This document shows, in pieces, positions 1 through 64,000 of a stretch of 64,000 bases of DNA; the first letter of the stretch is position 1, and every line of letters starts with the position of its first letter. The position numbers and the translations under genes are program-made. Location of the stretch: NCBI GenBank assembly GCA_022826005.1, contig JAJDVT010000102.1:1-64000 (forward strand). The letters are read 5' to 3'. The notes beneath the pieces were generated by a model. The model made no database searches. It was not told where the DNA came from and saw only the letters and a program-made list of their open reading frames with translations. The DNA comes from Gemmatimonadota bacterium (GTDB taxonomy: Bacteria > Gemmatimonadota > Gemmatimonadetes > Longimicrobiales > Gaopeijiaceae).

Positions 1-610
1 GGGGTGTGGCGGCCGCGCGGGGCGGGGTGTGGGTCGTGATCGTGGCGGGGGTGGGCGGCCGGGTTGCCACGGGGTTGGGTAGGGGGGGGGGGGGGATGAA
101 CCGGGTCGTGTGGGATCTTCGCCACCGGTTTGGGGAGGAAACCGGAACGGGGGGTGGGGGGCCGGGGGTGGGGGGGTGCGGGGGCCGCTGGTCGTGCCGG
201 GGAACTACACCGCGCGGCTGCAGGTCGAAGGCGCCGGGACGGTGGCGGGCGCGCGGCTGGCGCAGCCGCTCGAGGTGCACGAGGATCCGCGGCTGAACGT
301 CACGCCCGCCACCCGCTCGGCCTGGACAGCGACCCTGCTCCAGCTTGGCGAACTGCGGGCACGGGCTCAGCGTCAGCTGGCCCGTGTGGAGGAGGCGCTC
401 AAGGCCGTGGCGGAGGATGACGGCAGCCCCCGGACCGCCAAGCTCCGCGACCTGGAACGCGAGTTCGGGGAGCTGGTCACCCGCATCGGCCGCCTCTCGG
501 GCGACATCGAAGGCGTGGTCGCGCCGCTGACCCAGGACCAGCGGTCGCGGCGCGTGTTCTACACCGACATGCTGGAGGTGCTGGTCAGGGAGATGGAGGA
601 GGTGCTGTAG
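1..610 (+). CDS. C-terminal part of VPS10/BNR-repeat (sortilin-like) exported protein, apparently frameshifted
   Basis: This is the tail of a larger gene that enters from the left edge. Two reading frames each carry one half of the typical C-terminus of the VPS10/BNR-like 'glycosyl hydrolase' proteins common in Gemmatimonadota and Acidobacteriota. Frame 3 reads GMNRVVWDLRH near nt 93-125. Frame 2 reads VPGNYTARLQVEG from about nt 195, then PLEVHEDPR and a helical C-terminal stretch ending at 610. The frame change falls inside G-rich homopolymer DNA at about 150-190, which encodes a Gly-rich linker. It may be a sequencing or assembly indel, or a real mutation. There is a second long G run at 82-95. 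The role of the family is unsettled; peptidase and glycosidase labels are homology-based only. Confidence 0.65.
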
Positions 611-615
611 GGCTG

Positions 616-1584
616 TCAGAGCTCCACGACCCGCCCCACCCCCGCCTCCTCTGCGCGGCGCATCACCACGCCCCCGATAGCCACATCCTGGACCGCGGTG
701 CCCACCGACTTGAAGAAGGTGAGATCGCGCCCTGCACTGCCCTCGGGCGCGTCCCCGTTGACGATCTCGCCGAGGTCGGCGTCGATCACGTCCGGCGTCA
801 CCAACCCCTGCCCGATCGGGATGATGAGGTCGCCCGCCTCCTCCAGCACGGCCTCGCGGTCCTCCACCACCACCCTCGCGCGCGTCACGACCTGGCTGCC
901 GATCTCCTGGTGGTCCGGCAGGAAGCTGCCGCTTCCGCTCACGTGCGTCCCGGCGGGCAAGCACGAGCCATCGAAGACGGGGGTGCGTGAGGTGGTAACG
1001 GCCACGATGATGTCCGCCCCGTCGACCGCCTCCGCCGGGTTGCGCACTGCCCGCGCCTCGACGCCATCAAGCGAAGCGGCCAGCGCCCTGGCCGACTCCC
1101 CACCCTGGGACACCACCCGCACCTCTTCAATCGGCCGCACAGCCCGGATCGCCTCGATCTGCCGCGGGGCCTGGACCCCTGCCCCGAAGATCGCCAGCAC
1201 ACGGCACTCCGCCCGGCTCAGGAGCCGCGCCGCGAGACCGGCGGCCGCCGCGGTCCTGATCGCCGTGAGTTCGCCCGCGTCCATCAGCGCCGCCGGGAGA
1301 CCCGTGTCGTCGTCGAGCATGAGAATCACGCCGTTGATCGAGGGCAGTCCGCGGGACCGGTTCCCACCGAATACGGATACGACCTTGGCGCCCCGCTCCC
1401 CGCTCGCACCCAGACGCGCGGGCATGAAGAGCGAAATCCCGTCTCCCGTCGTCAGCGCCCCCCGTACCGGCATCTCGGCCGCTCCCGCCGACAGCTGTCC
1501 GAAGGCACGGGCCATCGCCTCGATGGCGTCTCGCATGGTGATGAGGGAGAGGATTTCGGAGCGGGAAAGGACGCGGAGCTTCAT
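616..1584 (-). CDS. ornithine cyclodeaminase / mu-crystallin family NAD(P)-dependent enzyme
   Basis: 322-residue protein of the ornithine cyclodeaminase/mu-crystallin family, at the usual length. The N-terminal substrate-binding half includes a conserved GGNRSRGLPSINGVI stretch. It is followed by a Rossmann fold with the glycine-rich GAGVQAPRQIEAI segment at about residues 135-148. Members reduce imines or oxidise or deaminate amino acids (ornithine, alanine, ketimines); the substrate cannot be told from sequence. Its ATG overlaps the stop of the upstream coiled-coil gene as ATGA, so the two are probably translationally coupled. It is convergent with the gene ending at 610, with only about 5 bases between the stops. 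Confidence 0.9.
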   Translation of the reverse strand: MKLRVLSRSEILSLITMRDAIEAMARAFGQLSAGAAEMPVRGALTTGDGISLFMPARLGASGERGAKVVSVFGGNRSRGLPSINGVILMLDDDTGLPAALMDAGELTAIRTAAAAGLAARLLSRAECRVLAIFGAGVQAPRQIEAIRAVRPIEEVRVVSQGGESARALAASLDGVEARAVRNPAEAVDGADIIVAVTTSRTPVFDGSCLPAGTHVSGSGSFLPDHQEIGSQVVTRARVVVEDREAVLEEAGDLIIPIGQGLVTPDVIDADLGEIVNGDAPEGSAGRDLTFFKSVGTAVQDVAIGGVVMRRAEEAGVGRVVEL

Positions 1585-1844
1585 TCGGCCAATGTTGCGA
1601 TTGCTTGCATGATCCGCGTTTCCGATGCCAGGAGGTCTCCCTTCAGCGCCTCCGCGGTAGCGCGGAACTCGGTTCTGACCTCGCCGATCCGATCATCCAT
1701 CTGAGTACCCAGGTGGTCCATTCGCGCGTCCATCCGGGTTATCCGCCCATCGAGGTGGTCCCCGGTTCTGATGAAACGGCCGCCCAGTTCTCCAAGCTTC
1801 TCGTCGAGAAGTCCCAAGGTAATCGGTCCGAAACACCACTCCAA
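1581..1844 (-). CDS. small coiled-coil protein of unknown function
   Basis: 87 residues, with no recognised domain. After a short N-terminus the sequence is an uninterrupted charged amphipathic helix with a repeated pattern of hydrophobic positions (RITRMDARMDHLGTQMDDRI), ending in a helix rich in Ala and Leu. It resembles the C-terminal part of the larger coiled-coil protein at 56235, which also ends with an LAS...M.A.I pattern. The start is uncertain: the only early start codon in frame is TTG at 1844. The stop overlaps the start of the cyclodeaminase-like gene, and the DinB gene ends 21 bases upstream, so all three look like one transcription unit. Confidence 0.55.
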   Translation of the reverse strand: MEWCFGPITLGLLDEKLGELGGRFIRTGDHLDGRITRMDARMDHLGTQMDDRIGEVRTEFRATAEALKGDLLASETRIMQAIATLAE

Positions 1845-1865
1845 GTCGCCTTGAGTGACGTCTTC

Positions 1866-2408
1866 TCATTGCGTCGTCGGGCCGATTCTCCCCAGGTATC
1901 GCTCCGCCAACACCCTCCGGTGATGCCGCGAGTGCCCCGCGATGATCCAGGCCAGGCTCCTGACCGTGAATTCGTAGCCGCTGGCCACCCCCCTGCGTCT
2001 CCAGGCCTCCTCGTCGAAGCTCCTCAGAAGCAGGACGGTCGCCCGGCGGACGGCCGTGAATTCCTCGGTGAGGCTGGCGAGGGTGCGCCGGTCGGCTCCG
2101 GAGTTGGCGGCGTACGCATTCTCGTCGAAAGACGGGAAGCGCGACCGGTCCCCGCGGGCGAACGCCATGGCGCGCACGGTGAACATCCGTTCGGCGTCGG
2201 TGACGTGGCCCACCACTTCGCGCACCGACCATTTGCCGGGCGCGTAGCGGTACCCTTCCCCGTTCGGCGGGACGTCCGCGAGCAGCGCGCGCCACACGTC
2301 GGCCTCGGCTTCGAGCGTGTCCAGTAGCGGCGCCTTCACGGCCGCGATGTAGGTTCCGTAGAAATCGGCGTATTCGTCGGTCCCGGGCCTGCCCGGAGAG
2401 TGTGACAT
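1866..2408 (-). CDS. DinB / YfiT-like four-helix metal-binding protein
   Basis: 180 residues from an ATG at 2408, chosen because an AAGGACG ribosome-binding site lies just upstream; an in-frame ATG at 2486 would add 26 unconvincing residues. The fold signature is that of the DinB superfamily: GKWSVREVVGHVTDAERMF around residues 48-66 and IIAGHSRHHRRVLAERYL near the C-terminus. These supply the histidines that bind a divalent metal in DinB/YfiT proteins. Family members act as thiol-dependent transferases or metal-dependent hydrolases, and many are uncharacterised. It lies first in an apparent operon with the coiled-coil and cyclodeaminase-like genes. Confidence 0.85.
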   Translation of the reverse strand: MSHSPGRPGTDEYADFYGTYIAAVKAPLLDTLEAEADVWRALLADVPPNGEGYRYAPGKWSVREVVGHVTDAERMFTVRAMAFARGDRSRFPSFDENAYAANSGADRRTLASLTEEFTAVRRATVLLLRSFDEEAWRRRGVASGYEFTVRSLAWIIAGHSRHHRRVLAERYLGRIGPTTQ

Positions 2409-2511
2409 CGGTCTGAATCGTCCTTGTTCGATGGGCTGGTTGCGGCATGGCCGCCCGGCAGGAAGCGGCTCGGCGGCGACGGACACCCTTCATCGCCGCA
2501 CGCGCCCCTGT

Positions 2512-4203
2512 TCATTCACAAACGTAGCGCTTCGCCAGCCGCCTGAAAGCCAGGACCTCGGCGGCGGCCCAGCGCTCGTCCCGGCCAAGTTCGCTTGCCA
2601 TCACGGCGGCAACCGCCGGCGCGGCCACCGATGCCGCCTTCGCATTCAGGAACAGTGCCCGGGTCCGCCGCGCCAAAACGTCCTCCAGGCGGATCGCCAT
2701 CTCGCTGCGGGCGGCCCACGCAGCCTGGCTCAGCCGGTACGGCAGCGCGGGGTGCATGAGAACGGAGAGGCGCTCGTCGGCTTCCTCCAGCTTGCGGATG
2801 GCGTTGGCGTCGGTGCCGTACACCTTCCAGGGATAGCGGACATCGCCCCGCCTCGAGTAGCCGTGCAGCCTCAGCGTGGCCGTGCGGGTATGGGCCGGGG
2901 ACAGCCCCCCGACGTCTGCGGCGACGTTTACCGCGTCCTGCGCGACCTTGCGGCAGGTCGTCCACTTCCCGCCGGTCACCGTCACGAGGCCCCGCCGGGA
3001 TGTCCCCACGCTGTGGCCGCGGGACAGCGCGGCGGTGTTCTGTTCGGGGCCGGCGGCCATCAGTCCCCTCAGTCCCGCCCACGCGGAGAGGATATCCGGC
3101 CGCGCGATCGGCCGGGTCAGGTAGCGAGCCGCGTGCTCGATCAGGTAGTCCACCTCCTCCTCGCTCGCAGCCGGCTTCCGTGACGGTTCGTCGACCGGCA
3201 CGTCGGTGGTGCCGATCACGACGTGACCGTGCCACGGAATCGCGAAGAGAACCCTGCCGTCGTCGGTCCTGGGGACGAGCACCGCCGTGTGGCCGGGCAG
3301 GAAGGCTTTGCTCACCACGATGTGCACGCCCCGGCTCAGCACCACGGCAGGGTTCTGGTCCGGGTCGTCCATCCGCCGGATCGAATCGGCGAAGGGACCC
3401 GCCGCGTTCACTACCACGGCGCCGCGCACCTCCCACTCCGCACCGCCCACCAGATCGCGCACGCGCACCCCCTTCACCGCCCCACGCGACACCACCAGCG
3501 CGACCGCCTCCGCGTAGTTGAGCGCGACGCACCCAAGACTGACCGCTGTCCGCGCCATCGCCCACCCCAGGCGGGAGTCGTCGAACTGCCCGTCGTGGAA
3601 GAGTACGCCCCCGCGCAGCCTCCGGTCCTGCAGCGTGGAGATGCGGTTGCGGCAGTCGCGGCGGCTCAGCAGCCGTGACGGCCCGAGGTTCCGGCCCGAG
3701 GCCAGGGCATCGTAGACCTTCAGCCCTGCGCCGAAGTACGGTCGCTCCCACCAGCGGTACGCGGGCACGACGAGGGAAAGGTCGTCCACCAGGTGGGGCG
3801 CGTTCCGCCGCAGCCGGTGCCGTTCGCGCAGCGCGCCGTAGACGAGGCCGACTTCGCCCTGGCGCAGGTAGCGGACCCCCCCGTGGATCAGCTTCGTGCT
3901 CCGGCTGGAGGTGCCGCCGGTGAAGTCGCCGCGCTCGACGAGGAGCGTCCGGTATCCGCGAGCACAGGCGTCGAGGGCGGTGGCGAGTCCCGTGCAGCCG
4001 CCGCCGATCACCACCACGTCCCAGGGGCGCAGCTCCCTGGCCCGGTCGAGCACATGGTCTCTGGAGAGGATGTTCACCTTGGGGGGATGCAGGGGCGAGG
4101 CGGTTGAGAGATGGGGGACGTTTGGGGATTCGTGTTGTGGGATTCGTCTTGAATTCTCGCGTATGGCGCGCGCATTGTCAGCACGATGGCGCGTCAGCAC
4201 CAC
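2512..4203 (-). CDS. glpD: FAD-dependent glycerol-3-phosphate dehydrogenase
   Basis: The protein oxidises sn-glycerol 3-phosphate to dihydroxyacetone phosphate at the membrane and feeds electrons to the quinone pool. The FAD-binding motif VVIGGGCTGLATALDACARG lies near residues 62-81. It is followed by the GlpD signatures GTSSRSTKLIHGGVRYL and VVNAAGPFADSI, and by VTVTGGKWTTCRKVA at the start of the C-terminal domain. Length fits (563 from the far ATG at 4203; family usually 500-560). The first 40 or so residues are unlike the family, so translation may begin further in; candidate GTG codons exist before the ILSRDHVLDRARELRPWD segment. No glycerol uptake or kinase gene is adjacent. Confidence 0.92.
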   Translation of the reverse strand: MVLTRHRADNARAIRENSRRIPQHESPNVPHLSTASPLHPPKVNILSRDHVLDRARELRPWDVVVIGGGCTGLATALDACARGYRTLLVERGDFTGGTSSRSTKLIHGGVRYLRQGEVGLVYGALRERHRLRRNAPHLVDDLSLVVPAYRWWERPYFGAGLKVYDALASGRNLGPSRLLSRRDCRNRISTLQDRRLRGGVLFHDGQFDDSRLGWAMARTAVSLGCVALNYAEAVALVVSRGAVKGVRVRDLVGGAEWEVRGAVVVNAAGPFADSIRRMDDPDQNPAVVLSRGVHIVVSKAFLPGHTAVLVPRTDDGRVLFAIPWHGHVVIGTTDVPVDEPSRKPAASEEEVDYLIEHAARYLTRPIARPDILSAWAGLRGLMAAGPEQNTAALSRGHSVGTSRRGLVTVTGGKWTTCRKVAQDAVNVAADVGGLSPAHTRTATLRLHGYSRRGDVRYPWKVYGTDANAIRKLEEADERLSVLMHPALPYRLSQAAWAARSEMAIRLEDVLARRTRALFLNAKAASVAAPAVAAVMASELGRDERWAAAEVLAFRRLAKRYVCE

Positions 4204-4279
4204 CGCAGCTCAGCGCGACGGCGCGTCAGCACGACCACAACTCGGCGCGTCGGTCCATCGAAACGGAAGGGGAACGCTC

Positions 4280-4662
4280 GTGACCGGCAGCTTCCAGTCC
4301 AATGAGGCCGGCTGGAGCGGATACGACGCCGCCTTCGTCGTCGACGCACTCGCCAGCCCGGGACCGTTCAACGTCCCGGACCGGATCGGTAGTCCGTTGT
4401 CGGCGGAGATTGTGGGCAACGCCGCAGCCTCCGGGATCACCGCGGTGAATGTGACCGCGAGCGGGAGCGGCGAGACCCCCGGCGCGGCGTATGCGCGGAC
4501 GCTCGAGCACCTGGCCTACTGGCGGCATGAGGTCGACGCGCACGCCGACGTGCTCGCTTTCGCGGCGAGCGTTGCCGATATCGAGGCCGCAAAGGCGGCC
4601 GGCCGATTGGGGCTGATCATGGGCTTTCAGGACACCGTCAGTTCGGGGAGGTCTGGCGGTAG
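4280..4662 (+). pseudogene. remnant of a membrane dipeptidase (renal dipeptidase, M19) gene with the middle deleted
   Basis: The region encodes only the N-terminal fifth or so of an M19 dipeptidase. It reads YDAAFVVDALASPGPFN, then SAEIVGNAAASGITAVNVT, then AKAAGRLGLIMGFQDT, and abruptly loses similarity at about nt 4640. Nine bases later, in a different frame (nt 4642-4662), the sequence reads FGEVWR followed by TAG, which is the usual extreme C-terminus of this family. The simplest explanation is an internal deletion of most of the catalytic domain that shifted the frame. An intact enzyme would be an exported zinc dipeptidase. Short direct repeats containing GCGCGTCAGCAC lie just upstream (4180-4235). 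Confidence 0.7.
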
Positions 4663-4687
4663 GGGGGTCACCTGAAGTAGGGTTGGC

Positions 4688-6943
4688 TCAATCCGCCGCC
4701 ACCCGCCCCATGAACGCCCGCACGCGCTCATGGCTCTTCAGCACGATCACGGTGCCCGGCGCCTCGCGCGCGATCCGCTCCGGGATGGTGCCGAAGAGGA
4801 TGCGGCTCGAGAAGCTGTCGCCCGAGGCCCCGACCATGACGGCATCGTAGTCGTCCGCCGCGGCCACGATCGACTCCACCACGCCCGGGCCTGCCAGAAC
4901 CCGCGTCTCCACCGCCGCGCCCTCCTGCATCCCGGCCCGCTCCCCGGCCAGCCACGCCTCCCTTTCCGCGCGGTTCCGCTCCGGCGCGTCCGCGGACACC
5001 ACCCCGGCCAGCGTCAGCGTTCCCCCGCCGCCCTCCGTGAGGCCGACCGCGTAGCCCCCCGCCTTGCGCGCGTGCACGCTGCCCGCGGTGGGGAGCAGGA
5101 TGCGCCGGGGCACCGCCCGCTCGGGCCCGAACCGGACCAGCATGATGTCGGCGCGCGCGAGCCGCACGACGTCGTCGGTCACCTCGCCGAGGATCTGCCG
5201 CGCCTGGGTGGTGAAGCCCTTCCAGCCCAGCACGATAAGGTGGGAGCGGTCCTCTCGGCGCGCCTCCAGGATGGCTCGTCCCACGTTGCGCCCCACCCGC
5301 ACCTCGGTCGTGATGGGAACGCCCAGCTCGCCTTCCAGCGCGGCCAGGCGTTCCAGGATGTCGTCCTCGGCCTCGATCGCCTTGCGCGCGAGCTCGGGCG
5401 GCAGCTGATCGGGGACCTGCACTACGCGCAGCAGGGTGACCTCGCCGTCGCGCTGCCGGGCCAGGGTGGCGGCGATCCGCAGCAGGGGCTCGGCCGTGTG
5501 GGGGTTGTAGACCGGGAGCAGGATGCGGAAGGGGGCTTCGCGCGGGGATGCCCGCAGGGCGACGATGCGCGATTCCGGCCCCGCGGCGTCGGGGACTTCG
5601 TAACGGGTGCCGCGCCAGGCGGCGTACCAGAACAGCCCCACCAGCAGCGCGAGGATGGCAAGCAGCACCGGCTGCAGGTGCCCCTGCATCGGGATCTGCA
5701 GGATGAGGTAGATGTTGGCCGCGATCCCCAGCGCGGGCAGGAGCGGCACCAGCGGGACCCGGAAGGGACGCTCGATGTCGGGGAAGCGGCGGCGGTGGAC
5801 GATCAGCGCCGCATTCACGAAGCACAGCGCAAGGAGAAGGACGAGGTTCGCGAAGTGGGCCAGATCCTCGAGCGGCAGGAGGACCGCGAAGAGGCCGATC
5901 GAGCCGCCCGCCGCCAGAACCGCCACGTACGGCGTGTGCGTGCGCGCGCTGATGCGGCCGAAGAAGCCCGGCAGGTGGCTCCGGTGGCTCATCGACAGCG
6001 CCACCCGGGATCCGGCCAGGATCGAGGCGTTCGACGCGGAGATCATCGAAAAGATCGCCCCGCCCACGATCACCGCGCCCCCGATCGGCCCCAGAAAGGC
6101 GCGCGCCGCCACGCCCATCGCCGCCTCGGTGTACTCGGTCAGGTCGGCCACGACCACGACCAGCACCACCAGCGCGTAGAGCACCGTCACCACCAGCATC
6201 GAGATGAAAATCGCGCGGGGGATCGTCTTCGTCGGGTTCATCACCTCGCCCGCGGACGCCGCGATCGCCGAGAACCCGAAAAAGGTGATGAAGACGAGCG
6301 CGGCGGTCGACGCGATGAGCGGGAGGTCGGTGCTGAAGCGCTCGGTGATCGACGCCGTGTCGAAGCCGCCCAGCCCTCCGGCGATGAACCAAACCAGCAG
6401 CGCGATCTTGGCGACCGTGACGACGATCTGGAAGGTGCCGCTCTCCTTGGTACCCTTCATGTTGAGGAGCGTGAGGGCGGCCAGGAAAACGAGCCCCGGC
6501 AGCGCCACCAGGGGCACGTGCCAGATGAACTCGTTGAAGTATGTGGACAGGCTCGCGATGTAGAAGGCACACGACGACGCGTAGCCGAGCAGGATGCACC
6601 AGCCCACCAGGTACGCCAGCAATGGGGGGAAGGTCTTGCGCGCGTACAGGTAGCCCTCGCCGGAGGACGGGTAGATCGAGGTGAATTCGCAGTAGGTGAG
6701 CGCTGTGAAGGCGGCCACGACCGCCGCCAGCAGGAAGGAGGCGATCGCCGCGCTGCCCACGTACCCCACCGCCAGCCCCGACAGCGTGAAGATCCCGGCG
6801 GCGATCATGGTGCCGGTCCCGATCGCAAGGGCGGAGACCAGACCGAGATCCCTGCTCAGGCCGGCGACGACTTTCGGTCCGCCCGTGGAAGATCCGTGGG
6901 CGCCCGCCGCGGCAGCCCCCTGCGCCGATCCTTCAGCCTTCAC
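4688..6943 (-). CDS. APC-family amino acid permease with two C-terminal UspA domains
   Basis: 751-residue fusion. Residues about 25-440 form the membrane part: about 12 hydrophobic segments, starting with the APC signature LVSALAIGTGTMIAAGIF in TM1, with the SGEGYLYARKTF loop after TM3. The C-terminal 300 residues hold two UspA-type nucleotide-binding domains. The first has a GWKG(9 residues)GE motif, close to the ATP-binding consensus G2xG9xG(S/T). The second has GASG(9 residues)GT, a full match. Such fusions are known in the cationic amino acid transporter branch. The UspA tail probably senses ATP or AMP to regulate flux, but the substrate is not readable. It stands alone between a dipeptidase remnant and a thioredoxin-like gene. 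Confidence 0.9.
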   Translation of the reverse strand: MKAEGSAQGAAAAGAHGSSTGGPKVVAGLSRDLGLVSALAIGTGTMIAAGIFTLSGLAVGYVGSAAIASFLLAAVVAAFTALTYCEFTSIYPSSGEGYLYARKTFPPLLAYLVGWCILLGYASSCAFYIASLSTYFNEFIWHVPLVALPGLVFLAALTLLNMKGTKESGTFQIVVTVAKIALLVWFIAGGLGGFDTASITERFSTDLPLIASTAALVFITFFGFSAIAASAGEVMNPTKTIPRAIFISMLVVTVLYALVVLVVVVADLTEYTEAAMGVAARAFLGPIGGAVIVGGAIFSMISASNASILAGSRVALSMSHRSHLPGFFGRISARTHTPYVAVLAAGGSIGLFAVLLPLEDLAHFANLVLLLALCFVNAALIVHRRRFPDIERPFRVPLVPLLPALGIAANIYLILQIPMQGHLQPVLLAILALLVGLFWYAAWRGTRYEVPDAAGPESRIVALRASPREAPFRILLPVYNPHTAEPLLRIAATLARQRDGEVTLLRVVQVPDQLPPELARKAIEAEDDILERLAALEGELGVPITTEVRVGRNVGRAILEARREDRSHLIVLGWKGFTTQARQILGEVTDDVVRLARADIMLVRFGPERAVPRRILLPTAGSVHARKAGGYAVGLTEGGGGTLTLAGVVSADAPERNRAEREAWLAGERAGMQEGAAVETRVLAGPGVVESIVAAADDYDAVMVGASGDSFSSRILFGTIPERIAREAPGTVIVLKSHERVRAFMGRVAAD

Positions 6944-6980
6944 TCAAACGCCTTCCGCGGACGCCGGACCGCGCGCGTGG

Positions 6981-7502
6981 TCAAGGCTGTGCCGACGCCG
7001 CGGGAAGCAGCACCCGCACCCTACCCTGCACGTCCTCCTCCATGGCTCGGATCGGGCGAAGCCACTTTTCGACGATTCTGCCCTCGGCGTCGATCAGGAA
7101 GCTCCCGGGAAGCCCGAGAAGAAAGTACGCATCCTGGATCGCCCAGGTCGGGTCGTGCCAGACCGGGAACGTGATATCGTGCTCCTCCAGGAAGGCGAGG
7201 ATCTGGTCCCCGTCGTTGCGGCCGTCAACGCTGACCGCCACCACCTGGAAGCCGCGATCGGCATAGGTATCGTGCAGTTCCTGCAGCTCGGGCATCTCCT
7301 CCCGGCAGGGTGCGCACCAGGTAGCCCAGACGTTGAGCATGTAGGGTCCGCCCAGCAGGTCCGCACTTCCCGTCTCGGCCCCGTCCAGGGTGAGCGCGGT
7401 GAACGGGGGAGCGGCGTCGCCCACCTCCAGCGGCCGGAAGTCGTCGACGTTGCATGCGGCCAAAACGGCGGCGGCAACGGTGATCGGGATGCATCGCTTC
7501 AC
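6981..7502 (-). CDS. TlpA-like thiol:disulfide oxidoreductase, lipoprotein
   Basis: Exported thioredoxin-fold protein of the TlpA/ResA/AhpC-TSA type. The start is GTG at 7502 because a perfect AGGAGG lies seven bases upstream; 173 residues result. The signal peptide ends in a lipobox (VLAAC), so the protein is probably membrane-anchored. The fold follows from about residue 30 (VGDAAPPFTALTLDG), with the redox motif WATWCAPCREEMPEL and the cis-Pro loop LGLPGSFLIDAEGRIV. The likely role is reduction of disulfides in the periplasm, for example in cytochrome c maturation. Several CXXCH or Cys-rich exported proteins in this window are possible clients, but no cytochrome maturation gene is adjacent. 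Confidence 0.9.
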   Translation of the reverse strand: MKRCIPITVAAAVLAACNVDDFRPLEVGDAAPPFTALTLDGAETGSADLLGGPYMLNVWATWCAPCREEMPELQELHDTYADRGFQVVAVSVDGRNDGDQILAFLEEHDITFPVWHDPTWAIQDAYFLLGLPGSFLIDAEGRIVEKWLRPIRAMEEDVQGRVRVLLPAASAQP

Positions 7503-7782
7503 GGGAAGTCCTCCTGGTCGACAGAGAGCTGCGCGTTTCACGGGGTCGCCCGCCGGGCGCCCCCCAACTCCGGGACGCGCAGCAGATCAACCTACCCAAG
7601 CGGGGCCGGAGCGCCAATAATTGGTGGGGACGCTGCGGTTGTCCGACCGGGGCCTGGCACCGGCCGGGCGCACCCGGAGCGCCGCGGCCGACCGGCGGGC
7701 CGCTCGCTTCGGCGGAACACTCGACCAACCCCCGGCGTAGGGAACGGAGTCCTACCCTGTAACCCTTTCGGAGCCACGCAAC

Positions 7783-8469
7783 ATGGCCACTGACATGCAA
7801 TCGGACCAAGTCAAGCGAAAGCTGGCCTTCCTGGCCGGTTTCGCCCTCTATTTCGCGGCCCTCTGGCTGCTGTGGGACACACCCGTCGTCTATCCGCTCA
7901 AGATCTTCGTCGTGATGCTGCACGAGATCAGCCACGGGATCGCGTCCATCGCCACCGGCGGCACCATCGAGAAGATCACCCTCGATCCCTACCAGGGGGG
8001 CGCCTGCTACTGCGGCGGCGGCAACGCCTTCCTCACCCTCTCGGCAGGCTACCTCGGCAGCCTGATCTGGGGCGTGGTGCTGCTGGCGGCCACGAACAGC
8101 CGGCGCATCCCCACCCCGGCATTGGTCTTCGGCGTCGGCACGCTCGTGGTGCTCCTCACGGCGCTCTACGTCCGCAACAGCTTCGGCCTCGCCTTCGGTC
8201 TGGCCTTTGGCGCCACCCTGATGATCGCCGGGCGAAAACTCGGACCCGCCGCGAGCCGCGTGCTCATGACCGCGCTGGGCCTGACCAGCTGCCTCTATGC
8301 CATCCTCGACATCAAGAGCGACGTGCTGGACCGGCCGCACCTGCAGTCCGACGCGGCCATGCTGGCGGAACTCACCGGCGTGCCGACCATGACCTGGGGG
8401 GTCATCTGGATCGTGGTCGGGTTGATCGTCAGCGCGCTGGCATTTCGGAAGGCGTTCAAGGCGGCTTGA
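7783..8469 (+). CDS. M50-family membrane zinc metallopeptidase
   Basis: 228 residues, mostly hydrophobic, with about six membrane segments. The zinc motif HEISH lies at residues 47-51 in VVMLHEISHGIASIATGG, inside the first or second helix as expected for M50B-type (YwqF/SpoIVFB-like) peptidases. A Gly/Cys-rich loop (GGACYCGGGNAF) follows. The second metal ligand may be the Asp in the AILDIKSDVLDRPHLQSDA segment after the fifth helix. Substrate is unknown; relatives carry out intramembrane proteolysis or are uncharacterised. The 240 bases upstream carry no gene; they are GC-rich and end in a weak CGGAG ribosome site. Confidence 0.85.
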   Translation: MATDMQSDQVKRKLAFLAGFALYFAALWLLWDTPVVYPLKIFVVMLHEISHGIASIATGGTIEKITLDPYQGGACYCGGGNAFLTLSAGYLGSLIWGVVLLAATNSRRIPTPALVFGVGTLVVLLTALYVRNSFGLAFGLAFGATLMIAGRKLGPAASRVLMTALGLTSCLYAILDIKSDVLDRPHLQSDAAMLAELTGVPTMTWGVIWIVVGLIVSALAFRKAFKAA

Positions 8470-8476
8470 GGGAGCC

Positions 8477-9536
8477 CTACCCCCCCACCTCAAATCCCAC
8501 CACGTTCCTCGTTTCCCTGCTGAACTCCACGCCCACCAGGAACACCTCCCCGCCGCCGCCCCGGTACTTGGCCGCGTAGTCCCTCTCGCGCAATTGTGCC
8601 ATTGCCGCCCCCTCCGGCTCCCTTTCCACGACCTTGAACTCGAACAGGTAGACATCGGCACCGAACCGCACCGCCATGTCGAGGCGGCCGTGGCTGCTCG
8701 AGTCCTCCACCGTGATGTCCAGGCCGAGCGCCGCAAAACAGGAGTAGAACACGCTCGCGTAGTACCCTTCGTAGTTGGCGATGTCGTTGTTGGTGTACCA
8801 CTCGTACGGGATGCTCGCAAAGAACGCCTGGAACAGGCTCTCGAGTCCCTCGAAGTCGTTCTTCTCAAGGAGTTCGCGCAGGCGGACGCTGTGTGTCGAT
8901 CAGGTTGTTGAGACCCGAGAACAGGCTGACATTGGAGAACTTGCTCACACCCGTGAAGAAGCTGAAGCGGATGTCCGCGTCGGCGTCCTTGACGACCCCG
9001 AAGACCCCGCGCAGGAAGTCGCGGTTGGCCCGGGCGGTGTCGGGCGCGTCCAGGACATTGAGGATGGGCTTGTCGTACTCGTCAACCAGGACGGCTACGG
9101 GCTCGCCGTCCTTCCGGCGAAGAGCCTCGACCAGGGCGGCAAGGCGCTCGGGGCAGGTGTCGTACTTCGCGACGACGCCCGACCGGCGTTCCACGGAATC
9201 CAGCTGGACCATGACGTTGGCGTGCAGCGCACCCGGGTCCCTGAAGCTCCCCCCGCCGAAGCTGAGGCGGAGCACGGGGTTGCGGGCGGACCAGTCCTAC
9301 TTGTGGTGAATGTCCAAGCCGTGGAACAGGGCCTCGCTTCCCTCAAACACCTCGCTCAGCGTGTCCAGAAAAAGGCTCTTGCCGAACCTCCGGGGCCGGG
9401 AAAGGAAGTAGTGCTTGCCTTCGTCCAGCAGCCTTCGCACGTAAGGCGTCTTGTCCACGTAGTAGTGGCCGCCCTGCCGGATTTCCCGGAAGGTCTGAAT
9501 GCCGATGGGCAGCTTGGACCGGGATCGAGAGTTCAT
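8477..9536 (-). pseudogene. decayed AAA-ATPase / PD-(D/E)XK nuclease-like protein (DUF1703 type)
   Basis: Three fragments of one gene lie in order. Fragment 1 (9536-9300) has the N-terminus PIGIQTFREIRQGGHYYVDKT and SRPRRFGKSLFLDTL (AAA Walker A equivalent). It meets an in-frame TAG at 9299-9297, where intact relatives continue straight into DWS...PVLRLSFGGG. Fragment 2 (9296 to about 8880, same frame) carries VLVDEYDKPILN (Walker B equivalent) and FTGVSKFSNVSLFSGLNNLID. At about 8880 the frame changes and the text jumps to RLRELLEKNDFEGLESLFQAFFASIPYEWY. It ends with the PD-(D/E)XK nuclease core GRLDMAVRFGADVYLFEFKVVE. The segment normally between NLID and the nuclease region is missing. So there is one nonsense codon plus one internal deletion with frameshift. 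Such genes are mobile-element-like and multicopy in many genomes. Confidence 0.85.
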
Positions 9537-9637
9537 CGGGGTCCGCTTCGGAGTCAGTACGATTCACCAGAACGGACGCTAGGCGGGCAGCCATTCGCTA
9601 GCCACCCTAACGATGGCTTGAGACCCGGCGGCGTGAG

Positions 9638-10705
9638 TCACCGCCGGGACAGCCGCGGCTTCAGGATGCGGAGGAACGGCACTCCGGCCTCGGTCTCGTC
9701 GTAGCCGATCACATAGCGGGAACTCCCGTCAAAGCCGTCGAATACGCCGTCGTGGTGAGAGCGCGCCAGCGTCCGGCCGGTACCGGGATCCACAAGATCG
9801 AGCCACCCGTCTCGCAATTGGACGATGTCGATTTCATGCAGCCTCGCCTCCGGCGGTGGAGGTGGACCCGTCCAGTCCAGATCGGCTGTGTGCCAAACGA
9901 GCCAGAGTCCCCGATCGTCCAGCATCGCTGCGCTCATCGTCGCTTGCGAGAACTCGTCGCCGCCCCCGTCAAACTCCGCAACTCGACGATCGAAGACCAT
10001 GCCGATCTTCGGTTCCGGCGCCAGGTCCCAGCGGACGAGGCGGTTGACCTCTCGCGGCACCGACCAAACCGTATCGTCCCTCCCCGCAACGCGCGTGCTC
10101 GTGGCCCAGGGCGTCACTTCGGGCGAATAGACCCCTCCATCGTGGCCATATGAGGCCATCTCCCCGGAAGGCCGCAATACGTGGAGCTTGTGACCCACGG
10201 ACTCGGGGGTCGGGACGAGGGCCACGAACACCACCACGTCATCGCTCAACACGGCGGCGGACCTGACCTCTCCCGGAAAGCGGTCGGTGCGGACCACCCG
10301 AAAGTCGTGGTCAAGCATCGTTCGACCCTTATGATACTCGAAAACGTGGATGTATCGGGGACCCACGCCGATGTGCGAGATGGACTGGTACTCCCCCGGG
10401 CCAGACCCCCGTCCCCCGATGGTCCGCTGGTAGGTGCCAGTCGAATCGAACAACGCGATCTCGGCTTCCCTGGAATTCCAGAGCAGGATGCGGCCCCGCC
10501 GGTCCACGGCGACATGAGAAAACAGTGAGACAAGTTCCACGCCGGGTCCGTCCAGGCCGCCGATGCTCACGATGGTGTCAAGCGTGATGACACATTCCAG
10601 GCAGGTCACCCGGCCAGACACCTCCTCGGCCTCCTGCGCGCGAAGGCAAGTAACGGTGGCGTGACACGCTCCAAGAGCGAACAGCAGGCTGCAAGCGATC
10701 CTCAT
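9638..10705 (-). CDS. exported 6-bladed beta-propeller protein
   Basis: 355 residues with an N-terminal signal peptide (cleavage near LRAQEA, residue 24). It is followed by the beginning of a 6-bladed propeller of the NHL/TolB-like type: VAVDRRGRILLWNSREAEIALFD, then the family hallmark GGRGSGPGEYQSI. A CLEC pair sits just after the signal peptide, as in the tandem propellers at 44046-47590. The function of these proteins is unknown; they are often annotated only by fold. The start lies four bases after the stop of the amidohydrolase lipoprotein gene, so the two are co-transcribed. Confidence 0.85.
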   Translation of the reverse strand: MRIACSLLFALGACHATVTCLRAQEAEEVSGRVTCLECVITLDTIVSIGGLDGPGVELVSLFSHVAVDRRGRILLWNSREAEIALFDSTGTYQRTIGGRGSGPGEYQSISHIGVGPRYIHVFEYHKGRTMLDHDFRVVRTDRFPGEVRSAAVLSDDVVVFVALVPTPESVGHKLHVLRPSGEMASYGHDGGVYSPEVTPWATSTRVAGRDDTVWSVPREVNRLVRWDLAPEPKIGMVFDRRVAEFDGGGDEFSQATMSAAMLDDRGLWLVWHTADLDWTGPPPPPEARLHEIDIVQLRDGWLDLVDPGTGRTLARSHHDGVFDGFDGSSRYVIGYDETEAGVPFLRILKPRLSRR

Positions 10706-10709
10706 GGGG

Positions 10710-12563
10710 CTACCCCTCGGAGGCGAGCTGGGCGGCCGCCGCCCCGATTGCAGCCACCTCCCCGTTGAACACCGTCATCTCGCACACCATGTCGCGCAGT
10801 TCCCCGGTCGGCACCGTCAGCGGGTTGCGGTCCCAGACGGCCAGGTCCGCATACTTGCCGGGCTCGATCGTCCCCACCTTGTCCTCCAGGAACATCTGGT
10901 GGGCCGCCCAGATGGTAAACGACCGCAGCGCCGTCTCCGCATCGACCGACTCGGCCGTGCCGTAGGGCGCCTCGCCGTAGACACCCAGCAGCGGCTGGCG
11001 CGCGACCGAGGCCCACACGCCGTACCGGGCCGGGAAGGGCGTGACGAAGAAGTCCGACCCGCTGGCCCAGATCATGCCGCGCTCCCGGTAGGACCGGAAG
11101 GGGTTGAGGCGAAGGGCGCGCTGGGGTCCGAAGTTGCCTGCGTAGGTGTCGCCGATCCACCAGGTGAAGGTCGGGGATGGCTCCGGGTAGCCGGCCTGCC
11201 AGTCACGCTGCAGCTCGGCCATGGCGTCGAGGGCGTGGTCGGTGGGGATGTTGGAGTGGATGATGCTGTGGCGGAGGCCGGGGGTCGGGGTGGCCACGAG
11301 GGCCTCCTGGATGCTCTCGACCGTCCAGTCGATGGCGCGGGCGCCGATGGCGTGCATGCCGACGTGGAGGCCGGCGTCGTGGTAGGCCCGAAAGCGCCGG
11401 CGCAGCTCGTCGGGATCCATGGTGGGATAGCCGCGGTTGCCGGTGTCGGTGCCGGTGAATTCGCGGTTCCAGTCGTCGTATAGCCAGGCGGTGCGGGCGC
11501 CTCCGCTACCGTCGATGTAGAGCTTGACGCCGCCGGCGATCAGGCGGTCGTCTCCGGTGGATTCATAGGGGCGGGTGAAGGCAGCGAGGCGCTCGGCGTA
11601 GGCGCGAACCTCCTCGATGGGCCCGTCCAGCGCCCTCCACAGGACGAAGATGCGGACGGTGAGGTCGCCGTCGGCGAGGACGTCGGCGTACGCGTCCCAG
11701 GTGGCCTGTGTGATCCCCGGATCCTTGCCGCCGGTCATGCATTCGGCGTTGAAGGCGCCGGCCAGGGAGCGGATTCCCTCGCGCTGCTGGTCCGGGCCGA
11801 GGCGGGGGATGAGACGGGTGACGAGTCCCATCGCGGACTCCTTGAGGACGCCGGTGGGCTCTCCGGCTGCGTCACGGTCGATGGTGCCGCCGGGCGGATC
11901 CGGGGTGTCCGCGGTGATGCCCGCCATCTCGAGCGCGACCGAGTTGGCCACGCCGTAGTGACCCATGGTGTGCATCAGCCAGACGGGCCGGCCCTCGTCC
12001 ACCTCGTCCAGATCCGTCGCGTAGATGTACCGAACCTCCTCCAGCTTGCCCTCGTCCCACCCACCCCCCCGCACCCACTCGCCCTCGCCGACGAGGGCCG
12101 CCTGTTCGCCCACCATCCGCTGCACGTCGGCGATGTTCTCGACGTTCGGGTAGCTCATGTCGAGGTTGTATAGCCGGTTCGCGCCCCCGCTCGCGAAGTG
12201 CACGTGCGCGTCCATCAGCCCGGGGGTGACCGCGCGGCCCGCCAGGTCGACCCGCTCGGTTTCGGGCCCCACCATGGCTTCGATCTCCGCCACCGTCCCC
12301 ACGGCGACCACCCGCTCGCCACGCACCGCCACCGCTTCGGCCACGCGACTCTCCGGGTCGAGGGTGATAACGGGGCCACCCGTTAGCACCAGATCGGCTT
12401 CCAGGGGAGGCTCGGCTGCACACCCCACCACCATTAGGCATGCTGCCGAGGCGCAGACTGCCAGTGCGGTGCCGATGGCCGGGAAGGCGCGGACCCCCGG
12501 GGCGGGGCGGCGCGTAGGCCGGATTCCTACCTCAGATGTAAAGCCAACATTACCAAATGTCAT
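10710..12563 (-). CDS. amidohydrolase (YtcJ-like) lipoprotein
   Basis: Metal-dependent TIM-barrel hydrolase of the amidohydrolase-3/YtcJ group. The start is taken at ATG 12563, giving about 617 residues. The N-terminus ends in a lipobox (LMVVGC), so it is an exported lipoprotein. The N-terminal beta-sandwich (ADLVLTGGPVITLDPESRVAEAVAVRGERVVAVG) leads to the first metal motif LMDAHVHF. Later conserved pieces are HAIGARAIDWTVE, ASGSDFFVTPF (catalytic Asp region) and the C-terminal GTIEPGKYADLAVWDRNP. The substrate is unknown; relatives hydrolyse N-formyl or other amide bonds. It forms an operon with the downstream propeller. An A+T-rich motif shared with the Fic promoter overlaps its start. Confidence 0.88.
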   Translation of the reverse strand: MTFGNVGFTSEVGIRPTRRPAPGVRAFPAIGTALAVCASAACLMVVGCAAEPPLEADLVLTGGPVITLDPESRVAEAVAVRGERVVAVGTVAEIEAMVGPETERVDLAGRAVTPGLMDAHVHFASGGANRLYNLDMSYPNVENIADVQRMVGEQAALVGEGEWVRGGGWDEGKLEEVRYIYATDLDEVDEGRPVWLMHTMGHYGVANSVALEMAGITADTPDPPGGTIDRDAAGEPTGVLKESAMGLVTRLIPRLGPDQQREGIRSLAGAFNAECMTGGKDPGITQATWDAYADVLADGDLTVRIFVLWRALDGPIEEVRAYAERLAAFTRPYESTGDDRLIAGGVKLYIDGSGGARTAWLYDDWNREFTGTDTGNRGYPTMDPDELRRRFRAYHDAGLHVGMHAIGARAIDWTVESIQEALVATPTPGLRHSIIHSNIPTDHALDAMAELQRDWQAGYPEPSPTFTWWIGDTYAGNFGPQRALRLNPFRSYRERGMIWASGSDFFVTPFPARYGVWASVARQPLLGVYGEAPYGTAESVDAETALRSFTIWAAHQMFLEDKVGTIEPGKYADLAVWDRNPLTVPTGELRDMVCEMTVFNGEVAAIGAAAAQLASEG

Positions 12564-12582
12564 GTGCACTTTACTTTCTGTT
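12536..12582 (-). promoter_or_regulatory. A+T-rich motif at the amidohydrolase start, similar to the Fic promoter element
   Basis: Read on the minus strand, this stretch contains GTAAAGTGCACATGACA directly followed by TTTGGTAATGT. The Fic promoter region (55721-55759) carries GTAAAGTACACATTACA, identical at 15 of 17 positions, and also TTTGGTAA. Here ACATT-ACCA-AATGT is an inverted repeat with the same ACCA spacer as the Fic element. The start codon of the amidohydrolase lies inside it. A shared regulator or a shared mobile remnant are both possible; neither is shown. Confidence 0.3.
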
Positions 12583-12765
12583 CCCGTAGAGACACTCTGC
12601 ACTCGAACAGTGTCCTTGCGCCGAGGTTGATCCTCCGCCACAAGTCACTATACATTGTAGCTGGCCATGGTGGCCAAACGCGGTGCCGCCATGAGTGGCG
12701 GTTCCGTTTCGCGCAGGATGCACAGTCCCGCCCGATGTCAAACCCATGATAAAGGAGGTGATCAC

Positions 12766-12828
12766 TTGTCTAGTCCAAGTACCCAGCCCAACCCGGCAAG
12801 GGCAAGCGGTCGCCGCTTCGGCAGCTAA
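12766..12828 (+). CDS. candidate 20-residue small protein behind a perfect Shine-Dalgarno
   Basis: TTG at 12766 lies seven bases after GGAGG in AAAGGAGGTGATCAC. It opens a 20-codon frame ending in TAA, reading LSSPSTQ...GRRFGS, rich in Ser, Pro and Arg. An alternative is ATG 12746 in another frame (37 codons, ending at 12859), which would use the Shine-Dalgarno as coding sequence. No family is recognised. The case rests only on the unusually strong ribosome-binding site; it could also be a leader peptide for the hairpin downstream. Confidence 0.2.
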   Translation: MSSPSTQPNPARASGRRFGS

Positions 12829-12892
12829 GCCGAAACACGATCGAACGTTCGCGCCGTAAGCGGCCTTCGCGCCGGGTTGCGGCCGGTTCCAG

Positions 12893-12937
12893 AAGCCCCC
12901 GGAGGTTCTGTGTAGCGTCCAGAGCCTTCGGGGGCTT
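12893..12937. terminator. long GC-rich stem-loop, possible attenuator or terminator
   Basis: The arms AAGCCCCCGGAGG (12893-12905) and CCTTCGGGGGCTT (12925-12937) pair over 13 positions with one mismatch and enclose a 19-base loop. There is no run of T after the stem on either strand. It lies about 57 bases before the start of the PQQ gene at 12995. It could be a terminator for a short leader transcript, a 5'-UTR attenuator for the PQQ gene, or a structural RNA element. Confidence 0.45.
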
Positions 12938-12994
12938 ATCGTGTCCGGGAGCCATCGCCCTGCGGGCCGGCACCTACCCCACCGACGGTCTCTC

Positions 12995-14857
12995 ATGACG
13001 CTACGAACCCTCGCCCCCGCCGCGGTCTTCACCGCCTTCGCCTGCCTGGCCGCCCGCACTGCAGCGGAAGCCCAGCAGGGTCAGGAAGTCTTCGAGACGG
13101 CCTGCGCGAGCTGCCATTCGCCCGCCGGCACCGAGCGCGCACCCGGGACCCGGCTCCTCGCGCAGCTCACGCCGCGTGCGATCGTGGCCTCTCTGGAGGA
13201 CGGGGTGATGCGCGCGGAGGGCGCGGACCTGACGCCGGAGCAGCGCATTCAGGTGGCCGAGTACCTGACCCGCCGCCGCTACGAGGCCGGGGGTCTCCCG
13301 GAGTCCGTCTTCTGCGCCGCACCCGCCTGGACGGGGCTGGATCCTGCTGCCGCCTCCTGGATGGGGTTCGCGGGCAACCTGGCGGGCACCGGCTACCAGC
13401 CACCCGAGCGAGCGGGGCTGGACGCTTCCGACGTGCCGAACCTGGAGTTGCGCTGGGCGTTCGCCTTCCCCGGGGGGACGAACATGCGTACCTCGCCCGC
13501 GGTGGCCGGCGACGCGGCGCTCGTGGCCGGTCCCTTCGGCGAGGTGCTGGCCCTGGACCTCGCCACCGGCTGCGTCCGCTGGAGCTTCGAGGCCGACGCG
13601 ATGATCCGTGGCGCCATCGTGATCGGCGAGGGCCCGGAAGGCCGCTCCGCCGCATGGTTCGTGGACTCGCGCACCAACGCCTACGCCGTCGACCTGGAGA
13701 GCGGTTCCGTGATGTGGAAGGTGCGGGTCGGCTGGCACGCGGTGGCGTACGGCACGGGAAGCCCGGCGCTGCACGACGGGCGGCTGTACGTCCCCGTGTC
13801 CTCGCTGGAGGTCTCGATGGCAGGCGATCCGCGCTACGAGTGCTGCACCTCCGCCGGGGCGGTCGCGGCTCTCGATGCCGCCACGGGCGAGGTTCTCTGG
13901 TACCACCGCGTGATCCCGGGCTACTCGGAGGAGACGGGCCGCAACGGGATCGGGACGACGAATTGGGGCCCGTCCGGGGCGGCGGTCTGGTCGAGTCCCA
14001 CCATCGATCCGGCCCGCGGGCTGCTGTATGCCGGGACGGGCGAGAACCTGACCCACCCGGTGACCGGGACCAGCGACGCGATCCTGGCGCTGGAGCTCGC
14101 AACGGGGGAGCTGGCCTGGTCCTTCCAGGCGACTTCCGGCGACGCCTTCAACATGGCGTGCACACAGGCGGCCTTCCGCGAGAACTGCCCCGATCCTCCC
14201 GGACCGGACCTGGATTTCGGGATGGCGCCGATGCTCGTCACCCGGACCGACGGGAAGGAGATCCTGGTCGCGGGGCAGAAGTCCGGGACGGTGTGGGCGC
14301 TGGACCCCGACAATGGCGGAGCGCTCCTCTGGTCCACGTCGGTCGGCAAGGGCAGCGCACTCGGGGGGATTCACTGGGGGATGGCCGCGGACGGCCGCTA
14401 CGCCTACGCGCCTAACGCCGACCGGCAGGCCGTGATCGTGGACGTCAACCCGGAACGCGAGCGCTCGCCGGGTCTCTACGCGCTCGATCTCATGACCGGC
14501 GAGGTCGTGTGGAGCGCATTTCCACCGGAGGACGCCTGTCGCGGCAGGCCACGCTGCTTCCCCTCCAACTCGGCCGCGGCCACCGCCATCGACGGAGTCG
14601 TCTTCGCCGGCGGCCTGGACGGCGTCATCCGCGCCCACTCGACCGCCGACGGCCAGGTGATCTGGGAGTTCGACACGACGCAGCCCGTCGAAACCGTGGG
14701 CGGTGTTCCCGGGCGGGGCGGCGCCATCGACGGACCCGGACCGGTCGTCGCCGGAGGCTTGCTCTTCGTCAACAGCGGCTACGCGACCTTCGGCCAGATG
14801 CCGGGCAACCTGCTGCTGGCCTTCGGGGTCGGCGATCCGGACGGGCCGGGCAACTGA
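12995..14857 (+). CDS. exported cytochrome c - PQQ beta-propeller dehydrogenase (polyvinyl-alcohol-dehydrogenase-like)
   Basis: 620 residues from ATG 12995. A signal peptide is cleaved near AEAQQG. Next comes a small class I cytochrome c domain with haem motif CASCH at about residues 34-38. From about residue 110 there is a PQQ-type eight-bladed propeller with repeated blade signatures (ALDLATGCVRWSFE, AVDLESGSVMWKVRV, ALDAATGEVLWYHRV, ALELATGELAWSF, ALDLMTGEVVWSAF). The cytochrome-first, propeller-second order is that of polyvinyl alcohol dehydrogenase. Expected role: periplasmic oxidation of an alcohol with electrons passed through the attached haem. PQQ ligands were not verified residue by residue, and loss of cofactor binding is possible. 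Confidence 0.85.
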   Translation: MTLRTLAPAAVFTAFACLAARTAAEAQQGQEVFETACASCHSPAGTERAPGTRLLAQLTPRAIVASLEDGVMRAEGADLTPEQRIQVAEYLTRRRYEAGGLPESVFCAAPAWTGLDPAAASWMGFAGNLAGTGYQPPERAGLDASDVPNLELRWAFAFPGGTNMRTSPAVAGDAALVAGPFGEVLALDLATGCVRWSFEADAMIRGAIVIGEGPEGRSAAWFVDSRTNAYAVDLESGSVMWKVRVGWHAVAYGTGSPALHDGRLYVPVSSLEVSMAGDPRYECCTSAGAVAALDAATGEVLWYHRVIPGYSEETGRNGIGTTNWGPSGAAVWSSPTIDPARGLLYAGTGENLTHPVTGTSDAILALELATGELAWSFQATSGDAFNMACTQAAFRENCPDPPGPDLDFGMAPMLVTRTDGKEILVAGQKSGTVWALDPDNGGALLWSTSVGKGSALGGIHWGMAADGRYAYAPNADRQAVIVDVNPERERSPGLYALDLMTGEVVWSAFPPEDACRGRPRCFPSNSAAATAIDGVVFAGGLDGVIRAHSTADGQVIWEFDTTQPVETVGGVPGRGGAIDGPGPVVAGGLLFVNSGYATFGQMPGNLLLAFGVGDPDGPGN

Positions 14858-14967
14858 TGCGCCCGGGAGCGGCCGGTGAGGCCGAAGCGGCGAGAACGGC
14901 CTCCGGGTTGACCGCAGCGAAACGCCCAGGCTGGCCCAGGGCGGGCGAGTTCCGCACATTGTCACCC

Positions 14968-15816
14968 ATGAACAGAATACCCGTTCGCGCGCTCATTCTC
15001 GTGGCGCTCGCCGCCGCTTTCCCGGCGCTCGCGTACGCACAGGCGTCCGGCATCCCCCGCACACCCTCGGGCAGGCCCGACATGAACGGCCTGTGGCAGG
15101 CGCTCGGCAACGCCCATTGGGACATCGAGCCGCACGCCGCTCGTCCCGCCCTCGCCATGCAGCCCGGGCCCGTGATCCCGGTGCCGGCGAACGAGGTGCT
15201 CGCGCTGGGTGCCGTCGGGTCCGTCCCATCCGGCTATGGCGTCGTCGACGGGGGCGTGATTCCCTACCTGCCCGAGGCGCTGGCGCTGCGGGACGAGAAC
15301 CGTGAGCTGTGGCTGGAGCGCGACCCGGAGATCAAGTGCTTCCTGCCGGGGGTGCCGAGGGCGACCTACATGCCCTTCCCCTTCCAGATCTTCCAGAGCG
15401 ACACGAAGGTCTTCATGGCGTACGAGTACGCGGGCGCGATGCGAGAGGTCTACCTGGAGGATCCCGGTCCGCCGCAGGTCGACTCCTGGATGGGACAGTC
15501 GGTCGGCCGCTGGGAGGGCGACACCTTTGTTGTCGTGGTGAACGGCTTCAACGGGCAGGCGTGGCTGGACCGGGCGGGGAATCACCACAGCGCCGGCCTG
15601 ACGGTCACCGAGCGCTACACGATGATCGGTCCGGACCACATCATGTACGAGGCGGAGCTGGACGACCCGGAGACGTATGCGCGTCCCTGGAAGGTCCGCA
15701 TGCCGCTGTACCGCAACATCGATCCGAATGCCCGGCTTGGGCAGTTTCAGTGCGTGGAATTCGTCGAGGAGCTGATGTATGGACACCTGCGCAAGAATCC
15801 GATTCGCCGCCGGTAG
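14968..15816 (+). CDS. exported protein of a family found with DUF6152, function unknown
   Basis: 282 residues from ATG 14968, with a clear signal peptide (LALAAAFPALAYAQ-like, cleaved near residue 25). The mature part starts with GIPRTPSGRPDMNGLW, a motif shared by exported Acidobacteriota and Gemmatimonadota proteins of unknown function. It continues with EIKCFLPGVPRATYMPFPFQI, WMGQSVGRWEGDTFVVVVNGFN and RPWKVRMPLYR. The block before RWEGDTFVV resembles that of the next gene (SWGRWEGDTLVVETTN), so the two are distant paralogues in tandem. The C-terminus overlaps the next start by 38 bases. I know of no assigned activity; association with PQQ enzymes suggests a periplasmic role. Confidence 0.75.
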   Translation: MNRIPVRALILVALAAAFPALAYAQASGIPRTPSGRPDMNGLWQALGNAHWDIEPHAARPALAMQPGPVIPVPANEVLALGAVGSVPSGYGVVDGGVIPYLPEALALRDENRELWLERDPEIKCFLPGVPRATYMPFPFQIFQSDTKVFMAYEYAGAMREVYLEDPGPPQVDSWMGQSVGRWEGDTFVVVVNGFNGQAWLDRAGNHHSAGLTVTERYTMIGPDHIMYEAELDDPETYARPWKVRMPLYRNIDPNARLGQFQCVEFVEELMYGHLRKNPIRRR

Positions 15817-16903
15817 GAGGGGCGCCGTCCCGCTGACGCTGCCGGGCGCCGCCGCACTGGGCCTGGTTCCCGTCACTGCGGGTCTGGCCCCCGTCCTCGC
15901 GACGCCCGTCATCGCCCAGGAGCGCGAGGCCGCGGCGGTCGAATGGGTCGTTCCGCGCACGCCCTACGGACACCCCGACCTGCAGGGGAACTGGTCCAAC
16001 GCGACGGTCACCCCGATTCAGCGGCCGGAGGGACAGGGTCCGACGCACACCTGGGAAGCGGTGGCCCGGATCGAGGGATTCGTGCGCACCGCCCGTCAGA
16101 GGGGGGCCCGGGACAGCGATCCCAACCGGAGCGCGCCGCCGGTCGGAGGCATCTTCACCGGTGATCCGCGCAGCGACGCGGCGTCCGGGGGCACCGGCGG
16201 CTACAACTCCTTCTACATCGACTCGGGAGACCTGGTGGCGGTCTTCAACGGCGAGCCCCGGACCTCGCTGATCGTCTATCCGGAGAACGGGCGGACGCCG
16301 TCGCTCACCGACGAGGGTCGGGAGCGGCGCGCCGAGCGGAGGCGATTCGCCAGCCAGTTCGGCCAGTACGACAACCCGGAGAACCGGCCGCTGGCCGAGC
16401 GCTGCATCATGTCGTTCGGCTCCAACGGGGGGCCGCCGATGCTTCCCAACTACTTCTACAACAACAACTACACGATCGTGCAGACGCCGGACCATGTGAT
16501 GATCATGACCGAGATGGTGCACGACGTGCGGATCATCCGGCTGGGCGAGCGCAAACCGCTGCCTGCGCACATCCGCCCGTGGATGGGCGACTCCTGGGGC
16601 CGCTGGGAGGGCGACACGCTGGTCGTCGAGACCACGAACCTTCACCCGAATCAGACCCTGCAGGGCGTGGCGCCGTCGGAGGAGTTCAAGGTCATCGAGC
16701 GCTTCACCCGCGCCGACGAGCACACGATCAACTACGAGTTCACCGTCGAGGATCCGATCATGTGGAGCGGGCCCTGGAGGGGCGAGGTGCCCTTCAGGCG
16801 GCTCGACGGACTGGTCTACGAATACGCCTGCCACGAGGGCAACTACGCGCTCGAGAACGTGCTGCGCGGTGCCCGGGCGCAAGAGCGTCAGGAAGGAAGG
16901 TAG
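15779..16903 (+). CDS. exported protein, paralogue of the upstream gene, function unknown
   Basis: 374 residues. GAGGAG stands six bases before ATG 15779, which supports a start inside the preceding gene (38-base overlap). The N-terminus is a long Arg-containing export signal ending near TPVIAQEREA. The mature protein has the same plan as its neighbour: PRTPYGHPDLQGNW near the start, ERCIMSFGSNGGPPMLPNYFYNNN in the middle, then RPWMGDSWGRWEGDTLVVET and CHEGNYALENVLRG at the end. These are hallmarks of a widespread uncharacterised exported family. It is followed six bases later by a DUF6152 gene. Confidence 0.75.
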   Translation: MDTCARIRFAAGRRGAVPLTLPGAAALGLVPVTAGLAPVLATPVIAQEREAAAVEWVVPRTPYGHPDLQGNWSNATVTPIQRPEGQGPTHTWEAVARIEGFVRTARQRGARDSDPNRSAPPVGGIFTGDPRSDAASGGTGGYNSFYIDSGDLVAVFNGEPRTSLIVYPENGRTPSLTDEGRERRAERRRFASQFGQYDNPENRPLAERCIMSFGSNGGPPMLPNYFYNNNYTIVQTPDHVMIMTEMVHDVRIIRLGERKPLPAHIRPWMGDSWGRWEGDTLVVETTNLHPNQTLQGVAPSEEFKVIERFTRADEHTINYEFTVEDPIMWSGPWRGEVPFRRLDGLVYEYACHEGNYALENVLRGARAQERQEGR

Positions 16904-16909
16904 GGAACG

Positions 16910-17359
16910 ATGCGCAACAAATGGATTCTTCTGGCCGGCGCGGCGGCGCTGCTGGCCGCGGTCGCGGTTCCGGTGGTGGCCCACCACGCCTTTGGGGCGG
17001 AGTTCGATCGCAACGCGCCGATCAAGCTCCAGGGCAAGATCGTCAAGCTCGAGTGGGTGAATCCGCACACCTGGATCCACATCGAGATCGAGAAGGAAGA
17101 CGGGACCCAGGAAATATGGGCCGTGGAGGGTGGGACACCCAACGTATTGTTGCGTAGAGGGTTACGCCGAGACTGCCTGAAGCCCGGCGCGGAGATCATC
17201 GTGGACGGATACCAGGCCAAGGACCACTCCCTGAAGCGCGCCAACGGGCGCGACGTGACCTTCACCGACGGCAGCAAGATCTTCCTGGGCTCGTCCGGGA
17301 CGGGGGCGCCCTACGAGGAGGAACTCCTGAAGGCGAGGCGGCAGCAGGGGCGCTGCTGA
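16910..17359 (+). CDS. DUF6152 family exported protein
   Basis: 149 residues with a signal peptide ending at VVAHHAFG. The HHAFGAEFD start of the mature protein is the hallmark of DUF6152. The rest reads as a small beta-barrel-like domain (GKIVKLEWVNPHTWIHIEIE, EIWAVEGGTPNVLLRRGL, IIVDGYQAKD). An AGGAAGG ribosome site precedes the ATG. Function is unknown; the His pair at the mature N-terminus could bind metal, which is inference. It ends the plus-strand operon, facing the DUF6644 operon only two bases away. Confidence 0.85.
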   Translation: MRNKWILLAGAAALLAAVAVPVVAHHAFGAEFDRNAPIKLQGKIVKLEWVNPHTWIHIEIEKEDGTQEIWAVEGGTPNVLLRRGLRRDCLKPGAEIIVDGYQAKDHSLKRANGRDVTFTDGSKIFLGSSGTGAPYEEELLKARRQQGRC

Positions 17360-17360
17360 G

Positions 17361-17828
17361 TCAGGAAAACCCGATCCAGCGACCGGCCGCCGCCACGGTA
17401 AACCACAGCGCCAGCGACACGGCCCCGACGATGCGGCCGACCACGCCGGGATCCTCGGTCGCGCGCCGCGCCACGCGCTCACGCACCGCGAAGGTGAAGG
17501 TCAGCGCCACGGGCAGCGTGCACATCTTCACCCAGAACGCGGTGTTGTAGTACGCCTTGATGGCTTCCGACAGGAAGAGCGGCACTCCGGTGAGCACCAT
17601 CACGATCACGCTCGCGACCAGCCAGGGCCTCGCGTAGCGGGCCAGCCGGGCGGGCGGCTGGCCGGTGAGGCCGACGCCGAGCAGCCTGAGGTCGACGACG
17701 AGCAACGCGCCCCCGAGCATGCACAGGCCGAGGAGGTGGACGGCCTCCAGGATCGGGAAGGCCCAGATGGAGTCGGCGATCGCCCTGCCGATCGGTGTCG
17801 ACTCGCACCAGCGGAAGAAGTCGATCAT
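17361..17828 (-). CDS. DUF6644-like integral membrane protein (second copy)
   Basis: 155 residues with four predicted membrane helices. N-terminal signature FFRWCESTPIGRAIADSIWAFPILEAVHLLGL, then VVDLRLLGVGL and a last helix VGAVSLALWFTVAAAGRWIGF. Its paralogue upstream has the same layout (FLVWLGETPWSIALLESLWVWPLVESTHVLTL, MMDLRLLGIAF). Conserved His in helix 1 (EAVH, ESTH) might ligate haem, but this is inference. ATG 17828 overlaps the upstream stop as ATGA, so the pair is translationally coupled and may form a heterodimer. Confidence 0.75.
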   Translation of the reverse strand: MIDFFRWCESTPIGRAIADSIWAFPILEAVHLLGLCMLGGALLVVDLRLLGVGLTGQPPARLARYARPWLVASVIVMVLTGVPLFLSEAIKAYYNTAFWVKMCTLPVALTFTFAVRERVARRATEDPGVVGRIVGAVSLALWFTVAAAGRWIGFS

Positions 17829-18382
17829 CGGAGCGGCACGGGACATCCCGCCATCCAGTTCACCCATGCGGGCTGGGGCTGGATGTCGCAGTCGAACCAG
17901 TTGTAGGCGATGAGGCGGCCCGTCACCACCACCACGGTCCACACGGCCAGCGACACCGCGCCGGCGATACGGGCAGCCCGTGGCGGGGATGCATCCCGGT
18001 CCCACTCGGCGGCGTGGCGGTGCACCCCGTTGTGGAAGATCGCGACGTTCGCGCCCGCCAGGAGCAGCACCAGCACCTTGACGCGGAAGAAGAGGTTGTG
18101 GTAGTAGCGCAGCGGCTGCGAGTAGAAGAGGAGGAGCCCGGTCACGGTCATGATGATGAAGCCGATGTGGGTCCATGGGAGTAAGCGCCCCGTGAATGCC
18201 GTGATCGGCACTTTCCGGAAGGCGATGCCGAGCAGCCTCAGGTCCATCATCACGGTAGTGCCGACAAAGAGGCCGAGGGTGAGGACATGGGTCGACTCCA
18301 CCAGCGGCCACACCCAGAGCGACTCGAGAAGGGCGATGCTCCACGGGGTCTCGCCGAGCCAGACCAGGAATCGTTCGATCAA
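17825..18382 (-). CDS. DUF6644-like integral membrane protein (first copy)
   Basis: 185 residues beginning at TTG 18382, which overlaps the stop of the upstream cytochrome-like gene as TTGA. Four hydrophobic helices, with conserved His in ESTHVLTLG and in LLPWTHIGFIIM and several aromatic positions. It is longer than its paralogue at the C-terminus (RLIAYNWFDCDIQPQPAW...). DUF6644 proteins have no assigned role. The arrangement with an anchored cytochrome c-like protein upstream suggests a small membrane redox unit. Confidence 0.75.
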   Translation of the reverse strand: MIERFLVWLGETPWSIALLESLWVWPLVESTHVLTLGLFVGTTVMMDLRLLGIAFRKVPITAFTGRLLPWTHIGFIIMTVTGLLLFYSQPLRYYHNLFFRVKVLVLLLAGANVAIFHNGVHRHAAEWDRDASPPRAARIAGAVSLAVWTVVVVTGRLIAYNWFDCDIQPQPAWVNWMAGCPVPLR

Positions 18383-18867
18383 GGGGTGTCCGGGATGCTG
18401 TCCGGGATGGTGTCGTAGTTGGGGCGCAGCGTCTGGGTCGCGTAGACGGCGTGGCAGCCGGTGCAGACCAGGTAGACGTCGCCCCCCGCCTCGAAGACCC
18501 TGCCGGGATCACGCGCCTGCGCGGCCTCGACCGCGCGCCTCCCCACGTCGATCATCGAGCGGGACATCGCGACCCAGTGATCACCCTGCACGCGCTCCCG
18601 CAGCAACAGCAGGTTGCCCGATTCGGCGAGCACCCAGGCCGCGTTCTCCACGGCCTCCCACTCCTCCGCCGTGCGCGGCTCGATCTCGTAGGTGCCCTCC
18701 ATGTCCCAGATGAAGCCCACCGCGTCCCAGTAGACCTCGGCCGCCGGCTCGAGCACCGACAGCATCAGCTGCTTCGAGTCGGCCGCGGCGACGAAGGGAT
18801 GGCGGTCGGGGGGGTCGGTGCATGCGCCCGCGAGCATGAGGGCACAGGTCAGGGGCAGTGTTCTCAT
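18379..18867 (-). CDS. cytochrome c-like lipoprotein with one CXXCH motif
   Basis: 162 residues from ATG 18867. The signal peptide ends in a lipobox (LMLAGAC), so the protein is probably membrane-anchored. A largely helical middle follows (VLEPAAEVYWDAVGFIWDMEG, TAEEWEAVENAAWVLAESGNLLLL). The single haem motif CTGCH sits near the C-terminus in GGDVYLVCTGCHAVYATQTLRPN, as in four-helix cytochromes c' and similar proteins. It is the first gene of an operon with two DUF6644 proteins, and diverges from the PQQ dehydrogenase fusion at 19116. A role in transferring electrons from the neighbouring PQQ enzymes is plausible. Confidence 0.8.
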   Translation of the reverse strand: MRTLPLTCALMLAGACTDPPDRHPFVAAADSKQLMLSVLEPAAEVYWDAVGFIWDMEGTYEIEPRTAEEWEAVENAAWVLAESGNLLLLRERVQGDHWVAMSRSMIDVGRRAVEAAQARDPGRVFEAGGDVYLVCTGCHAVYATQTLRPNYDTIPDSIPDTP

Positions 18868-19115
18868 GGCCGTGAAAGATACCCCCGCCGAGCGGCGCCG
18901 GCACCCTGACCGCGCGGGAATCGCGCCTGGCAACCCACCGACAACCCCCCCGCGCCGTTCGAGCGGCGATGCATCCGCGCATCCGGACCGCTTTCCGGGA
19001 TGAGTTCGTGCGTGCCGGAGCAGCCGCCAACCGCACGCGGTGCGTGGCGGACACCCGCATCGGCGCGCATCTTGTGTACAGCTCACGTATCCCCACCCAA
19101 ACGCAAGACCGCCGC

Positions 19116-21974
19116 ATGAAGTTGAACTCCAGGTTCCTCCGCAACGGCCTCGGCCTCGTCCTGCTGGCTCTCACCACCACCGCCTCGTCCCCCGCCGCGG
19201 GAGCACAGCAGTCGGACTGGCCGATGCACGGGCGCGACGCCGCCGAAACCCGCTACAGCCCGCTGGACGGGATCAACACCGCCAACGTCGACCAGCTCGC
19301 GGTCGCATGGAGCTGGGAAATCCCCAAGATCGGGGCACGGCTCGAGACGACGCCCATCGTCGTGGACGGGGTCCTGTACGGCACGGCGGCGTTCAGCTTC
19401 GTCTTCGCCCTCAACGCCGCCACCGGCGAGGAGATCTGGCGCTGGGATCCGGCCATCCCCCACGAGCGGCTGGGCGGGCCGCGATCCTGCTGTGGCGATG
19501 TCAACCGGGGTGTAGCGGTCCACGGGGACCACGTGTACGTGGGCCTGCTGGACGGCCGCCTCGTCGCCCTCGACCGCGCCGACGGTTCGCTCTTGTGGAC
19601 GGTTCAGACGACACCGCCCGGCGCCGATTACTCTATCACCGGGGCACCACGGGTGATCGGCAACGCCGTCGTGATCGGCAACGGGGGGGCCGAGTACGGT
19701 GTCCGCGGCTACGTGACCGCCTACGACACCGAAACCGGGGCCGAGCTGTGGCGCACCCACACCGTCCCGGGCAACCCCGCCGACGGCTTCGAGAGCGAGG
19801 CCATGCGTGCGGCGGCAGAGACCTGGACGGGCGAGTGGTGGGTCGCGGGCGGAGGAGGCACCGTCTGGGACGCGATCGTGGTCGACCCGGCGGCGGATCT
19901 GGTATACATCGGCACCGGCAACGGCTCGCCCTGGAACCGCGACAACCGCAGCCCGGGCGGCGGCGACAACCTCTACCTCTCCGCCATCGTCGCGCTCGAC
20001 CCGGAAGACGGGTCCATCCAGTGGCACTACCAGACGACGCCGGGGGACGACTGGGACTACACGGCGACCCAGCCGCTCATGCTGCTCGACCTCGAGATCG
20101 GCGGCAGGGAGCGGCAGGTCATCGTACAGGCGCCCAAGAACGGCTTCTTCTACGTCGTCGACCGGCTCACCGGCGAATTCATCTCGGCCGAGCCCTTCGC
20201 CGACGACCTCACCTGGGCGACCGCGGTCGATCCGGCTACCGGCCGTCCCATGGAGACGCCCGAGGCCCGTTACGGAATGACCGGCAAGGGGGTCTACCTG
20301 GCTCCTGGCCCGCGTGGGGCGCACAACTGGCACCCGATGTCGTGGAGCCCGCGCACCGGGCTGGTCTACCTGCCCGCCACAAACAACAACTACTACTTCG
20401 AGAAGGAAGAGGATTTCGACTACCGGGCGGGAACCTGGAACACGGGGACCACCCGGGGCGCCGACAGCCAGCGGCCGGAGCGTCCACCCCTGAAGGGGCC
20501 GAACAATTTCCTCCTGGCCTGGGATCCGGCCCGGAACAGCGAGCGGTGGCGGGTCGAGGCCGATGGCAGGCACGGCGGAACCATGGCCACCGGCGGGGAC
20601 CTGGTCTTCTGGGGCACGGGTGAGCGGCTGGCCGCGCACGACGCCCGCACCGGCGAGGAACTCTGGTCGGCGGAGGTCGGGGACGGCACCGCGTCGCCGG
20701 TCACCTACCAAGTGGACGGCACGCAGTACGTGTCGATCGCGGCCGGGCTGGTCACCGGGGGCGGGGCGCCACGGGTCTGGACCTTCGCGCTGGAGGCGGA
20801 CGCGCAGGACACCCGGGACCTCACCACCGCCGCCCCCGACGAGGTGGGCCTCTCCAGCGAGGCCCTCGCGCGCATCGGCCCCACCATGCAGCAGTTCATC
20901 GACAACGACCGCACCGCCGGCATCCTCACGCTGGTCGCCCGGCGCGGCGAGATCGTGCACTGGGACGCCCACGGGTGGCGCGTCAAGGATGAGGACCCCC
21001 TCGATCCCAACGACATCTTCCGCATCTACTCGATGACCAAGCCGGTCACCAGCGTCGCCGCGATGATCCTCATCGAGGAGGGCCGCATGTCGCTCGACGA
21101 CCCGCTGTCGAGCGTCATCCCCTCCTTCGCCGACATCCAGGTGTACGACGGCGGCAACCTCCGCCCGCCGGCGCGCCCGATCCTGATCCGGGACCTGCTC
21201 ACCCACACCTCCGGGCTCACCTACGGCGTCTTCGGCAACACGCCGGTCGACTCCATGTACGGCAGCAGGCTCAACGCTCTGGACAGACGCGGGAACGCGG
21301 ATCTCGAGGAGCGTGCCGAGGTCCTGGCGTCCCTTCCCCTGATCGACGACCCCGGTGCCCGCTGGAACTACAGCCTTTCCACGGATGTCCTCGGGCGCGT
21401 CGTCGAGGTGGTTTCCGGGCAGTCGCTGGACGCATTCTTCCGCGAGCGCATCTTCGACCCGCTCGGGATGCACGACACCGGCTTTCATGTGGCCGCCGGC
21501 AAGACCGACCGCTTCACGCAGTTGTATTTCCGCGGCCGCGACGGGCTCGTCGCACCCCCCGGCGGCGACCGCTTCACCCGTCCCCCGAGCTGGTATTCCG
21601 GAGGGGGCGGGCTCACATCCACCGCGGCCGACTACCTCCGCTTCTGCGAGATGCTCCTCGGCGGGGGCGAAAGGGACGGGGTCCGCATCCTCCGGCCGGG
21701 AACCGTCGAACTCATGACACGCAATCACCTGCCGGAGGAAATGATTCCGGTCCTGGGGCTGCCCGGGCAGGGCTTCGGACTCGGGTTCGCCGTGTCGGTC
21801 GGCGACAATCCCGGCACCTATTGGTGGTCGGGCGTCGCAAGCACCTATTTCTGGATCGACCCGGAGGAGGAGATCATCGCGTTCGCATGGACCCAGCTCC
21901 AGCCGTACGGGATGGCGCCGGTCGACCGCCTGCTCAGACCCATCGTGTATGAAGCAATCCGCGACGGGAATTGA
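19116..21974 (+). CDS. PQQ-dependent alcohol dehydrogenase fused to a class-C beta-lactamase-like serine hydrolase
   Basis: 952 residues, two enzymes in one chain. After a signal peptide (ending ...SSPAAGAQQS), residues about 30-560 are a quinoprotein dehydrogenase. It has DWPMHGRDAAETRYSPLDGIN, a vicinal Cys pair in RSCCGDVNRGVA near residue 125, TGNGSPWNRD, and blades of the type ALNAATGEEIWRW. From about residue 565 a serine beta-lactamase/esterase domain follows: APDEVGLSSEALARI, the SXXK motif as SMTK (Ser near 639), YSLS near 752 in place of YXN, and PPSWYSGGGGLTSTAADYLRF. The junction (ADAQDTRDL) looks like the mature start of a normally separate exported hydrolase. A typical ADH would instead end or carry a cytochrome c. 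No internal stop or frame change is seen. Confidence 0.88.
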   Translation: MKLNSRFLRNGLGLVLLALTTTASSPAAGAQQSDWPMHGRDAAETRYSPLDGINTANVDQLAVAWSWEIPKIGARLETTPIVVDGVLYGTAAFSFVFALNAATGEEIWRWDPAIPHERLGGPRSCCGDVNRGVAVHGDHVYVGLLDGRLVALDRADGSLLWTVQTTPPGADYSITGAPRVIGNAVVIGNGGAEYGVRGYVTAYDTETGAELWRTHTVPGNPADGFESEAMRAAAETWTGEWWVAGGGGTVWDAIVVDPAADLVYIGTGNGSPWNRDNRSPGGGDNLYLSAIVALDPEDGSIQWHYQTTPGDDWDYTATQPLMLLDLEIGGRERQVIVQAPKNGFFYVVDRLTGEFISAEPFADDLTWATAVDPATGRPMETPEARYGMTGKGVYLAPGPRGAHNWHPMSWSPRTGLVYLPATNNNYYFEKEEDFDYRAGTWNTGTTRGADSQRPERPPLKGPNNFLLAWDPARNSERWRVEADGRHGGTMATGGDLVFWGTGERLAAHDARTGEELWSAEVGDGTASPVTYQVDGTQYVSIAAGLVTGGGAPRVWTFALEADAQDTRDLTTAAPDEVGLSSEALARIGPTMQQFIDNDRTAGILTLVARRGEIVHWDAHGWRVKDEDPLDPNDIFRIYSMTKPVTSVAAMILIEEGRMSLDDPLSSVIPSFADIQVYDGGNLRPPARPILIRDLLTHTSGLTYGVFGNTPVDSMYGSRLNALDRRGNADLEERAEVLASLPLIDDPGARWNYSLSTDVLGRVVEVVSGQSLDAFFRERIFDPLGMHDTGFHVAAGKTDRFTQLYFRGRDGLVAPPGGDRFTRPPSWYSGGGGLTSTAADYLRFCEMLLGGGERDGVRILRPGTVELMTRNHLPEEMIPVLGLPGQGFGLGFAVSVGDNPGTYWWSGVASTYFWIDPEEEIIAFAWTQLQPYGMAPVDRLLRPIVYEAIRDGN

Positions 21975-22053
21975 CACACTGTCGAGTGAAAAGCGACATA
22001 AGTGTGACACAATAACGACAGAATGACGACACACACGATGGAGGACTGACGGA
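21975..22053 (+). promoter_or_regulatory. A+T-richer promoter region of the Ig/metalloprotease lipoprotein gene
   Basis: The 79 bases between the two genes are less G+C-rich than the surroundings. TTGACA overlaps the upstream stop (21971-21976). TGTGACACAATAACGACAG lies further down, and GGAGG sits nine bases before ATG 22054. No good -10 hexamer stands at the ideal distance (GACATA at 18 bases is poor), so the -35 call is tentative. Repeated TGACAC words might be operator half-sites. Confidence 0.3.
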
Positions 22054-24726
22054 ATGCTGACGGAAAGACGCTGCGGCCCGACCGGCCCCCACCCTCTGGC
22101 GACGCTCGCCAACCGCTTGACCTTCCCCGCTCTGGCCGGCGCCCTGCTTTCACTGGCCGGTTGCGGCGGCGACTCGGATCCCACCCCACCCGAGCCTCCC
22201 GCGGTGCCGACGACCGTCACCATCACCCCGGCCTCCGTCACGCTCGCCGCGGTGGGGGACCGGCAGCAGTACCAGGCCCGGGTGCTGGACCAGCGCGGGC
22301 GTGCCATGTCCGGTGTGACCATCACCTGGGCGAGCACCCGGCCGGGTGTGGCGGAGGTCGACCGCGCGACGGGGCTGGCCACGGCCACCGGGCCGGGGAC
22401 GGCGGGCATTCGCGCAACGGCCCGGCGGATCACCTCTGAAGCCACGCTCGAGGTGGTCCAGGTGCCCGCGGCACTGGAGAAGACCCAGGGCGACGGCGAG
22501 CGGGGGTATTTCGGCAGGGCACTGGCCGTGTCTCCCGCCGTGCGCGTGCTGGACGCGAACGGACATCCGGCCCGCGAGAAGAGCGTCATCTTCGAGGTCA
22601 CCTCCGGAGGCGGATCCGTGTTCCCCGAAGTCACCATCACCGACCCGGACGGCATGGCGCGGACCGAATGGACGCTCGGCGAGGACTCCGTGCAGACGCT
22701 CAGCGCTACGGCCTCCGAGCTGACCACCGAATTCACGGTGACCGCCATCGAACCGCCTCTGGAGATCCTCACCGATTCCCTCGCCTGGGGACGGGCCACC
22801 CTCGCCTACCTTACCGAGCTGTCGGCGCGGGGCGGCTCGCGCATGGGGTACGTCTGGAGCCTCCCGGAGAACGCGGCGCTGCCCGCGGGTCTGGAGATCA
22901 CCACGGACGGGCGGATCCAGGGGACGCCCGAGGAAGTCGGCGTAAGCGAGGTGGAGGTGCGGGTCACCGACTCGAACGGCCGGGACACGACCGCCACCTT
23001 CGGGCTGCGTGTTTGCGACGCCCCGCTGGGGCTGCAGGTGGGAGACGTGCGGACGGTGAACCCCGAGGCGCTGGAGCCCTGCGGGTTCCTGCTGATCGCC
23101 GACAGTGCCGGGGCATACTACCGGGTGACCTTCACCGGCCTCGACGCCGAGGGGCGGAGGGACTCGCGCACGAGCCTGTGGCTGGAGCCGCTTCCGGGAC
23201 AGGCGGCGGCGTTCCGTCCCTCTGTTGCCGCGCGCGCACCCCGGCAACCGGCCGCGGTGGATCAGGAATGGGCCGCTGCGTCAGCGCGTTGGTCGGAACT
23301 GCTTCAGATCGAATACGAGAACGACCTGCTGCACCGGGAGATCCGGCGCCAGGAAGAGGAGCTCATGCAGGAGATGCTCGCGCGTGGACCGCTGGAAATC
23401 CTGCCCGACCGGCCCTCCACGCGGGGGCAGGACCAGGCCCGGCAAACCGCCGGGACTCCCGTCACCTTCAAGCTCTACGACCGAACGGGCGGAGGAAGCC
23501 GCTGCACGGTGGACACGACGGTGGTCGCCGACGTGATCGCCGAGAACGACGACTTCATCGTCTACGAGTCCGTGGATGCCACAGGCAACGTGTCGGTGGA
23601 GAACGCGAACACGATGATCGACTTCTACACTGAGCACGGGAAGGAGATCGTCGAGCGCTACTTCGGCGGGGTCAGCGACGTGAACGGCGACGGCAAGATC
23701 GCCCTTCTGGTGGATCCCAGCCTGAGCGGCAGCCGCGCGTTCGTCTGGTCCGGCGACATGACCTTTTCCGCTACGACCTGTCCCGCCTCGAACGAGATGG
23801 AACTCGTCCACATGAGCGCCGGGTCCTTCGATTTCGACAACGGTCGGTACTGGGCACTCTCGGCGCTGGTGCACGAGGTCAAGCACGTCAGCTCCCTTTA
23901 CAAGCGGGCCGTGAATCACCGGCGGCGCGGCTCCAGGAGCGGGGACGAGAGCTTCCACCCGGTCTGGATCGAGGAGGGCACGGCCGAGATCGCCAAGGAG
24001 ATGAGTTCGCGGCTGGCGTGGGAGCGCGCGGGGGGACCGGCGGCAAGCGAGCGGGCCTCCGGCGACGCGATGCGGCTGGCTCTCCGGGAGACCGTGCCCG
24101 AGTTCTACGGGGTGTTCAACCTGATGTCCCGGACGGTGATCGCGTTCTCCCCGGATCCGAACGGCATCGCCTTCGAGCCCGACGACCAGGGCCACATCTA
24201 CGGCAGCGGCTGGCACTTCCACCGCTTCCTGCGCGACTGGGTGGCGGCGGGCGGGGCGGGCGTGGACATGGCCGCGGACGAGGCGTTCGTCACGGCGCTC
24301 AACGACACGCTCACCGTGCCGGGGATCGAGGGCCTCGAGCATGTGATGGGCACGTCGATGGCGGAACTGCTCCACGCCCACGCCATCGCGATGACCGTCG
24401 CGGGGTCCGAGGACCTGCTCACCGACGACGCGACGCCACGCTTCCTGTCCTACGACTTCCCCACCGCAACGGAGATCTTCGTCAACCCAGACCCGCCGGG
24501 GCGCTACCCCTGGCCGAAGACGCTGACGGGGGATGACGACCTGTCATCGATGGCGGCCGCGGTGCTCGGCGGGGGCCAGCGGTTCGACGGGTACGTCTTC
24601 TCGAACGGTATCCGGGTCCACGACTTCGAGGCCATGGCGGCAGGGGCAGCGGCGATCTTCCGCGTGTCGGTGGGACCCGACATCTCGGTGATCGTCGCGC
24701 GGATCGCGGAGCCGCCGGGGTTCTAG
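22054..24726 (+). CDS. surface lipoprotein with Ig-like domains and an HEXXH metalloprotease domain
   Basis: 890 residues. The signal peptide ends in a lipobox (LLSLAGC). Residues about 50-130 form a BIG2-type Ig-like domain (TVTITPASVTLAAVGDRQQY ... ITWASTRPGVAEVD). A second Ig-like module follows, then a putative He_PIG-type module (LPENAALPAGLEITTDGRIQG). From about residue 470 there is a catalytic domain resembling peptidase M30 (hyicolysin-like): DVNGDGKIALLVDP, then LVHEVKHVSS with HEXXH at residues 607-611, then WIEEGTAEIAKEM carrying the downstream Glu expected of a gluzincin. It likely acts at the cell surface as a zinc endopeptidase. GGAGG precedes the ATG by nine bases. Confidence 0.8.
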   Translation: MLTERRCGPTGPHPLATLANRLTFPALAGALLSLAGCGGDSDPTPPEPPAVPTTVTITPASVTLAAVGDRQQYQARVLDQRGRAMSGVTITWASTRPGVAEVDRATGLATATGPGTAGIRATARRITSEATLEVVQVPAALEKTQGDGERGYFGRALAVSPAVRVLDANGHPAREKSVIFEVTSGGGSVFPEVTITDPDGMARTEWTLGEDSVQTLSATASELTTEFTVTAIEPPLEILTDSLAWGRATLAYLTELSARGGSRMGYVWSLPENAALPAGLEITTDGRIQGTPEEVGVSEVEVRVTDSNGRDTTATFGLRVCDAPLGLQVGDVRTVNPEALEPCGFLLIADSAGAYYRVTFTGLDAEGRRDSRTSLWLEPLPGQAAAFRPSVAARAPRQPAAVDQEWAAASARWSELLQIEYENDLLHREIRRQEEELMQEMLARGPLEILPDRPSTRGQDQARQTAGTPVTFKLYDRTGGGSRCTVDTTVVADVIAENDDFIVYESVDATGNVSVENANTMIDFYTEHGKEIVERYFGGVSDVNGDGKIALLVDPSLSGSRAFVWSGDMTFSATTCPASNEMELVHMSAGSFDFDNGRYWALSALVHEVKHVSSLYKRAVNHRRRGSRSGDESFHPVWIEEGTAEIAKEMSSRLAWERAGGPAASERASGDAMRLALRETVPEFYGVFNLMSRTVIAFSPDPNGIAFEPDDQGHIYGSGWHFHRFLRDWVAAGGAGVDMAADEAFVTALNDTLTVPGIEGLEHVMGTSMAELLHAHAIAMTVAGSEDLLTDDATPRFLSYDFPTATEIFVNPDPPGRYPWPKTLTGDDDLSSMAAAVLGGGQRFDGYVFSNGIRVHDFEAMAAGAAAIFRVSVGPDISVIVARIAEPPGF

Positions 24727-24764
24727 CTCAATGAACGGAAAGTGACGGACGGCGACTCCGTCGG

Positions 24765-25247
24765 CTATTCTCCCTCGTCGAGCTGATGTGGCAGGGTCCG
24801 CAGCTCCACGATGCGGAAGCGCCGTTCTCCTGCGGGTAGCCGGACGCTCAAGTCGTCTCCCTGGCGGGCGCCCAGGAGCCCGCGGCCGATCGGTGAATCC
24901 AGCGAAATGTGGCCGGCTTCGAGGTCGATGTAGTCGCCGGCGACGATGGTGAAGGTGCTTTCCGCGTTCGTCGCCAGGTCCAGCACGCGCACGCTGGACC
25001 CGAAGCCGACCCGGTCCGCGGGGATGTCCTTCACGTTGATCTTCGAGAGTTCGGACATGCGCCAGGCCAGGTGTCCGATCCGCGCCTGAACGAACTGCTG
25101 CCGCTCCAGCGCCGACTTGTACTCCGAGTTTTCCCGCAGGTCCCCGTGTTCGACCGCCTTCTTGATCCGGTCCGGCAACTCGATGTTGAGCTCGCGGGTC
25201 AGCGTTTCGACCTCTTCCGAGATTCGGGTCTTTATTTCTTCCAGCAT
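24765..25247 (-). CDS. greA: transcription elongation factor GreA/GreB family
   Basis: 160 residues from ATG 25247, which has a GGAG just upstream. The N-terminal coiled coil carries the conserved DLRENSEYKSALERQQFVQARI segment (acidic tip D/E residues). The C-terminal FKBP-like domain has the typical GDYIDLEAGHISLDSPIGRGLLGARQGD stretch. It binds the RNA polymerase secondary channel and stimulates cleavage of backtracked RNA. The N-terminal start matches family length. Convergent with the metalloprotease gene; a weak GACGG-CGACT-CCGTC hairpin lies between the two stops at 24748-24762. Confidence 0.93.
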   Translation of the reverse strand: MLEEIKTRISEEVETLTRELNIELPDRIKKAVEHGDLRENSEYKSALERQQFVQARIGHLAWRMSELSKINVKDIPADRVGFGSSVRVLDLATNAESTFTIVAGDYIDLEAGHISLDSPIGRGLLGARQGDDLSVRLPAGERRFRIVELRTLPHQLDEGE

Positions 25248-25406
25248 GGAGTTTTCTCCGTTTGGTGAAGCCGAAAAGCTAATCACGGTGGCGAGCGGGC
25301 GGGAGGTGGAGTCTCGCGGGGCCGGCAACCTCAGGGCGGGGCCGGCGTGGCGCGGGCACTGACGCCGACGCCTGCGCGGACGCTGGCCCCGACGCAGGAG
25401 CCGACG

Positions 25407-26675
25407 CTACCGGCAGGTCGCGCGGGGGAGTTTCCCGGCGCCGGGGAGGAGTCCCCACACCCTGGTGACGGCGTGCATGACCGCCGCCTCGTCGCCCCCG
25501 GTGACGTTGACGTGGCCGATCTTGCGGCCGGGCCGCGGCGCCTTGTCGTAGAGGTGGAGGTGTGCGCCGGGGATTGCCGCCACTGCGCCCAGGTCGGGAA
25601 ATTCGCCGATGATGTTGACCATCGCCGCCGGGCCCGGGACACGCGGTGCGGCCAGCGGCATTCCGGTGACCGCGCGGATGTGGTTCTCGAACTGGCTGAC
25701 GTCGGCGCCGTCCAGGGTCCAGTGCCCGGAATTGTGGACCCGGGGCGCCATCTCGTTGGCAAGGAGGTGGCCGCCGGCTTCAAAGAGCTCGATGGCGAGG
25801 ACGCCGACGTAGTTCAACCGGTCCAGCACGAGGGCGGCCAGTCGTTCGGCTTCCGGCTGCAGGCACGGCGCCGGGTCCGGGGGTGCTGCAGGGCCCGGGG
25901 ACGGCGTCGGGCCCGGGGGCGGCGTAGGGACCGCGGATGGCGTCAGGTCCGGGGATGGCGCACCCTGCGGCGTCGCACCCTGCGGTGGCACACCCGGCAG
26001 CGGCCCGCCGCTCGGCGGCACCAGGCCGGGAGCCGGAGCGTAGCTCACCCTGAGGATGCCCCCCTGGTGGTGGTTTTCGGTCAACGGATAGAACGCCCGT
26101 TCCCCCTCCCGCCCGGCCACCGCCAACACGCTCAGTTCCCTTTCGAACGCGACGAAGCCCTCCGCGATCAGCCCGGCTCCCAGCTCTTCGACCGCCGCCT
26201 CCGCCTGGCCCGGCGAGCGCGCCACCACCTGCCCCTTGCCGTCGTAGCCGAACCGGCGCGTCTTGATCACCGCCGGAATCCCCGTCACGGCCAGCGCCGC
26301 CTCGACGTCTGCGGGTCCGTCGATCGGGTGGAACGGCGCGGTGGGAATCCCCAGCTCGCAGAACATCCGTTTCTCGGCGAGTCGGTCCTGCGCGACCTGG
26401 AGTGCCGCGGGAGGCGGCAGCGCGGGGAGACGCGCGGCCAGGTAGGCGGCGCTCCCGGCCGGGACGTTCTCGAACTCGTAGGTCACTACATCCGAAGCCG
26501 CCGCTATCGCGGCGAGCCCGTCCGGGTCGTCGTAGGCGGCCGCCACTACCGTGCTCGCCACCCCGGCGGGCGGGCCGGACGCCCCCTCCAGAACCGTGAA
26601 GCGGTGCCCCAGCGGGATCCCCTCGAGGGCGAGCATGCGGGCGAGTTGCCCGCCGCCCAGGATCCCGACCCTCAC
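25407..26675 (-). CDS. purK: N5-carboxyaminoimidazole ribonucleotide synthase, with proline-rich insert
   Basis: ATP-grasp enzyme of purine synthesis that makes N5-CAIR from AIR, ATP and bicarbonate; PurE then isomerises it. Motifs: [14 protein letters not shown] at the N-terminus, [36 protein letters not shown], then FPDLG and GRKIGHVNV near the C-terminus. It starts at GTG 26675, overlapping the purE stop as GTGA. Odd feature: between the strands [10 protein letters not shown] and [28 protein letters not shown] there are about 50 residues of Pro/Gly/Ala/Ser-rich sequence that the family lacks. At 422 residues it is about 50 longer than usual. The insert lies in a loop, so the enzyme may still work. 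Confidence 0.92.
25860..26040. repeat. low-complexity imperfect tandem repeats inside purK
   Basis: About 180 bases of imperfect short repeats built on GGCGTCGCACCCTGCGG- and GGGGATGGCGTC-like words. They encode a Pro-rich stretch with runs such as [12 protein letters not shown] and [13 protein letters not shown] on the minus strand. It sits in a loop of the ATP-grasp domain and is in frame. A similar but shorter repetitive stretch (GCCGACGC/GGACGCT words) continues beyond the stop at 25340-25400. Confidence 0.6.
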
Positions 26676-27208
26676 CCTGGCGGCGGGAGGCTGGGGTCGC
26701 GGTCGGCGAGGACCGCGTCGGTGCGGGCACGGGCGTAGTCGCGAACGGCTCGCCGTATCGCCGTGCGGGACGTCCCCAGGATCCGCCCGGCCAGCAGCGC
26801 CGCGTTGGTGGCCCCGGCCGCGCCGATCGCGAGGGTCCCCACCGGCACGCCCCCCGGCATCTGCACGATCGACAGGAGCGAGTCCATCCCCTTCAGGGCC
26901 CTGGACTCGACCGGGACGCCGAGCACGGGAAGCACGGTCTTCGCCGCCACCATTCCCGGGAGGTGCGCCGCCCCCCCCGCTCCGGCGATGATCACCTCCA
27001 GCCCCCGCCCCTCCGCCGCCGCCGCGTACTCGAAGAGCAGGTCCGGCGTGCGGTGCGCCGACACCACGCGAACCTCGTGCGGAATCTCCAGCGCCTCCAG
27101 GGTCTCTGCGGCGTGTCTCATGGTGTCCCAGTCGCTGCGGGAACCCATGATGACTCCGACGAGCGGGGGGTCCATCAGCGGATCAGCTGCGCGTGTTCGT
27201 GAAGCCAT
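26672..27208 (-). CDS. purE: N5-carboxyaminoimidazole ribonucleotide mutase, class I
   Basis: 178 residues from ATG 27208; the frame opens further upstream, but those residues are not family-like. The motif [21 protein letters not shown] lies near residue 15, followed by [15 protein letters not shown] and the substrate-binding [16 protein letters not shown]. PurE interconverts N5-CAIR and CAIR. It is the first gene of the purEK operon. Its start is divergent from the acyl-CoA oxidase-like gene across 271 bases with no convincing gene. Confidence 0.95.
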
Positions 27209-27479
27209 CGGCAGTCTTTCTTGTGGGAAAGGGATGCAAATCACGGACGCGGTCCAGTGCCGCGCGCCTCGACGGAAAGACCGACTTTGCCAGAGTGCCG
27301 GCGAATTATCAAGGGGGCAAAGGTCTTTCACGGACGTGCAATACCTTGTCAGACTCGAAGTTCAGCGGCGATGAGCACCGCGGCGCAGGCCCGATGCATG
27401 GCCGCACGAATGAGACGGTGACCTGATCCGGAGACTGCCGCACACTCTGCCGGCCTTCCCGACGCGGTATCTTTCGAAC

Positions 27480-29744
27480 ATGCCCGCGACCCGCAGCCCC
27501 CGCCTCTCCGACGACCGCACCTTCCTGGCCTTCCTGCCGGTGCTTTGCGCCGTCTGGGCCGACGGGCTCATGGAGGACGCCGAATTGAGCGCGGTCAGCC
27601 GGGCACTCGACGGCGCCGCGTGGATGACGGCCGAGGGGCGCTCCCGGGTGCTCGACTGGCTCGACCCTGCGCTCCCCCCTTCGCCTGCGGTGTACGGCGC
27701 CGCTCTGGAGAGGATCCGGGACGGGATGGGCGACAGCCGGACGCTCGCCATGGCGGGCGTGTTGATGTCGGGACGGGTCGCTTCGTGGCGCGCCGACGCC
27801 CTTGGCACGCTCGTCCAGCTGGAGCTGGCGCTGGGGCTGGCCGGGGCGGAGGCATTGCGCGAACTGACCCGCACCGAGGGGATGGTGGTGCCCGTGGACC
27901 GGGGGGTGCCGGCCCCGTCCCGCGCCGCGAGGGAGGCCGCGACGCTGCTGCAGGGCGACTACCCCGGGGTCCGCGCGCGGGTGCGGGCCGTGCTGAGGCG
28001 TCCCGAAATGCGCATGCCGGACGAGATGCCGCGCGGCGAGTACCGCGAGCGCACCCTGGGCGCGATCGAAGCCCTGGCCGAGGAGGGGCTCGGCGCGATC
28101 TCCTACCCGCGCGAGTATGGTGGCGAAGGGGAGCCGGCCGCCGCTGTGGCCGCCTTCGAGGAGCTCGCCCTGGGAGACCTCAGCGTGCTGGTCAAATACG
28201 GCGTGCAGTTCGGGCTCTTCGGGGGCAGCATCGCGCAGCTCGGGACGGAGAAACACCACCGCCGCCACCTCCACCGGATCGCCACCCTCGCCCTGCCCGG
28301 CTGCTACGCGATGACCGAAACCGGGCACGGCTCCAACGTGCGCGACCTCCGCACCACCGCCGACCACGACCCCGAAACCGGCGGGTTCGTCATCACCACC
28401 CCCGACGACGACGCGCGCAAGGACTATATCGGCAACGCCGCGCTGCACGGCCACATGGCCACCGTCTTCGCCCGGCTGCGGGTCCGGACCCGGGACCACG
28501 GCGTCCACGCCTTCCTGGTCCGCATCCGCGACGAGGGCGGCCACGTCGCCCCCGGCGTCCGCATCGAGGACTGCGGGCCGAAGCAGGGGCTGAACGGGGT
28601 CGACAACGGGCGCATCTGGTTCAATGGCGTGCGCGTCGGGCCGGACGCGCTGCTGGACCGCTTCGCCCGTATCACCCCTGACGGCAAATACGAAAGCCCG
28701 ATCCCCAATGCGGGGCGCCGCTTTTTCACCATGCTCGGCACCCTGGTCGCGGGGCGGATCAGCATCGCGGCCGCCTCCCATACAGTGGCGAAGAAGGCGC
28801 TGGCGATAGCGCTGCGCTACGCGGCCGGGCGGCGCCAGTTCGGCCCCGCAGGCGGCGCGGAAGTCCCCATCCTCGACTACCTGGCGCTCCAGCGCGAACT
28901 CCTTCCCCGTCTCGCCACCTCGTACGCCACCACCTTCGCGCTCCGCGACCTCGTCAAGCGCTTCGCCGACCCCGATACCGACCGCCGCGAGCTGGAGGTG
29001 CGGGCCGCCGCGCTGAAGGCCGTCACGTCACGCCACGCGCTGGGCACCCTGCAGGCCTGCCGCGAAGCGTGCGGCGGGCTCGGCTACCTGACGGAGAGCC
29101 GTTTCGCCCGGATGAAGGCGGACACCGATGTCTTCACCACCTTCGAGGGCGCCAACCCGGTGCTGCTGCAGCTCGTCGCCAAGGGCCGGCTGTCACGCTA
29201 CCGGCGGGAGATCGGCGACCTGAGCATGTGGGGAATGGCCCGGTACCTCGCCGAACTCGCGGGCACCCGCCTCGCGGACATGAACCCCGTGGTCACCCGC
29301 CGCACCGACTCCGACCACCTCGCCGACTTCGACTTCCAGTTGTCGGCGCTGCGCTACCGCGAACAGCGGCTCATGCGTTCGGCGGCCCGGCGCCTGAAAC
29401 ACCGCCTGGACCTGGGGCTGGACAGCTTCGAGGCGGTCAATGCCTGCCAGGACCACCTCATCACCCTTGCGCGGGCCTACTCGGACTGCGCCCTGCTGTC
29501 GACTTCCGTCGCGGCCCTGCGCGAGATGGACGATTCGGGGGGCAAGGCGCTCATCGGGGAGGTGATCGCCCTTTACGGCCTGGCCACGCTGGAGGCCCAC
29601 CGCGCCTGGTACCTGGAGACGGGGTACTTCGAGCCGCCCAAGAGCGAAGCGGTGCGCCGGGAGGTCAACGAGCGGTGCCGGAGGCTGGGGCCGCGCGCGC
29701 TGGAGATGGTCGATGCGTTCGGGATTCCGGAGGAGTTGCTGTAG
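27480..29744 (+). CDS. acyl-CoA dehydrogenase/oxidase-like flavoprotein with TerB-like N-terminus
   Basis: 754 residues. The first 130 or so are a helical TerB-like segment (LPVLCAVWADGLMEDAELSAV). An acyl-CoA dehydrogenase/oxidase core then has AISYPREYGGEGEP, CYAMTETGHGSNVRDL and IEDCGPKQGLNGVDNGRIWF (FAD and substrate loop). ACREACGGLGYLTESRFA and DVFTTFEGANPVLLQLVAKG follow; the Glu in FEGAN is the likely catalytic base of acyl-CoA oxidases. The C-terminal acyl-CoA oxidase-type helical domain follows. It probably performs the first step of beta-oxidation. The electron acceptor (O2 or ETF) cannot be told. The TerB-like extension is unusual. Confidence 0.88.
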   Translation: MPATRSPRLSDDRTFLAFLPVLCAVWADGLMEDAELSAVSRALDGAAWMTAEGRSRVLDWLDPALPPSPAVYGAALERIRDGMGDSRTLAMAGVLMSGRVASWRADALGTLVQLELALGLAGAEALRELTRTEGMVVPVDRGVPAPSRAAREAATLLQGDYPGVRARVRAVLRRPEMRMPDEMPRGEYRERTLGAIEALAEEGLGAISYPREYGGEGEPAAAVAAFEELALGDLSVLVKYGVQFGLFGGSIAQLGTEKHHRRHLHRIATLALPGCYAMTETGHGSNVRDLRTTADHDPETGGFVITTPDDDARKDYIGNAALHGHMATVFARLRVRTRDHGVHAFLVRIRDEGGHVAPGVRIEDCGPKQGLNGVDNGRIWFNGVRVGPDALLDRFARITPDGKYESPIPNAGRRFFTMLGTLVAGRISIAAASHTVAKKALAIALRYAAGRRQFGPAGGAEVPILDYLALQRELLPRLATSYATTFALRDLVKRFADPDTDRRELEVRAAALKAVTSRHALGTLQACREACGGLGYLTESRFARMKADTDVFTTFEGANPVLLQLVAKGRLSRYRREIGDLSMWGMARYLAELAGTRLADMNPVVTRRTDSDHLADFDFQLSALRYREQRLMRSAARRLKHRLDLGLDSFEAVNACQDHLITLARAYSDCALLSTSVAALREMDDSGGKALIGEVIALYGLATLEAHRAWYLETGYFEPPKSEAVRREVNERCRRLGPRALEMVDAFGIPEELL

Positions 29745-29843
29745 GCGGCGGCTCCTCGGGGCCCAGCGTCTTGGCGGGCGCGGTTGACCGCCCCTGAAGA
29801 ACCGCCTCCTGGGAGAAACCGCCCCAAGAAAGGATGGCGGTGG

Positions 29844-30351
29844 ATGATCCACTACTCTGGCTCGCTGGTGGCGATGGTCGCGGGTGCCTTGGCCCCCATG
29901 GTGCTCGCGGCCCAGCAAAGCGAAGCCGCCCCCTGTCCCCGCGAGCCGTCAAGGGCGATCACCGAGAAGGGAGTCGTCCGCGACGTGACGGGAGACCCTC
30001 CTTGCCGTCTTGTATTCCGAAAGACAGGCGTGCGCCTGACCGCGGCCCCGGACGGCTCCTGGCCCGATCCCGGGCCAACTGAGGGTGGCCATGCCAGGTG
30101 GACTCCGGAACTCCAAGGCGGAAATCGATGCCCTGGACGAAACCCTGGTCCACTTTGTTGTGGAGGTGATCGACACGAGATCGGCGACGCTTCTCGCCTC
30201 TGACGCGTACTTGCTGGGCGACATCATGCGTGGCAATCCGGTGCTTCCCCAGGGTCTCTTCCGTAATGAAATGACAGGTTACATATACGGGGTGGGAGAA
30301 GACGGCCTGCCCTACGTAGATATTGTCGAGGGTGTCCTGGAGAGGAAATAG
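29844..30351 (+). pseudogene. 6-bladed beta-propeller gene with the central part deleted
   Basis: Two ends of one gene survive in different frames. From ATG 29844 (frame 3) comes a signal peptide (SLVAMVAGALAPMVLAAQQ) and the first strand region CRLVFRKTGVRLTAAPDGSWPDPGPT. Around nt 30080-30105 the frame changes to one reading EIDALDETLVHFVVEVIDTRS, LFRNEMTGYIYGVGEDGLPYVDIVEGVLERK, then stop at 30351. That is the normal C-terminal blade of such propellers (about 350-400 residues when intact). So most blades are missing. The remnant is unlikely to be functional, although a GAAAGG ribosome site persists. Confidence 0.65.
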
Positions 30352-30360
30352 GCCGCTTCT

Positions 30361-30390
30361 GGCGCCCAGCCGGTTCGGGGGCTGGGCGCC
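30361..30390. terminator. perfect 11-bp stem-loop between convergent genes
   Basis: GGCGCCCAGCC (30361-30371), loop GGTTCGGG, GGCTGGGCGCC (30380-30390). The arms are fully complementary. It lies 9 bases after the propeller-remnant stop and 42 bases before the tyrS stop, so it can serve as a bidirectional transcription terminator. There is no U run, so it may work as a structural barrier or need Rho. Confidence 0.6.
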
Positions 30391-30432
30391 GGGCGCTCCA
30401 CGCGGACTCCATCCGCACGAGACCGCGCCCCC

Positions 30433-31701
30433 CTACCCCGCCACCTCCACCACCAGGTGCCGCTTCCTCCCCACGCGCACGACCACGAAGCGTCCCGCGA
30501 TGGCGTCTTCGGCCCGCACCACCGCGCCGGTCTCCGCCACCCTCGCGCCGTTGAGGTAGACCCCCCCGCCCCGTATCAGCCGCCGCGCCTCGCTGCGGGA
30601 CGCGGTCATGCCGGCGCCGGCCATCACCGCCACAAGCTCCACCCCGCCCTCCAGCTCCCCCCTCGCGACCACCGCCTGCGGCACGTCGGCGAAGATCTCC
30701 TCGATGTCGGCCGCCCCCAGCCCCTCCAGGCTCCCCCCGAAGAGCACCGCCGAGGCCCGCACGGCCCGGTCCAGCCCGTCAGCCCCGTGGACCGCGCGGG
30801 TCATCTCCGCCGCCAGGCGCTTCTGGGCCTCGCGCCGGTGCGGCTCTTCGGCGACGGCCGCCGCCATCTCGTTCACTGCGGCACGGTCCAGCAGGGTGAA
30901 CATCTTCAGGTAGCGAACCACGTCCCCGTCGGCGGTGTTCAGCCAGAACTGGTAGAAGCGGTACGGCGACGTGCGCTCGGGGTCGAGCCAGACCGTCCCC
31001 TCCTCGGTCTTGCCGAACTTCACGCCGCTCGCCGACTCGACGAGGGGGAAGACGACGCCGTGGCAGCGGGGCCCGCCCATCCGCCGCACCAGGTCGATCC
31101 CGGCGGTGATGTTCCCCCACTGGTCGGAGCCGCCCATCTGCAGCGTGCATCCGTACCTGCGGTTGAGCTCCCGGAAGTCGTAGGCCTGCAACAGCTGGTA
31201 GCTGAACTCCGTGAAGGAGATGCCGGATTCGTCGTCTTCGAGGCGGCGGCGCACCGACTCCTTGCGGAGCATCGCGTTGACCGAGAAGTGCTTGCCGACG
31301 TCCCGCAGGAAGTCCACGAGCCTGAGGCCATCGAGCCAGTCGAGGTTGTTCGCCATGCGGGCGGGGGCAGTGCGCGATTCGAAGTCCAGGAACGACGCCA
31401 GCTGCCGGTGGATCGCCTCGGCGTTCTCTTCGGCCATGGCCCGGTTCAGGAGGGCGCGTTCGGAGGCTTTGCCGGACGGGTCGCCGATCAGGCCGGTGCC
31501 GCCGCCGACCAGCGCGATCGGGCAGTGGCCGGCCCGCTGCAGGTGCACGAGACCCATGATGGGGACCAGCGATCCGACGTGAAGCGATGGTGCGGTGGGG
31601 TCGAAGCCGATGTAGCCGGTGACCTGCCCCGCCGCGAAGGCCGCGGCGGCATGCTCGCTCGCGTCGGCGAGAAGGCCGCGCCAACGCAGTTCCTCGATCA
31701 T
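30433..31701 (-). CDS. tyrS: tyrosyl-tRNA synthetase
   Basis: 422 residues from ATG 31701 with AAGGGAGA just upstream. Class I synthetase: YIGFDPTAPSLHVGSLVPIM (HIGH-equivalent HVGS) near residue 40, QMGGSDQWGNITAGIDLVRR for tyrosine recognition, and KFGKTEEGTVWLD (KMSKS-equivalent). The C-terminal S4-like RNA-binding domain is present (ASRSEARRLIRGGGVYLNG). The stop of menE overlaps its start as ATGA, which makes it the last gene of the menaquinone operon. That is an unusual place for an essential synthetase. Confidence 0.95.
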   Translation of the reverse strand: MIEELRWRGLLADASEHAAAAFAAGQVTGYIGFDPTAPSLHVGSLVPIMGLVHLQRAGHCPIALVGGGTGLIGDPSGKASERALLNRAMAEENAEAIHRQLASFLDFESRTAPARMANNLDWLDGLRLVDFLRDVGKHFSVNAMLRKESVRRRLEDDESGISFTEFSYQLLQAYDFRELNRRYGCTLQMGGSDQWGNITAGIDLVRRMGGPRCHGVVFPLVESASGVKFGKTEEGTVWLDPERTSPYRFYQFWLNTADGDVVRYLKMFTLLDRAAVNEMAAAVAEEPHRREAQKRLAAEMTRAVHGADGLDRAVRASAVLFGGSLEGLGAADIEEIFADVPQAVVARGELEGGVELVAVMAGAGMTASRSEARRLIRGGGVYLNGARVAETGAVVRAEDAIAGRFVVVRVGRKRHLVVEVAG

Positions 31702-33365
31702 CTGGTCTCCCTTGGCTGTTTGCTTGACCCCGCGCGGGCACCCGGGTGCCCGGTGCCGGCCGCCGGGGCGAGGAGAGCGGCGGCCTGCCACCGCATCACC
31801 TTCCCGGTCCACGTGCGGGGCAGCCCTCCGACGACCAGTATGCGGGACGGGCAGCGGCCTCGCACGAGCCGGCCGCGGCAGTGACGGTCCACCTCCTCTG
31901 CGCTGACGGCCGCCGCATCCCCCTCCACCACCGCGGCCACCACCTCGCCCCACTCCTCGTCGGGCATCCCGAAGACGACCGCTTCCCGCACCCCGGGCAA
32001 CTCCTCGATCACCCGCTCGACCTCGGCCGGGCTCACGTTCAGCCCCCCGCTCACAATCATCGCATCGGCGCGGCCTTCGATCCAGACGAGACCTTCCGCG
32101 TCGACGCGGCCCAGGTCGCGGGTCGAGTACCAGCCCTCCGGGTCGGTCCCGAGGGGTTCGGGAGGGGCGCCGGGGCCGCGGATGACGATGGAGGCGAGCG
32201 TGGGGCCGCGGACCTGGAGGGGGGCGGAGGGGGGGCGGGGGGTGGCGGGGGGGCGGGGGGTGGCGGACGGGGGGCCGGTGGTGCGCAACGCCGTGCCGGC
32301 CGGCCGTGGGCGCGACGCGCCGCACCGTACTTCGATGCCGCGCAGGGGACGGCCGGCGGTGCGGGGGTGGCGCCGGGCCAGGGCGGGGGGCGCGGTCGCG
32401 ACCTGGGATGCGGTCTCGGTCATGCCCCAGGTGGTGGCGAGCGGCAGCCCCGCCGCAAAGGCATCGTCGAGGAGGGCGCGGGGGGCTGCCGCGCCGCCGA
32501 CGAGCACGCAGCGCAGGGTCGGGGGTGCGCGCCGGCCGGCCAGCCGGGCGAGGAGGCGCCGCAGCATGACCGGCACGACGGCCAGGTGGGTCACCTCCCG
32601 GGCCAGCACCGCGCGCGCCACGGCCGCTGCGTCGAACGAAGGCCAGAGCCGCACCGAAGACCCCGTCATCACGGCCCGCAGGACCAGCGAGAGCCCGCCT
32701 ATGTGCCCCAGCGACAGGCAGAGGCCCCAGCGGTCGGCGGCGGTCAGTTCAAGGCGGCCCGCGACGGCGGCGGCCGAGGCCGCGAAGGCGGCCCAGGTGA
32801 ACCCCACCGCCCGGGGCGCGCCGGAGGAGCCCGAGGTGAGGATGAAGGTGGTAACGTCCGGAAAGCCGGCGCAGAGGCCGGATTCAGCGGGTGCCCGGCC
32901 CTCGGCCGGATTGCCCGGCTGCCCCGGCCGGGCCGCCTGACTTGCCTCGGCCCCCTCACCTGACTCACCTGCGTGGCCCTCTTCGGGATTCTGTAAAGTA
33001 GAGTTGTCAATATGTAAACTGGACACGACAGTCCTGCGTGCGTGACCAACTTCGGCCCGGGTGAGCCGCTCGTGGAGGGGCACCGCTACGTACCCGGCCC
33101 TCCAGAGGCCGAAGAGGGCGGCGATGGTCTCGGGTCCGGGGGTCGCGCACAGCGTAGCCGCCTCTCCGGGCGCCGCACCCAGGCGGCGGAAGCGCCCCTC
33201 CAGCCCCGCCGCGCGAGCGTCCAGCTCCCGGTAGCTCCAGCTTCCGTCGTCCCAGGAGAGGGCGGTGGCCTCGGGGGTCTCCGCTGCCCGCCGCGCGAGA
33301 TCGGCTGCCGGGGTTGAGCGCCACCACGCCCGCGTGCGCGGGCCGGAGTCCCGCCCGCCGCTCAA
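31698..33365 (-). CDS. menE: o-succinylbenzoate-CoA ligase (adenylate-forming enzyme) with inserts
   Basis: About 555 residues from TTG 33365, which overlaps the menA stop as TTGA. It activates o-succinylbenzoate to its CoA ester in menaquinone synthesis. ANL-family motifs: FILTSGSSGAPRAVGFT (P-loop), LATTWGMTETASQVAT, GWYSTRDLGRVDAEG and ADAMIVSGGLNVSPAEVE, then the catalytic Lys region WTGKVMRW. Two low-complexity inserts are visible: NPEEGHAGESGEGAEASQAA before the P-loop (encoded by a patch with A+T-rich DNA at about 32990-33030) and a Pro-rich ATPRPPATPRPPSAP in the middle. Its position in the men cluster makes MenE more likely than a generic ligase. Confidence 0.88.
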   Translation of the reverse strand: MSGGRDSGPRTRAWWRSTPAADLARRAAETPEATALSWDDGSWSYRELDARAAGLEGRFRRLGAAPGEAATLCATPGPETIAALFGLWRAGYVAVPLHERLTRAEVGHARRTVVSSLHIDNSTLQNPEEGHAGESGEGAEASQAARPGQPGNPAEGRAPAESGLCAGFPDVTTFILTSGSSGAPRAVGFTWAAFAASAAAVAGRLELTAADRWGLCLSLGHIGGLSLVLRAVMTGSSVRLWPSFDAAAVARAVLAREVTHLAVVPVMLRRLLARLAGRRAPPTLRCVLVGGAAAPRALLDDAFAAGLPLATTWGMTETASQVATAPPALARRHPRTAGRPLRGIEVRCGASRPRPAGTALRTTGPPSATPRPPATPRPPSAPLQVRGPTLASIVIRGPGAPPEPLGTDPEGWYSTRDLGRVDAEGLVWIEGRADAMIVSGGLNVSPAEVERVIEELPGVREAVVFGMPDEEWGEVVAAVVEGDAAAVSAEEVDRHCRGRLVRGRCPSRILVVGGLPRTWTGKVMRWQAAALLAPAAGTGHPGARAGSSKQPRETR

Positions 33366-34309
33366 GGCGCGCCGAAAAGCCCCAGTGAGCCGACGAGCGC
33401 GCCGATGCCCAGGCCCGCCCCGTACAGCGCGAGCCCCCGTGCGGTCATCGCCAGCGCCGGGTTGAGGGTTCGCCGGTCCGCGCTCCCCCACGCTCCGTCC
33501 CCGGCACCGGGCCGCAGGAACGGCGCGACGCTAACCCAGGCCGGCGCGGAAGCCGCGATCCCGGCCAGCGAGAGAAGGGTCCAGCGGGACCACCCCATCG
33601 CGCTCACCCCGATTGCACTGGCGGAGGCCGCCAGCGCCAGGCACGCGAAGTACTGGATCACCGTTAACCGGTCGCCGAACCGCACGGCGAGGGTACGCTT
33701 CCCGGCCGCCCCGTCCGTCTCCCGGTCACGCAGGTTGTTCACCACCAGCATCGCGGTGCTGAAGAAGCCGAGCCCGGCGCCGGCCAGGATCGCGTCCGCG
33801 GACCAGGCCTGCGCCTGCACGTAGTAGGTCGTCGCCGTGGCGACCAGGCCGAAGAAGACGAAGACGAAGACGTCGCCCAGGCCGTTGTAGGAGAGCGGGT
33901 AGGGGCCGCCGGTGTAGCAGACCGCCATCAGCATCGACACGAGGCCGATCACGATCACGGGCCAGCCCGCCACCGACGCCAGGTACACCCCGGTGAGGGT
34001 GGCCAGTCCCAGCGCCACCGCCATGCCGCGGAAGACCGCCCGGGGCGGAAGGATGCCCGCCTGGGTCACCCGCACCGGCCCCAGCCGCTCGCCGGTGTCG
34101 CCACCCTTGAAGAAGTCGTAGTAGTCGTTCGCCAGGTTGGTGCCGATCTGGATCAGGAGCGCGCCGGCCAGGGCGGCCAGAGCCGGGAGTTGGACGAAGA
34201 CGCCGTCCGCCGCCGCGAAGCCGGAGGCTGCCACCACCGGCGCGGCCCCGGCGGAGAGGGTGCGGGGCCGGACGGCGAGGATCCAGGCCTGCGTGCGGGT
34301 TACCTGCAT
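33362..34309 (-). CDS. menA: 1,4-dihydroxy-2-naphthoate polyprenyltransferase
   Basis: 315 residues, a UbiA-superfamily membrane prenyltransferase with about nine membrane helices. The first Asp-rich motif is NLANDYYDFFKGGD near residue 60. The second prenyl-diphosphate motif is NNLRDRETDGAAGKRTLAVRFG near 190. It attaches the isoprenoid tail to DHNA to give demethylmenaquinone at the cytoplasmic membrane. It lies 85 bases after menB and overlaps menE at the stop. Confidence 0.95.
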   Translation of the reverse strand: MQVTRTQAWILAVRPRTLSAGAAPVVAASGFAAADGVFVQLPALAALAGALLIQIGTNLANDYYDFFKGGDTGERLGPVRVTQAGILPPRAVFRGMAVALGLATLTGVYLASVAGWPVIVIGLVSMLMAVCYTGGPYPLSYNGLGDVFVFVFFGLVATATTYYVQAQAWSADAILAGAGLGFFSTAMLVVNNLRDRETDGAAGKRTLAVRFGDRLTVIQYFACLALAASASAIGVSAMGWSRWTLLSLAGIAASAPAWVSVAPFLRPGAGDGAWGSADRRTLNPALAMTARGLALYGAGLGIGALVGSLGLFGAP

Positions 34310-34394
34310 GGGAACTCCAGCGGAACCGGCCGGCCGGACCGGCCCCGAAGTCCCGAGGGTGTACGCCGGCCCACCGGCCCCAGGAGTCCCGCCG

Positions 34395-35230
<836 letters not shown>

Positions 35231-35234
<4 letters not shown>

Positions 35235-37081
35235 GATGTCTCCCGGTTCAGGTGTTCCCGGACGCGGCGTGCCACCCGTGCGCGAACCTGCTCATGCCTG
35301 CGCCGGTTGGTCTCCCGGTCCGTGCGCACCCGGATGACCCGGCTCCCGGGGCTCGCGACCGCCGCCCCAACCGCCTCCGCGAGTTCGGCCGGGTTGGCCG
35401 CGTCGGTGAAAGGCAGTCCGTAAAGGCGAGCCGCGTGTTCGAAGTCGAGGCCGTGCGGGGTGGCGAAGTATGGCGTGAAGGCAGGTTCGAAGTCACGGAT
35501 CGGGAGCATGTGGAAGATACCGCCTCCGTCGTTGTCGACCACCACGAAGACGACCTGCAGCTCCCGGTCACGCGTCGCCAGCAACCCGTTCATGTCGTGG
35601 TAGAAGGCGATGTCGCCGAGCAGCACAGCAACCGGGCCAGCCCCGCCCGCCGCGCATCCCAGCGCCGTCGAGACGACGCCGTCGATCCCGCTCGCGCCTC
35701 GGTTCGACAGCACCTCGATGTCGAGAGGGCCGGGCCGGCCAAACCCGTCCACGTCGCGGACCGGCATGGAGGACGAGACGAACAGGGAAGAGCCGGGCGG
35801 CAGCGAGCGGATCACGGTGGCGGCATAGTCGCCCTCGTTGCCGGGGTGCGGAGGATCTTCTTCGACCGCCGCCCAGGCGACCGATTCCAGCTCGGTCCAC
35901 TCCCGGGTCCAGCGCTCGTGAGGCGACCTGGAGCGGGTCTCGTCGTCGTCCCGGCTCGCGAGTCGTTCCAGCACCGCTCCGGCCGAGGCGTGCAGATAGT
36001 GGCTGGCGAGGCCCTGGTAGTCCTTCCGGTGGCCTCCGTCGTCGACGACGATCTGGGTCGATCGCTTCCACTGGACCAGGGCAGATTCGACGGCAGTCGA
36101 TGTGGGGGAGCGGCCGACCCGAATGATGAGATCCGGCACGAAGCCCGCGACCACCTCGGGCACGCGCAGGAGGTGGTCGTACGCGCCCAGAACGGGCGAA
36201 GGAGAGCCCTCGCCCAGGCAAGCGGCAAAGCGCGCGCCCGACAGGGAATCGGCCAGGACCGGCACGTTGCGCTCGCGGGCGAACCGCGCCGTTGCGGGAC
36301 CGTCCAGGCCGGGATCGGTCGCCGGCCCGGCGACCAGGAGCGGGCGGCGGGCGAGCGCAAGCTGATGCTCCAGCATCGCCTCCTGGTCGCGGCCCCGCCT
36401 GCGCGTTTCGGCGCGGCGGCGCCAGGGTCCCTTCGGCACGGCTTCACCATCCTCCAGGGCCACCTCCAGGGACGGCAGATCGAGACGCTGTTCCTCCCCC
36501 GGCCCCTTCAGATCGAGTCCGTCCGGAGAATCGGGCTGAAGCGGCTTGTCGAAGGGAACGTTCAGATGCACGGGTCCGGCGGGTGGCCCCATGGCGTGAC
36601 TCGCGGCCTTGCGGACCGCCGCCAGGAGCGAGTTCGCACCGGTCTCCTTCAGGCCCGCCCGCGTGGGCAACGGCAGATCCGCCGCGAAGCGCGCCCGGTC
36701 CCCGAAGATTCCCGGCTGCATGATCGTCTGGTTGGCGTCCGCGCCGCGCATTTCCGGCGGCCGGTCGGCCGTGATCAGCAGCAGGGGAACGTCGGACATG
36801 TCCGCCTCGACTACCGCCGGGAGGAGATTGGCCACCGCGGTGCCGGAGGTGGTGATCACGGCGGCGGGCCCGAGGTGGCAGCGACCGTAGCCCAGCGCGA
36901 AGAAGCCCGCCGAGCGCTCATCCAGGTGCACGCGCGTGTTCAGCCCCGGAAGCGAACGCGAAGCCAGGACCAGCGGTGCGGAGCGCGATCCCGGAGCGAT
37001 CTCGATCTCTTCGAGTCCGTACTCCGCGAGCGTCGTGAGAATCGCGCGCGCCCAGGCGAGGTTGAGTTCGCCTCCGGTCAT
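35231..37081 (-). CDS. menD: 2-succinyl-5-enolpyruvyl-6-hydroxy-3-cyclohexene-1-carboxylate synthase
   Basis: 616 residues, thiamine-diphosphate enzyme that joins isochorismate and 2-oxoglutarate. MenD signatures: [16 protein letters not shown] near residue 22, [16 protein letters not shown] (Glu for ThDP activation), [38 protein letters not shown] and the ThDP/Mg motif [16 protein letters not shown]. There is a somewhat Arg/Gly-rich link near residue 230. Overlaps menB by four bases; menF ends seven bases upstream. Confidence 0.96.
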
Positions 37082-37088
37082 TCCGGAA

Positions 37089-38579
37089 TCACCCTGAACC
37101 GGCCGCAGAGCCGACCGCGGCCCCGGCCCGCTCCAGCGCCCGGAGCACCGGCCGGAACTTGAGCTCGGTCTCCTCCCACTCGAGCGCAGGGTCCGAGCCC
37201 GTCACGATCCCCGCTCCCGCGAACAGGCGCCAGCGAGCGCCCGAACTCACGGCCGACCGGAGCGCGGGGACGAAGATGCCCCTGCTGCCGGAATCGAACC
37301 AGCCCACCGGCCCCGCGTACCAGCCGCGGTCGAAGAGTTCGCTCTCCTCCAGAACCGAAAGCGCCAGATTGCGCGGAATCCCGCACACGGCCGGGGTCGG
37401 GTGAAGCGAGGAGAGAATGTCGAGCAGGGAGATCCCGTCCGGCACCTCGGCGGCGATCTTGGTCTCGAGGTGCTGGATGCGGGCCAGGGCCAGCACGTGC
37501 GGTTCGACATCGTGCTGCACCGTACACCCCAGCGCGGCGAGCCGCGCCACCAGGTCCCTCACCACCACATCGTGCTCGGCCCGGTCCTTCTCGCTGTTGA
37601 ACAGATGGCGGGCCAGTTGTGCGGTCGCCACCGAATCGGCACCGACGCCCGCGCTCCCCGCGACCGCCGTCGCCCTGAACACGCCTCCGGCCAGCGTCGC
37701 GACAGTCTCGGGAGCCGCACCGACGAGCGCGCGGCCCGGCACTGGCTCAAAGAGGAACACGTGGCTGCCGTGGTTCTCCTCCCAGAGAGCGACGACCAGG
37801 TCCGCCGACGGCACCGGAACCTCGGGCGCGACATCCAGCGTTCGGGCCAGCACCACCTTTTCGGCCTCCCCGGAACCGATCGTGCTCAGCGCATTCCACA
37901 CCATGCGGCCCCACCCGGCCCGTTCCGTCCCGGAGCGACGGGAGCCCGCAAGCGGCACCCGTTGATCCCGGCCGGGCACACGGACGCCCTCATCGGGCAG
38001 CGGCGCATCCCGGCCGGGCAGGGAGCGAATCCGGCCCGTTAGCGGGTCGACCCCCGGCGGCGGGGACGCGGTCCTTCCCGACAGCGCGGCGGCCCAGCCC
38101 TCCGCGGCACCCTCGGCCACGTCCCGGTCCCTCGCCTGCACGACGAGTGTGCAGACCTCCCTGTCGGGATGGTGTTCCAATTCGACTTCCGGAAGGTGAA
38201 AGAGGGAGGGCGGGAAGCAAGACCACACCGAATCTCCGTCGCGGCGGGGCGAAAACGAGAACCCTCCGAAGAGCCTCGTCCGGACTCCGTCGCCCACGAA
38301 CCGGGAGAAGACATGCCCTGCCTGACCCTGCACGCTGTCGTACCGCCAGCGTCTTGAGTCCGGGGCATCGGATTCGACCGCCACCACGTCCAGCACGCCG
38401 CAATGGGCGATCCAGCGGTCGCCCGAGGCCCAGAATCCCCTCGGTCTGCCGGAGGCGAGGTGTAGAAAGAGGTCGGGACTGACAGGCGCAACCTCGCGCC
38501 GGCTCTGGTACAGGCCCGGCGAGGTCAACGGGGCCAACCCGGCCCTCGCCGAGCCCGAGAGCGGGTCAGAAGCTGTCAA
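37089..38579 (-). CDS. menF: isochorismate synthase (menaquinone type)
   Basis: 496 residues from TTG 38579. There is no better start codon before the conserved domain, and AGGGAACGG stands just upstream. The chorismate-binding domain occupies the C-terminal half: EAEKVVLARTLDV, FEPVPGRALVGAAPETVA, RATAVAGSAG, then ETKIAAEV, LLDILSSLHPTPAVCGIPR and GWYAGPVGWFDS. It converts chorismate to isochorismate and begins the men operon. The start overlaps the end of the upstream lipoprotein gene by 14 bases. menC and menH homologues are not in this window. Confidence 0.92.
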   Translation of the reverse strand: MTASDPLSGSARAGLAPLTSPGLYQSRREVAPVSPDLFLHLASGRPRGFWASGDRWIAHCGVLDVVAVESDAPDSRRWRYDSVQGQAGHVFSRFVGDGVRTRLFGGFSFSPRRDGDSVWSCFPPSLFHLPEVELEHHPDREVCTLVVQARDRDVAEGAAEGWAAALSGRTASPPPGVDPLTGRIRSLPGRDAPLPDEGVRVPGRDQRVPLAGSRRSGTERAGWGRMVWNALSTIGSGEAEKVVLARTLDVAPEVPVPSADLVVALWEENHGSHVFLFEPVPGRALVGAAPETVATLAGGVFRATAVAGSAGVGADSVATAQLARHLFNSEKDRAEHDVVVRDLVARLAALGCTVQHDVEPHVLALARIQHLETKIAAEVPDGISLLDILSSLHPTPAVCGIPRNLALSVLEESELFDRGWYAGPVGWFDSGSRGIFVPALRSAVSSGARWRLFAGAGIVTGSDPALEWEETELKFRPVLRALERAGAAVGSAAGSG

Positions 38580-39072
38580 CCGTTCCCTGGAGCAGGTACT
38601 CCGCCTGCCCCTCCGAATCGCCGGTCACGTTGGAGACCCCGCAGTTGGTGAGCAGCGCCCTGGCGTCGGCCTTGCCGCTCTCGGAGGGACCGATGATGTC
38701 CTCCCCCTGTTCGGGTTCGTCGCCCGCCAGAACTCCGACCAGGCTCACGTCGTGTTCCGCGATCCGCGAGGCCACGACCCTCAGGTGGGTATCGCCGGTG
38801 GCCGGGACGTCGTAGGCGCTGGCCGTGAGCAAGTCGTGGTAAGTGTTGCCGGTAACGATCTGCGTCCCGATCCCGGACGTCTGCTTGCGCCCGCGCACAA
38901 ACCCCGTATCGGCGTTACCGTCCTCGATGTTATACCCCATGATGTTGAGTTGCGCCACCGCGCACTGGTACGCGGTGTCCCTGCCCGGAGGCGCGACCCC
39001 GGAAAACTCGACAGGGGCGGAAGAAACACAGCCTGTGGCGGCCAGGGCTACGAACGCGATGGACCTCTTCAT
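38566..39072 (-). CDS. small lipoprotein of unknown function
   Basis: 168 residues from ATG 39072, set by a strong GAGGAGG. The signal peptide ends in a lipobox (ALAATGC). The mature part has ECAVAQLNIMGYNIEDGNADTGFVRGRKQ-like text reminiscent of small envelope lipoproteins that track an outer-membrane or stress function, but no named family is clear to me. Acidic patches (GDEPEQGEDIIGPSESGKAD) occur in the second half. It leads into the men operon with a 14-base overlap, so it may be co-transcribed, which is the only functional hint. Confidence 0.7.
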   Translation of the reverse strand: MKRSIAFVALAATGCVSSAPVEFSGVAPPGRDTAYQCAVAQLNIMGYNIEDGNADTGFVRGRKQTSGIGTQIVTGNTYHDLLTASAYDVPATGDTHLRVVASRIAEHDVSLVGVLAGDEPEQGEDIIGPSESGKADARALLTNCGVSNVTGDSEGQAEYLLQGTVDSF

Positions 39073-39213
39073 TTTGATCCTCCTCAGGCGGAAGTTGCTG
39101 CGGGCCCCTTGAAGCAAACTGACCGCCGCCGCCCACCCCGTCAACTGGCGGAAGGCTGGCGACCGGCTGCTCCGTTTCTGGTTTGGCGGAGCCCATCAAC
39201 ATATGTTTACGTC

Positions 39214-41538
39214 ATGTCGGAATCAGCATCGGCGAAGTTGCAGGAAGAGTCCCCTTCGCGGCGGACTGCGGCGTCGCACAACGCTGCCTCCAATACACCC
39301 GGCACCAGCGTGCGTTCCGGTGCGAGCGCAACGCGCGCCGAAGCCGCCGCGCCAACCGCCCCGCGATCCCGCACACCCGCCGACCCCACACCCGTTCCCG
39401 ACCCGCCGGACGGCCACGACCTGAGCCGGCCGGAATACTACCTCAACCGCGAGCTGACCTGGCTCAACTTCAACTTCCGGGTTCTCCACGAGGCCGAGGA
39501 CGACCGCACTCCGCTCCTCGAACGCGTCAAGTTTCTCTCGATCGTCGGCTCGAACCTCGACGAGTTCTTCATGAAGCGGATAGGGGGGCTGAAGCAGCAG
39601 GTCGAGACCGGGATCACCGAGCGGACGGTGGACGGCCGCACCCCCCTCGAGCAGATCGAGCAGTGCTACGAGGTGGTATCGAGCCTGGAGGCCCGGCAGC
39701 GCGAGGCCGCCGGCACCGTCCTGGCCCTGCTGGCCGCCCGTGACATACGCCTTGCCGGCTGGGACGAACTGGACGCCGACCAGAGAAAGTGGCTCCGCAA
39801 GCACTACGTGCGGAACATCTACCCGCTGGTGACGCCCCAGGCGACCGATCCCGCCCACCCCTTCCCGTTCATCTCCAACCTCTCGCTCAACCTCCTGGTG
39901 ACGTTGCGCTATCCAAAGGACGAGCACGTGTCGCTCGCGCGGGTAAAGGTTCCCGTGGGGGCGGGCATCCCCCGCTTCGTGCAGGTCGGCGACTCGAACG
40001 TGTGGGTGCCCCTCGAAAGCGTTATGGCCAACAACCTGGACCTGCTCTTCCCCGGCATGGAGATCATCGCCTGCGAGTTCTTCCGTGTGACCCGCAACGC
40101 GATCTACGATGTCGACGAGGACATGGCCGACGACCTGCTCGAACGGATCGAGGCGGGGCTGCGGAAACAGCGGCTGGCGCCGATCGTCCGCCTGCAGGTC
40201 GAGCAGGGGTTCGATGCCAAGCGGCTCCAGATGCTCACCAGCGTACTCGGTCTGCGGGACTCCGACGTGTTCGAAGGGGACGGACTGCTGGGGCTGCGCG
40301 ACCTCATGGCGCTGCACGACCTTCCGCGGCCCGGTCTGAAGGACGCCGCCCACCACCCGTCCGAGCACCCCGATCTCCTGACCGGCCGCAACATCTTCCA
40401 CCTCATCCGCGAAGAGGGACCCTTCCTGCTGCACCACCCCTACCAGGCCTTCGACACCTCGGTGCTGCGGTTTCTGCAAGACGCCGCGCACGACCCGAAG
40501 GTGCGCGCGATCAAGATGACCTTCTACCGCATGGCCCCGCGCAGCAGCATCATCGACCACCTGGTGCGCGCGGCGCGCGACGGCAAGCAGGTGGCGGTCG
40601 TTATCGAGTTGCGCGCGCGTTTCGACGAGGCGGCGAACATCCAGTGGGCGAACGCGCTCGCACGGCACGGGATCCACGTCACCTACGGGGTCCTCGGCCT
40701 CAAGACCCACTGCAAGGTCACGCTGGTCGTGCGACAGGACCACGACGGTCTGCGACGCTATGCTCACGTCGGGACCGGCAACTACCACGTCGGCACGGCC
40801 CGGCAGTACTGCGACCACGGTCTCCTCACCAGCGACCCCTCGATCGGCGCCGATCTGACCGAGCTCTTCAACTATCTCACCACCGGATACAAGCCGAAGC
40901 GCAAATACTGGAAGCTGCTGCCGGCGCCGAAGTTTCTGCGTCCCGCGATTCTGAAGCGGATCAAGCGCGAAATCGCGACCCACAGCGAGAAGTCGCCGGG
41001 CCGGATCCAGTTCCAGATGAACGCGCTCGAGGATCCGGAGGTGACGCGGGCGCTCTACGTGGCTGCGTCGAAGGGGGTGAAGGTGGACCTGATCGTGCGA
41101 GACAGCTGTCGCATTCGCCCGGGGATCTCGGGGCTGTCCGAGAACATCCGCGTGGTCAGCATCGTCGGGCGATTCCTGCAGCACTCCCGCATCTACTACT
41201 TCCGCAACGGCGGGGACGAGGAGTACTACATCGGCTCCGCCGACTGCATGGGACGCAACCTCAGCGCCCGGGTCGAGGCCCTTGTGCCGGTAGAGAGCCC
41301 GGCGTTGCGCGCCGAACTGCGCCAGGTCCTCGACATCCAGCTGGCGGACCGGCGCTGCGCCTGGGAGATGGGACCCGACGGCAGCTACACCCAGCGAGCC
41401 CCAGCGTCGAGACGCGAGACCTGCACCTTCCGTACGATGATCGCCTGGGCGCACGCCCGCGAGTTCGAGGGGACGCGGCTGCGTGCACGGCTCACCGGGG
41501 GACCGAAGGGGGTTTCGCGGCGTTCGCGGCGGAGGTGA
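39214..41538 (+). CDS. ppk1: polyphosphate kinase 1
   Basis: 774 residues from ATG 39214. A 55-residue Ser/Ala/Pro-rich low-complexity leader precedes the conserved start YYLNRELTWLNFNFRVLHEAED. PPK1 signatures: LSIVGSNLDEFFMKRI, LVTPQATDPAHPFPFISN, IFHLIREEGPFLLHHPYQAFD, VVIELRARFDEAANIQWA, GLKTHCKVTLVVR (the phospho-accepting His), and YAHVGTGNYHVGTARQYCD. It makes polyphosphate from ATP at the membrane. It starts 141 bases from the divergent lipoprotein gene. Confidence 0.96.
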   Translation: MSESASAKLQEESPSRRTAASHNAASNTPGTSVRSGASATRAEAAAPTAPRSRTPADPTPVPDPPDGHDLSRPEYYLNRELTWLNFNFRVLHEAEDDRTPLLERVKFLSIVGSNLDEFFMKRIGGLKQQVETGITERTVDGRTPLEQIEQCYEVVSSLEARQREAAGTVLALLAARDIRLAGWDELDADQRKWLRKHYVRNIYPLVTPQATDPAHPFPFISNLSLNLLVTLRYPKDEHVSLARVKVPVGAGIPRFVQVGDSNVWVPLESVMANNLDLLFPGMEIIACEFFRVTRNAIYDVDEDMADDLLERIEAGLRKQRLAPIVRLQVEQGFDAKRLQMLTSVLGLRDSDVFEGDGLLGLRDLMALHDLPRPGLKDAAHHPSEHPDLLTGRNIFHLIREEGPFLLHHPYQAFDTSVLRFLQDAAHDPKVRAIKMTFYRMAPRSSIIDHLVRAARDGKQVAVVIELRARFDEAANIQWANALARHGIHVTYGVLGLKTHCKVTLVVRQDHDGLRRYAHVGTGNYHVGTARQYCDHGLLTSDPSIGADLTELFNYLTTGYKPKRKYWKLLPAPKFLRPAILKRIKREIATHSEKSPGRIQFQMNALEDPEVTRALYVAASKGVKVDLIVRDSCRIRPGISGLSENIRVVSIVGRFLQHSRIYYFRNGGDEEYYIGSADCMGRNLSARVEALVPVESPALRAELRQVLDIQLADRRCAWEMGPDGSYTQRAPASRRETCTFRTMIAWAHAREFEGTRLRARLTGGPKGVSRRSRRR

Positions 41539-41616
41539 GGGCGGCCGCCGGGTTTGTCCACAAGCTACTCGGCGCGACCGGTCGTCCGCGCAGGTCGCCG
41601 CGGTTGGACTCAGCCA

Positions 41617-41932
41617 TGCCAAAGCGCACCCGACTCGCCATACTTCTCCTCGGAGCCGCCGCCCCGTTCATGACCGTGCCGGTGGCCCCCGCACCAGCCG
41701 CCGCGCAGCAGATGCAGTCCCGTGTAGCCGAGCCGCCAGGGACGCCGAGCGGGGGACACCGGAGGCGCGGTGGCTGGCCGACGTGGGCTGGGAGGCGCGG
41801 GGGGCGGAAGCCGTGCGCCAGCTGCGGGCCACCCTGAGCGAGGTCGGGGAGGCCGCCAGGGCGCCGCTGGTGCAGCTGCTGGATGATCTTGAGGGATGCG
41901 CGGCCGAGTTGGGAGCGCTCAGGACTCCGTAG
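41617..41932 (+). pseudogene. small exported helical protein, apparently frameshifted
   Basis: ATG 41617 opens a good signal peptide (RLAILLLGAAAPFMTVPVAPAPAAAQQ). The frame soon loses coding character after QMQSRVAEPPG. The next frame, from about 41730, reads as a plausible helical tail RAARDAERGTPEARWLADVGWEARGAEAVRQLRATLSEV..., ending in TAG at 41932. One indel around 41715-41735 would join them into a secreted helical protein of about 105 residues. It may be a sequencing error or a real mutation. The gene end overlaps the stop of the nicotinamidase gene by 14 bases. Confidence 0.4.
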
Positions 41933-42785
41933 CAAGCAACTCCGCCAGCGTCACCACCCTCCCCCGCCCCGCCCACCGCGCGAGCGTCGTGGCCTCCGCC
42001 TCGAGCCCGAGCCCCCACGTCGCGTCCCGAACGGCGGTGACCGCGTAGCCGCGCGCCTGCAGCCCGTCGACGGCCTGGGTCACGCACACATCGCGCGCCA
42101 CCCCGATTACGACGAACTCGAGCGCGCGGCCCACCGCCTCGGACGCGGGACCCTCGTCACCCGCCGGCGCGGCCACCCCGCCCCGCGCCCCCGCCATCTC
42201 GCCCACGGCCTCACCCAGTGACCGCACAAAAGCCTCGCACGCCGCGTTGCCCTCGAAGACGTTGAACCGCGTCTTCCGCACGAACACGGGCCGCCCCTCC
42301 GCCACGGCCTGCCGCGCCACGCGGCCGGCGGCGTCCTCCGTCGCGTCGTGGGCGAGCACCACCGGGTCGCGCGGCCGGATCTCCGCAATCACTTCCGCCC
42401 CCGCGCGCTCGTCCGCGTCCGGCGACCGCCCCATGCAGTGCGGGGGGTAGGTCCCCGCGGCCGGATCGGGCGCAACCGGGTCGATCTCGTCGTCTTCGAG
42501 GCCGTGCCAGTCGCCCGTGTAGACGATCACGTCGCAGTGCGCACGCATCCACGCCGTGGCGGCTTCCAGGGCGGGGATCACCTCGACCGCGCCGGGGTCG
42601 GAGCCGTCGAAGAGGTCGCGGACGTAGAGCCGACCGCCAGGATTCATGAAGTCCTCCTGCACGTCGACTATCCAGCCCACCCGGGCGGGCGATGCCACCG
42701 CTTGTGGGCCGGCCGACGGGTTCGGGGCCGCCGACGGGGCCGCAGTGTCCGGCTTCGCGGGCGCGTCAACAGCTCGACCGCTCAC
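41919..42785 (-). CDS. isochorismatase-family cysteine hydrolase, probable nicotinamidase
   Basis: About 288 residues if translation begins at GTG 42785, which overlaps the pncB-like stop as GTGA. The core starts at VGWIVDVQEDFMNPGG (catalytic Asp), then VIVYTGDWHGLEDDEIDPV, YPPHCMGRSPDADERAGAEVI (HCMG-type metal region), VFVRKTRFNVFEGN (catalytic Lys) and VVIGVARDVCVTQAVDGL (nucleophile Cys). These fit nicotinamidase (nicotinamide to nicotinate), and the neighbour is nicotinate phosphoribosyltransferase. The N-terminal 40 residues are low-complexity (Ala/Pro-rich). Confidence 0.85.
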   Translation of the reverse strand: MSGRAVDAPAKPDTAAPSAAPNPSAGPQAVASPARVGWIVDVQEDFMNPGGRLYVRDLFDGSDPGAVEVIPALEAATAWMRAHCDVIVYTGDWHGLEDDEIDPVAPDPAAGTYPPHCMGRSPDADERAGAEVIAEIRPRDPVVLAHDATEDAAGRVARQAVAEGRPVFVRKTRFNVFEGNAACEAFVRSLGEAVGEMAGARGGVAAPAGDEGPASEAVGRALEFVVIGVARDVCVTQAVDGLQARGYAVTAVRDATWGLGLEAEATTLARWAGRGRVVTLAELLATES

Positions 42786-43945
42786 TCCACCCGCTCCAAT
42801 CTCGCATTCGGCCGGTGCCACCTGCCCGCCTTCGCCACCGGCCTTCCCTCCACCATCACGATGTCCGCCGTGTAGTCGAAGCCCCCCCGCATCAGCGACG
42901 AGCCCACGCCGTACTGATCCACCGGCACGCCCGCCTCCTCGAAGGCCCGGATCTTCGCGGCGTCGAACCCGCCCGACGCCACGATCCGCACGTGGCCGAA
43001 GCCTGCGCCGTCCAGCGCGTCGCGCACCTTGTGCACCAGCCGGGGGTTGACGCCGCGCGGGTCGAAATCGCCCATCTCGCCCTCCAGGCAGCGGTCGACC
43101 ATCGTCCCGGAGGTGTCGAGCCGCACCCCCCACAGCCGCTCCCCCAGCGCGCGCGCCACAGCCAGGCTCGTCCCCACGCTGTCGTTGTCGAAGTCGACCA
43201 GCGACACGATGCGCACCTCCTCGGCCAGCGAATCCGCAAGAGCCAGCGTCGCGGCCACCGTGTCCCCGCCGAACGCCGCGATCAGGCCGTGCGGAACCGT
43301 GCCGATTCCGGACGACCCCCACCAGGAGGCCTGCGCATCGGTCGAGACGCCGATCGCGCCGGCCACGTGAGCCGCCCATCCGTCCCCCGTCTGCACCCGC
43401 CAGTGGTCGTGGCGCGCCGGGAAGAACATGATCGGCCTGGGCCACGCGGCCTCGACCACCGCGCGCGTGTTGGTGGCGATGCGGGTGCGGCGTCCCAGCA
43501 CCCCCGCACACAGCGTCTCCAGGTGCACGAAGGCCGGATACGGCCCGGTGACGAACATGACCGACTCCCAGGGGCCGGCCCGGTCCCCGTCGCGCAGCGA
43601 GCGAACCTCGAGGTCGCCGAAGTCGTACCCGTCGGTGAGGCACAGCTTCAGCATGCCGATCGCCTCGTCCGTGCCCGCCACCACGGCTTCGCGCTTCTGG
43701 AAGAACTGCATCGTCACCGTCGGCCCCCGCCCCCGCGAGAGCAACAGGTCGCGCGCACGCACGAAGTACTTATCGGAGTAGTAGCCGTCGCGCATCTTGT
43801 CGACGGGGAAGTCGAAGATGGCGGGATCCAGCCGGTGGGCATGGCGGATGGGATCGGGCGGGGCGGCGGGCGCGGCGGTCCCGGGGCTGGCGGGCGGAGC
43901 ACTGGAGGGGGCGGGCGGCGAATTGCCGGGAGCAGAAAGCGGCAT
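42782..43945 (-). CDS. nicotinate phosphoribosyltransferase
   Basis: 387 residues from ATG 43945 with AAGGTC upstream. The N-terminal 30 residues are Pro/Ala-rich. The fold signatures are FPVDKMRDGYYSDKYFVRARDLL near residue 45, RHDHWRVQTGDGWAAHVAGAIGVSTDAQASWWG, FGGDTVAATLALA, VSLVDFDNDSVGTSLAVA and RIVASGGFDAAKIRAFEEAGVPVDQYGVGSSLM. The enzyme turns nicotinate and PRPP into nicotinate mononucleotide in NAD salvage. It forms a two-gene operon with the nicotinamidase-like gene and belongs to the shorter TM1645-like branch. Confidence 0.9.
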   Translation of the reverse strand: MPLSAPGNSPPAPSSAPPASPGTAAPAAPPDPIRHAHRLDPAIFDFPVDKMRDGYYSDKYFVRARDLLLSRGRGPTVTMQFFQKREAVVAGTDEAIGMLKLCLTDGYDFGDLEVRSLRDGDRAGPWESVMFVTGPYPAFVHLETLCAGVLGRRTRIATNTRAVVEAAWPRPIMFFPARHDHWRVQTGDGWAAHVAGAIGVSTDAQASWWGSSGIGTVPHGLIAAFGGDTVAATLALADSLAEEVRIVSLVDFDNDSVGTSLAVARALGERLWGVRLDTSGTMVDRCLEGEMGDFDPRGVNPRLVHKVRDALDGAGFGHVRIVASGGFDAAKIRAFEEAGVPVDQYGVGSSLMRGGFDYTADIVMVEGRPVAKAGRWHRPNARLERVE

Positions 43946-44045
43946 GGCGGGACCTTGTTTCCGGTGCGGCGAACTGGCAACCACTGCGAACTCGGGTGTC
44001 GTCAGATATTGTAGCGAATCAAAGCAGGACCAAGGAGTGATCCCG

Positions 44046-45155
44046 ATGGACAGAAGCCGCGCCGCCGGTATTATACCATTGACCCCGCTCACCCCAGCGT
44101 CCTCGCTGACCGTAACGCCCTCGCCCGGGACCGCGCCCATGCTCACCGCCGCCGCTCTGCTCGCCACCACCGCCATCCTCGCCACCCCGGCGATCCTCTT
44201 CCCCGCCCCCACTGCCGCCCAGCAAGTCACCGTCCTCCGGGAAGATCTCTGCACAACCTGCTCCATCGAAGTCACCCCCGATGTCGAACTCGGCACCGAC
44301 GGCGAATCGGTGATCGGCGTCGCCTGGGACATCCACCGGCTCCCCGACGGCCGTTTCGTGATGGCCTTTCAGGACGTGACGTACGAATTCACGATCTTCT
44401 CGGCGGACGGCTCGAGTTATCGCCGCGTGGGACAGCAGGGGGAGGGGCCCGGAGAGTACGCGCACGTGTACTTCGTGAGGGACGCCGGCGGGCACCTCCA
44501 CGTCTTCGACCGCGCCGAACTGCGGCTGACCGTGCTCGATCCCGACTTCGAGGTGGTCCGCACCGCGACGCTCGAGTGCCTCAACTGCTTCGGCCTGGAT
44601 TTCGTGTTGCTGCCGGACGGCGCCACCGCGCTCAACACCCTGTTGCCCGCAGGCGGCCGCGAGGCGTATCGAACCGCCAGGACGGGGTTCGTCATTCACG
44701 TCTTCGACGAGAACGGCAGGCTCATCCATTCGATGGACGAGATCCCTCTGGACGGTCCCTTCAGTCCGGCCGAGGACGACGGCCGTTTCCTGGAGGTCAT
44801 GCCCGACGGGTCCCTGCTTTCCGTCCACGCGAACGACTACCGGATCGACCGCTGGGATCCGCAGTCGGGGGAGCTGCTCCAGAGCTGGGTTCGCGAAGGC
44901 AATCCGTTCGCCGAGGGTCACTACCGGATTCAGCCGGACGAGGCGGGCAGGCTCTGGGTATATGTGTACCAGGGATTGGATGTCCCCCAGGTCGTCGAGG
45001 TATTGGATCTCGACTCGGGCAGCGTTCTCGTCTCCCAGCCCCTGGACCAGCGGGGCATCTCCTTCGCCCCCGGCTGGCTGGCCGACTACGACAACGAGGC
45101 GATCGTGCCGAAGTACCGGATGTACCGGCTGCGGCTCGTGGGGATGGGGGAGTGA
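44046..45155 (+). CDS. exported 6-bladed beta-propeller protein, tandem copy 1
   Basis: 369 residues from ATG 44046 with AAGGAG ten bases upstream. A long signal region ends near PTAAQQ. Right after it is the motif EDLCTTCSIEVTPDVELGTD, shared with the two following genes. Blades include FSADGSSYRRVGQQGEGPGEYAHV (GEGPGEY hallmark) and the C-terminal EAIVPKYRMYRLRLVG. A second Cys pair occurs in LECLNCFGLD near residue 175. Role unknown; the fold is that of 6-bladed YncE/TolB-like propellers. It diverges from pncB across 100 bases with a weak A+T-rich stretch (GATATTGTAG). Confidence 0.85.
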   Translation: MDRSRAAGIIPLTPLTPASSLTVTPSPGTAPMLTAAALLATTAILATPAILFPAPTAAQQVTVLREDLCTTCSIEVTPDVELGTDGESVIGVAWDIHRLPDGRFVMAFQDVTYEFTIFSADGSSYRRVGQQGEGPGEYAHVYFVRDAGGHLHVFDRAELRLTVLDPDFEVVRTATLECLNCFGLDFVLLPDGATALNTLLPAGGREAYRTARTGFVIHVFDENGRLIHSMDEIPLDGPFSPAEDDGRFLEVMPDGSLLSVHANDYRIDRWDPQSGELLQSWVREGNPFAEGHYRIQPDEAGRLWVYVYQGLDVPQVVEVLDLDSGSVLVSQPLDQRGISFAPGWLADYDNEAIVPKYRMYRLRLVGMGE

Positions 45156-45212
45156 CCGCGGTCCCGCAGCTGCCTCCCCGGGGGCAACCCCCATTCTGAA
45201 AGGTCTGAAGAG

Positions 45213-46382
45213 ATGAACGGCCGTCGCCGCCCTCTCGTTCCTGCCGTCCCTGTGCTGCTCGCCCCCGCCGCGCTCTTCGGCGCGCATCACACTGCCCGCG
45301 CCCAGGAGGTCACCACCCTCACGGAAGACCTCTGCACAACCTGCTCGATCGAACTGACCCCCGACGCAGTGCTCGGCACCGACGGTGAATCGGTGATCGG
45401 GATCGCCCTGGACATCCAGCGCCTCTCCGATGGCCGTTTCGTGATGGCGTTCGACTACCCGGTGCCGTATGAATTCACCGTCTTCTCGGCGGACGGCCCG
45501 GAGTTCCGGCGCGTGGGCCGGGCGGGCGAGGGACCCGGCGAATACGCGCATGTATGGCTGGTGCGCGAGTACGGCGACGAGTTGCACGTCTTCGACAGAC
45601 GAAGAAGGCGCATGACCGTGCTGGACCGTGACTTCGAAGTAATCCGCACCATGTCGACAGGCTGCAGCACGACCTGCGACGGGCGGGACATGGTCGTACT
45701 CCCGGACGGGTCGCTCGCGATGGATTTCGCCGTTCCCAGGGGCGGCTATTCGCAGTACCGCACCATCGCGGAACTCAGAGCCGCGGACAGCTGGTTCGTC
45801 GTCCACATCCTGGGAGAGGACGGACGGATTCGGCACTCGATGGACGAGAGCCGGGGGATCGGCAGCGCGACTCCCTTCCGTCAACTCGAGATCGCACCCG
45901 ACGGGTCCCTGCTCTCGGCCCGTCAGCTGGAATACCGCGTCGACCGCTGGGACCCGGCGACGGGCGAGCTCCTGGATACGTTCGTGCGCGACGCCGACTG
46001 GTGGCCCGAAGACAACGAGCTGCGGATTGCCGGCCCCGACATGCCGCCCGTGTCGTCGGTGAGTGACATGCAGATCGACGAAACCGGGCGGATGTGGCTG
46101 TACATCAACCGGCCTGCACCCGACTGGCGCGACCACCTGGAGAGAACCGCGCCCAACCCGGAATGGCCGGCAGAGGGATACCGGTACGGGCTCGGTGCGT
46201 CGGAGTCGGTCATTGAAGTCGTGGACATCGAATCGGGGCGGGTTCTGGTGTCGCAGGTGGTGGACGTGGCCCCGGCGCCACGGACGCGACTCTTCGCCCC
46301 CGGATGGCTCGCCGTCTACGACGAGGAAGAGATCGTGCCGCTCTACCGGATGTACCGCGTACGTCTGGTGGGGTTGAATTGA
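45213..46382 (+). CDS. exported 6-bladed beta-propeller protein, tandem copy 2
   Basis: 389 residues, clearly paralogous to the genes on either side. Signal peptide (LLAPAALFGAHHTARAQEV), then EDLCTTCSIELTPDAVLGTD, FSADGPEFRRVGRAGEGPGEYAHV, and a C-terminal EEEIVPLYRMYRVRLVG. The second Cys cluster here is GCSTTCDGRD near residue 152. It lies 57 bases after copy 1, so these genes are probably one operon. Function unknown. Confidence 0.85.
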   Translation: MNGRRRPLVPAVPVLLAPAALFGAHHTARAQEVTTLTEDLCTTCSIELTPDAVLGTDGESVIGIALDIQRLSDGRFVMAFDYPVPYEFTVFSADGPEFRRVGRAGEGPGEYAHVWLVREYGDELHVFDRRRRRMTVLDRDFEVIRTMSTGCSTTCDGRDMVVLPDGSLAMDFAVPRGGYSQYRTIAELRAADSWFVVHILGEDGRIRHSMDESRGIGSATPFRQLEIAPDGSLLSARQLEYRVDRWDPATGELLDTFVRDADWWPEDNELRIAGPDMPPVSSVSDMQIDETGRMWLYINRPAPDWRDHLERTAPNPEWPAEGYRYGLGASESVIEVVDIESGRVLVSQVVDVAPAPRTRLFAPGWLAVYDEEEIVPLYRMYRVRLVGLN

Positions 46383-46423
46383 ACCGCTGGCACGAACCAC
46401 AGACCGCCGGAATCGGAGAAACC

Positions 46424-47590
46424 ATGAAAGAACCACACGTCGCCCGTGCTCTCGCGGCAATGGCCTTCCTCGCCGCCCACGCCCTCCTGCCAGCACCCGG
46501 TGCCGCCCGTGCCCAGGAATTCGCCACCCTCGTGGAAGACCTCTGCGGGACGTGTGCAATCGAGATCACACCCGATGTCGTGCTGGGCACCGACGGCGAA
46601 TCCGTGATCGGGTATACGCGGGACTTCCATCGGCTCGCCGATGGCCGCTTCGTGATGACCTTCGACTACACGCCGGGCGAGTTTACCGTCTTCGCGGCCG
46701 ACGGCTCGTCGTTCCGCCGGATCGGGCGGCAGGGAGAGGGGCCGGGCGAGTACCAGCGCGCATACCGGGTGAGGGATCACGGCAGCCGATTCTACGTTTT
46801 CGACCAGGTCAGGCGAATGACGGTGCTCGACGCCGACTTCACCGTCGTTCGCACGGCAAGGGTGCCGTGCCTGGAGTGCACCGGCCTGGACATGGAGATC
46901 CTGCGGGACGGATCGGTCGTGTTGAATTCCCTGGATGCCCGGAAGGGGGAGCCATGGATGACCGCCCGGGACTGGTTCGCCATCCAGGTCGTGGGCCAGG
47001 ACGGCGAGTTCCTTCAACAACTCGACGAAGTGACCGTTGTGGATCTTGCCCCGGTCGAGGAGTTCCGGCGTCACCTCGAGGTCGCGCCGGACGGTTCCGT
47101 CCTGTCGGCCCACCAGAGGAGATACCGAATCGATCGCTGGGATCCGGAAACCGGGGAGCTGCTCTCCTCTCATGCCCGCGCCGTCGACTGGTTCCCCGCT
47201 CCGCACCCGGACCCGATGCGCGGCCCGCCCGACCATCCTCCCCAGCCCGCCGTGACGGGGATGCAGCTGGACGCGGAAGGCAGGCTCTGGCTCAGCCTCG
47301 CCCGGCCGGCAGCCGATTGGCGGGACCGGCTGGAGCGGCCCGGGCGCGCCGCGAATCCGGAGGGCGGCGGCGGCTGGCGATACGGCCCCGGCTCGTGGCA
47401 GGACGTCATCGAGGTGCTAGACCTCGAATCGGGGCGCGTGCTCTTCTCCGAGGTCGTGGAGGTGCAGGAGGTGCGGGACGCAACGTTGCGCCTCATCGCC
47501 CCCGGTTGGCTTGCCCGCCTGGACGAGGAAGAGATCGTGCCGATTTACCGGATGTACCGCATTCGGCTGGTGGGGTACGAGAAACACTGA
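46424..47590 (+). CDS. exported 6-bladed beta-propeller protein, tandem copy 3
   Basis: 388 residues from ATG 46424. Signal peptide cleaved near GAARAQEF, then EDLCGTCAIEITPDVVLGTD, FAADGSSFRRIGRQGEGPGEYQRA, the second pair VPCLECTGLDMEI, and EEEIVPIYRMYRIRLVGYEK at the end. Each copy keeps two Cys pairs, which suggests conserved disulfides or a metal site. It lies 41 bases after copy 2. Downstream is a 25-base tandem repeat. Confidence 0.85.
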   Translation: MKEPHVARALAAMAFLAAHALLPAPGAARAQEFATLVEDLCGTCAIEITPDVVLGTDGESVIGYTRDFHRLADGRFVMTFDYTPGEFTVFAADGSSFRRIGRQGEGPGEYQRAYRVRDHGSRFYVFDQVRRMTVLDADFTVVRTARVPCLECTGLDMEILRDGSVVLNSLDARKGEPWMTARDWFAIQVVGQDGEFLQQLDEVTVVDLAPVEEFRRHLEVAPDGSVLSAHQRRYRIDRWDPETGELLSSHARAVDWFPAPHPDPMRGPPDHPPQPAVTGMQLDAEGRLWLSLARPAADWRDRLERPGRAANPEGGGGWRYGPGSWQDVIEVLDLESGRVLFSEVVEVQEVRDATLRLIAPGWLARLDEEEIVPIYRMYRIRLVGYEKH

Positions 47591-47595
47591 CCCGG

Positions 47596-47670
47596 CCGGC
47601 ACGTAGGTTGTCACTACAAACCGGCACGGAAGTTGCCACTGCAAGCCGGCACATGGTTGCCACTGCAAGG
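47596..47670. repeat. three direct 25-base repeats between propeller genes
   Basis: Three near-identical units each begin CCGGCACG/ACCGGCAC and end TGCCACTGCAAG: 47596-47620, 47621-47645 and 47646-47670. The last two are the most similar. The array lies five bases after the stop of copy 3 and ends ten bases before the next start. It contains no long palindrome and no spacers, so it is a small tandem repeat and not a CRISPR array. It may affect translation of the next gene or reflect replication slippage. Confidence 0.7.
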
Positions 47671-47679
47671 ACCCCCGCA

Positions 47680-48927
47680 ATGAAGCCACTCGTTTCCCGG
47701 ACCATTGTTCCCTTGACCATCGCGGCCGTGGGCAGCGTCGCCTGTGCCGATTCGGGCGATCCCGCACCGGCGCCGCCCGAGGGGCCGGCCCCCGACTTCG
47801 AGACTCCGGACACCACCGGGGTCCCCATCATCGAAAACGCCCGTCCGCCCGCCGATTCGAGACTCGATTGGCGGATCGGCGAAAGACCCGCCCTGTCGAT
47901 TGGAGAGGTCGACGGGCCGGACCCGTATCTGCTGGACCTTTCCGATATTCTCCGAATGCCCGACGGGAGGATCATCGTGGCGGACCGGGCTTCCGGTGAG
48001 TTGCGGGCCTTCGACACGCTGGGGGTCCACCTCGCCACCTGGGGAGGCTCGGGCGAAGGACCCGGGGAGTTCATAAACCTCATAAGTGTCGACCCCTGGC
48101 CTGGGGATTCGCTCGTTGCGCGCTGGTCGCAGGGGAATCGCCTGACCGTCTTCGACTCGCAGGGCGGCTACGGGCGCGTTTTCGGCATGCAGGACCGGGT
48201 CCGCATCTCTGTCGAAACGGTGCTGCCGGGCGGTCTTGTCGTCGGTTCACGATTGGACCCCACCGCGAGTTCCCAGCCAGGGCTCTCGCGCTCACGGAGC
48301 ATCTACGAGATCAGGGGCCCCGATGGGGAACCGGGCCCAACCCTCGGGTCGTTCCCGGGGAGCGAGTGGTATTCGCCTCCCGTCGAGGACGGGGTCATGG
48401 TCATCGGGATCCCGTTTTCCCGCGGCGACGTCGTCGTCCCATGGGGAGACGATGTCATCGTCGGTTCCGACGACACCTACGAATTCCGCGTCTACTCGAC
48501 CGACGGGACGCTGAAGCGCATCGTGCGCCGGGAACACGATCTCATCCCCACGACGCCGGCGCACCTGGACGCGCTGATCGAGCGGCGGGTGGCGGGATCG
48601 CCAGAGACGGAACGGGCGGCGAGAAGGCGTGAGGAGCGGGAACGGTATGAGAACGTGCGCCTCCCGGAGACCCACCCCGCGTTCAGCAGAGTCCGGGCCG
48701 ACGAGCTGAACCACCTCTGGGTTCAGGAGTACACGCTGCCGGGGGAAGGCGGGCCCAATCCGGTGTGGACGGTCTTCGACCCCGACGGACACGTCCTGGG
48801 CTACGTGGAGACGCCCGCGGGGCTGCGCATCTTCCAGATCGGGGAGGACCACATCCTCGGCTACGCAACCGACGAACTGGGTGTGGAATACGTACAGGTG
48901 TGGTCGTTGAGCCGGTCGGGCGGCTAG
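47680..48927 (+). CDS. beta-propeller lipoprotein (6-bladed type)
   Basis: 415 residues from ATG 47680 with AAGGA upstream. The signal ends in a lipobox (VGSVAC). This is a more distant member of the propeller group: LSDILRMPDGRIIVADRASGELRAFDTLGVHLATWGGSGEGPGEF is the first blade, with later blades FDSQGGYGRVFGM and NHLWVQEYTLPGEGG. It lacks the CTTC motif of copies 1-3. A Glu/Arg-rich helix (ETERAARRREERERY) lies near residue 310. Function unknown, probably outer-leaflet or periplasmic. Confidence 0.85.
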   Translation: MKPLVSRTIVPLTIAAVGSVACADSGDPAPAPPEGPAPDFETPDTTGVPIIENARPPADSRLDWRIGERPALSIGEVDGPDPYLLDLSDILRMPDGRIIVADRASGELRAFDTLGVHLATWGGSGEGPGEFINLISVDPWPGDSLVARWSQGNRLTVFDSQGGYGRVFGMQDRVRISVETVLPGGLVVGSRLDPTASSQPGLSRSRSIYEIRGPDGEPGPTLGSFPGSEWYSPPVEDGVMVIGIPFSRGDVVVPWGDDVIVGSDDTYEFRVYSTDGTLKRIVRREHDLIPTTPAHLDALIERRVAGSPETERAARRREERERYENVRLPETHPAFSRVRADELNHLWVQEYTLPGEGGPNPVWTVFDPDGHVLGYVETPAGLRIFQIGEDHILGYATDELGVEYVQVWSLSRSGG

Positions 48928-49071
48928 CGGCGGCGACGGCCTTGCCCACGGGGCTGCTCGGACCGGGCTGCTCGCCCGCTCCTTGACTACACGCTCCCCG
49001 CGGCGCACCATGCCAGTCCGGGCGTTCCCGGCCGGGGGCGCGACCAGGGTCCGAAGCCGCGAGGAGCCGTC

Positions 49072-50211
49072 ATGAGCAAGCGCATCGTTTCCCGAATCTC
49101 GACGCCGGCGTTGCTGGCCTGCCTGCTGTGGGCCGCGGGCTGCGCACCCGAAGGCGCGCAGGAGTCCGCCGAAGTCGACGCCACCCCCATCGAGCCCAGC
49201 CCCATCGAGGATCCGGCGCTGGACCTCCCGAACCCGAACCCGACCGTCATGGCCGACTGGGCCGACCTCCCCGACGGGCGCGAATGGGGATCGACCGCGG
49301 GCGTCGACATCGACCCGACCGACGGGCACATCTGGGCATACGACCGCTGCGGCGGCGTGGGACTGGCGGGCGGATGCGCCGAGAACCTGGTCGACCCGAT
49401 CTTCAAGTTCCACCGCGAGACCGGCGAGATCCTGGCCAGCTTCGGCGCGGGACTGTTCGTCCTTCCCCACGGGATCCACGTGGACGCGGACGGCAACGTC
49501 TGGGTCACCGATTCGCAGGGGACGGAGGACAAGGGACACCAGGTCATCAAGTTCTCCCCGGAGGGCGAGGTGCTGATGGCGCTGGGGCAGCCGGGGGTGC
49601 GGGGCACCGAACCCGGGCTGTTGAACGAACCGTGCGACGTGATCACCGCGCCGAACGGCGACATCTTCGTCTCCGACGGGCACAGCGGCCAGAACGCAAG
49701 GATCCCGGAGGGCTCCACGGGACGCATCATCAAGTTCTCGCCCGCGGGCGAGTACATCATGGAGTGGGGGGTCATCGGCGACGGGCCCGGCGAGTTCCGC
49801 ACGCCACACGGGATCGCCTTCGATTCGCAGGGCCGCCTCTTCGTCGCCGACCGCGGCAACCACCGCATCCAGATCTTCGACCAGGACGGCAACCACCTGG
49901 ACTCGTACCACGCGTTCAGCCGCATCAGCGGCCTCTTCATCGACCGCGACGACAACCTCTACGCGATCGACTCCGAGTCGAACCCGAACAACCACGAAGG
50001 CTGGGTGACGGGAATCCGCATCGGGCACGTGTCGGAGGACCGGGTGACCGCGTTCATTCCGCCGCACGCCCTGTCCGCGGACTGGCCGCAGGGGTTCGCG
50101 GGCGAGGGCGTCGCGGTGGACTGGGACGGCAACGTCTACGCCGCGGAAGGGCCGATCTCGCTGCGGGCCGCGGGCGGTGGGCTGACGAAGTACGTGCGGT
50201 CGGGGAACTGA
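49072..50211 (+). CDS. NHL-repeat lipoprotein, peptidyl-alpha-hydroxyglycine lyase-like
   Basis: 379 residues with a lipobox (LLWAAGC). The NHL/6-bladed propeller is similar to peptidyl-alpha-hydroxyglycine alpha-amidating lyase (PAL). It has GSTAGVDIDPTDGHIWAYDRC, FVLPHGIHVDADGNVWVTDSQG, DVITAPNGDIFVSDGHSG, FRTPHGIAFDSQGRLFVADRGNHRIQIFD and EGVAVDWDGNVYAAEG. His and Asp residues at these blade starts are those that bind metal in PAL, but bacterial members have no proven substrate. It follows a 144-base gap after the upstream propeller gene. Confidence 0.85.
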   Translation: MSKRIVSRISTPALLACLLWAAGCAPEGAQESAEVDATPIEPSPIEDPALDLPNPNPTVMADWADLPDGREWGSTAGVDIDPTDGHIWAYDRCGGVGLAGGCAENLVDPIFKFHRETGEILASFGAGLFVLPHGIHVDADGNVWVTDSQGTEDKGHQVIKFSPEGEVLMALGQPGVRGTEPGLLNEPCDVITAPNGDIFVSDGHSGQNARIPEGSTGRIIKFSPAGEYIMEWGVIGDGPGEFRTPHGIAFDSQGRLFVADRGNHRIQIFDQDGNHLDSYHAFSRISGLFIDRDDNLYAIDSESNPNNHEGWVTGIRIGHVSEDRVTAFIPPHALSADWPQGFAGEGVAVDWDGNVYAAEGPISLRAAGGGLTKYVRSGN

Positions 50212-50276
50212 GCCTGGAAGAATCCCCCACTTCCGGACCCGGAGCCGGATTTCCTGACCATGCCGTGGCAGCGGCT

Positions 50277-50708
50277 TCAGCCCCTTGGCAGGACCTCCGC
50301 GCCGGTCAGACCCAGGTGATGGTCGGTAGACCAGACGGTGTCGATCCCCAGCTGCTCGATGAACACCAGACTTGAGGCGTCCTCGCCGTGACGGTGGAGG
50401 AACCACGAGTAGGCTTCGGACCAGACCGGGAGCGATGTGTGCCAGTGGGGACGGACGCCGCTGAACAGCATGCGGGCCCGCGGATGGTGCCGGTCGCGCC
50501 TGCTCAGCGCAGCGACGGTGCAGCTGTCGTCCGGGCGGCCCTCCACGACGCCAATATACGCCATCCACGGCTTGTTGCCGGGGACCCGTGCGAGAGCGAT
50601 GGCCAGGCTGCGGCGGCATAGCTCCGCGAAGGAGATTCCCTGTTGCCGGGCGAGCGCCCGGGCCCGCTCGTAGAGGTCGGGATCCAGAGAGACCTGTGTG
50701 CGAATCAT
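50277..50708 (-). CDS. ribbon-helix-helix antitoxin fused to a truncated PIN-domain toxin (remnant)
   Basis: 143 residues from ATG 50708. The N-terminus is a ribbon-helix-helix DNA-binding domain (MIRTQVSLDPDLYERARALARQQGISFAELCRRSLAIAL), followed by the usual antitoxin tail PWMAYIGVVEGRPDDSCTV. Without a break it continues into PIN-domain text: DRHHPRARMLFSG..., SEAYSWFLHRHGEDA, then directly FIEQLGIDTVWSTDHHLGLTGAEVLP, the normal C-terminus. Missing are the first PIN strand with its Asp and the central section. So a separate antitoxin-toxin pair seems to have collapsed into one frame by in-frame deletion. RNase activity is unlikely; DNA binding may persist. Confidence 0.7.
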   Translation of the reverse strand: MIRTQVSLDPDLYERARALARQQGISFAELCRRSLAIALARVPGNKPWMAYIGVVEGRPDDSCTVAALSRRDRHHPRARMLFSGVRPHWHTSLPVWSEAYSWFLHRHGEDASSLVFIEQLGIDTVWSTDHHLGLTGAEVLPRG

Positions 50709-50742
50709 GGTGTTATCACCTCCCGGTGTCATGATAACACCA
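50708..50742 (-). promoter_or_regulatory. 11-bp palindrome overlapping the Shine-Dalgarno and start of the RHH-PIN gene
   Basis: The arms TGGTGTTATCA (50708-50718) and TGATAACACCA (50732-50742) are fully complementary and separated by 13 bases. On the minus strand the element contains GGGAGGTGATAAC directly before the ATG, and the end of the upstream propeller gene runs into it. RHH regulators bind such palindromes, so autoregulation is likely. As RNA it can fold and sequester the ribosome site. A near-identical copy lies at 51937-51965. Confidence 0.6.
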
Positions 50743-51937
50743 AGAGGTACCGAACCACGCTTGTGAGACCGAGCTGGTCCCATTCCGTTACCCACAGGTG
50801 CGTCCTGCTGGCCTGCCGTATCTTCGATCGCACCGGCAGAAGCAGGGAGCCGATCGGGTCTCCCGCCTCGTTCAGCACATGCACGGGCGTTCCACTGTCC
50901 GTGCGGCGCAGCTCCACCCAGATCGTCCCGTCGAGTCCGAGCGTGACGTCGGTCGGGGGGTACACGACGGGCACGCGTTCGCGGGCCAGGGCTCTGAAGC
51001 GGCGGGCAAGATGGTTTTCGGGCACCATGTCTGCGAGGCCGCGTTCGATTGCCGAATCGGGGATCGGCTCCCCGGGGTACGCATAGGACCGTGAAAACAC
51101 CGTGTCGTCGGCCGGGCGGACCAGCGTCAGGTTGTAGGTCGGTTCGAGCGTCGATTGATCAGCCGTCATGAACAGGAATCGGCTTCCATCCCCTGCGAAT
51201 TCAACTCGCGCCCGGAAAGTGAAGGGAACCGGGTTGCCCAGGCCGCCCACGACGACCATACGGTGTTCATCGTACGGCGGCGTGGCGACCACGGTCGGTT
51301 CCCCATCACGCGACACCCGCACAAACGCGTTCGCCCCCCAGTCGCTCCTTCCGCCGGTTGCAATCCTCAGGCGGGCCTCCCCGATCTTCGCACCCTGGGC
51401 ATCCACGGCCAGGGGGACGAAGAAGATAATGGTGCTGTCCACTCCCAAAGCACGGGAGTCCCGGCCGAAGAACCGGCCAGCCTCCGTGCGCACCGGAGTC
51501 CCATCCGCAAGCAGGTACGTTCCGCGGATCAGCTCCACATCCCATACGACCATCGTGTCCGCAGCCCAGAAGACGGGACCCACGCTTCGGAATTCTCCAG
51601 GTCCCTCTCCGCTTCTCCCGAGCATCGTCCCCAACGTCCCATCCGGATCGTAGATGCGCACCCGGTGGTCCTGCGGCTCCGGCACGACGATGTGGCCCTC
51701 CGGTCCGACGTAGACCCACCCGATCGCGGAAAAGTCCTCGGCGTTCGCGTCGAGCCGCAGATCCTCAACGAGTCTCCATTCTGCATCTGCCGAATCCCCC
51801 TCCGCATCCGCCGGTTGGGGGGGATGGTCTCCTGCGCCCGTGCAGGCCAGGAAGATGGTCGCGCCCGCGATCAGGACCGCGGGAAGGATGGGTCGAGTGT
51901 AGGTTTTCTGCCGCGGTTTGCGAATGAACCGGTACAT
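50729..51937 (-). CDS. beta-propeller lipoprotein (6-bladed type), in operon with RHH-PIN remnant
   Basis: 402 residues from ATG 51937, set by GGAGGTGATAAC three bases upstream. The signal ends in a lipobox (TIFLAC). Propeller: LRLDANAEDFSAIGWVYVGPEGHIVVPEPQDHRVRIYDPDG, LGRSGEGPGEFRSVGPV, and later FLFMTADQSTLEP and VTLGLDGTIWVEL. It is flanked on both sides by the same 31-base palindromic element, and the RHH-PIN remnant follows in the same direction. So it may have been inserted into a former toxin-antitoxin locus. Function unknown. Confidence 0.85.
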   Translation of the reverse strand: MYRFIRKPRQKTYTRPILPAVLIAGATIFLACTGAGDHPPQPADAEGDSADAEWRLVEDLRLDANAEDFSAIGWVYVGPEGHIVVPEPQDHRVRIYDPDGTLGTMLGRSGEGPGEFRSVGPVFWAADTMVVWDVELIRGTYLLADGTPVRTEAGRFFGRDSRALGVDSTIIFFVPLAVDAQGAKIGEARLRIATGGRSDWGANAFVRVSRDGEPTVVATPPYDEHRMVVVGGLGNPVPFTFRARVEFAGDGSRFLFMTADQSTLEPTYNLTLVRPADDTVFSRSYAYPGEPIPDSAIERGLADMVPENHLARRFRALARERVPVVYPPTDVTLGLDGTIWVELRRTDSGTPVHVLNEAGDPIGSLLLPVRSKIRQASRTHLWVTEWDQLGLTSVVRYLLVLS

Positions 51938-51965
51938 GTTATCACCTCCGGTGATCATGATAACA
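51937..51965 (-). promoter_or_regulatory. second copy of the palindromic Shine-Dalgarno element
   Basis: The arms TGTTATCA (51937-51944) and TGATAACA (51958-51965) flank 13 bases. Inside, ATCACC-TCC-GGTGAT (51941-51955) is an alternative perfect 6-bp hairpin that would hide the GGAGG of the propeller gene. Read on the minus strand, GGTGTTATCATGA followed by CACCGG and AGGTGATAACA matches the copy at 50708-50742 apart from two single-base gaps. Same orientation, same position relative to a start codon. Confidence 0.6.
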
Positions 51966-52147
51966 CCGCATGGGCCTACCCGATGGGGCCAGCCCCCCTG
52001 GGGGGCATGCCAATGCGACGGGCCCAATGCGCGGCGGCGTTGCTTGCGCCGGCCCAGCCTCGAGCGTTGCCCTTCGCTGGCCTGCCCCAAGGCGGCGCGG
52101 TACAATTGCCACTCCCCACCTTAGGTCCTCCAACCATCGGCCAGGCC

Positions 52148-53881
52148 ATGTTCGACCATCGTCGCCTCCTGCTCGCCGGCGCCCTCATCGCCCTCGCGCT
52201 CTCCGTCCCCGGCACCCCCCTCTCCGCCCAGGACACCCGTCACTTCGACCTCATCGTGCGCGGCGGACGGGTCCTCGACGGCACCGGCAACCCCTGGTTC
52301 CGCGCCGACATCGGCGTCGTGGACGGGCGCATCGTCGCGCTCGGCGACCTTGCCGGGGCCACCGCCGACCGCGAGATCGACGCGACCGGCCGTTACGTGT
52401 CGCCCGGGTTCATCGACATCCACTCCCACGCCGACAACAGCGACTCGGAAGGCGGGGGCCGGTCGATCCGCAACGACTCCACCCACCGCAAAACGGCGCC
52501 CAACGTAGTGTCGCAGGGGGTGACGACGATCGTGGTGAACCAGGATGGGCGCTCGCCGTGGCCGATTGCCAACCAGCGGGCAACGCTGGAGCGGCAGGGC
52601 GTGGGGCCCAACGTGATGATGATGGTCGGCCACGGGACCGTGCGGCGAATGGTCCTGCAGGACGACTTCCAGCGGCCCGCGACCCCGGCGGAGACCCGGC
52701 AGATGGCGGCGCTGGTGCGGCAGGGGCTGGAGGAGGGCGCGGTGGGGCTGACGGCGGGACTGGAATACGCGCCCGGGCGGTGGAGCACGACCGACGAACT
52801 TGTGGAATTGGCGGCGGAGCTTGCGCCGTACGACGGCGTGTACATCTCGCACGAGCGGGCCGAGGGGCCGGACCCGATGTGGTACCTGCCCAGCCAGCAC
52901 GAAGGACGGCCGCCGACGCTGCAGGACGCGGTGATGGAGACGATCGAGATCGGGCGGCAGACCGGGGTGCGGGTCGTCGCGACCCACATCAAGGCGAAGG
53001 GGATTTCGTACTGGGGGTCGAGCGCGTCGGCGGTCCAGCTCATCCAGCGGGCACGGGACGAGGGCGTGCGGGTGTGGGCCGACCAGTACCCCTATGCCAC
53101 CAGCGGGAGTGACGGCAACACGGTGCTGGTGCCGCGCTGGGCGCTCGCCGACCCGGAGGCGCGGAATCCGCGTGAGGCCCGGCCGCCCGCCGACATGCTG
53201 GAGATGCGGCTGCAGGACCCGGAGACGGCTGCGCGGATCCGCATGGACATCTGGCACGAGATCGGGCGCCGCGGCGGGCCCGAACGGGTCGTGATCTTCG
53301 ACTATCCGGACCCGGACTACGTGGAAATGAACCTCCGCGACGTGGCGGCGATGCGGGACGAGCATCCGGTGCAAACGGCGATCGCGCTGCAGCTCGAGGG
53401 TTACCGCGACCGTCCGGGCGGCGGGCGCTTCCGCGGATTCTCGATGTCGGAGGCCGACGTGGAGAACTACGCCGCCCAGCCCTGGGTCGCGACCGCGTCC
53501 GACGGCGGGATCGCGTGGCCCGGCGACGGTCCCGTCCATCCCCGCTTCTACGGCACCTTCCCACGCAAGATCCGCCACTACGCGCTGACCGCCGGGGCGC
53601 TCTCGGTCGAGTCGGCGATCCGGGCGCAGACCTCGCTCCCGGCCCGCATCATGGGCCTCGCCGACCGGGGCGAGATCCGCGAAGGCTACTGGGCCGACCT
53701 GGTCGTCTTCGACCTGGAGACGATCGCCGACCGGGCGACCTTCGTGGAGCCGCACCAGCACTCGGAAGGGATCGACCATGTGCTGGTGAACGGGGAGTCC
53801 GTGGTGCGGGACGGGGTGATCGTGATGGCGGTGCCGGGGAAGGTGCTGGTGTCGAGGCGGGGGGGACGGCCGGCGGCTTGA
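52148..53881 (+). CDS. exported D-aminoacylase / N-acyl-D-amino-acid deacylase family amidohydrolase
   Basis: 577 residues from ATG 52148. Signal peptide (LLLAGALIALALSVPGTPLSAQD). Amidohydrolase signatures: FDLIVRGGRVLDGTGNPWFRADIGVVDGRIVALG, then the metal motif FIDIHSHADNSD. A D-aminoacylase-like middle follows (VGLTAGLEYAPGRWSTTDELVELA; VRVVATHIKAKGISYWG with its metal His). ATASDGGIAWPGDGPVHPRFYGTFPRKI holds the catalytic Asp. C-terminal GEIREGYWADLVVFDLETI. Expected role: periplasmic hydrolysis of N-acyl-D-amino acids or related dipeptides, perhaps in cell-wall or detrital peptide scavenging. Confidence 0.9.
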   Translation: MFDHRRLLLAGALIALALSVPGTPLSAQDTRHFDLIVRGGRVLDGTGNPWFRADIGVVDGRIVALGDLAGATADREIDATGRYVSPGFIDIHSHADNSDSEGGGRSIRNDSTHRKTAPNVVSQGVTTIVVNQDGRSPWPIANQRATLERQGVGPNVMMMVGHGTVRRMVLQDDFQRPATPAETRQMAALVRQGLEEGAVGLTAGLEYAPGRWSTTDELVELAAELAPYDGVYISHERAEGPDPMWYLPSQHEGRPPTLQDAVMETIEIGRQTGVRVVATHIKAKGISYWGSSASAVQLIQRARDEGVRVWADQYPYATSGSDGNTVLVPRWALADPEARNPREARPPADMLEMRLQDPETAARIRMDIWHEIGRRGGPERVVIFDYPDPDYVEMNLRDVAAMRDEHPVQTAIALQLEGYRDRPGGGRFRGFSMSEADVENYAAQPWVATASDGGIAWPGDGPVHPRFYGTFPRKIRHYALTAGALSVESAIRAQTSLPARIMGLADRGEIREGYWADLVVFDLETIADRATFVEPHQHSEGIDHVLVNGESVVRDGVIVMAVPGKVLVSRRGGRPAA

Positions 53882-53897
53882 GGGGGGGTGGTCCGCC

Positions 53898-54359
53898 ATG
53901 AGAGTCGCGCTCGCCACACTTTTCGCCCTGTCGCTGTGCGCCATGCCACTGGCCGGCCAAGAGCGCCAGCAGAAGACGCGGCATGCGCTACCCACCCCGG
54001 GTGTCGGACTTTTTTCCGTCCAGGCCACCCTTTCCGAGCCGTGCATCGCCAACCAGTCGTGCTTCAGGAACGAGGGAATGTCGGAGGGCAAGCGGCACGC
54101 CCTGTTCGCCGGCGGTGGGGCGGTGCTGGGCGGGCTCCTCGCTTACGCCGTCTGTAGCGGTTCCGGGCGTGAGAACGGTCAGGCCGAAGAAGCGAAGAAG
54201 GAAGGGGCCTGCTCCCAGAGTCGTGCATCCATAGTATTGGGCGGCGCCTTCGTCGGTGCCCTGGCCGGGCACGTCGCCTTCCTGTTGTCCAAGGTGAACG
54301 ACGCAACACCGGTGTCGCCGTCGATGGACCTGGTGACGTTCCGGATTCCGATGGGTTGA
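53898..54359 (+). CDS. small exported protein with glycine-zipper-like segments
   Basis: 153 residues with a signal peptide (LATLFALSLCAMPLAGQER). The mature part has Cys in a short loop (EPCIANQSCFRNEG) and two glycine-rich hydrophobic stretches, GGGAVLGGLLAYAVCSGSG and LGGAFVGALAGHVAFLL, of the glycine-zipper kind seen in small membrane or envelope proteins. No specific family is recognised. It lies 17 bases after the D-aminoacylase-type gene, probably the same operon. Confidence 0.65.
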   Translation: MRVALATLFALSLCAMPLAGQERQQKTRHALPTPGVGLFSVQATLSEPCIANQSCFRNEGMSEGKRHALFAGGGAVLGGLLAYAVCSGSGRENGQAEEAKKEGACSQSRASIVLGGAFVGALAGHVAFLLSKVNDATPVSPSMDLVTFRIPMG

Positions 54360-54685
54360 GCCGGGCTGGCCGAAAGCCCTGCGCGACGTGGTGGCAGCCG
54401 CCTCCTGGCCCGCTCGCCCACACCCGCCCATCCCTCACTCCGCGAAGCCGCATGAGAATACGTCACCGAACTTCTGAGCCGGTGTACCAGGCTTGACGTG
54501 CCCCTGCGGACGCGGGTTGTGGAAGAGGGCCTTCTGCTCGAGCGTGTGGCGGAGCCCGGGGCCGGATGGGCCGATGCAGCCAGGGAGCTGGGGGAACGGG
54601 GATAGGGTCGCCTGCTGGACGATCCCGTCCCAACCGCCTTCGACGATTCGGATTGGGAATGGGAGTAGGCCCTCCACCAACCCGC

Positions 54686-55666
54686 TTACCCGCGCACGCG
54701 GCGCCCCAGTTCGGTGAGGCGATACCGCTGATTCGCCGCGCTGGGAGCGTCGGGGCGGGTCATCTCGACGAGGCCGTCTTGCAACGCCGGAAGCAGATAG
54801 CGTTGCCGCAGCGATTTGCGGTCCCGCAACCCCAGCGCGGCCTGGATCTGCCGCCGCGACATCGATCCCTGGAGCACCGCCAGAAGGCGGTCGACCTGGG
54901 GGGTTGCCTGGGGGGTAACCTGGGGGGTCCGTAGCGCCGCCAGGATGGCGTCCAGCATGAATTCGATGAAGCGTGTGCTCTTGCCCTCGGCCGAACTCTC
55001 CCTGATCGCGCGATAGTAGTCGCTCTGTCTGGCGTGAATCAGGCTCTCCACCGGGACGAGCGCGAAGACGGGGTTCCAGCGGGTCAGAATCAGCGTCTGC
55101 CACAACCGTCCCAGGCGCCCGTTGCCGTCTTCGAAGGGATGGATGAACTCGAACTCGTCGTGGAAGACCGAGCTCGAAACGAGGGGATGCTCTTCGGTGT
55201 TCCCCAGCCACTCGAACAGATTGGCCATTAGGCCGGGAACCCGTCTCGCAGGGGGACCGATGTGCTGCACCTCGTCGGAGCCCATCACCACGATCGGTGA
55301 CGTCCGGTAGCGTCCGGGGGCGTCGAGGAGTGCCCGCATGAGGACCTCGTGGGCCTGCAGCAGATGGGATTCCTTCGCGGGATCCCATTCCTGATAGCGG
55401 TCGTAGGCCTCGATGGCGTTTCGCGCCTCCTGGATGTCGCGAAGCGGCCCGACCACGGGTTTGCCGTCCAGAATCGTGCTGATCTGGTCTTCCGACAGGC
55501 GATTCCCTTCGATGGCAAGCGACCCGCGAATGGTGCGGATCCGGTTCACGCGCCTCAGTCGCAGGTCCTGCCCCACCCCGGCGGCCTCGGCCCGGCCGAT
55601 GGCTTCGCCGATTTCCTCGGCTCTCGCGAGGATGGTCGACGTGATCGAGAACGGTGGTGTCTGCAA
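54686..55666 (-). CDS. Fic-domain protein with N-terminal inhibitory motif and C-terminal helix-turn-helix
   Basis: 326 residues. TTG 55666 is the best start in frame; the ribosome site is weak. The catalytic FIC motif HPFEDGNGRLGR lies at 176-187. An N-terminal (S/T)xxxE(G/N) inhibitory motif, SLAIEGN, lies at 49-55, as in class II Fic enzymes that are autoinhibited. The C-terminal 70 residues after a TPQVTPQATPQV linker form a winged-helix-like module (SMSRRQIQAALGLRDRKSLRQRYLLPALQDGLVE). Fic enzymes transfer AMP to proteins; the target is unknown. The upstream palindrome at 55721-55759 suggests autoregulation. Confidence 0.9.
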   Translation of the reverse strand: MQTPPFSITSTILARAEEIGEAIGRAEAAGVGQDLRLRRVNRIRTIRGSLAIEGNRLSEDQISTILDGKPVVGPLRDIQEARNAIEAYDRYQEWDPAKESHLLQAHEVLMRALLDAPGRYRTSPIVVMGSDEVQHIGPPARRVPGLMANLFEWLGNTEEHPLVSSSVFHDEFEFIHPFEDGNGRLGRLWQTLILTRWNPVFALVPVESLIHARQSDYYRAIRESSAEGKSTRFIEFMLDAILAALRTPQVTPQATPQVDRLLAVLQGSMSRRQIQAALGLRDRKSLRQRYLLPALQDGLVEMTRPDAPSAANQRYRLTELGRRVRG

Positions 55667-55720
55667 AGGCCATGTCCAATGGTGCGGGAGGGGTGGCAGG
55701 CGGTCAAGTTTGCCGCTGAT

Positions 55721-55759
55721 TGTAATGTGTACTTTACCAAAAGTAACGTCGAGATTACA
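55721..55759 (-). promoter_or_regulatory. nested inverted repeats upstream of the Fic gene
   Basis: The inner palindrome TACTTT-ACCA-AAAGTA (55730-55745) is perfect, and the outer arms TGTAAT and ATTACA (55721-55726, 55754-55759) form a second pair around it. The patch is strongly A+T-rich in a G+C-rich setting. It lies 55-93 bases before the Fic start on the minus strand. Most likely an operator for the Fic protein's own HTH domain or a similar regulator. Confidence 0.5.
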
Positions 55760-56234
55760 TCTTGGTTAGCTGCGGCAGGTGCGGTGCCGCGAGCGCTGGC
55801 GACCGGGACGATGGCCGAGGTTCTCGGCGTGTTGCAGCGGGGTTTTTGCGGCTTGAGTCCGGGCTGGGTCATGGGTGCCGGTTGTTGAGACCGGCTCCAA
55901 GGGAGGAGTTCCTCGGCGAATGCGGGGGCGCGGACCAAGGCGAATGCCAACGGCCCGGCAAGAACGGCGAACCCGAGAATCCGCAAGACCGGGTGCCTGG
56001 CGGAAGCGCCTTCAAGCAAGAATGGTTCGTGGAGTGGACGCTATTGACAACTGCGACCAGCGGTTCCACCGGTTCGCCGATGGCGCCCCAGAACTCCTCC
56101 CTGTGGACGGATTGCGATCAGGCAGCGTCGTCCATTGCGGCCCGTTCCTTCCCCGCTTGCCGACGCAAAAGAGCCCGGCGATCATTATGAATGAAATGAG
56201 GGGCATCGCCAACCAGAGGGTGAACTGATCCGAC
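55760..56234. other. 475-base region with no convincing gene
   Basis: Between the Fic promoter and the coiled-coil gene I see only weak candidates: a minus-strand frame reading MSDQFTLWLAMPLISFIM from an ATG at 56236, whose start overlaps the opposing gene's ATG, and a minus-strand frame from TTG 56019 with one hydrophobic segment (RILGFAVLAGPLAFALV). Neither has a strong ribosome site or recognisable homology. The region may be remnant DNA. Confidence 0.4.
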
Positions 56235-56801
56235 ATGACCTGGCCGGGATGGGGCGACCTTCTGCCCAGCATGACGCTGGTCGCGACAATCGCGGGCCTG
56301 CTGTGGGCCGTGGTGCGACTCCTGATGCATCCAGTGGCGGAGATGGCGGCGAGCGAAGCCGGAAAGCGGGTTGCCAAGGCGACGCAGGGAACCGTGGACG
56401 AGTTCTATGAGCGGCTCAAGGCAACCGACTTTCGCCATGTCCAGGAGGGGCTGAAGGCACTCGGGGACCGGATGGACGGGGTCCGGGAAGACTTCGGGGG
56501 ACGGATCGAAGCGGTGCGGGAAGATTTCGGCGGACGGATCGAAGGGGTCCGGGAAGATTTCGTCGGACGGATCGACGGGGTCCGGGAGGATTTCGGGGGG
56601 CGGTTCGACCGGATGGACAAGAGGATCGCCGGGGTGCGGGAGGACTTTGGCGGGCGGCTTGACCGGACGGACGAGCGGCTTGACCGGATGGACGAGCGGA
56701 TCGCCGGGGTGCGGAAGGATGTCGGTGACCGCCTCGAGCTGGCGAGCCGGGACCGGATGGACATGGAGGCCCGGCTGATGGCCGCGATCCAGGGCGGGTA
56801 G
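56235..56801 (+). CDS. membrane-anchored coiled-coil protein with 11-residue repeats
   Basis: 188 residues. One N-terminal membrane helix (TLVATIAGLLWAVVRLLM, residues about 14-31), then a long charged helix. Four consecutive units of GVREDFGGRIE type, a further unit RMDKRI, then another GVREDFGGRLD give an 11-residue (hendecad) period, the pattern of right-handed or straight coiled coils. A final RTDERLDRMDERIAGV section leads to a helical end resembling the small protein at 1581-1844. No enzyme domain. A structural role spanning the periplasm or cytoplasm is possible. It lies upstream of leuC but 145 bases away. Confidence 0.7.
   Translation: MTWPGWGDLLPSMTLVATIAGLLWAVVRLLMHPVAEMAASEAGKRVAKATQGTVDEFYERLKATDFRHVQEGLKALGDRMDGVREDFGGRIEAVREDFGGRIEGVREDFVGRIDGVREDFGGRFDRMDKRIAGVREDFGGRLDRTDERLDRMDERIAGVRKDVGDRLELASRDRMDMEARLMAAIQGG
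56478..56663 (+). repeat. 33-base tandem repeats encoding the hendecad coiled coil
   Basis: Four consecutive 33-base units (56478-56510, 56511-56543, 56544-56576, 56577-56609), then a 21-base spacer and a fifth unit (56631-56663). Each encodes GVREDFGGRIE with few changes. Synonymous differences between units (GAA/GAG, GAC/GAT) show the array is not a very recent duplication. Confidence 0.75.
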
Positions 56802-56946
56802 TCGGTCGGAGTTTCGCTCCCAACCAGGTGAAGGTCCTCCCTGACGAGAGCATTGACAACGCCGCTCGCCGTCCCGACACTGCGGGCTCGCCAGAACCTG
56901 ACTGGCCTTCCGGCCCACCCGCCCCCGCCACCCAGGATCATCCCCC

Positions 56947-58347
56947 ATGGGACAGACCCTCCTGCAAAAGGTCTGGGATCTTCACACCGTTCGGCGGCTG
57001 CCGACCGGGCGGACCCAGCTCTTTGTCGGTCTGCACCTGATCCATGAGGTGACCACCCCGCAGGCCTTCGACATGCTGCGCCGTCGGGGGATCGGGGTGG
57101 CCTTCCCGGAACGGACGCACGGGACGGTCGACCACATCGTGCCCACCCTCGACCAGAGCCGGCCGTTTGGCGACGACCTCGCGGAGCAGATGATGAGCGC
57201 GTTCGAGCGCAACTGCCGCGAGTTCGGGATTGCGGCGTCCGGGCTCGACAGCGACTGGCAGGGGATCGTCCACATCATCGGGCCGGAGCTGGGGCTCACG
57301 CAGCCGGGGATGACGATCGCGTGCGGGGACAGCCATACGTCCACGCACGGCGCGTTCGGGGCGATCGCATTTGGGATCGGGACGTCGCAGGTGCGTGACG
57401 TGCTGGCCTCGCAGTGCCTGGCGATCGAGCCGCTCAAGGTGCGGCGCATCGCCGTCTCGGGTGAGCTGGGACCCGGTGTCTACGCGAAGGACGTGATCCT
57501 CGACATCATCGCGCGGCTGGGTGTGCGAGGCGGGGTCGGCTACGCCTACGAGTACGGCGGGCCGGCGGTGCAGCGCATGACGATGGACGAGCGCATGACG
57601 ATGTGCAACATGTCGATCGAGGGCGGCGCGCGGATCGGCTACGTCAACCCGGACGAGACGACGTTCGCGTACCTGCAGGGCCGGCCGCACGCGCCCGCTG
57701 GCGACGACTTCGAGCGCGCGAAGGCGTGGTGGCGCTCGATGGCTTCCGACGCGGACGCGGTTTACGACGATGTCGTGGAGATCGACGCCGGGGAGATCGA
57801 ACCGCGGGTGACCTGGGGCATCAACCCGGGGCAGTCGGTGGGCGTTTCAGAGCGGATTCCGGATCCGGCGGCCGGTGGTGCGGCCGACGCCGCGGCGATC
57901 ACCGAAGCGATCGAGTTCATGGGATTCGCGCCTGGTGCCCCCGTGTCCGGAACCGCGGTCGACGTGGCGTTCGTCGGCTCCTGCACCAATTCGCGGCTGT
58001 CGGACCTGCGCGAGGCGGCGCGGGTGGCCAGGGGGCGCAAGGTGGCGGCGCGGGTGCGGGCGCTGGTCGTGCCGGGGTCCAGGCAGGTGCGCCGGGCCGC
58101 CGAGGCCGAGGGGCTGCACGAGGTGTTCCATGAAGCGGGGTTCGAGTGGCGGGGAGCGGGGTGCTCCATGTGCCTGGCGATGAATCCCGACCGGCTGAAC
58201 GGGCGCGAGGTGTGCGCGTCGTCGTCGAATCGCAACTTCAAGGGCCGGCAGGGCAGTCCGACGGGCCGCACCCTCCTGATGAGCCCCGCGATGGTCGCCG
58301 CGGCGGCCGTCAGCGGCGAGGTCACCGACGTGAGGACGCTGCTATGA
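56947..58347 (+). CDS. leuC: 3-isopropylmalate dehydratase, large subunit
   Basis: 466 residues, aconitase-superfamily subunit carrying the [4Fe-4S] cluster. Signatures: [64 protein letters not shown] (first cluster Cys), and [15 protein letters not shown] (the CXXC cluster Cys) near the C-terminus. With LeuD it isomerises 2- and 3-isopropylmalate in leucine synthesis. The stop overlaps the leuD start (ATGA). Confidence 0.96.
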
Positions 58348-58940
58348 TCGAGCTCAGGCCCGTCGATGGCGTCGAGGGAACCGCCATTCCGCTCCGCGGC
58401 AACAACATCGACACGGACCGGATCATCCCGGCGCGCTTCCTGAAGGCGCTGACCTTCGACGGACTCGGCCAGCACGTCTTCGAGGACGACCGTGCTTCGA
58501 TGCCGGAGCACCCGTTCGCCAACCCGGCCTACGCCGGCGCGTCCATCCTTCTCGTCAACGAGAACTTCGGCTCGGGCTCGTCGCGCGAGCACGCCCCGCA
58601 GGCGCTTCGCAAGTGGGGCATCCAGGCGTGCATCGGCCAGTCCTTCTCCGAGATCTTTCTCGGCAACGCGACCACCATCGGGCTGCCGTGCGCCACGGCG
58701 CCGGCCCGGGACATCGCGGCGCTGATGGCGATCGCCGAAATTGATCCCCGCACCCCGCTGGCCTTCAGCGTCGGCGATCTCTCCGTCACAGCGGCGGGCC
58801 GCACCATCGCGCTCGACATCCCCCCGCTCCTGCGCGATTCGCTCCTCACCGGGCAGTGGGACGCAACCGGTCTGCTGCTCAGCGAATTCGACGATGTGCG
58901 TCGCGTCGCGGCCCGACTTCCCTACGTGAGAGGCTTCTGA
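58344..58940 (+). CDS. leuD: 3-isopropylmalate dehydratase, small subunit
   Basis: 198 residues, the swivelling domain partner of LeuC. Signatures: [46 protein letters not shown] (substrate-binding loop), and [16 protein letters not shown]. Its start overlaps leuC by four bases. A 64-base gap precedes the leuA-like gene, so the three may be one operon. Confidence 0.96.
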
Positions 58941-59004
58941 ACGGTCCCCGGCCGTCCGCCTCTCACATCTCCTTCCGCACCCATCCATCCCACGGAGTAC
59001 ATCC

Positions 59005-60168
59005 ATGACCACCGACCGATTGATCGTTTTCGACACCACGCTTCGCGACGGCGAACAGGCGCCGGGTTTCTCGCTCCGCACCGAGCAGAAGCTCCGACTT
59101 GCCCGCCGACTCGCGGAGCTGGGCGTCGACGTCATGGAGGTCGGTTTTCCGGTCGCCTCGGACGATGACGCCCGCGCCGTTCAGCTGATCGCGCGCGAGG
59201 TCCGGGGCCCCGTGCTCACGGCGCTGGGCCGCTGCAACCTGGCCGACATCGAGCTGGTGGGCGAGGTGATCCGGGGCGCCCAACGGCCGCGGATCCACAC
59301 CTTCATCGCCACCTCCGACCTGCACATGGAGGCCAAGCTGCGGATCAGCCGCGACGAGTGCCTCCGGGCCGTCCACACCTGCGTCGCCCGGGCGCGCGAC
59401 TTCACCGACGACGTTCAGTTCTCGGCCGAGGACGCGACCCGCAGCGACATGGACTTCCTCTGCCAGGTCGTCGATACGGCCATCGCCGCGGGCGCGACGA
59501 CGATCAACCTGCCCGACACCGTCGGCTACTCCGTCCCCAGCGAGATGTCGCGGTTCTTCCGTGAGGTGATGGCTCGGACCCGCGACGCAGACGGCGTCGT
59601 CTTCAGCACCCACTGCCACGACGACCTCGGGCTCGCGGTCGCCAACTCGCTGGCCGCAGTCCTGGCCGGAGTGCGGCAGGTCGAGTGCACCATCAACGGC
59701 ACCGGCGAGCGGGCGGGCAACGCCTCGCTGGAAGAGATCGTGATGGCGACTCGCGTCCGGCGCGACCTGCTGCCGTTCGCGACCGACATCGACACGACCC
59801 GGCTCTTCCGCACCAGCCGGCTGCTCTGCGAGCTGACCGGGGAGCCGGTGCAGGCCAACAAGGCGATCGTCGGCCGCAACGCCTTCGCGCACGAAGCGGG
59901 CATCCATCAGCACGGCATGATCCGGGACCGGCGCACCTACGAGATCATGCGGCCGGAGGACGTGGGCGTGGAGTCGACCCTGGTGCTGGGGAAGCACTCG
60001 GGGCGGCACGCGGTGAAGCGGCGGTGCGAGGGGCTGGGGTTCGATCTGGTGCCGGGCGAGGTCGAGCGAGTCTATCGGGAGGTGATTGCGCTTGCCGACC
60101 GGGGGCGGTCGGTCGGTGATGAGAAGCTGGTGGCGATTGTGAGGCGGGAGGGGGCAAGTGAGGGATAG
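59005..60168 (+). CDS. leuA: 2-isopropylmalate synthase, short form without the regulatory domain
   Basis: 387 residues. DRE-TIM metallolyase core: VFDTTLRDGEQAPGFSL (DRE motif, Arg/Asp), RAHAFIATSD-like segment RIHTFIATSDLHMEAKL, VQFSAEDATRSDMDFL, HCHDDLGLAVANSLAAVLAG with the metal His pair, and INGTGERAGNASLEEIVMA. The next region (EAGIHQHGMIRDRRTYEIM) is the C-terminal subdomain common to LeuA and homocitrate synthase. The allosteric LeuA dimer domain (about 120 residues in full-length enzymes) is absent, so leucine feedback inhibition may be lost. Homocitrate synthase or citramalate synthase are alternatives, but the leuCD neighbours favour LeuA. leuB is not here. Confidence 0.88.
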   Translation: MTTDRLIVFDTTLRDGEQAPGFSLRTEQKLRLARRLAELGVDVMEVGFPVASDDDARAVQLIAREVRGPVLTALGRCNLADIELVGEVIRGAQRPRIHTFIATSDLHMEAKLRISRDECLRAVHTCVARARDFTDDVQFSAEDATRSDMDFLCQVVDTAIAAGATTINLPDTVGYSVPSEMSRFFREVMARTRDADGVVFSTHCHDDLGLAVANSLAAVLAGVRQVECTINGTGERAGNASLEEIVMATRVRRDLLPFATDIDTTRLFRTSRLLCELTGEPVQANKAIVGRNAFAHEAGIHQHGMIRDRRTYEIMRPEDVGVESTLVLGKHSGRHAVKRRCEGLGFDLVPGEVERVYREVIALADRGRSVGDEKLVAIVRREGASEG

Positions 60169-60403
60169 GGCACTGAGGAGGCTTTGTGGCCAGCGAGGGA
60201 CGGCGGATTCGCTTGGCCGGCCCGTCACGTTTGCGCTGACGGGTCCATCGATGTCGCGCCCGCGTCAATATTCAATCCCTGGCGCACAGTATATATGACC
60301 GATTACAATCTGTACACAAACTCAGTCACTTTGATGACATTTTGGCGACAAGCTCCGCCGTGTCCGCGCCAGGGTGCGCCAGACGCGAAGAGAGGATTGA
60401 CCG
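60169..60403 (+). promoter_or_regulatory. intergenic region with A+T-rich probable promoter of the two-component fusion
   Basis: The middle of the gap (60265-60350) is the most A+T-rich part of this area. It contains AGTATATATGACC (60288-60300), a TACA-ATC-TGTA inverted repeat at about 60304-60314, and TTGATGACATTTTGGCG. One or more of these is likely promoter or operator sequence for the gene starting at GTG 60404; I cannot fix a -10/-35 pair with confidence. Confidence 0.35.
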
Positions 60404-62755
60404 GTGACGAACGAACCCGTTGCGCCGGACCAACAGATCGAGGCACTGCAGGAGCGCATCTCCAACCTGTGCGCGGCCATCCTGCGAATCAGCGCGAGCC
60501 TGGACCTCGACACCGTCTTGCAGGAGATCGTCGACAGTGCCCGCGCGCTCACCGGCGCTACGTACGGGGTGATCACGACCATTGACGAGAGGGGCCAGCC
60601 CAGCCAGGTCCTCAGCTCCGGCCTGACGCAGGACGAGCATCGGAGAATGGCGGACTGGCCAGACGGTCTCCGGCTCTTTTCGCACCTCCGGGACCAGCCG
60701 GGCCCTTTGCGAATCGGAGACCTGCCGCGCTACCTCCGGTCCTTCGGGTTCCGCACCGACGTGATGCCGTTCAGGACAGGACAGGGTACCCCGATCCGTC
60801 ATGGTGGCGTGCATGTGGGCAGTCTTTTCGTCGCCCAGCGGGAACCCGACCGCAAGTTCACCGAATCGGACGAGGAGGTGCTCGTGCTCTTCGCGTCGCA
60901 GGCGGCAACCGCGATTGCCAACGCCCGCTCCTACCGGGACGAACACCGGGCCCGGGCCAAAGTGGAGGCCCTGGTCGACACTTCGCCGATCGGCGTGGTG
61001 GTCTTCGACGCCGCGACCGGCAGTGCCCTTTCGTTCAACCCGGAAGCGAAACGGATTGTGGAGGGTCTGCGGCAGCCGGAGAGCCCGCCGGAGCAACTCC
61101 TGGAGGTGATTACCTGCCGGTGGGCCGACGGACGAGTGGTCGCGCTGACGGAGTTTCCGTTTGCCCAGGCGCTGAGCACCGCCGAGACAGTGCGCAACGA
61201 GGAGGTCGTCCTCTCTGTTCCCGATGGCCGGAGCGTGAAGACGCTGATCAATGTCACGCCGATCAACGCGCCGGAGGGCGGGATCGAGTCGGTCGTTGTC
61301 ACGATGCAGGATCTGGCGCCCTTCGAGGAGCTCGAGCGCATGCGCACCGAGTTTCTCGCGATCGTGAGCCATGAGCTGCGCACGCCGCTCACCTCCATCA
61401 AGGGGTCGACGGCCACGGTACTGGGCGCATCCCCGGGATTCGCGCCGGCCGAGATGCTGCAGTTTTTCCGCATCATCGACGGGCAGGCGGATCAGATGAG
61501 CGGTCTCATCGGCGATCTGCTGGACGCGGGACGCATCGCGACGGGCACGCTGTCGGTGTCACCGGAGTCTTCCGAGGCGGGGGTGCTGGTCGACCGGGCG
61601 AGGAACGTGTTCCTGAGCGGCGGCGCCCGCCAGGCGGTCCTGGTCGACCTTCCCCCGGACCTGCCCCGCGTGATGGCGGACCGGCAGCGCATCATTCAGG
61701 TCCTCACCAACCTCTTCTCCAACGCTGCCAGGCATTCTCCGGCGTCGTCGCCCATCCAGGTCGCCGCTCGGCGCGACGGCGCTCACGTGGCAATCTCGGT
61801 CACCGACCAGGGCCGGGGCATTCCACCGGACCAGCTGCCGCATCTGTTTCGCAAATCCACCGGTGCCGGTGAGGGAGAACGCGGCATCCGCAGCGGCCTG
61901 GGCCTGGCCATCTGCAAGGGGTTGGTCGAAGCTCACGGGGGGCGCATCTGGGCCGCGAGCGAGGGGGAGGGCCGGGGTGCCCGGTTCACCTTCACGGTAC
62001 CGGTGGCCGAAGGGACGGGCGGCAGTCCCAAAGCGGCGGAATCGACCGGGGAGAGGATCGTGGCACCGCGCACGGGTCGGGAACGGACCCGCGTCCTCGT
62101 GGTGGACGACGACGCGCATACGCTACGCTACGCGCGGGACGTGCTCACCCTGGCAGGGTACGCGCCGCTCGTCACGGGCGACCACGGCGAGCTGTCCAGC
62201 CTCATCCGCACGGAGAAGCCCGAGCTTGTCCTGCTCGATCTGATGCTGCCCGGGACCGACGGCATCCAGCTGTTGAAGGACGTTCCCGAGCTGGCCGATC
62301 TGCCTGTGATCTTCGTTTCCGCCTACGATCGAGACGAGACGATCGCGAGGGCGCTTGGGGCCGGCGCCGCCGACTACATCGTCAAACCGTTCTCCGCAAC
62401 GGAACTGACGGCTAGGGTCCGGGCGGCGCTGCGAAGCCGGGCCGAGCCTGCCCCGTACGAGCTGGACGATCTGGCCATCGACTACGAGCGGCGGCGCGTG
62501 ACGGTGGACGGCCGTCCGGTCGAGCTGACGGCCACCGAGTACGAGGTGCTGCGCGTGCTGTCTATCAACGCAGGACGGGTGACGACCTACCGATCGCTGA
62601 TGCGCCAGACGTGGAAGCGGTGGGACGGCACCGTCAAGCCGAAGCTGGTCCACGCGTTGGTGAGGAGGCTGCGCGGGAAGCTGGGTGAGGGCGGGGCGGA
62701 CTATATCCGCAACGTGCGGGGGGTTGGGTACCGGATGCCGGGGGAGGGGGGGTGA
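60404..62755 (+). CDS. one-protein two-component system: GAF-PAS-histidine kinase fused to OmpR-type response regulator
   Basis: 783 residues from GTG 60404 (AGAGGA upstream). Residues about 10-175 form a GAF domain (RISASLDLDTVLQEIVDSARALTG). A PAS-like stretch follows (VEALVDTSPIGVVVFDAATG), then HisKA with phospho-His323 in VSHELRTPLTSIKGS, and the HATPase with VTDQGRGIPPDQLPHLF and RSGLGLAICKGLVEAHGG. Residues about 565-680 form a receiver with Asp612 in LLDLMLPGTDG and KPFSATELTARV. The end is a winged-helix OmpR/PhoB-type DNA-binding domain (RRVTVDGRPVELTATEYEVLRVLS ... YIRNVRGVGYRMPG). Sensing, phosphotransfer and DNA binding thus lie in one chain. The H-box text resembles KdpD, but the signal is unknown. 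Confidence 0.93.
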   Translation: MTNEPVAPDQQIEALQERISNLCAAILRISASLDLDTVLQEIVDSARALTGATYGVITTIDERGQPSQVLSSGLTQDEHRRMADWPDGLRLFSHLRDQPGPLRIGDLPRYLRSFGFRTDVMPFRTGQGTPIRHGGVHVGSLFVAQREPDRKFTESDEEVLVLFASQAATAIANARSYRDEHRARAKVEALVDTSPIGVVVFDAATGSALSFNPEAKRIVEGLRQPESPPEQLLEVITCRWADGRVVALTEFPFAQALSTAETVRNEEVVLSVPDGRSVKTLINVTPINAPEGGIESVVVTMQDLAPFEELERMRTEFLAIVSHELRTPLTSIKGSTATVLGASPGFAPAEMLQFFRIIDGQADQMSGLIGDLLDAGRIATGTLSVSPESSEAGVLVDRARNVFLSGGARQAVLVDLPPDLPRVMADRQRIIQVLTNLFSNAARHSPASSPIQVAARRDGAHVAISVTDQGRGIPPDQLPHLFRKSTGAGEGERGIRSGLGLAICKGLVEAHGGRIWAASEGEGRGARFTFTVPVAEGTGGSPKAAESTGERIVAPRTGRERTRVLVVDDDAHTLRYARDVLTLAGYAPLVTGDHGELSSLIRTEKPELVLLDLMLPGTDGIQLLKDVPELADLPVIFVSAYDRDETIARALGAGAADYIVKPFSATELTARVRAALRSRAEPAPYELDDLAIDYERRRVTVDGRPVELTATEYEVLRVLSINAGRVTTYRSLMRQTWKRWDGTVKPKLVHALVRRLRGKLGEGGADYIRNVRGVGYRMPGEGG

Positions 62756-62875
62756 GGGGGGCGGGTGCGCATTTGACTTGACCTCTGATCCGGCCTGTCG
62801 TCCTGAATTATCTGGCGTCCGGGATGACGGATGAGGCGACACTCTGCCCAGGGTGACGCTGGTTCCACACCGACA

Positions 62876-64000
62876 TCATCGATCCCCATCCTTGAGCGAG
62901 CTGAGGCGGAAAGTTCGATCCGATTGCTGTCGTTCGAGACGCAAAGTGATGAGGACAGTGCGATGTGGAACGAAGAACTTGCCGATTTCGTCCTTCGCGA
63001 TTCGAACACCACCGATTCCGTCGTAGGCAAATGTGGTGAAGCCAACCGGACTCCGCTTGCCAAGCTCGGGAAAGGCTGTGAGGCTCATGCTCAGGAACTC
63101 GCCAATCTTGTCGATGGTGGCACCAAGACGTGTACAGTCAAAGTAGAAGCTTCGATACGATTGGTCGCCGGAGTACTTGTGGACGTTTTCGATGGCGGTC
63201 GCGTGAAACAGCTCCGCAATCCTACCCCTATCGTCATCCTTTTCGTAGAACTCAAGGAGATAGTCAGGAACACCAACCTCGTACTGGTCCTGAACCCGAA
63301 CGATGGTATTCTGAAAGCCGTGCTTCTCTCCGCCGCCTGTGACTTGGGTCGGTAGCAGCTTGTCGTTGTTCTTGGCTAGTTGCTGGCGCCACGCGGCAAA
63401 CTCGTCGTCCGTAACCGTCAATGCTTGGACGATGTGGTCAAAGAGACGGGCGTCACGCTCGGTCTCCTTCTCGTCCCGACGATGAGAGAGCGTGATCTTC
63501 CCGTGGTCAAGCCCGTCCATCACGCCAAACGCGGTCAAGCCAGACGATTCCTCAATGCTGTACTCCACGTCGTGTCCAACAACGTTTGGATTGGCAGGGA
63601 AACTCGCCTCGATGCGAGCGCAATCCATGTTTGCTGTCGAGACACGAACTGTGCCGTCCGATCCTTTCTCGTTCGCAATGGAGGAGATGCCTCGATAACC
63701 AGTGTTGCCGACCAACACGGTGCAGAGCACGTTTCCGGGCCCGTACATCTTGCCGCCTGGGCCGAAGCGGTCGCGGCTGGCCAAGTCCCACGTGTATGGA
63801 CTCGCAAGTTCCAGCCCTTTGAGGATATGGGTTCCAGTCTCGAATGGTCGGCCCTCGGGCCGCTTCGCTATGAACCCCTTGTAGACGCGGGCAATGAAGG
63901 AGCGCCCTTTGTGCGCCAGTGGGGAGCCGAAATTCGCAGGAGCCAACATGACCAGGTTCTTGATGGGAGCGCTTTCTGGCCCGTAGTTGCGCTGAAGCCA
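62876..64000 (-). CDS. alpha/beta hydrolase-like protein, partial (5' end beyond window)
   Basis: The gene continues past the right edge; 374 codons are visible. The text LVMLAPANFGSPLAHKGRS near the edge is what follows the nucleophile strand of lipase-like alpha/beta hydrolases. EKGSDGTVRVSTANMD is a likely catalytic-Asp loop, and DHGKITLSHRR may carry the His. The rest (YRSFYFDCTRLGATIDKIG ... FRLSSLKDGD) is unfamiliar to me. Base composition is visibly less G+C-rich than its neighbours, which suggests recent acquisition. Function beyond 'esterase/lipase-like' cannot be read. Confidence 0.6.
   Translation of the reverse strand, partial: WLQRNYGPESAPIKNLVMLAPANFGSPLAHKGRSFIARVYKGFIAKRPEGRPFETGTHILKGLELASPYTWDLASRDRFGPGGKMYGPGNVLCTVLVGNTGYRGISSIANEKGSDGTVRVSTANMDCARIEASFPANPNVVGHDVEYSIEESSGLTAFGVMDGLDHGKITLSHRRDEKETERDARLFDHIVQALTVTDDEFAAWRQQLAKNNDKLLPTQVTGGGEKHGFQNTIVRVQDQYEVGVPDYLLEFYEKDDDRGRIAELFHATAIENVHKYSGDQSYRSFYFDCTRLGATIDKIGEFLSMSLTAFPELGKRSPVGFTTFAYDGIGGVRIAKDEIGKFFVPHRTVLITLRLERQQSDRTFRLSSLKDGDR

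Follow-up and report, generated by a model that had tools for sequence, protein, structure and literature searches.

A single gene of the Gemmatimonadota genome analysed here encodes two enzymes in one chain. One open frame, 19116-21974 (+) of the window (the whole 64,000-nucleotide stretch of DNA that was analysed), runs for 952 codons followed by TGA, without internal stops, and specifies in order a signal peptide, a PQQ alcohol dehydrogenase without a haem domain, a short linker and an SxxK esterase. This two-enzyme protein is conserved in about 20 species and was previously undescribed in the papers and genomes searched, although both of its constituent families are known. The fusion is almost certainly real and expressed as one protein. 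The best explanation of it as a whole, to which we assign a probability of roughly 0.4, is that the esterase would cleave an ester or lactone and that the dehydrogenase half would oxidise the alcohol so released. The main features of the gene and of its closest neighbours are as follows.

19116..19205 (+), predicted Sec signal peptide (residues 1-30, MKLNS...AAGA/QQ; identified in the translation by eye)
19209..20795 (+), PQQ-dependent alcohol dehydrogenase propeller (residues 32-560; TIGR03075, Pfam PQQ, 1kv9/1kb0 alignment and Foldseek)
20796..20822 (+), interdomain linker ADAQDTRDL (residues 561-569; 22 fused proteins aligned across the junction)
20823..21971 (+), family VIII-type serine hydrolase (residues 570-952; Pfam Beta-lactamase, EH7 (7pp3)/4ivi alignment)
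21972..21974 (+), stop codon TGA (translation)
18379..18867 (-), divergent lipoprotein, a small c-type cytochrome with a single CxxCH close to the C-terminus (LAGAC lipobox and VCTGCH in the translation)
17361..18382 (-), two DUF6644 membrane-protein genes (Pfam), downstream of the cytochrome gene and in the same direction, conserved neighbours by synteny

A preliminary description of this DNA had proposed a complete quinoprotein and a complete SxxK hydrolase in one frame, and the coordinates, the frame and the join at ADAQDTRDL all agree with what we find. The start was placed at the ATG at 19116 by alignment with relatives including a solo hydrolase, the frame staying open further upstream; both this ATG and the DNA preceding it align with fused relatives and with the solo hydrolase gene of a sister genus. 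Pfam recognises both enzymes, PQQ (PF01011) at 254.9 bits and Beta-lactamase (PF00144) over residues 591-935 at 219.5 bits, and codon-position GC is even along the whole fused gene. Over eight pairs, dN/dS lies at 0.09-0.15 in the dehydrogenase half and at 0.09-0.18 in the hydrolase half, and from these values of about 0.1-0.2 we conclude that purifying selection acts on both halves. An antisense open frame of 1238 codons, 19083-22799 (-), spans the entire fused gene and is most likely a by-product of high third-position GC.

A join of this kind could come from assembly or binning, or from a stop missed between two genes, and the window's genome is indeed an assembly of 143 contigs. That explanation is ruled out by independent genomes of the genus and retains next to no probability: the same join, with a divergent linker, occurs in 20 species-level genomes, two of which (G032 and G033) are single-contig, so that a chance assembly join is excluded. 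In a family search the full-length frame without stops was recovered from 20 of the 23 genomes of the genus (g1), the window's own among them; in the 19 others the two-domain frame is 74-88% identical, and both domains were confirmed after re-extraction. A full fusion without stops (64% identity) is also present in a genome of another genus, G057, at a different, non-syntenic locus. The search for the same architecture in related genomes that the preliminary description had suggested is thereby answered by 20 of 23 genomes and G057, and neither of the two weaknesses it had named, an assembly join or homologues that are always separate genes, has come to light. A fused copy in G010, of genus g2, is probably contamination, since the contig carrying it matches that of G013 at 98.0% identity over 10.9 kb, while at its solo-hydrolase locus G010 is 99.7% identical to G009. 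Neither the 154 genomes searched from the order nor the 395 Gemmatimonadota genomes yielded further fusions, and a plasmid collection gave no full-length match; such a fusion was not found in the open-licence literature either and may still be reported elsewhere.

The first half is a member of the PQQ-dependent dehydrogenases of the methanol/ethanol family, TIGR03075 matching residues 27-545 with 555.3 bits, above its curated cut-off of 480.05. The adjacent-cysteine disulphide pair, the Glu and Asn metal ligands and the catalytic Asp of that family are all present: Cys125-Cys126, Glu193 and Asn269, together with Lys341, are invariant in 39 aligned homologues, and the catalytic Asp311, which aligns with the Asp of 1kv9 and 1kb0, is invariant in 16 fused proteins. 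Lanthanide-type PQQ dehydrogenases (XoxF/PedH-like) have an additional Asp at the second position beyond the catalytic one. Trp313, not Asp, occupies this place in the fusion, and the dehydrogenase half would bind PQQ and Ca2+.

A Foldseek comparison of the predicted model gave 1kv9 as its top match (48% identity). The closest solved relatives are the type II quinohaemoproteins 1kv9 (ADH-IIB) and 1kb0 (QH-ADH), which share the cofactor-site and catalytic residues but end in a cytochrome c domain, whereas the fusion has the hydrolase at that end; the C-terminal CxxCH cytochrome c domain that is the hallmark of the type is absent from it. The nearest solo dehydrogenases (66-75% identical) also lack the haem domain and end no more than about 10 residues from the fusion point, while most relatives at 50-56% identity carry CxxCH at the C-terminal position. 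Loss of the haem domain therefore probably preceded the fusion, and the hydrolase would not be a direct substitute for it.

A search for PqqC, positive in two other genomes (E about 1e-109), gave no match in the 23 g1 genomes, and all PqqE matches were below the cut-off. Given that PqqC was not found, PQQ would have to be scavenged from outside the cell. The window's genome encodes several quinoproteins, though its genus is without a PqqC match. The PqqC result would also suit a dehydrogenase half that is an apo (empty) quinoprotein, serving as a scaffold or binding domain beside a hydrolase that alone is active, and the model for acido-empty-quinoprotein group A, TIGR04528, does match, if below threshold (336.5 bits against a cut-off of 650). 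We regard this as improbable, because the adjacent cysteines, metal ligands and Lys341 are invariant in homologues and Asp311 in fused proteins, because TIGR03075 is above its cut-off, and because the PQQ half is constrained as strongly as the hydrolase. Some bacteria, moreover, make apo-quinoproteins and then take up PQQ.

The second half aligns over its full length with EH7 (7pp3) and with the carboxylesterase 4ivi. Its motifs are Ser639-MT-Lys642, Tyr703, Tyr752-SL, GGGG at 829-832 (GGxG) and Trp904-S-Gly906, with catalytic residues invariant in 16 fused proteins; S639, K642, Y703, Y752 and W904 correspond in the alignment to Ser76, Lys79, Tyr145, Tyr192 and Trp363 of EH7, and no GxSxG occurs in residues 570-952. 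By these motifs the hydrolase half fits a family VIII esterase of subfamily VIII.1, for which the published motif table gives SxxK, Y-x-x and W-x-G without GxSxG (PMC9795927). It has SxxK, YxS, WxG, GGxG, the Tyr145 equivalent and the lack of GxSxG in common with the esterases of that subfamily (EH7/7pp3; similar are 4ivi and 7uda), but those are free enzymes, while here the mature N-terminus is joined to a quinoprotein and the hydrolase's own signal peptide is gone. EH7 hydrolyses 66 esters as well as nitrocefin (PMC9795927), a range so broad that the substrate is not readable from the family. Two other assignments were rejected: a beta-lactamase proper, as YSL and WSG stand where class C has Y-A-N and K-T-G (bla_class_C, 24 bits against 415), and the methyl acetate hydrolase AcmB (NF052559), at 204 bits against an equivalog cut-off of 550.

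At the locus of the fusion, sister genera have stand-alone hydrolases (L117-L136) that are 58-73% identical to the fused half; such hydrolases are found in g2, g36 and g37 and in G059, G027 and G030. They have a signal peptide or lipobox of their own and no dehydrogenase, whereas the fused hydrolase has no signal of its own; behind the signal comes TTAEPEEVGMSSEVLARI or a similar sequence, which aligns with LTTAAPDEVGLSSEALARI of the fused proteins. Solo dehydrogenases of the nearest clade stop near the join, and it is there that the solo hydrolases start their mature part. The merging of two separate exported enzymes with loss of the second signal peptide, put forward in the earlier account, is borne out by this alignment. 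Across the 22 fused proteins the linker differs in length and sequence between species; not being conserved, it gives no indication of a fixed domain interface.

Most solo hydrolases, including those of g36, g2, G030 and G059, adjoin the whole or part of the neighbour set of the fusion, which consists of two secreted proteins without a family, DUF6152, the two DUF6644 genes and the divergent cytochrome. In a midpoint-rooted neighbour-gene tree the g36 loci fall outside the fused group. For this reason the solo hydrolase is likely to have been the ancestral occupant of the locus, in which case the dehydrogenase was the inserted part, having been placed in frame between the signal peptide and the mature hydrolase.

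The g2 solo hydrolase is placed within the fused genes by the hydrolase tree and the neighbour-gene tree alike, and the DNA upstream of one g2 solo hydrolase, including ATGAAG, aligns with fused genes. The simplest reading is a single insertion, with the dehydrogenase half later disappearing from the sister genus g2 and, within g1 itself, from one or two species (the G027/G030 lineage); a possible alternative is that the fusion was gained repeatedly. Among matches above about 300 bits, genomes with the fusion have no separate close copy of the dehydrogenase, most g2 genomes hold both halves as separate genes, and in G027 and G030 a close dehydrogenase is missing altogether. The separate g2 dehydrogenase is the sister of the fused ones in the dehydrogenase tree and not an excised copy. 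A single origin with strictly vertical inheritance was rejected: the hydrolase tree is incompatible with a single clade of fused genes (p-AU 7e-6; 1e-6 without G057), since the solo genes of g2 and G027/G030 nest inside. Such a clade is not rejected by the dehydrogenase tree (p-AU 0.079; 0.26 without G057), nor is a grouping of the G057 hydrolase with the g1+g2 clade (p-AU 0.46); the G057 fusion, at its different locus, may share that origin or may have arisen independently.

Under the reading that we prefer, hydrolysis followed by oxidation, the fused protein would be exported as one chain by its single predicted signal peptide, and its two domains, connected by a flexible linker, would fold independently. 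The hydrolase half, in the periplasm, would cleave an ester or lactone and free an alcohol, which the tethered dehydrogenase half would oxidise; a separate c-type cytochrome, perhaps the divergent neighbour, would take up the electrons. An AlphaFold model of the whole protein resolves the propeller well but neither the hydrolase nor the domain arrangement: most of the hydrolase has a pLDDT below 50, its alignment having drawn on no more than about 16 eligible sequences, and modelling the hydrolase alone was no better. It is reasonably probable that both halves are catalytically active; that they act in sequence on one substrate, hydrolysis before oxidation, is plausible at somewhat less than even odds.

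The fusion may instead secure only joint expression and export of two enzymes with different substrates, the linkage itself being near-neutral. The variable linker, the unlinked halves of g2 and the disappearance of the dehydrogenase half from g2, G027 and G030, whose hydrolase stayed in place, would all fit; these losses and the unconserved linker argue against an obligatory coupling. On the other hand, 20 of the 23 g1 genomes have retained the fusion, dN/dS being about 0.1-0.2 in both halves, and fused genomes have no separate close dehydrogenase. We hold such co-export without coupling to be possible, if somewhat less probable than the coupled reading.

The order of the two reactions could also be the reverse, with the quinoprotein making a lactone or keto-ester from a diol or lactol and the esterase opening the product, thereby pulling the oxidation. 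Polyvinyl alcohol breakdown provides a precedent, its paired enzymes working by oxidation and then hydrolysis, and a protein at 12989-14857 (+), conserved upstream of the fusion locus, has a cytochrome c domain at its N-terminus and a PQQ propeller after it, the domain order of polyvinyl alcohol dehydrogenase. Members of TIGR03075, for their part, mostly turn simple alcohols into aldehydes, and we hold the reverse order to be unlikely, even though beta-lactamase-fold esterases take varied acyl substrates (PMC9795927).

The fusion has partial parallels elsewhere. Polyvinyl alcohol dehydrogenase and oxidised-polyvinyl-alcohol hydrolase likewise combine an extracytoplasmic quinoprotein with a serine hydrolase, but they are separate genes, the hydrolase has another fold and oxidation comes first, whereas here the two are fused. 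The Cu/Zn-SOD-beta-propeller lactonase of D. radiodurans is likewise a natural fusion of a redox enzyme with a hydrolase, although its folds and chemistry (PMC12362111) are unrelated to those of the dehydrogenase-esterase fusion.

The fused, separate and re-separated forms at one locus in close relatives make the effect of physical linkage directly testable. Related Gemmatimonadota genomes are sponge-associated on our reading of their record names, and the fusion hints at extracytoplasmic ester use on borrowed PQQ in these uncultured bacteria. In its fullest form, an ester-to-aldehyde or ester-to-acid enzyme in which the esterase would pass the alcohol to a quinoprotein feeding the respiratory chain, with PQQ from neighbours, this idea is rather doubtful; if true, it would allow a sponge symbiont to respire esters outside its cytoplasm.

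The small cytochrome gene is kept at fused and solo-hydrolase loci alike, as synteny shows, and its product (18379-18867) is a candidate electron acceptor. Together with it, DUF6152 and the two DUF6644 genes (16910-18382) form a conserved cluster; neither DUF6152 nor DUF6644 was named in any open-licence paper searched. The two secreted proteins at 14968-15813 and 15779-16903 (+) are about 33% alike, belong to no Pfam or NCBIfam family and are conserved (57-97%) next to both fused and solo-hydrolase loci. Directly 3' of the fusion in many relatives, and at 22054-24726 (+) in the window, is a gene whose large product has bacterial Ig-like domains and a zinc-peptidase-like HEVKH motif.
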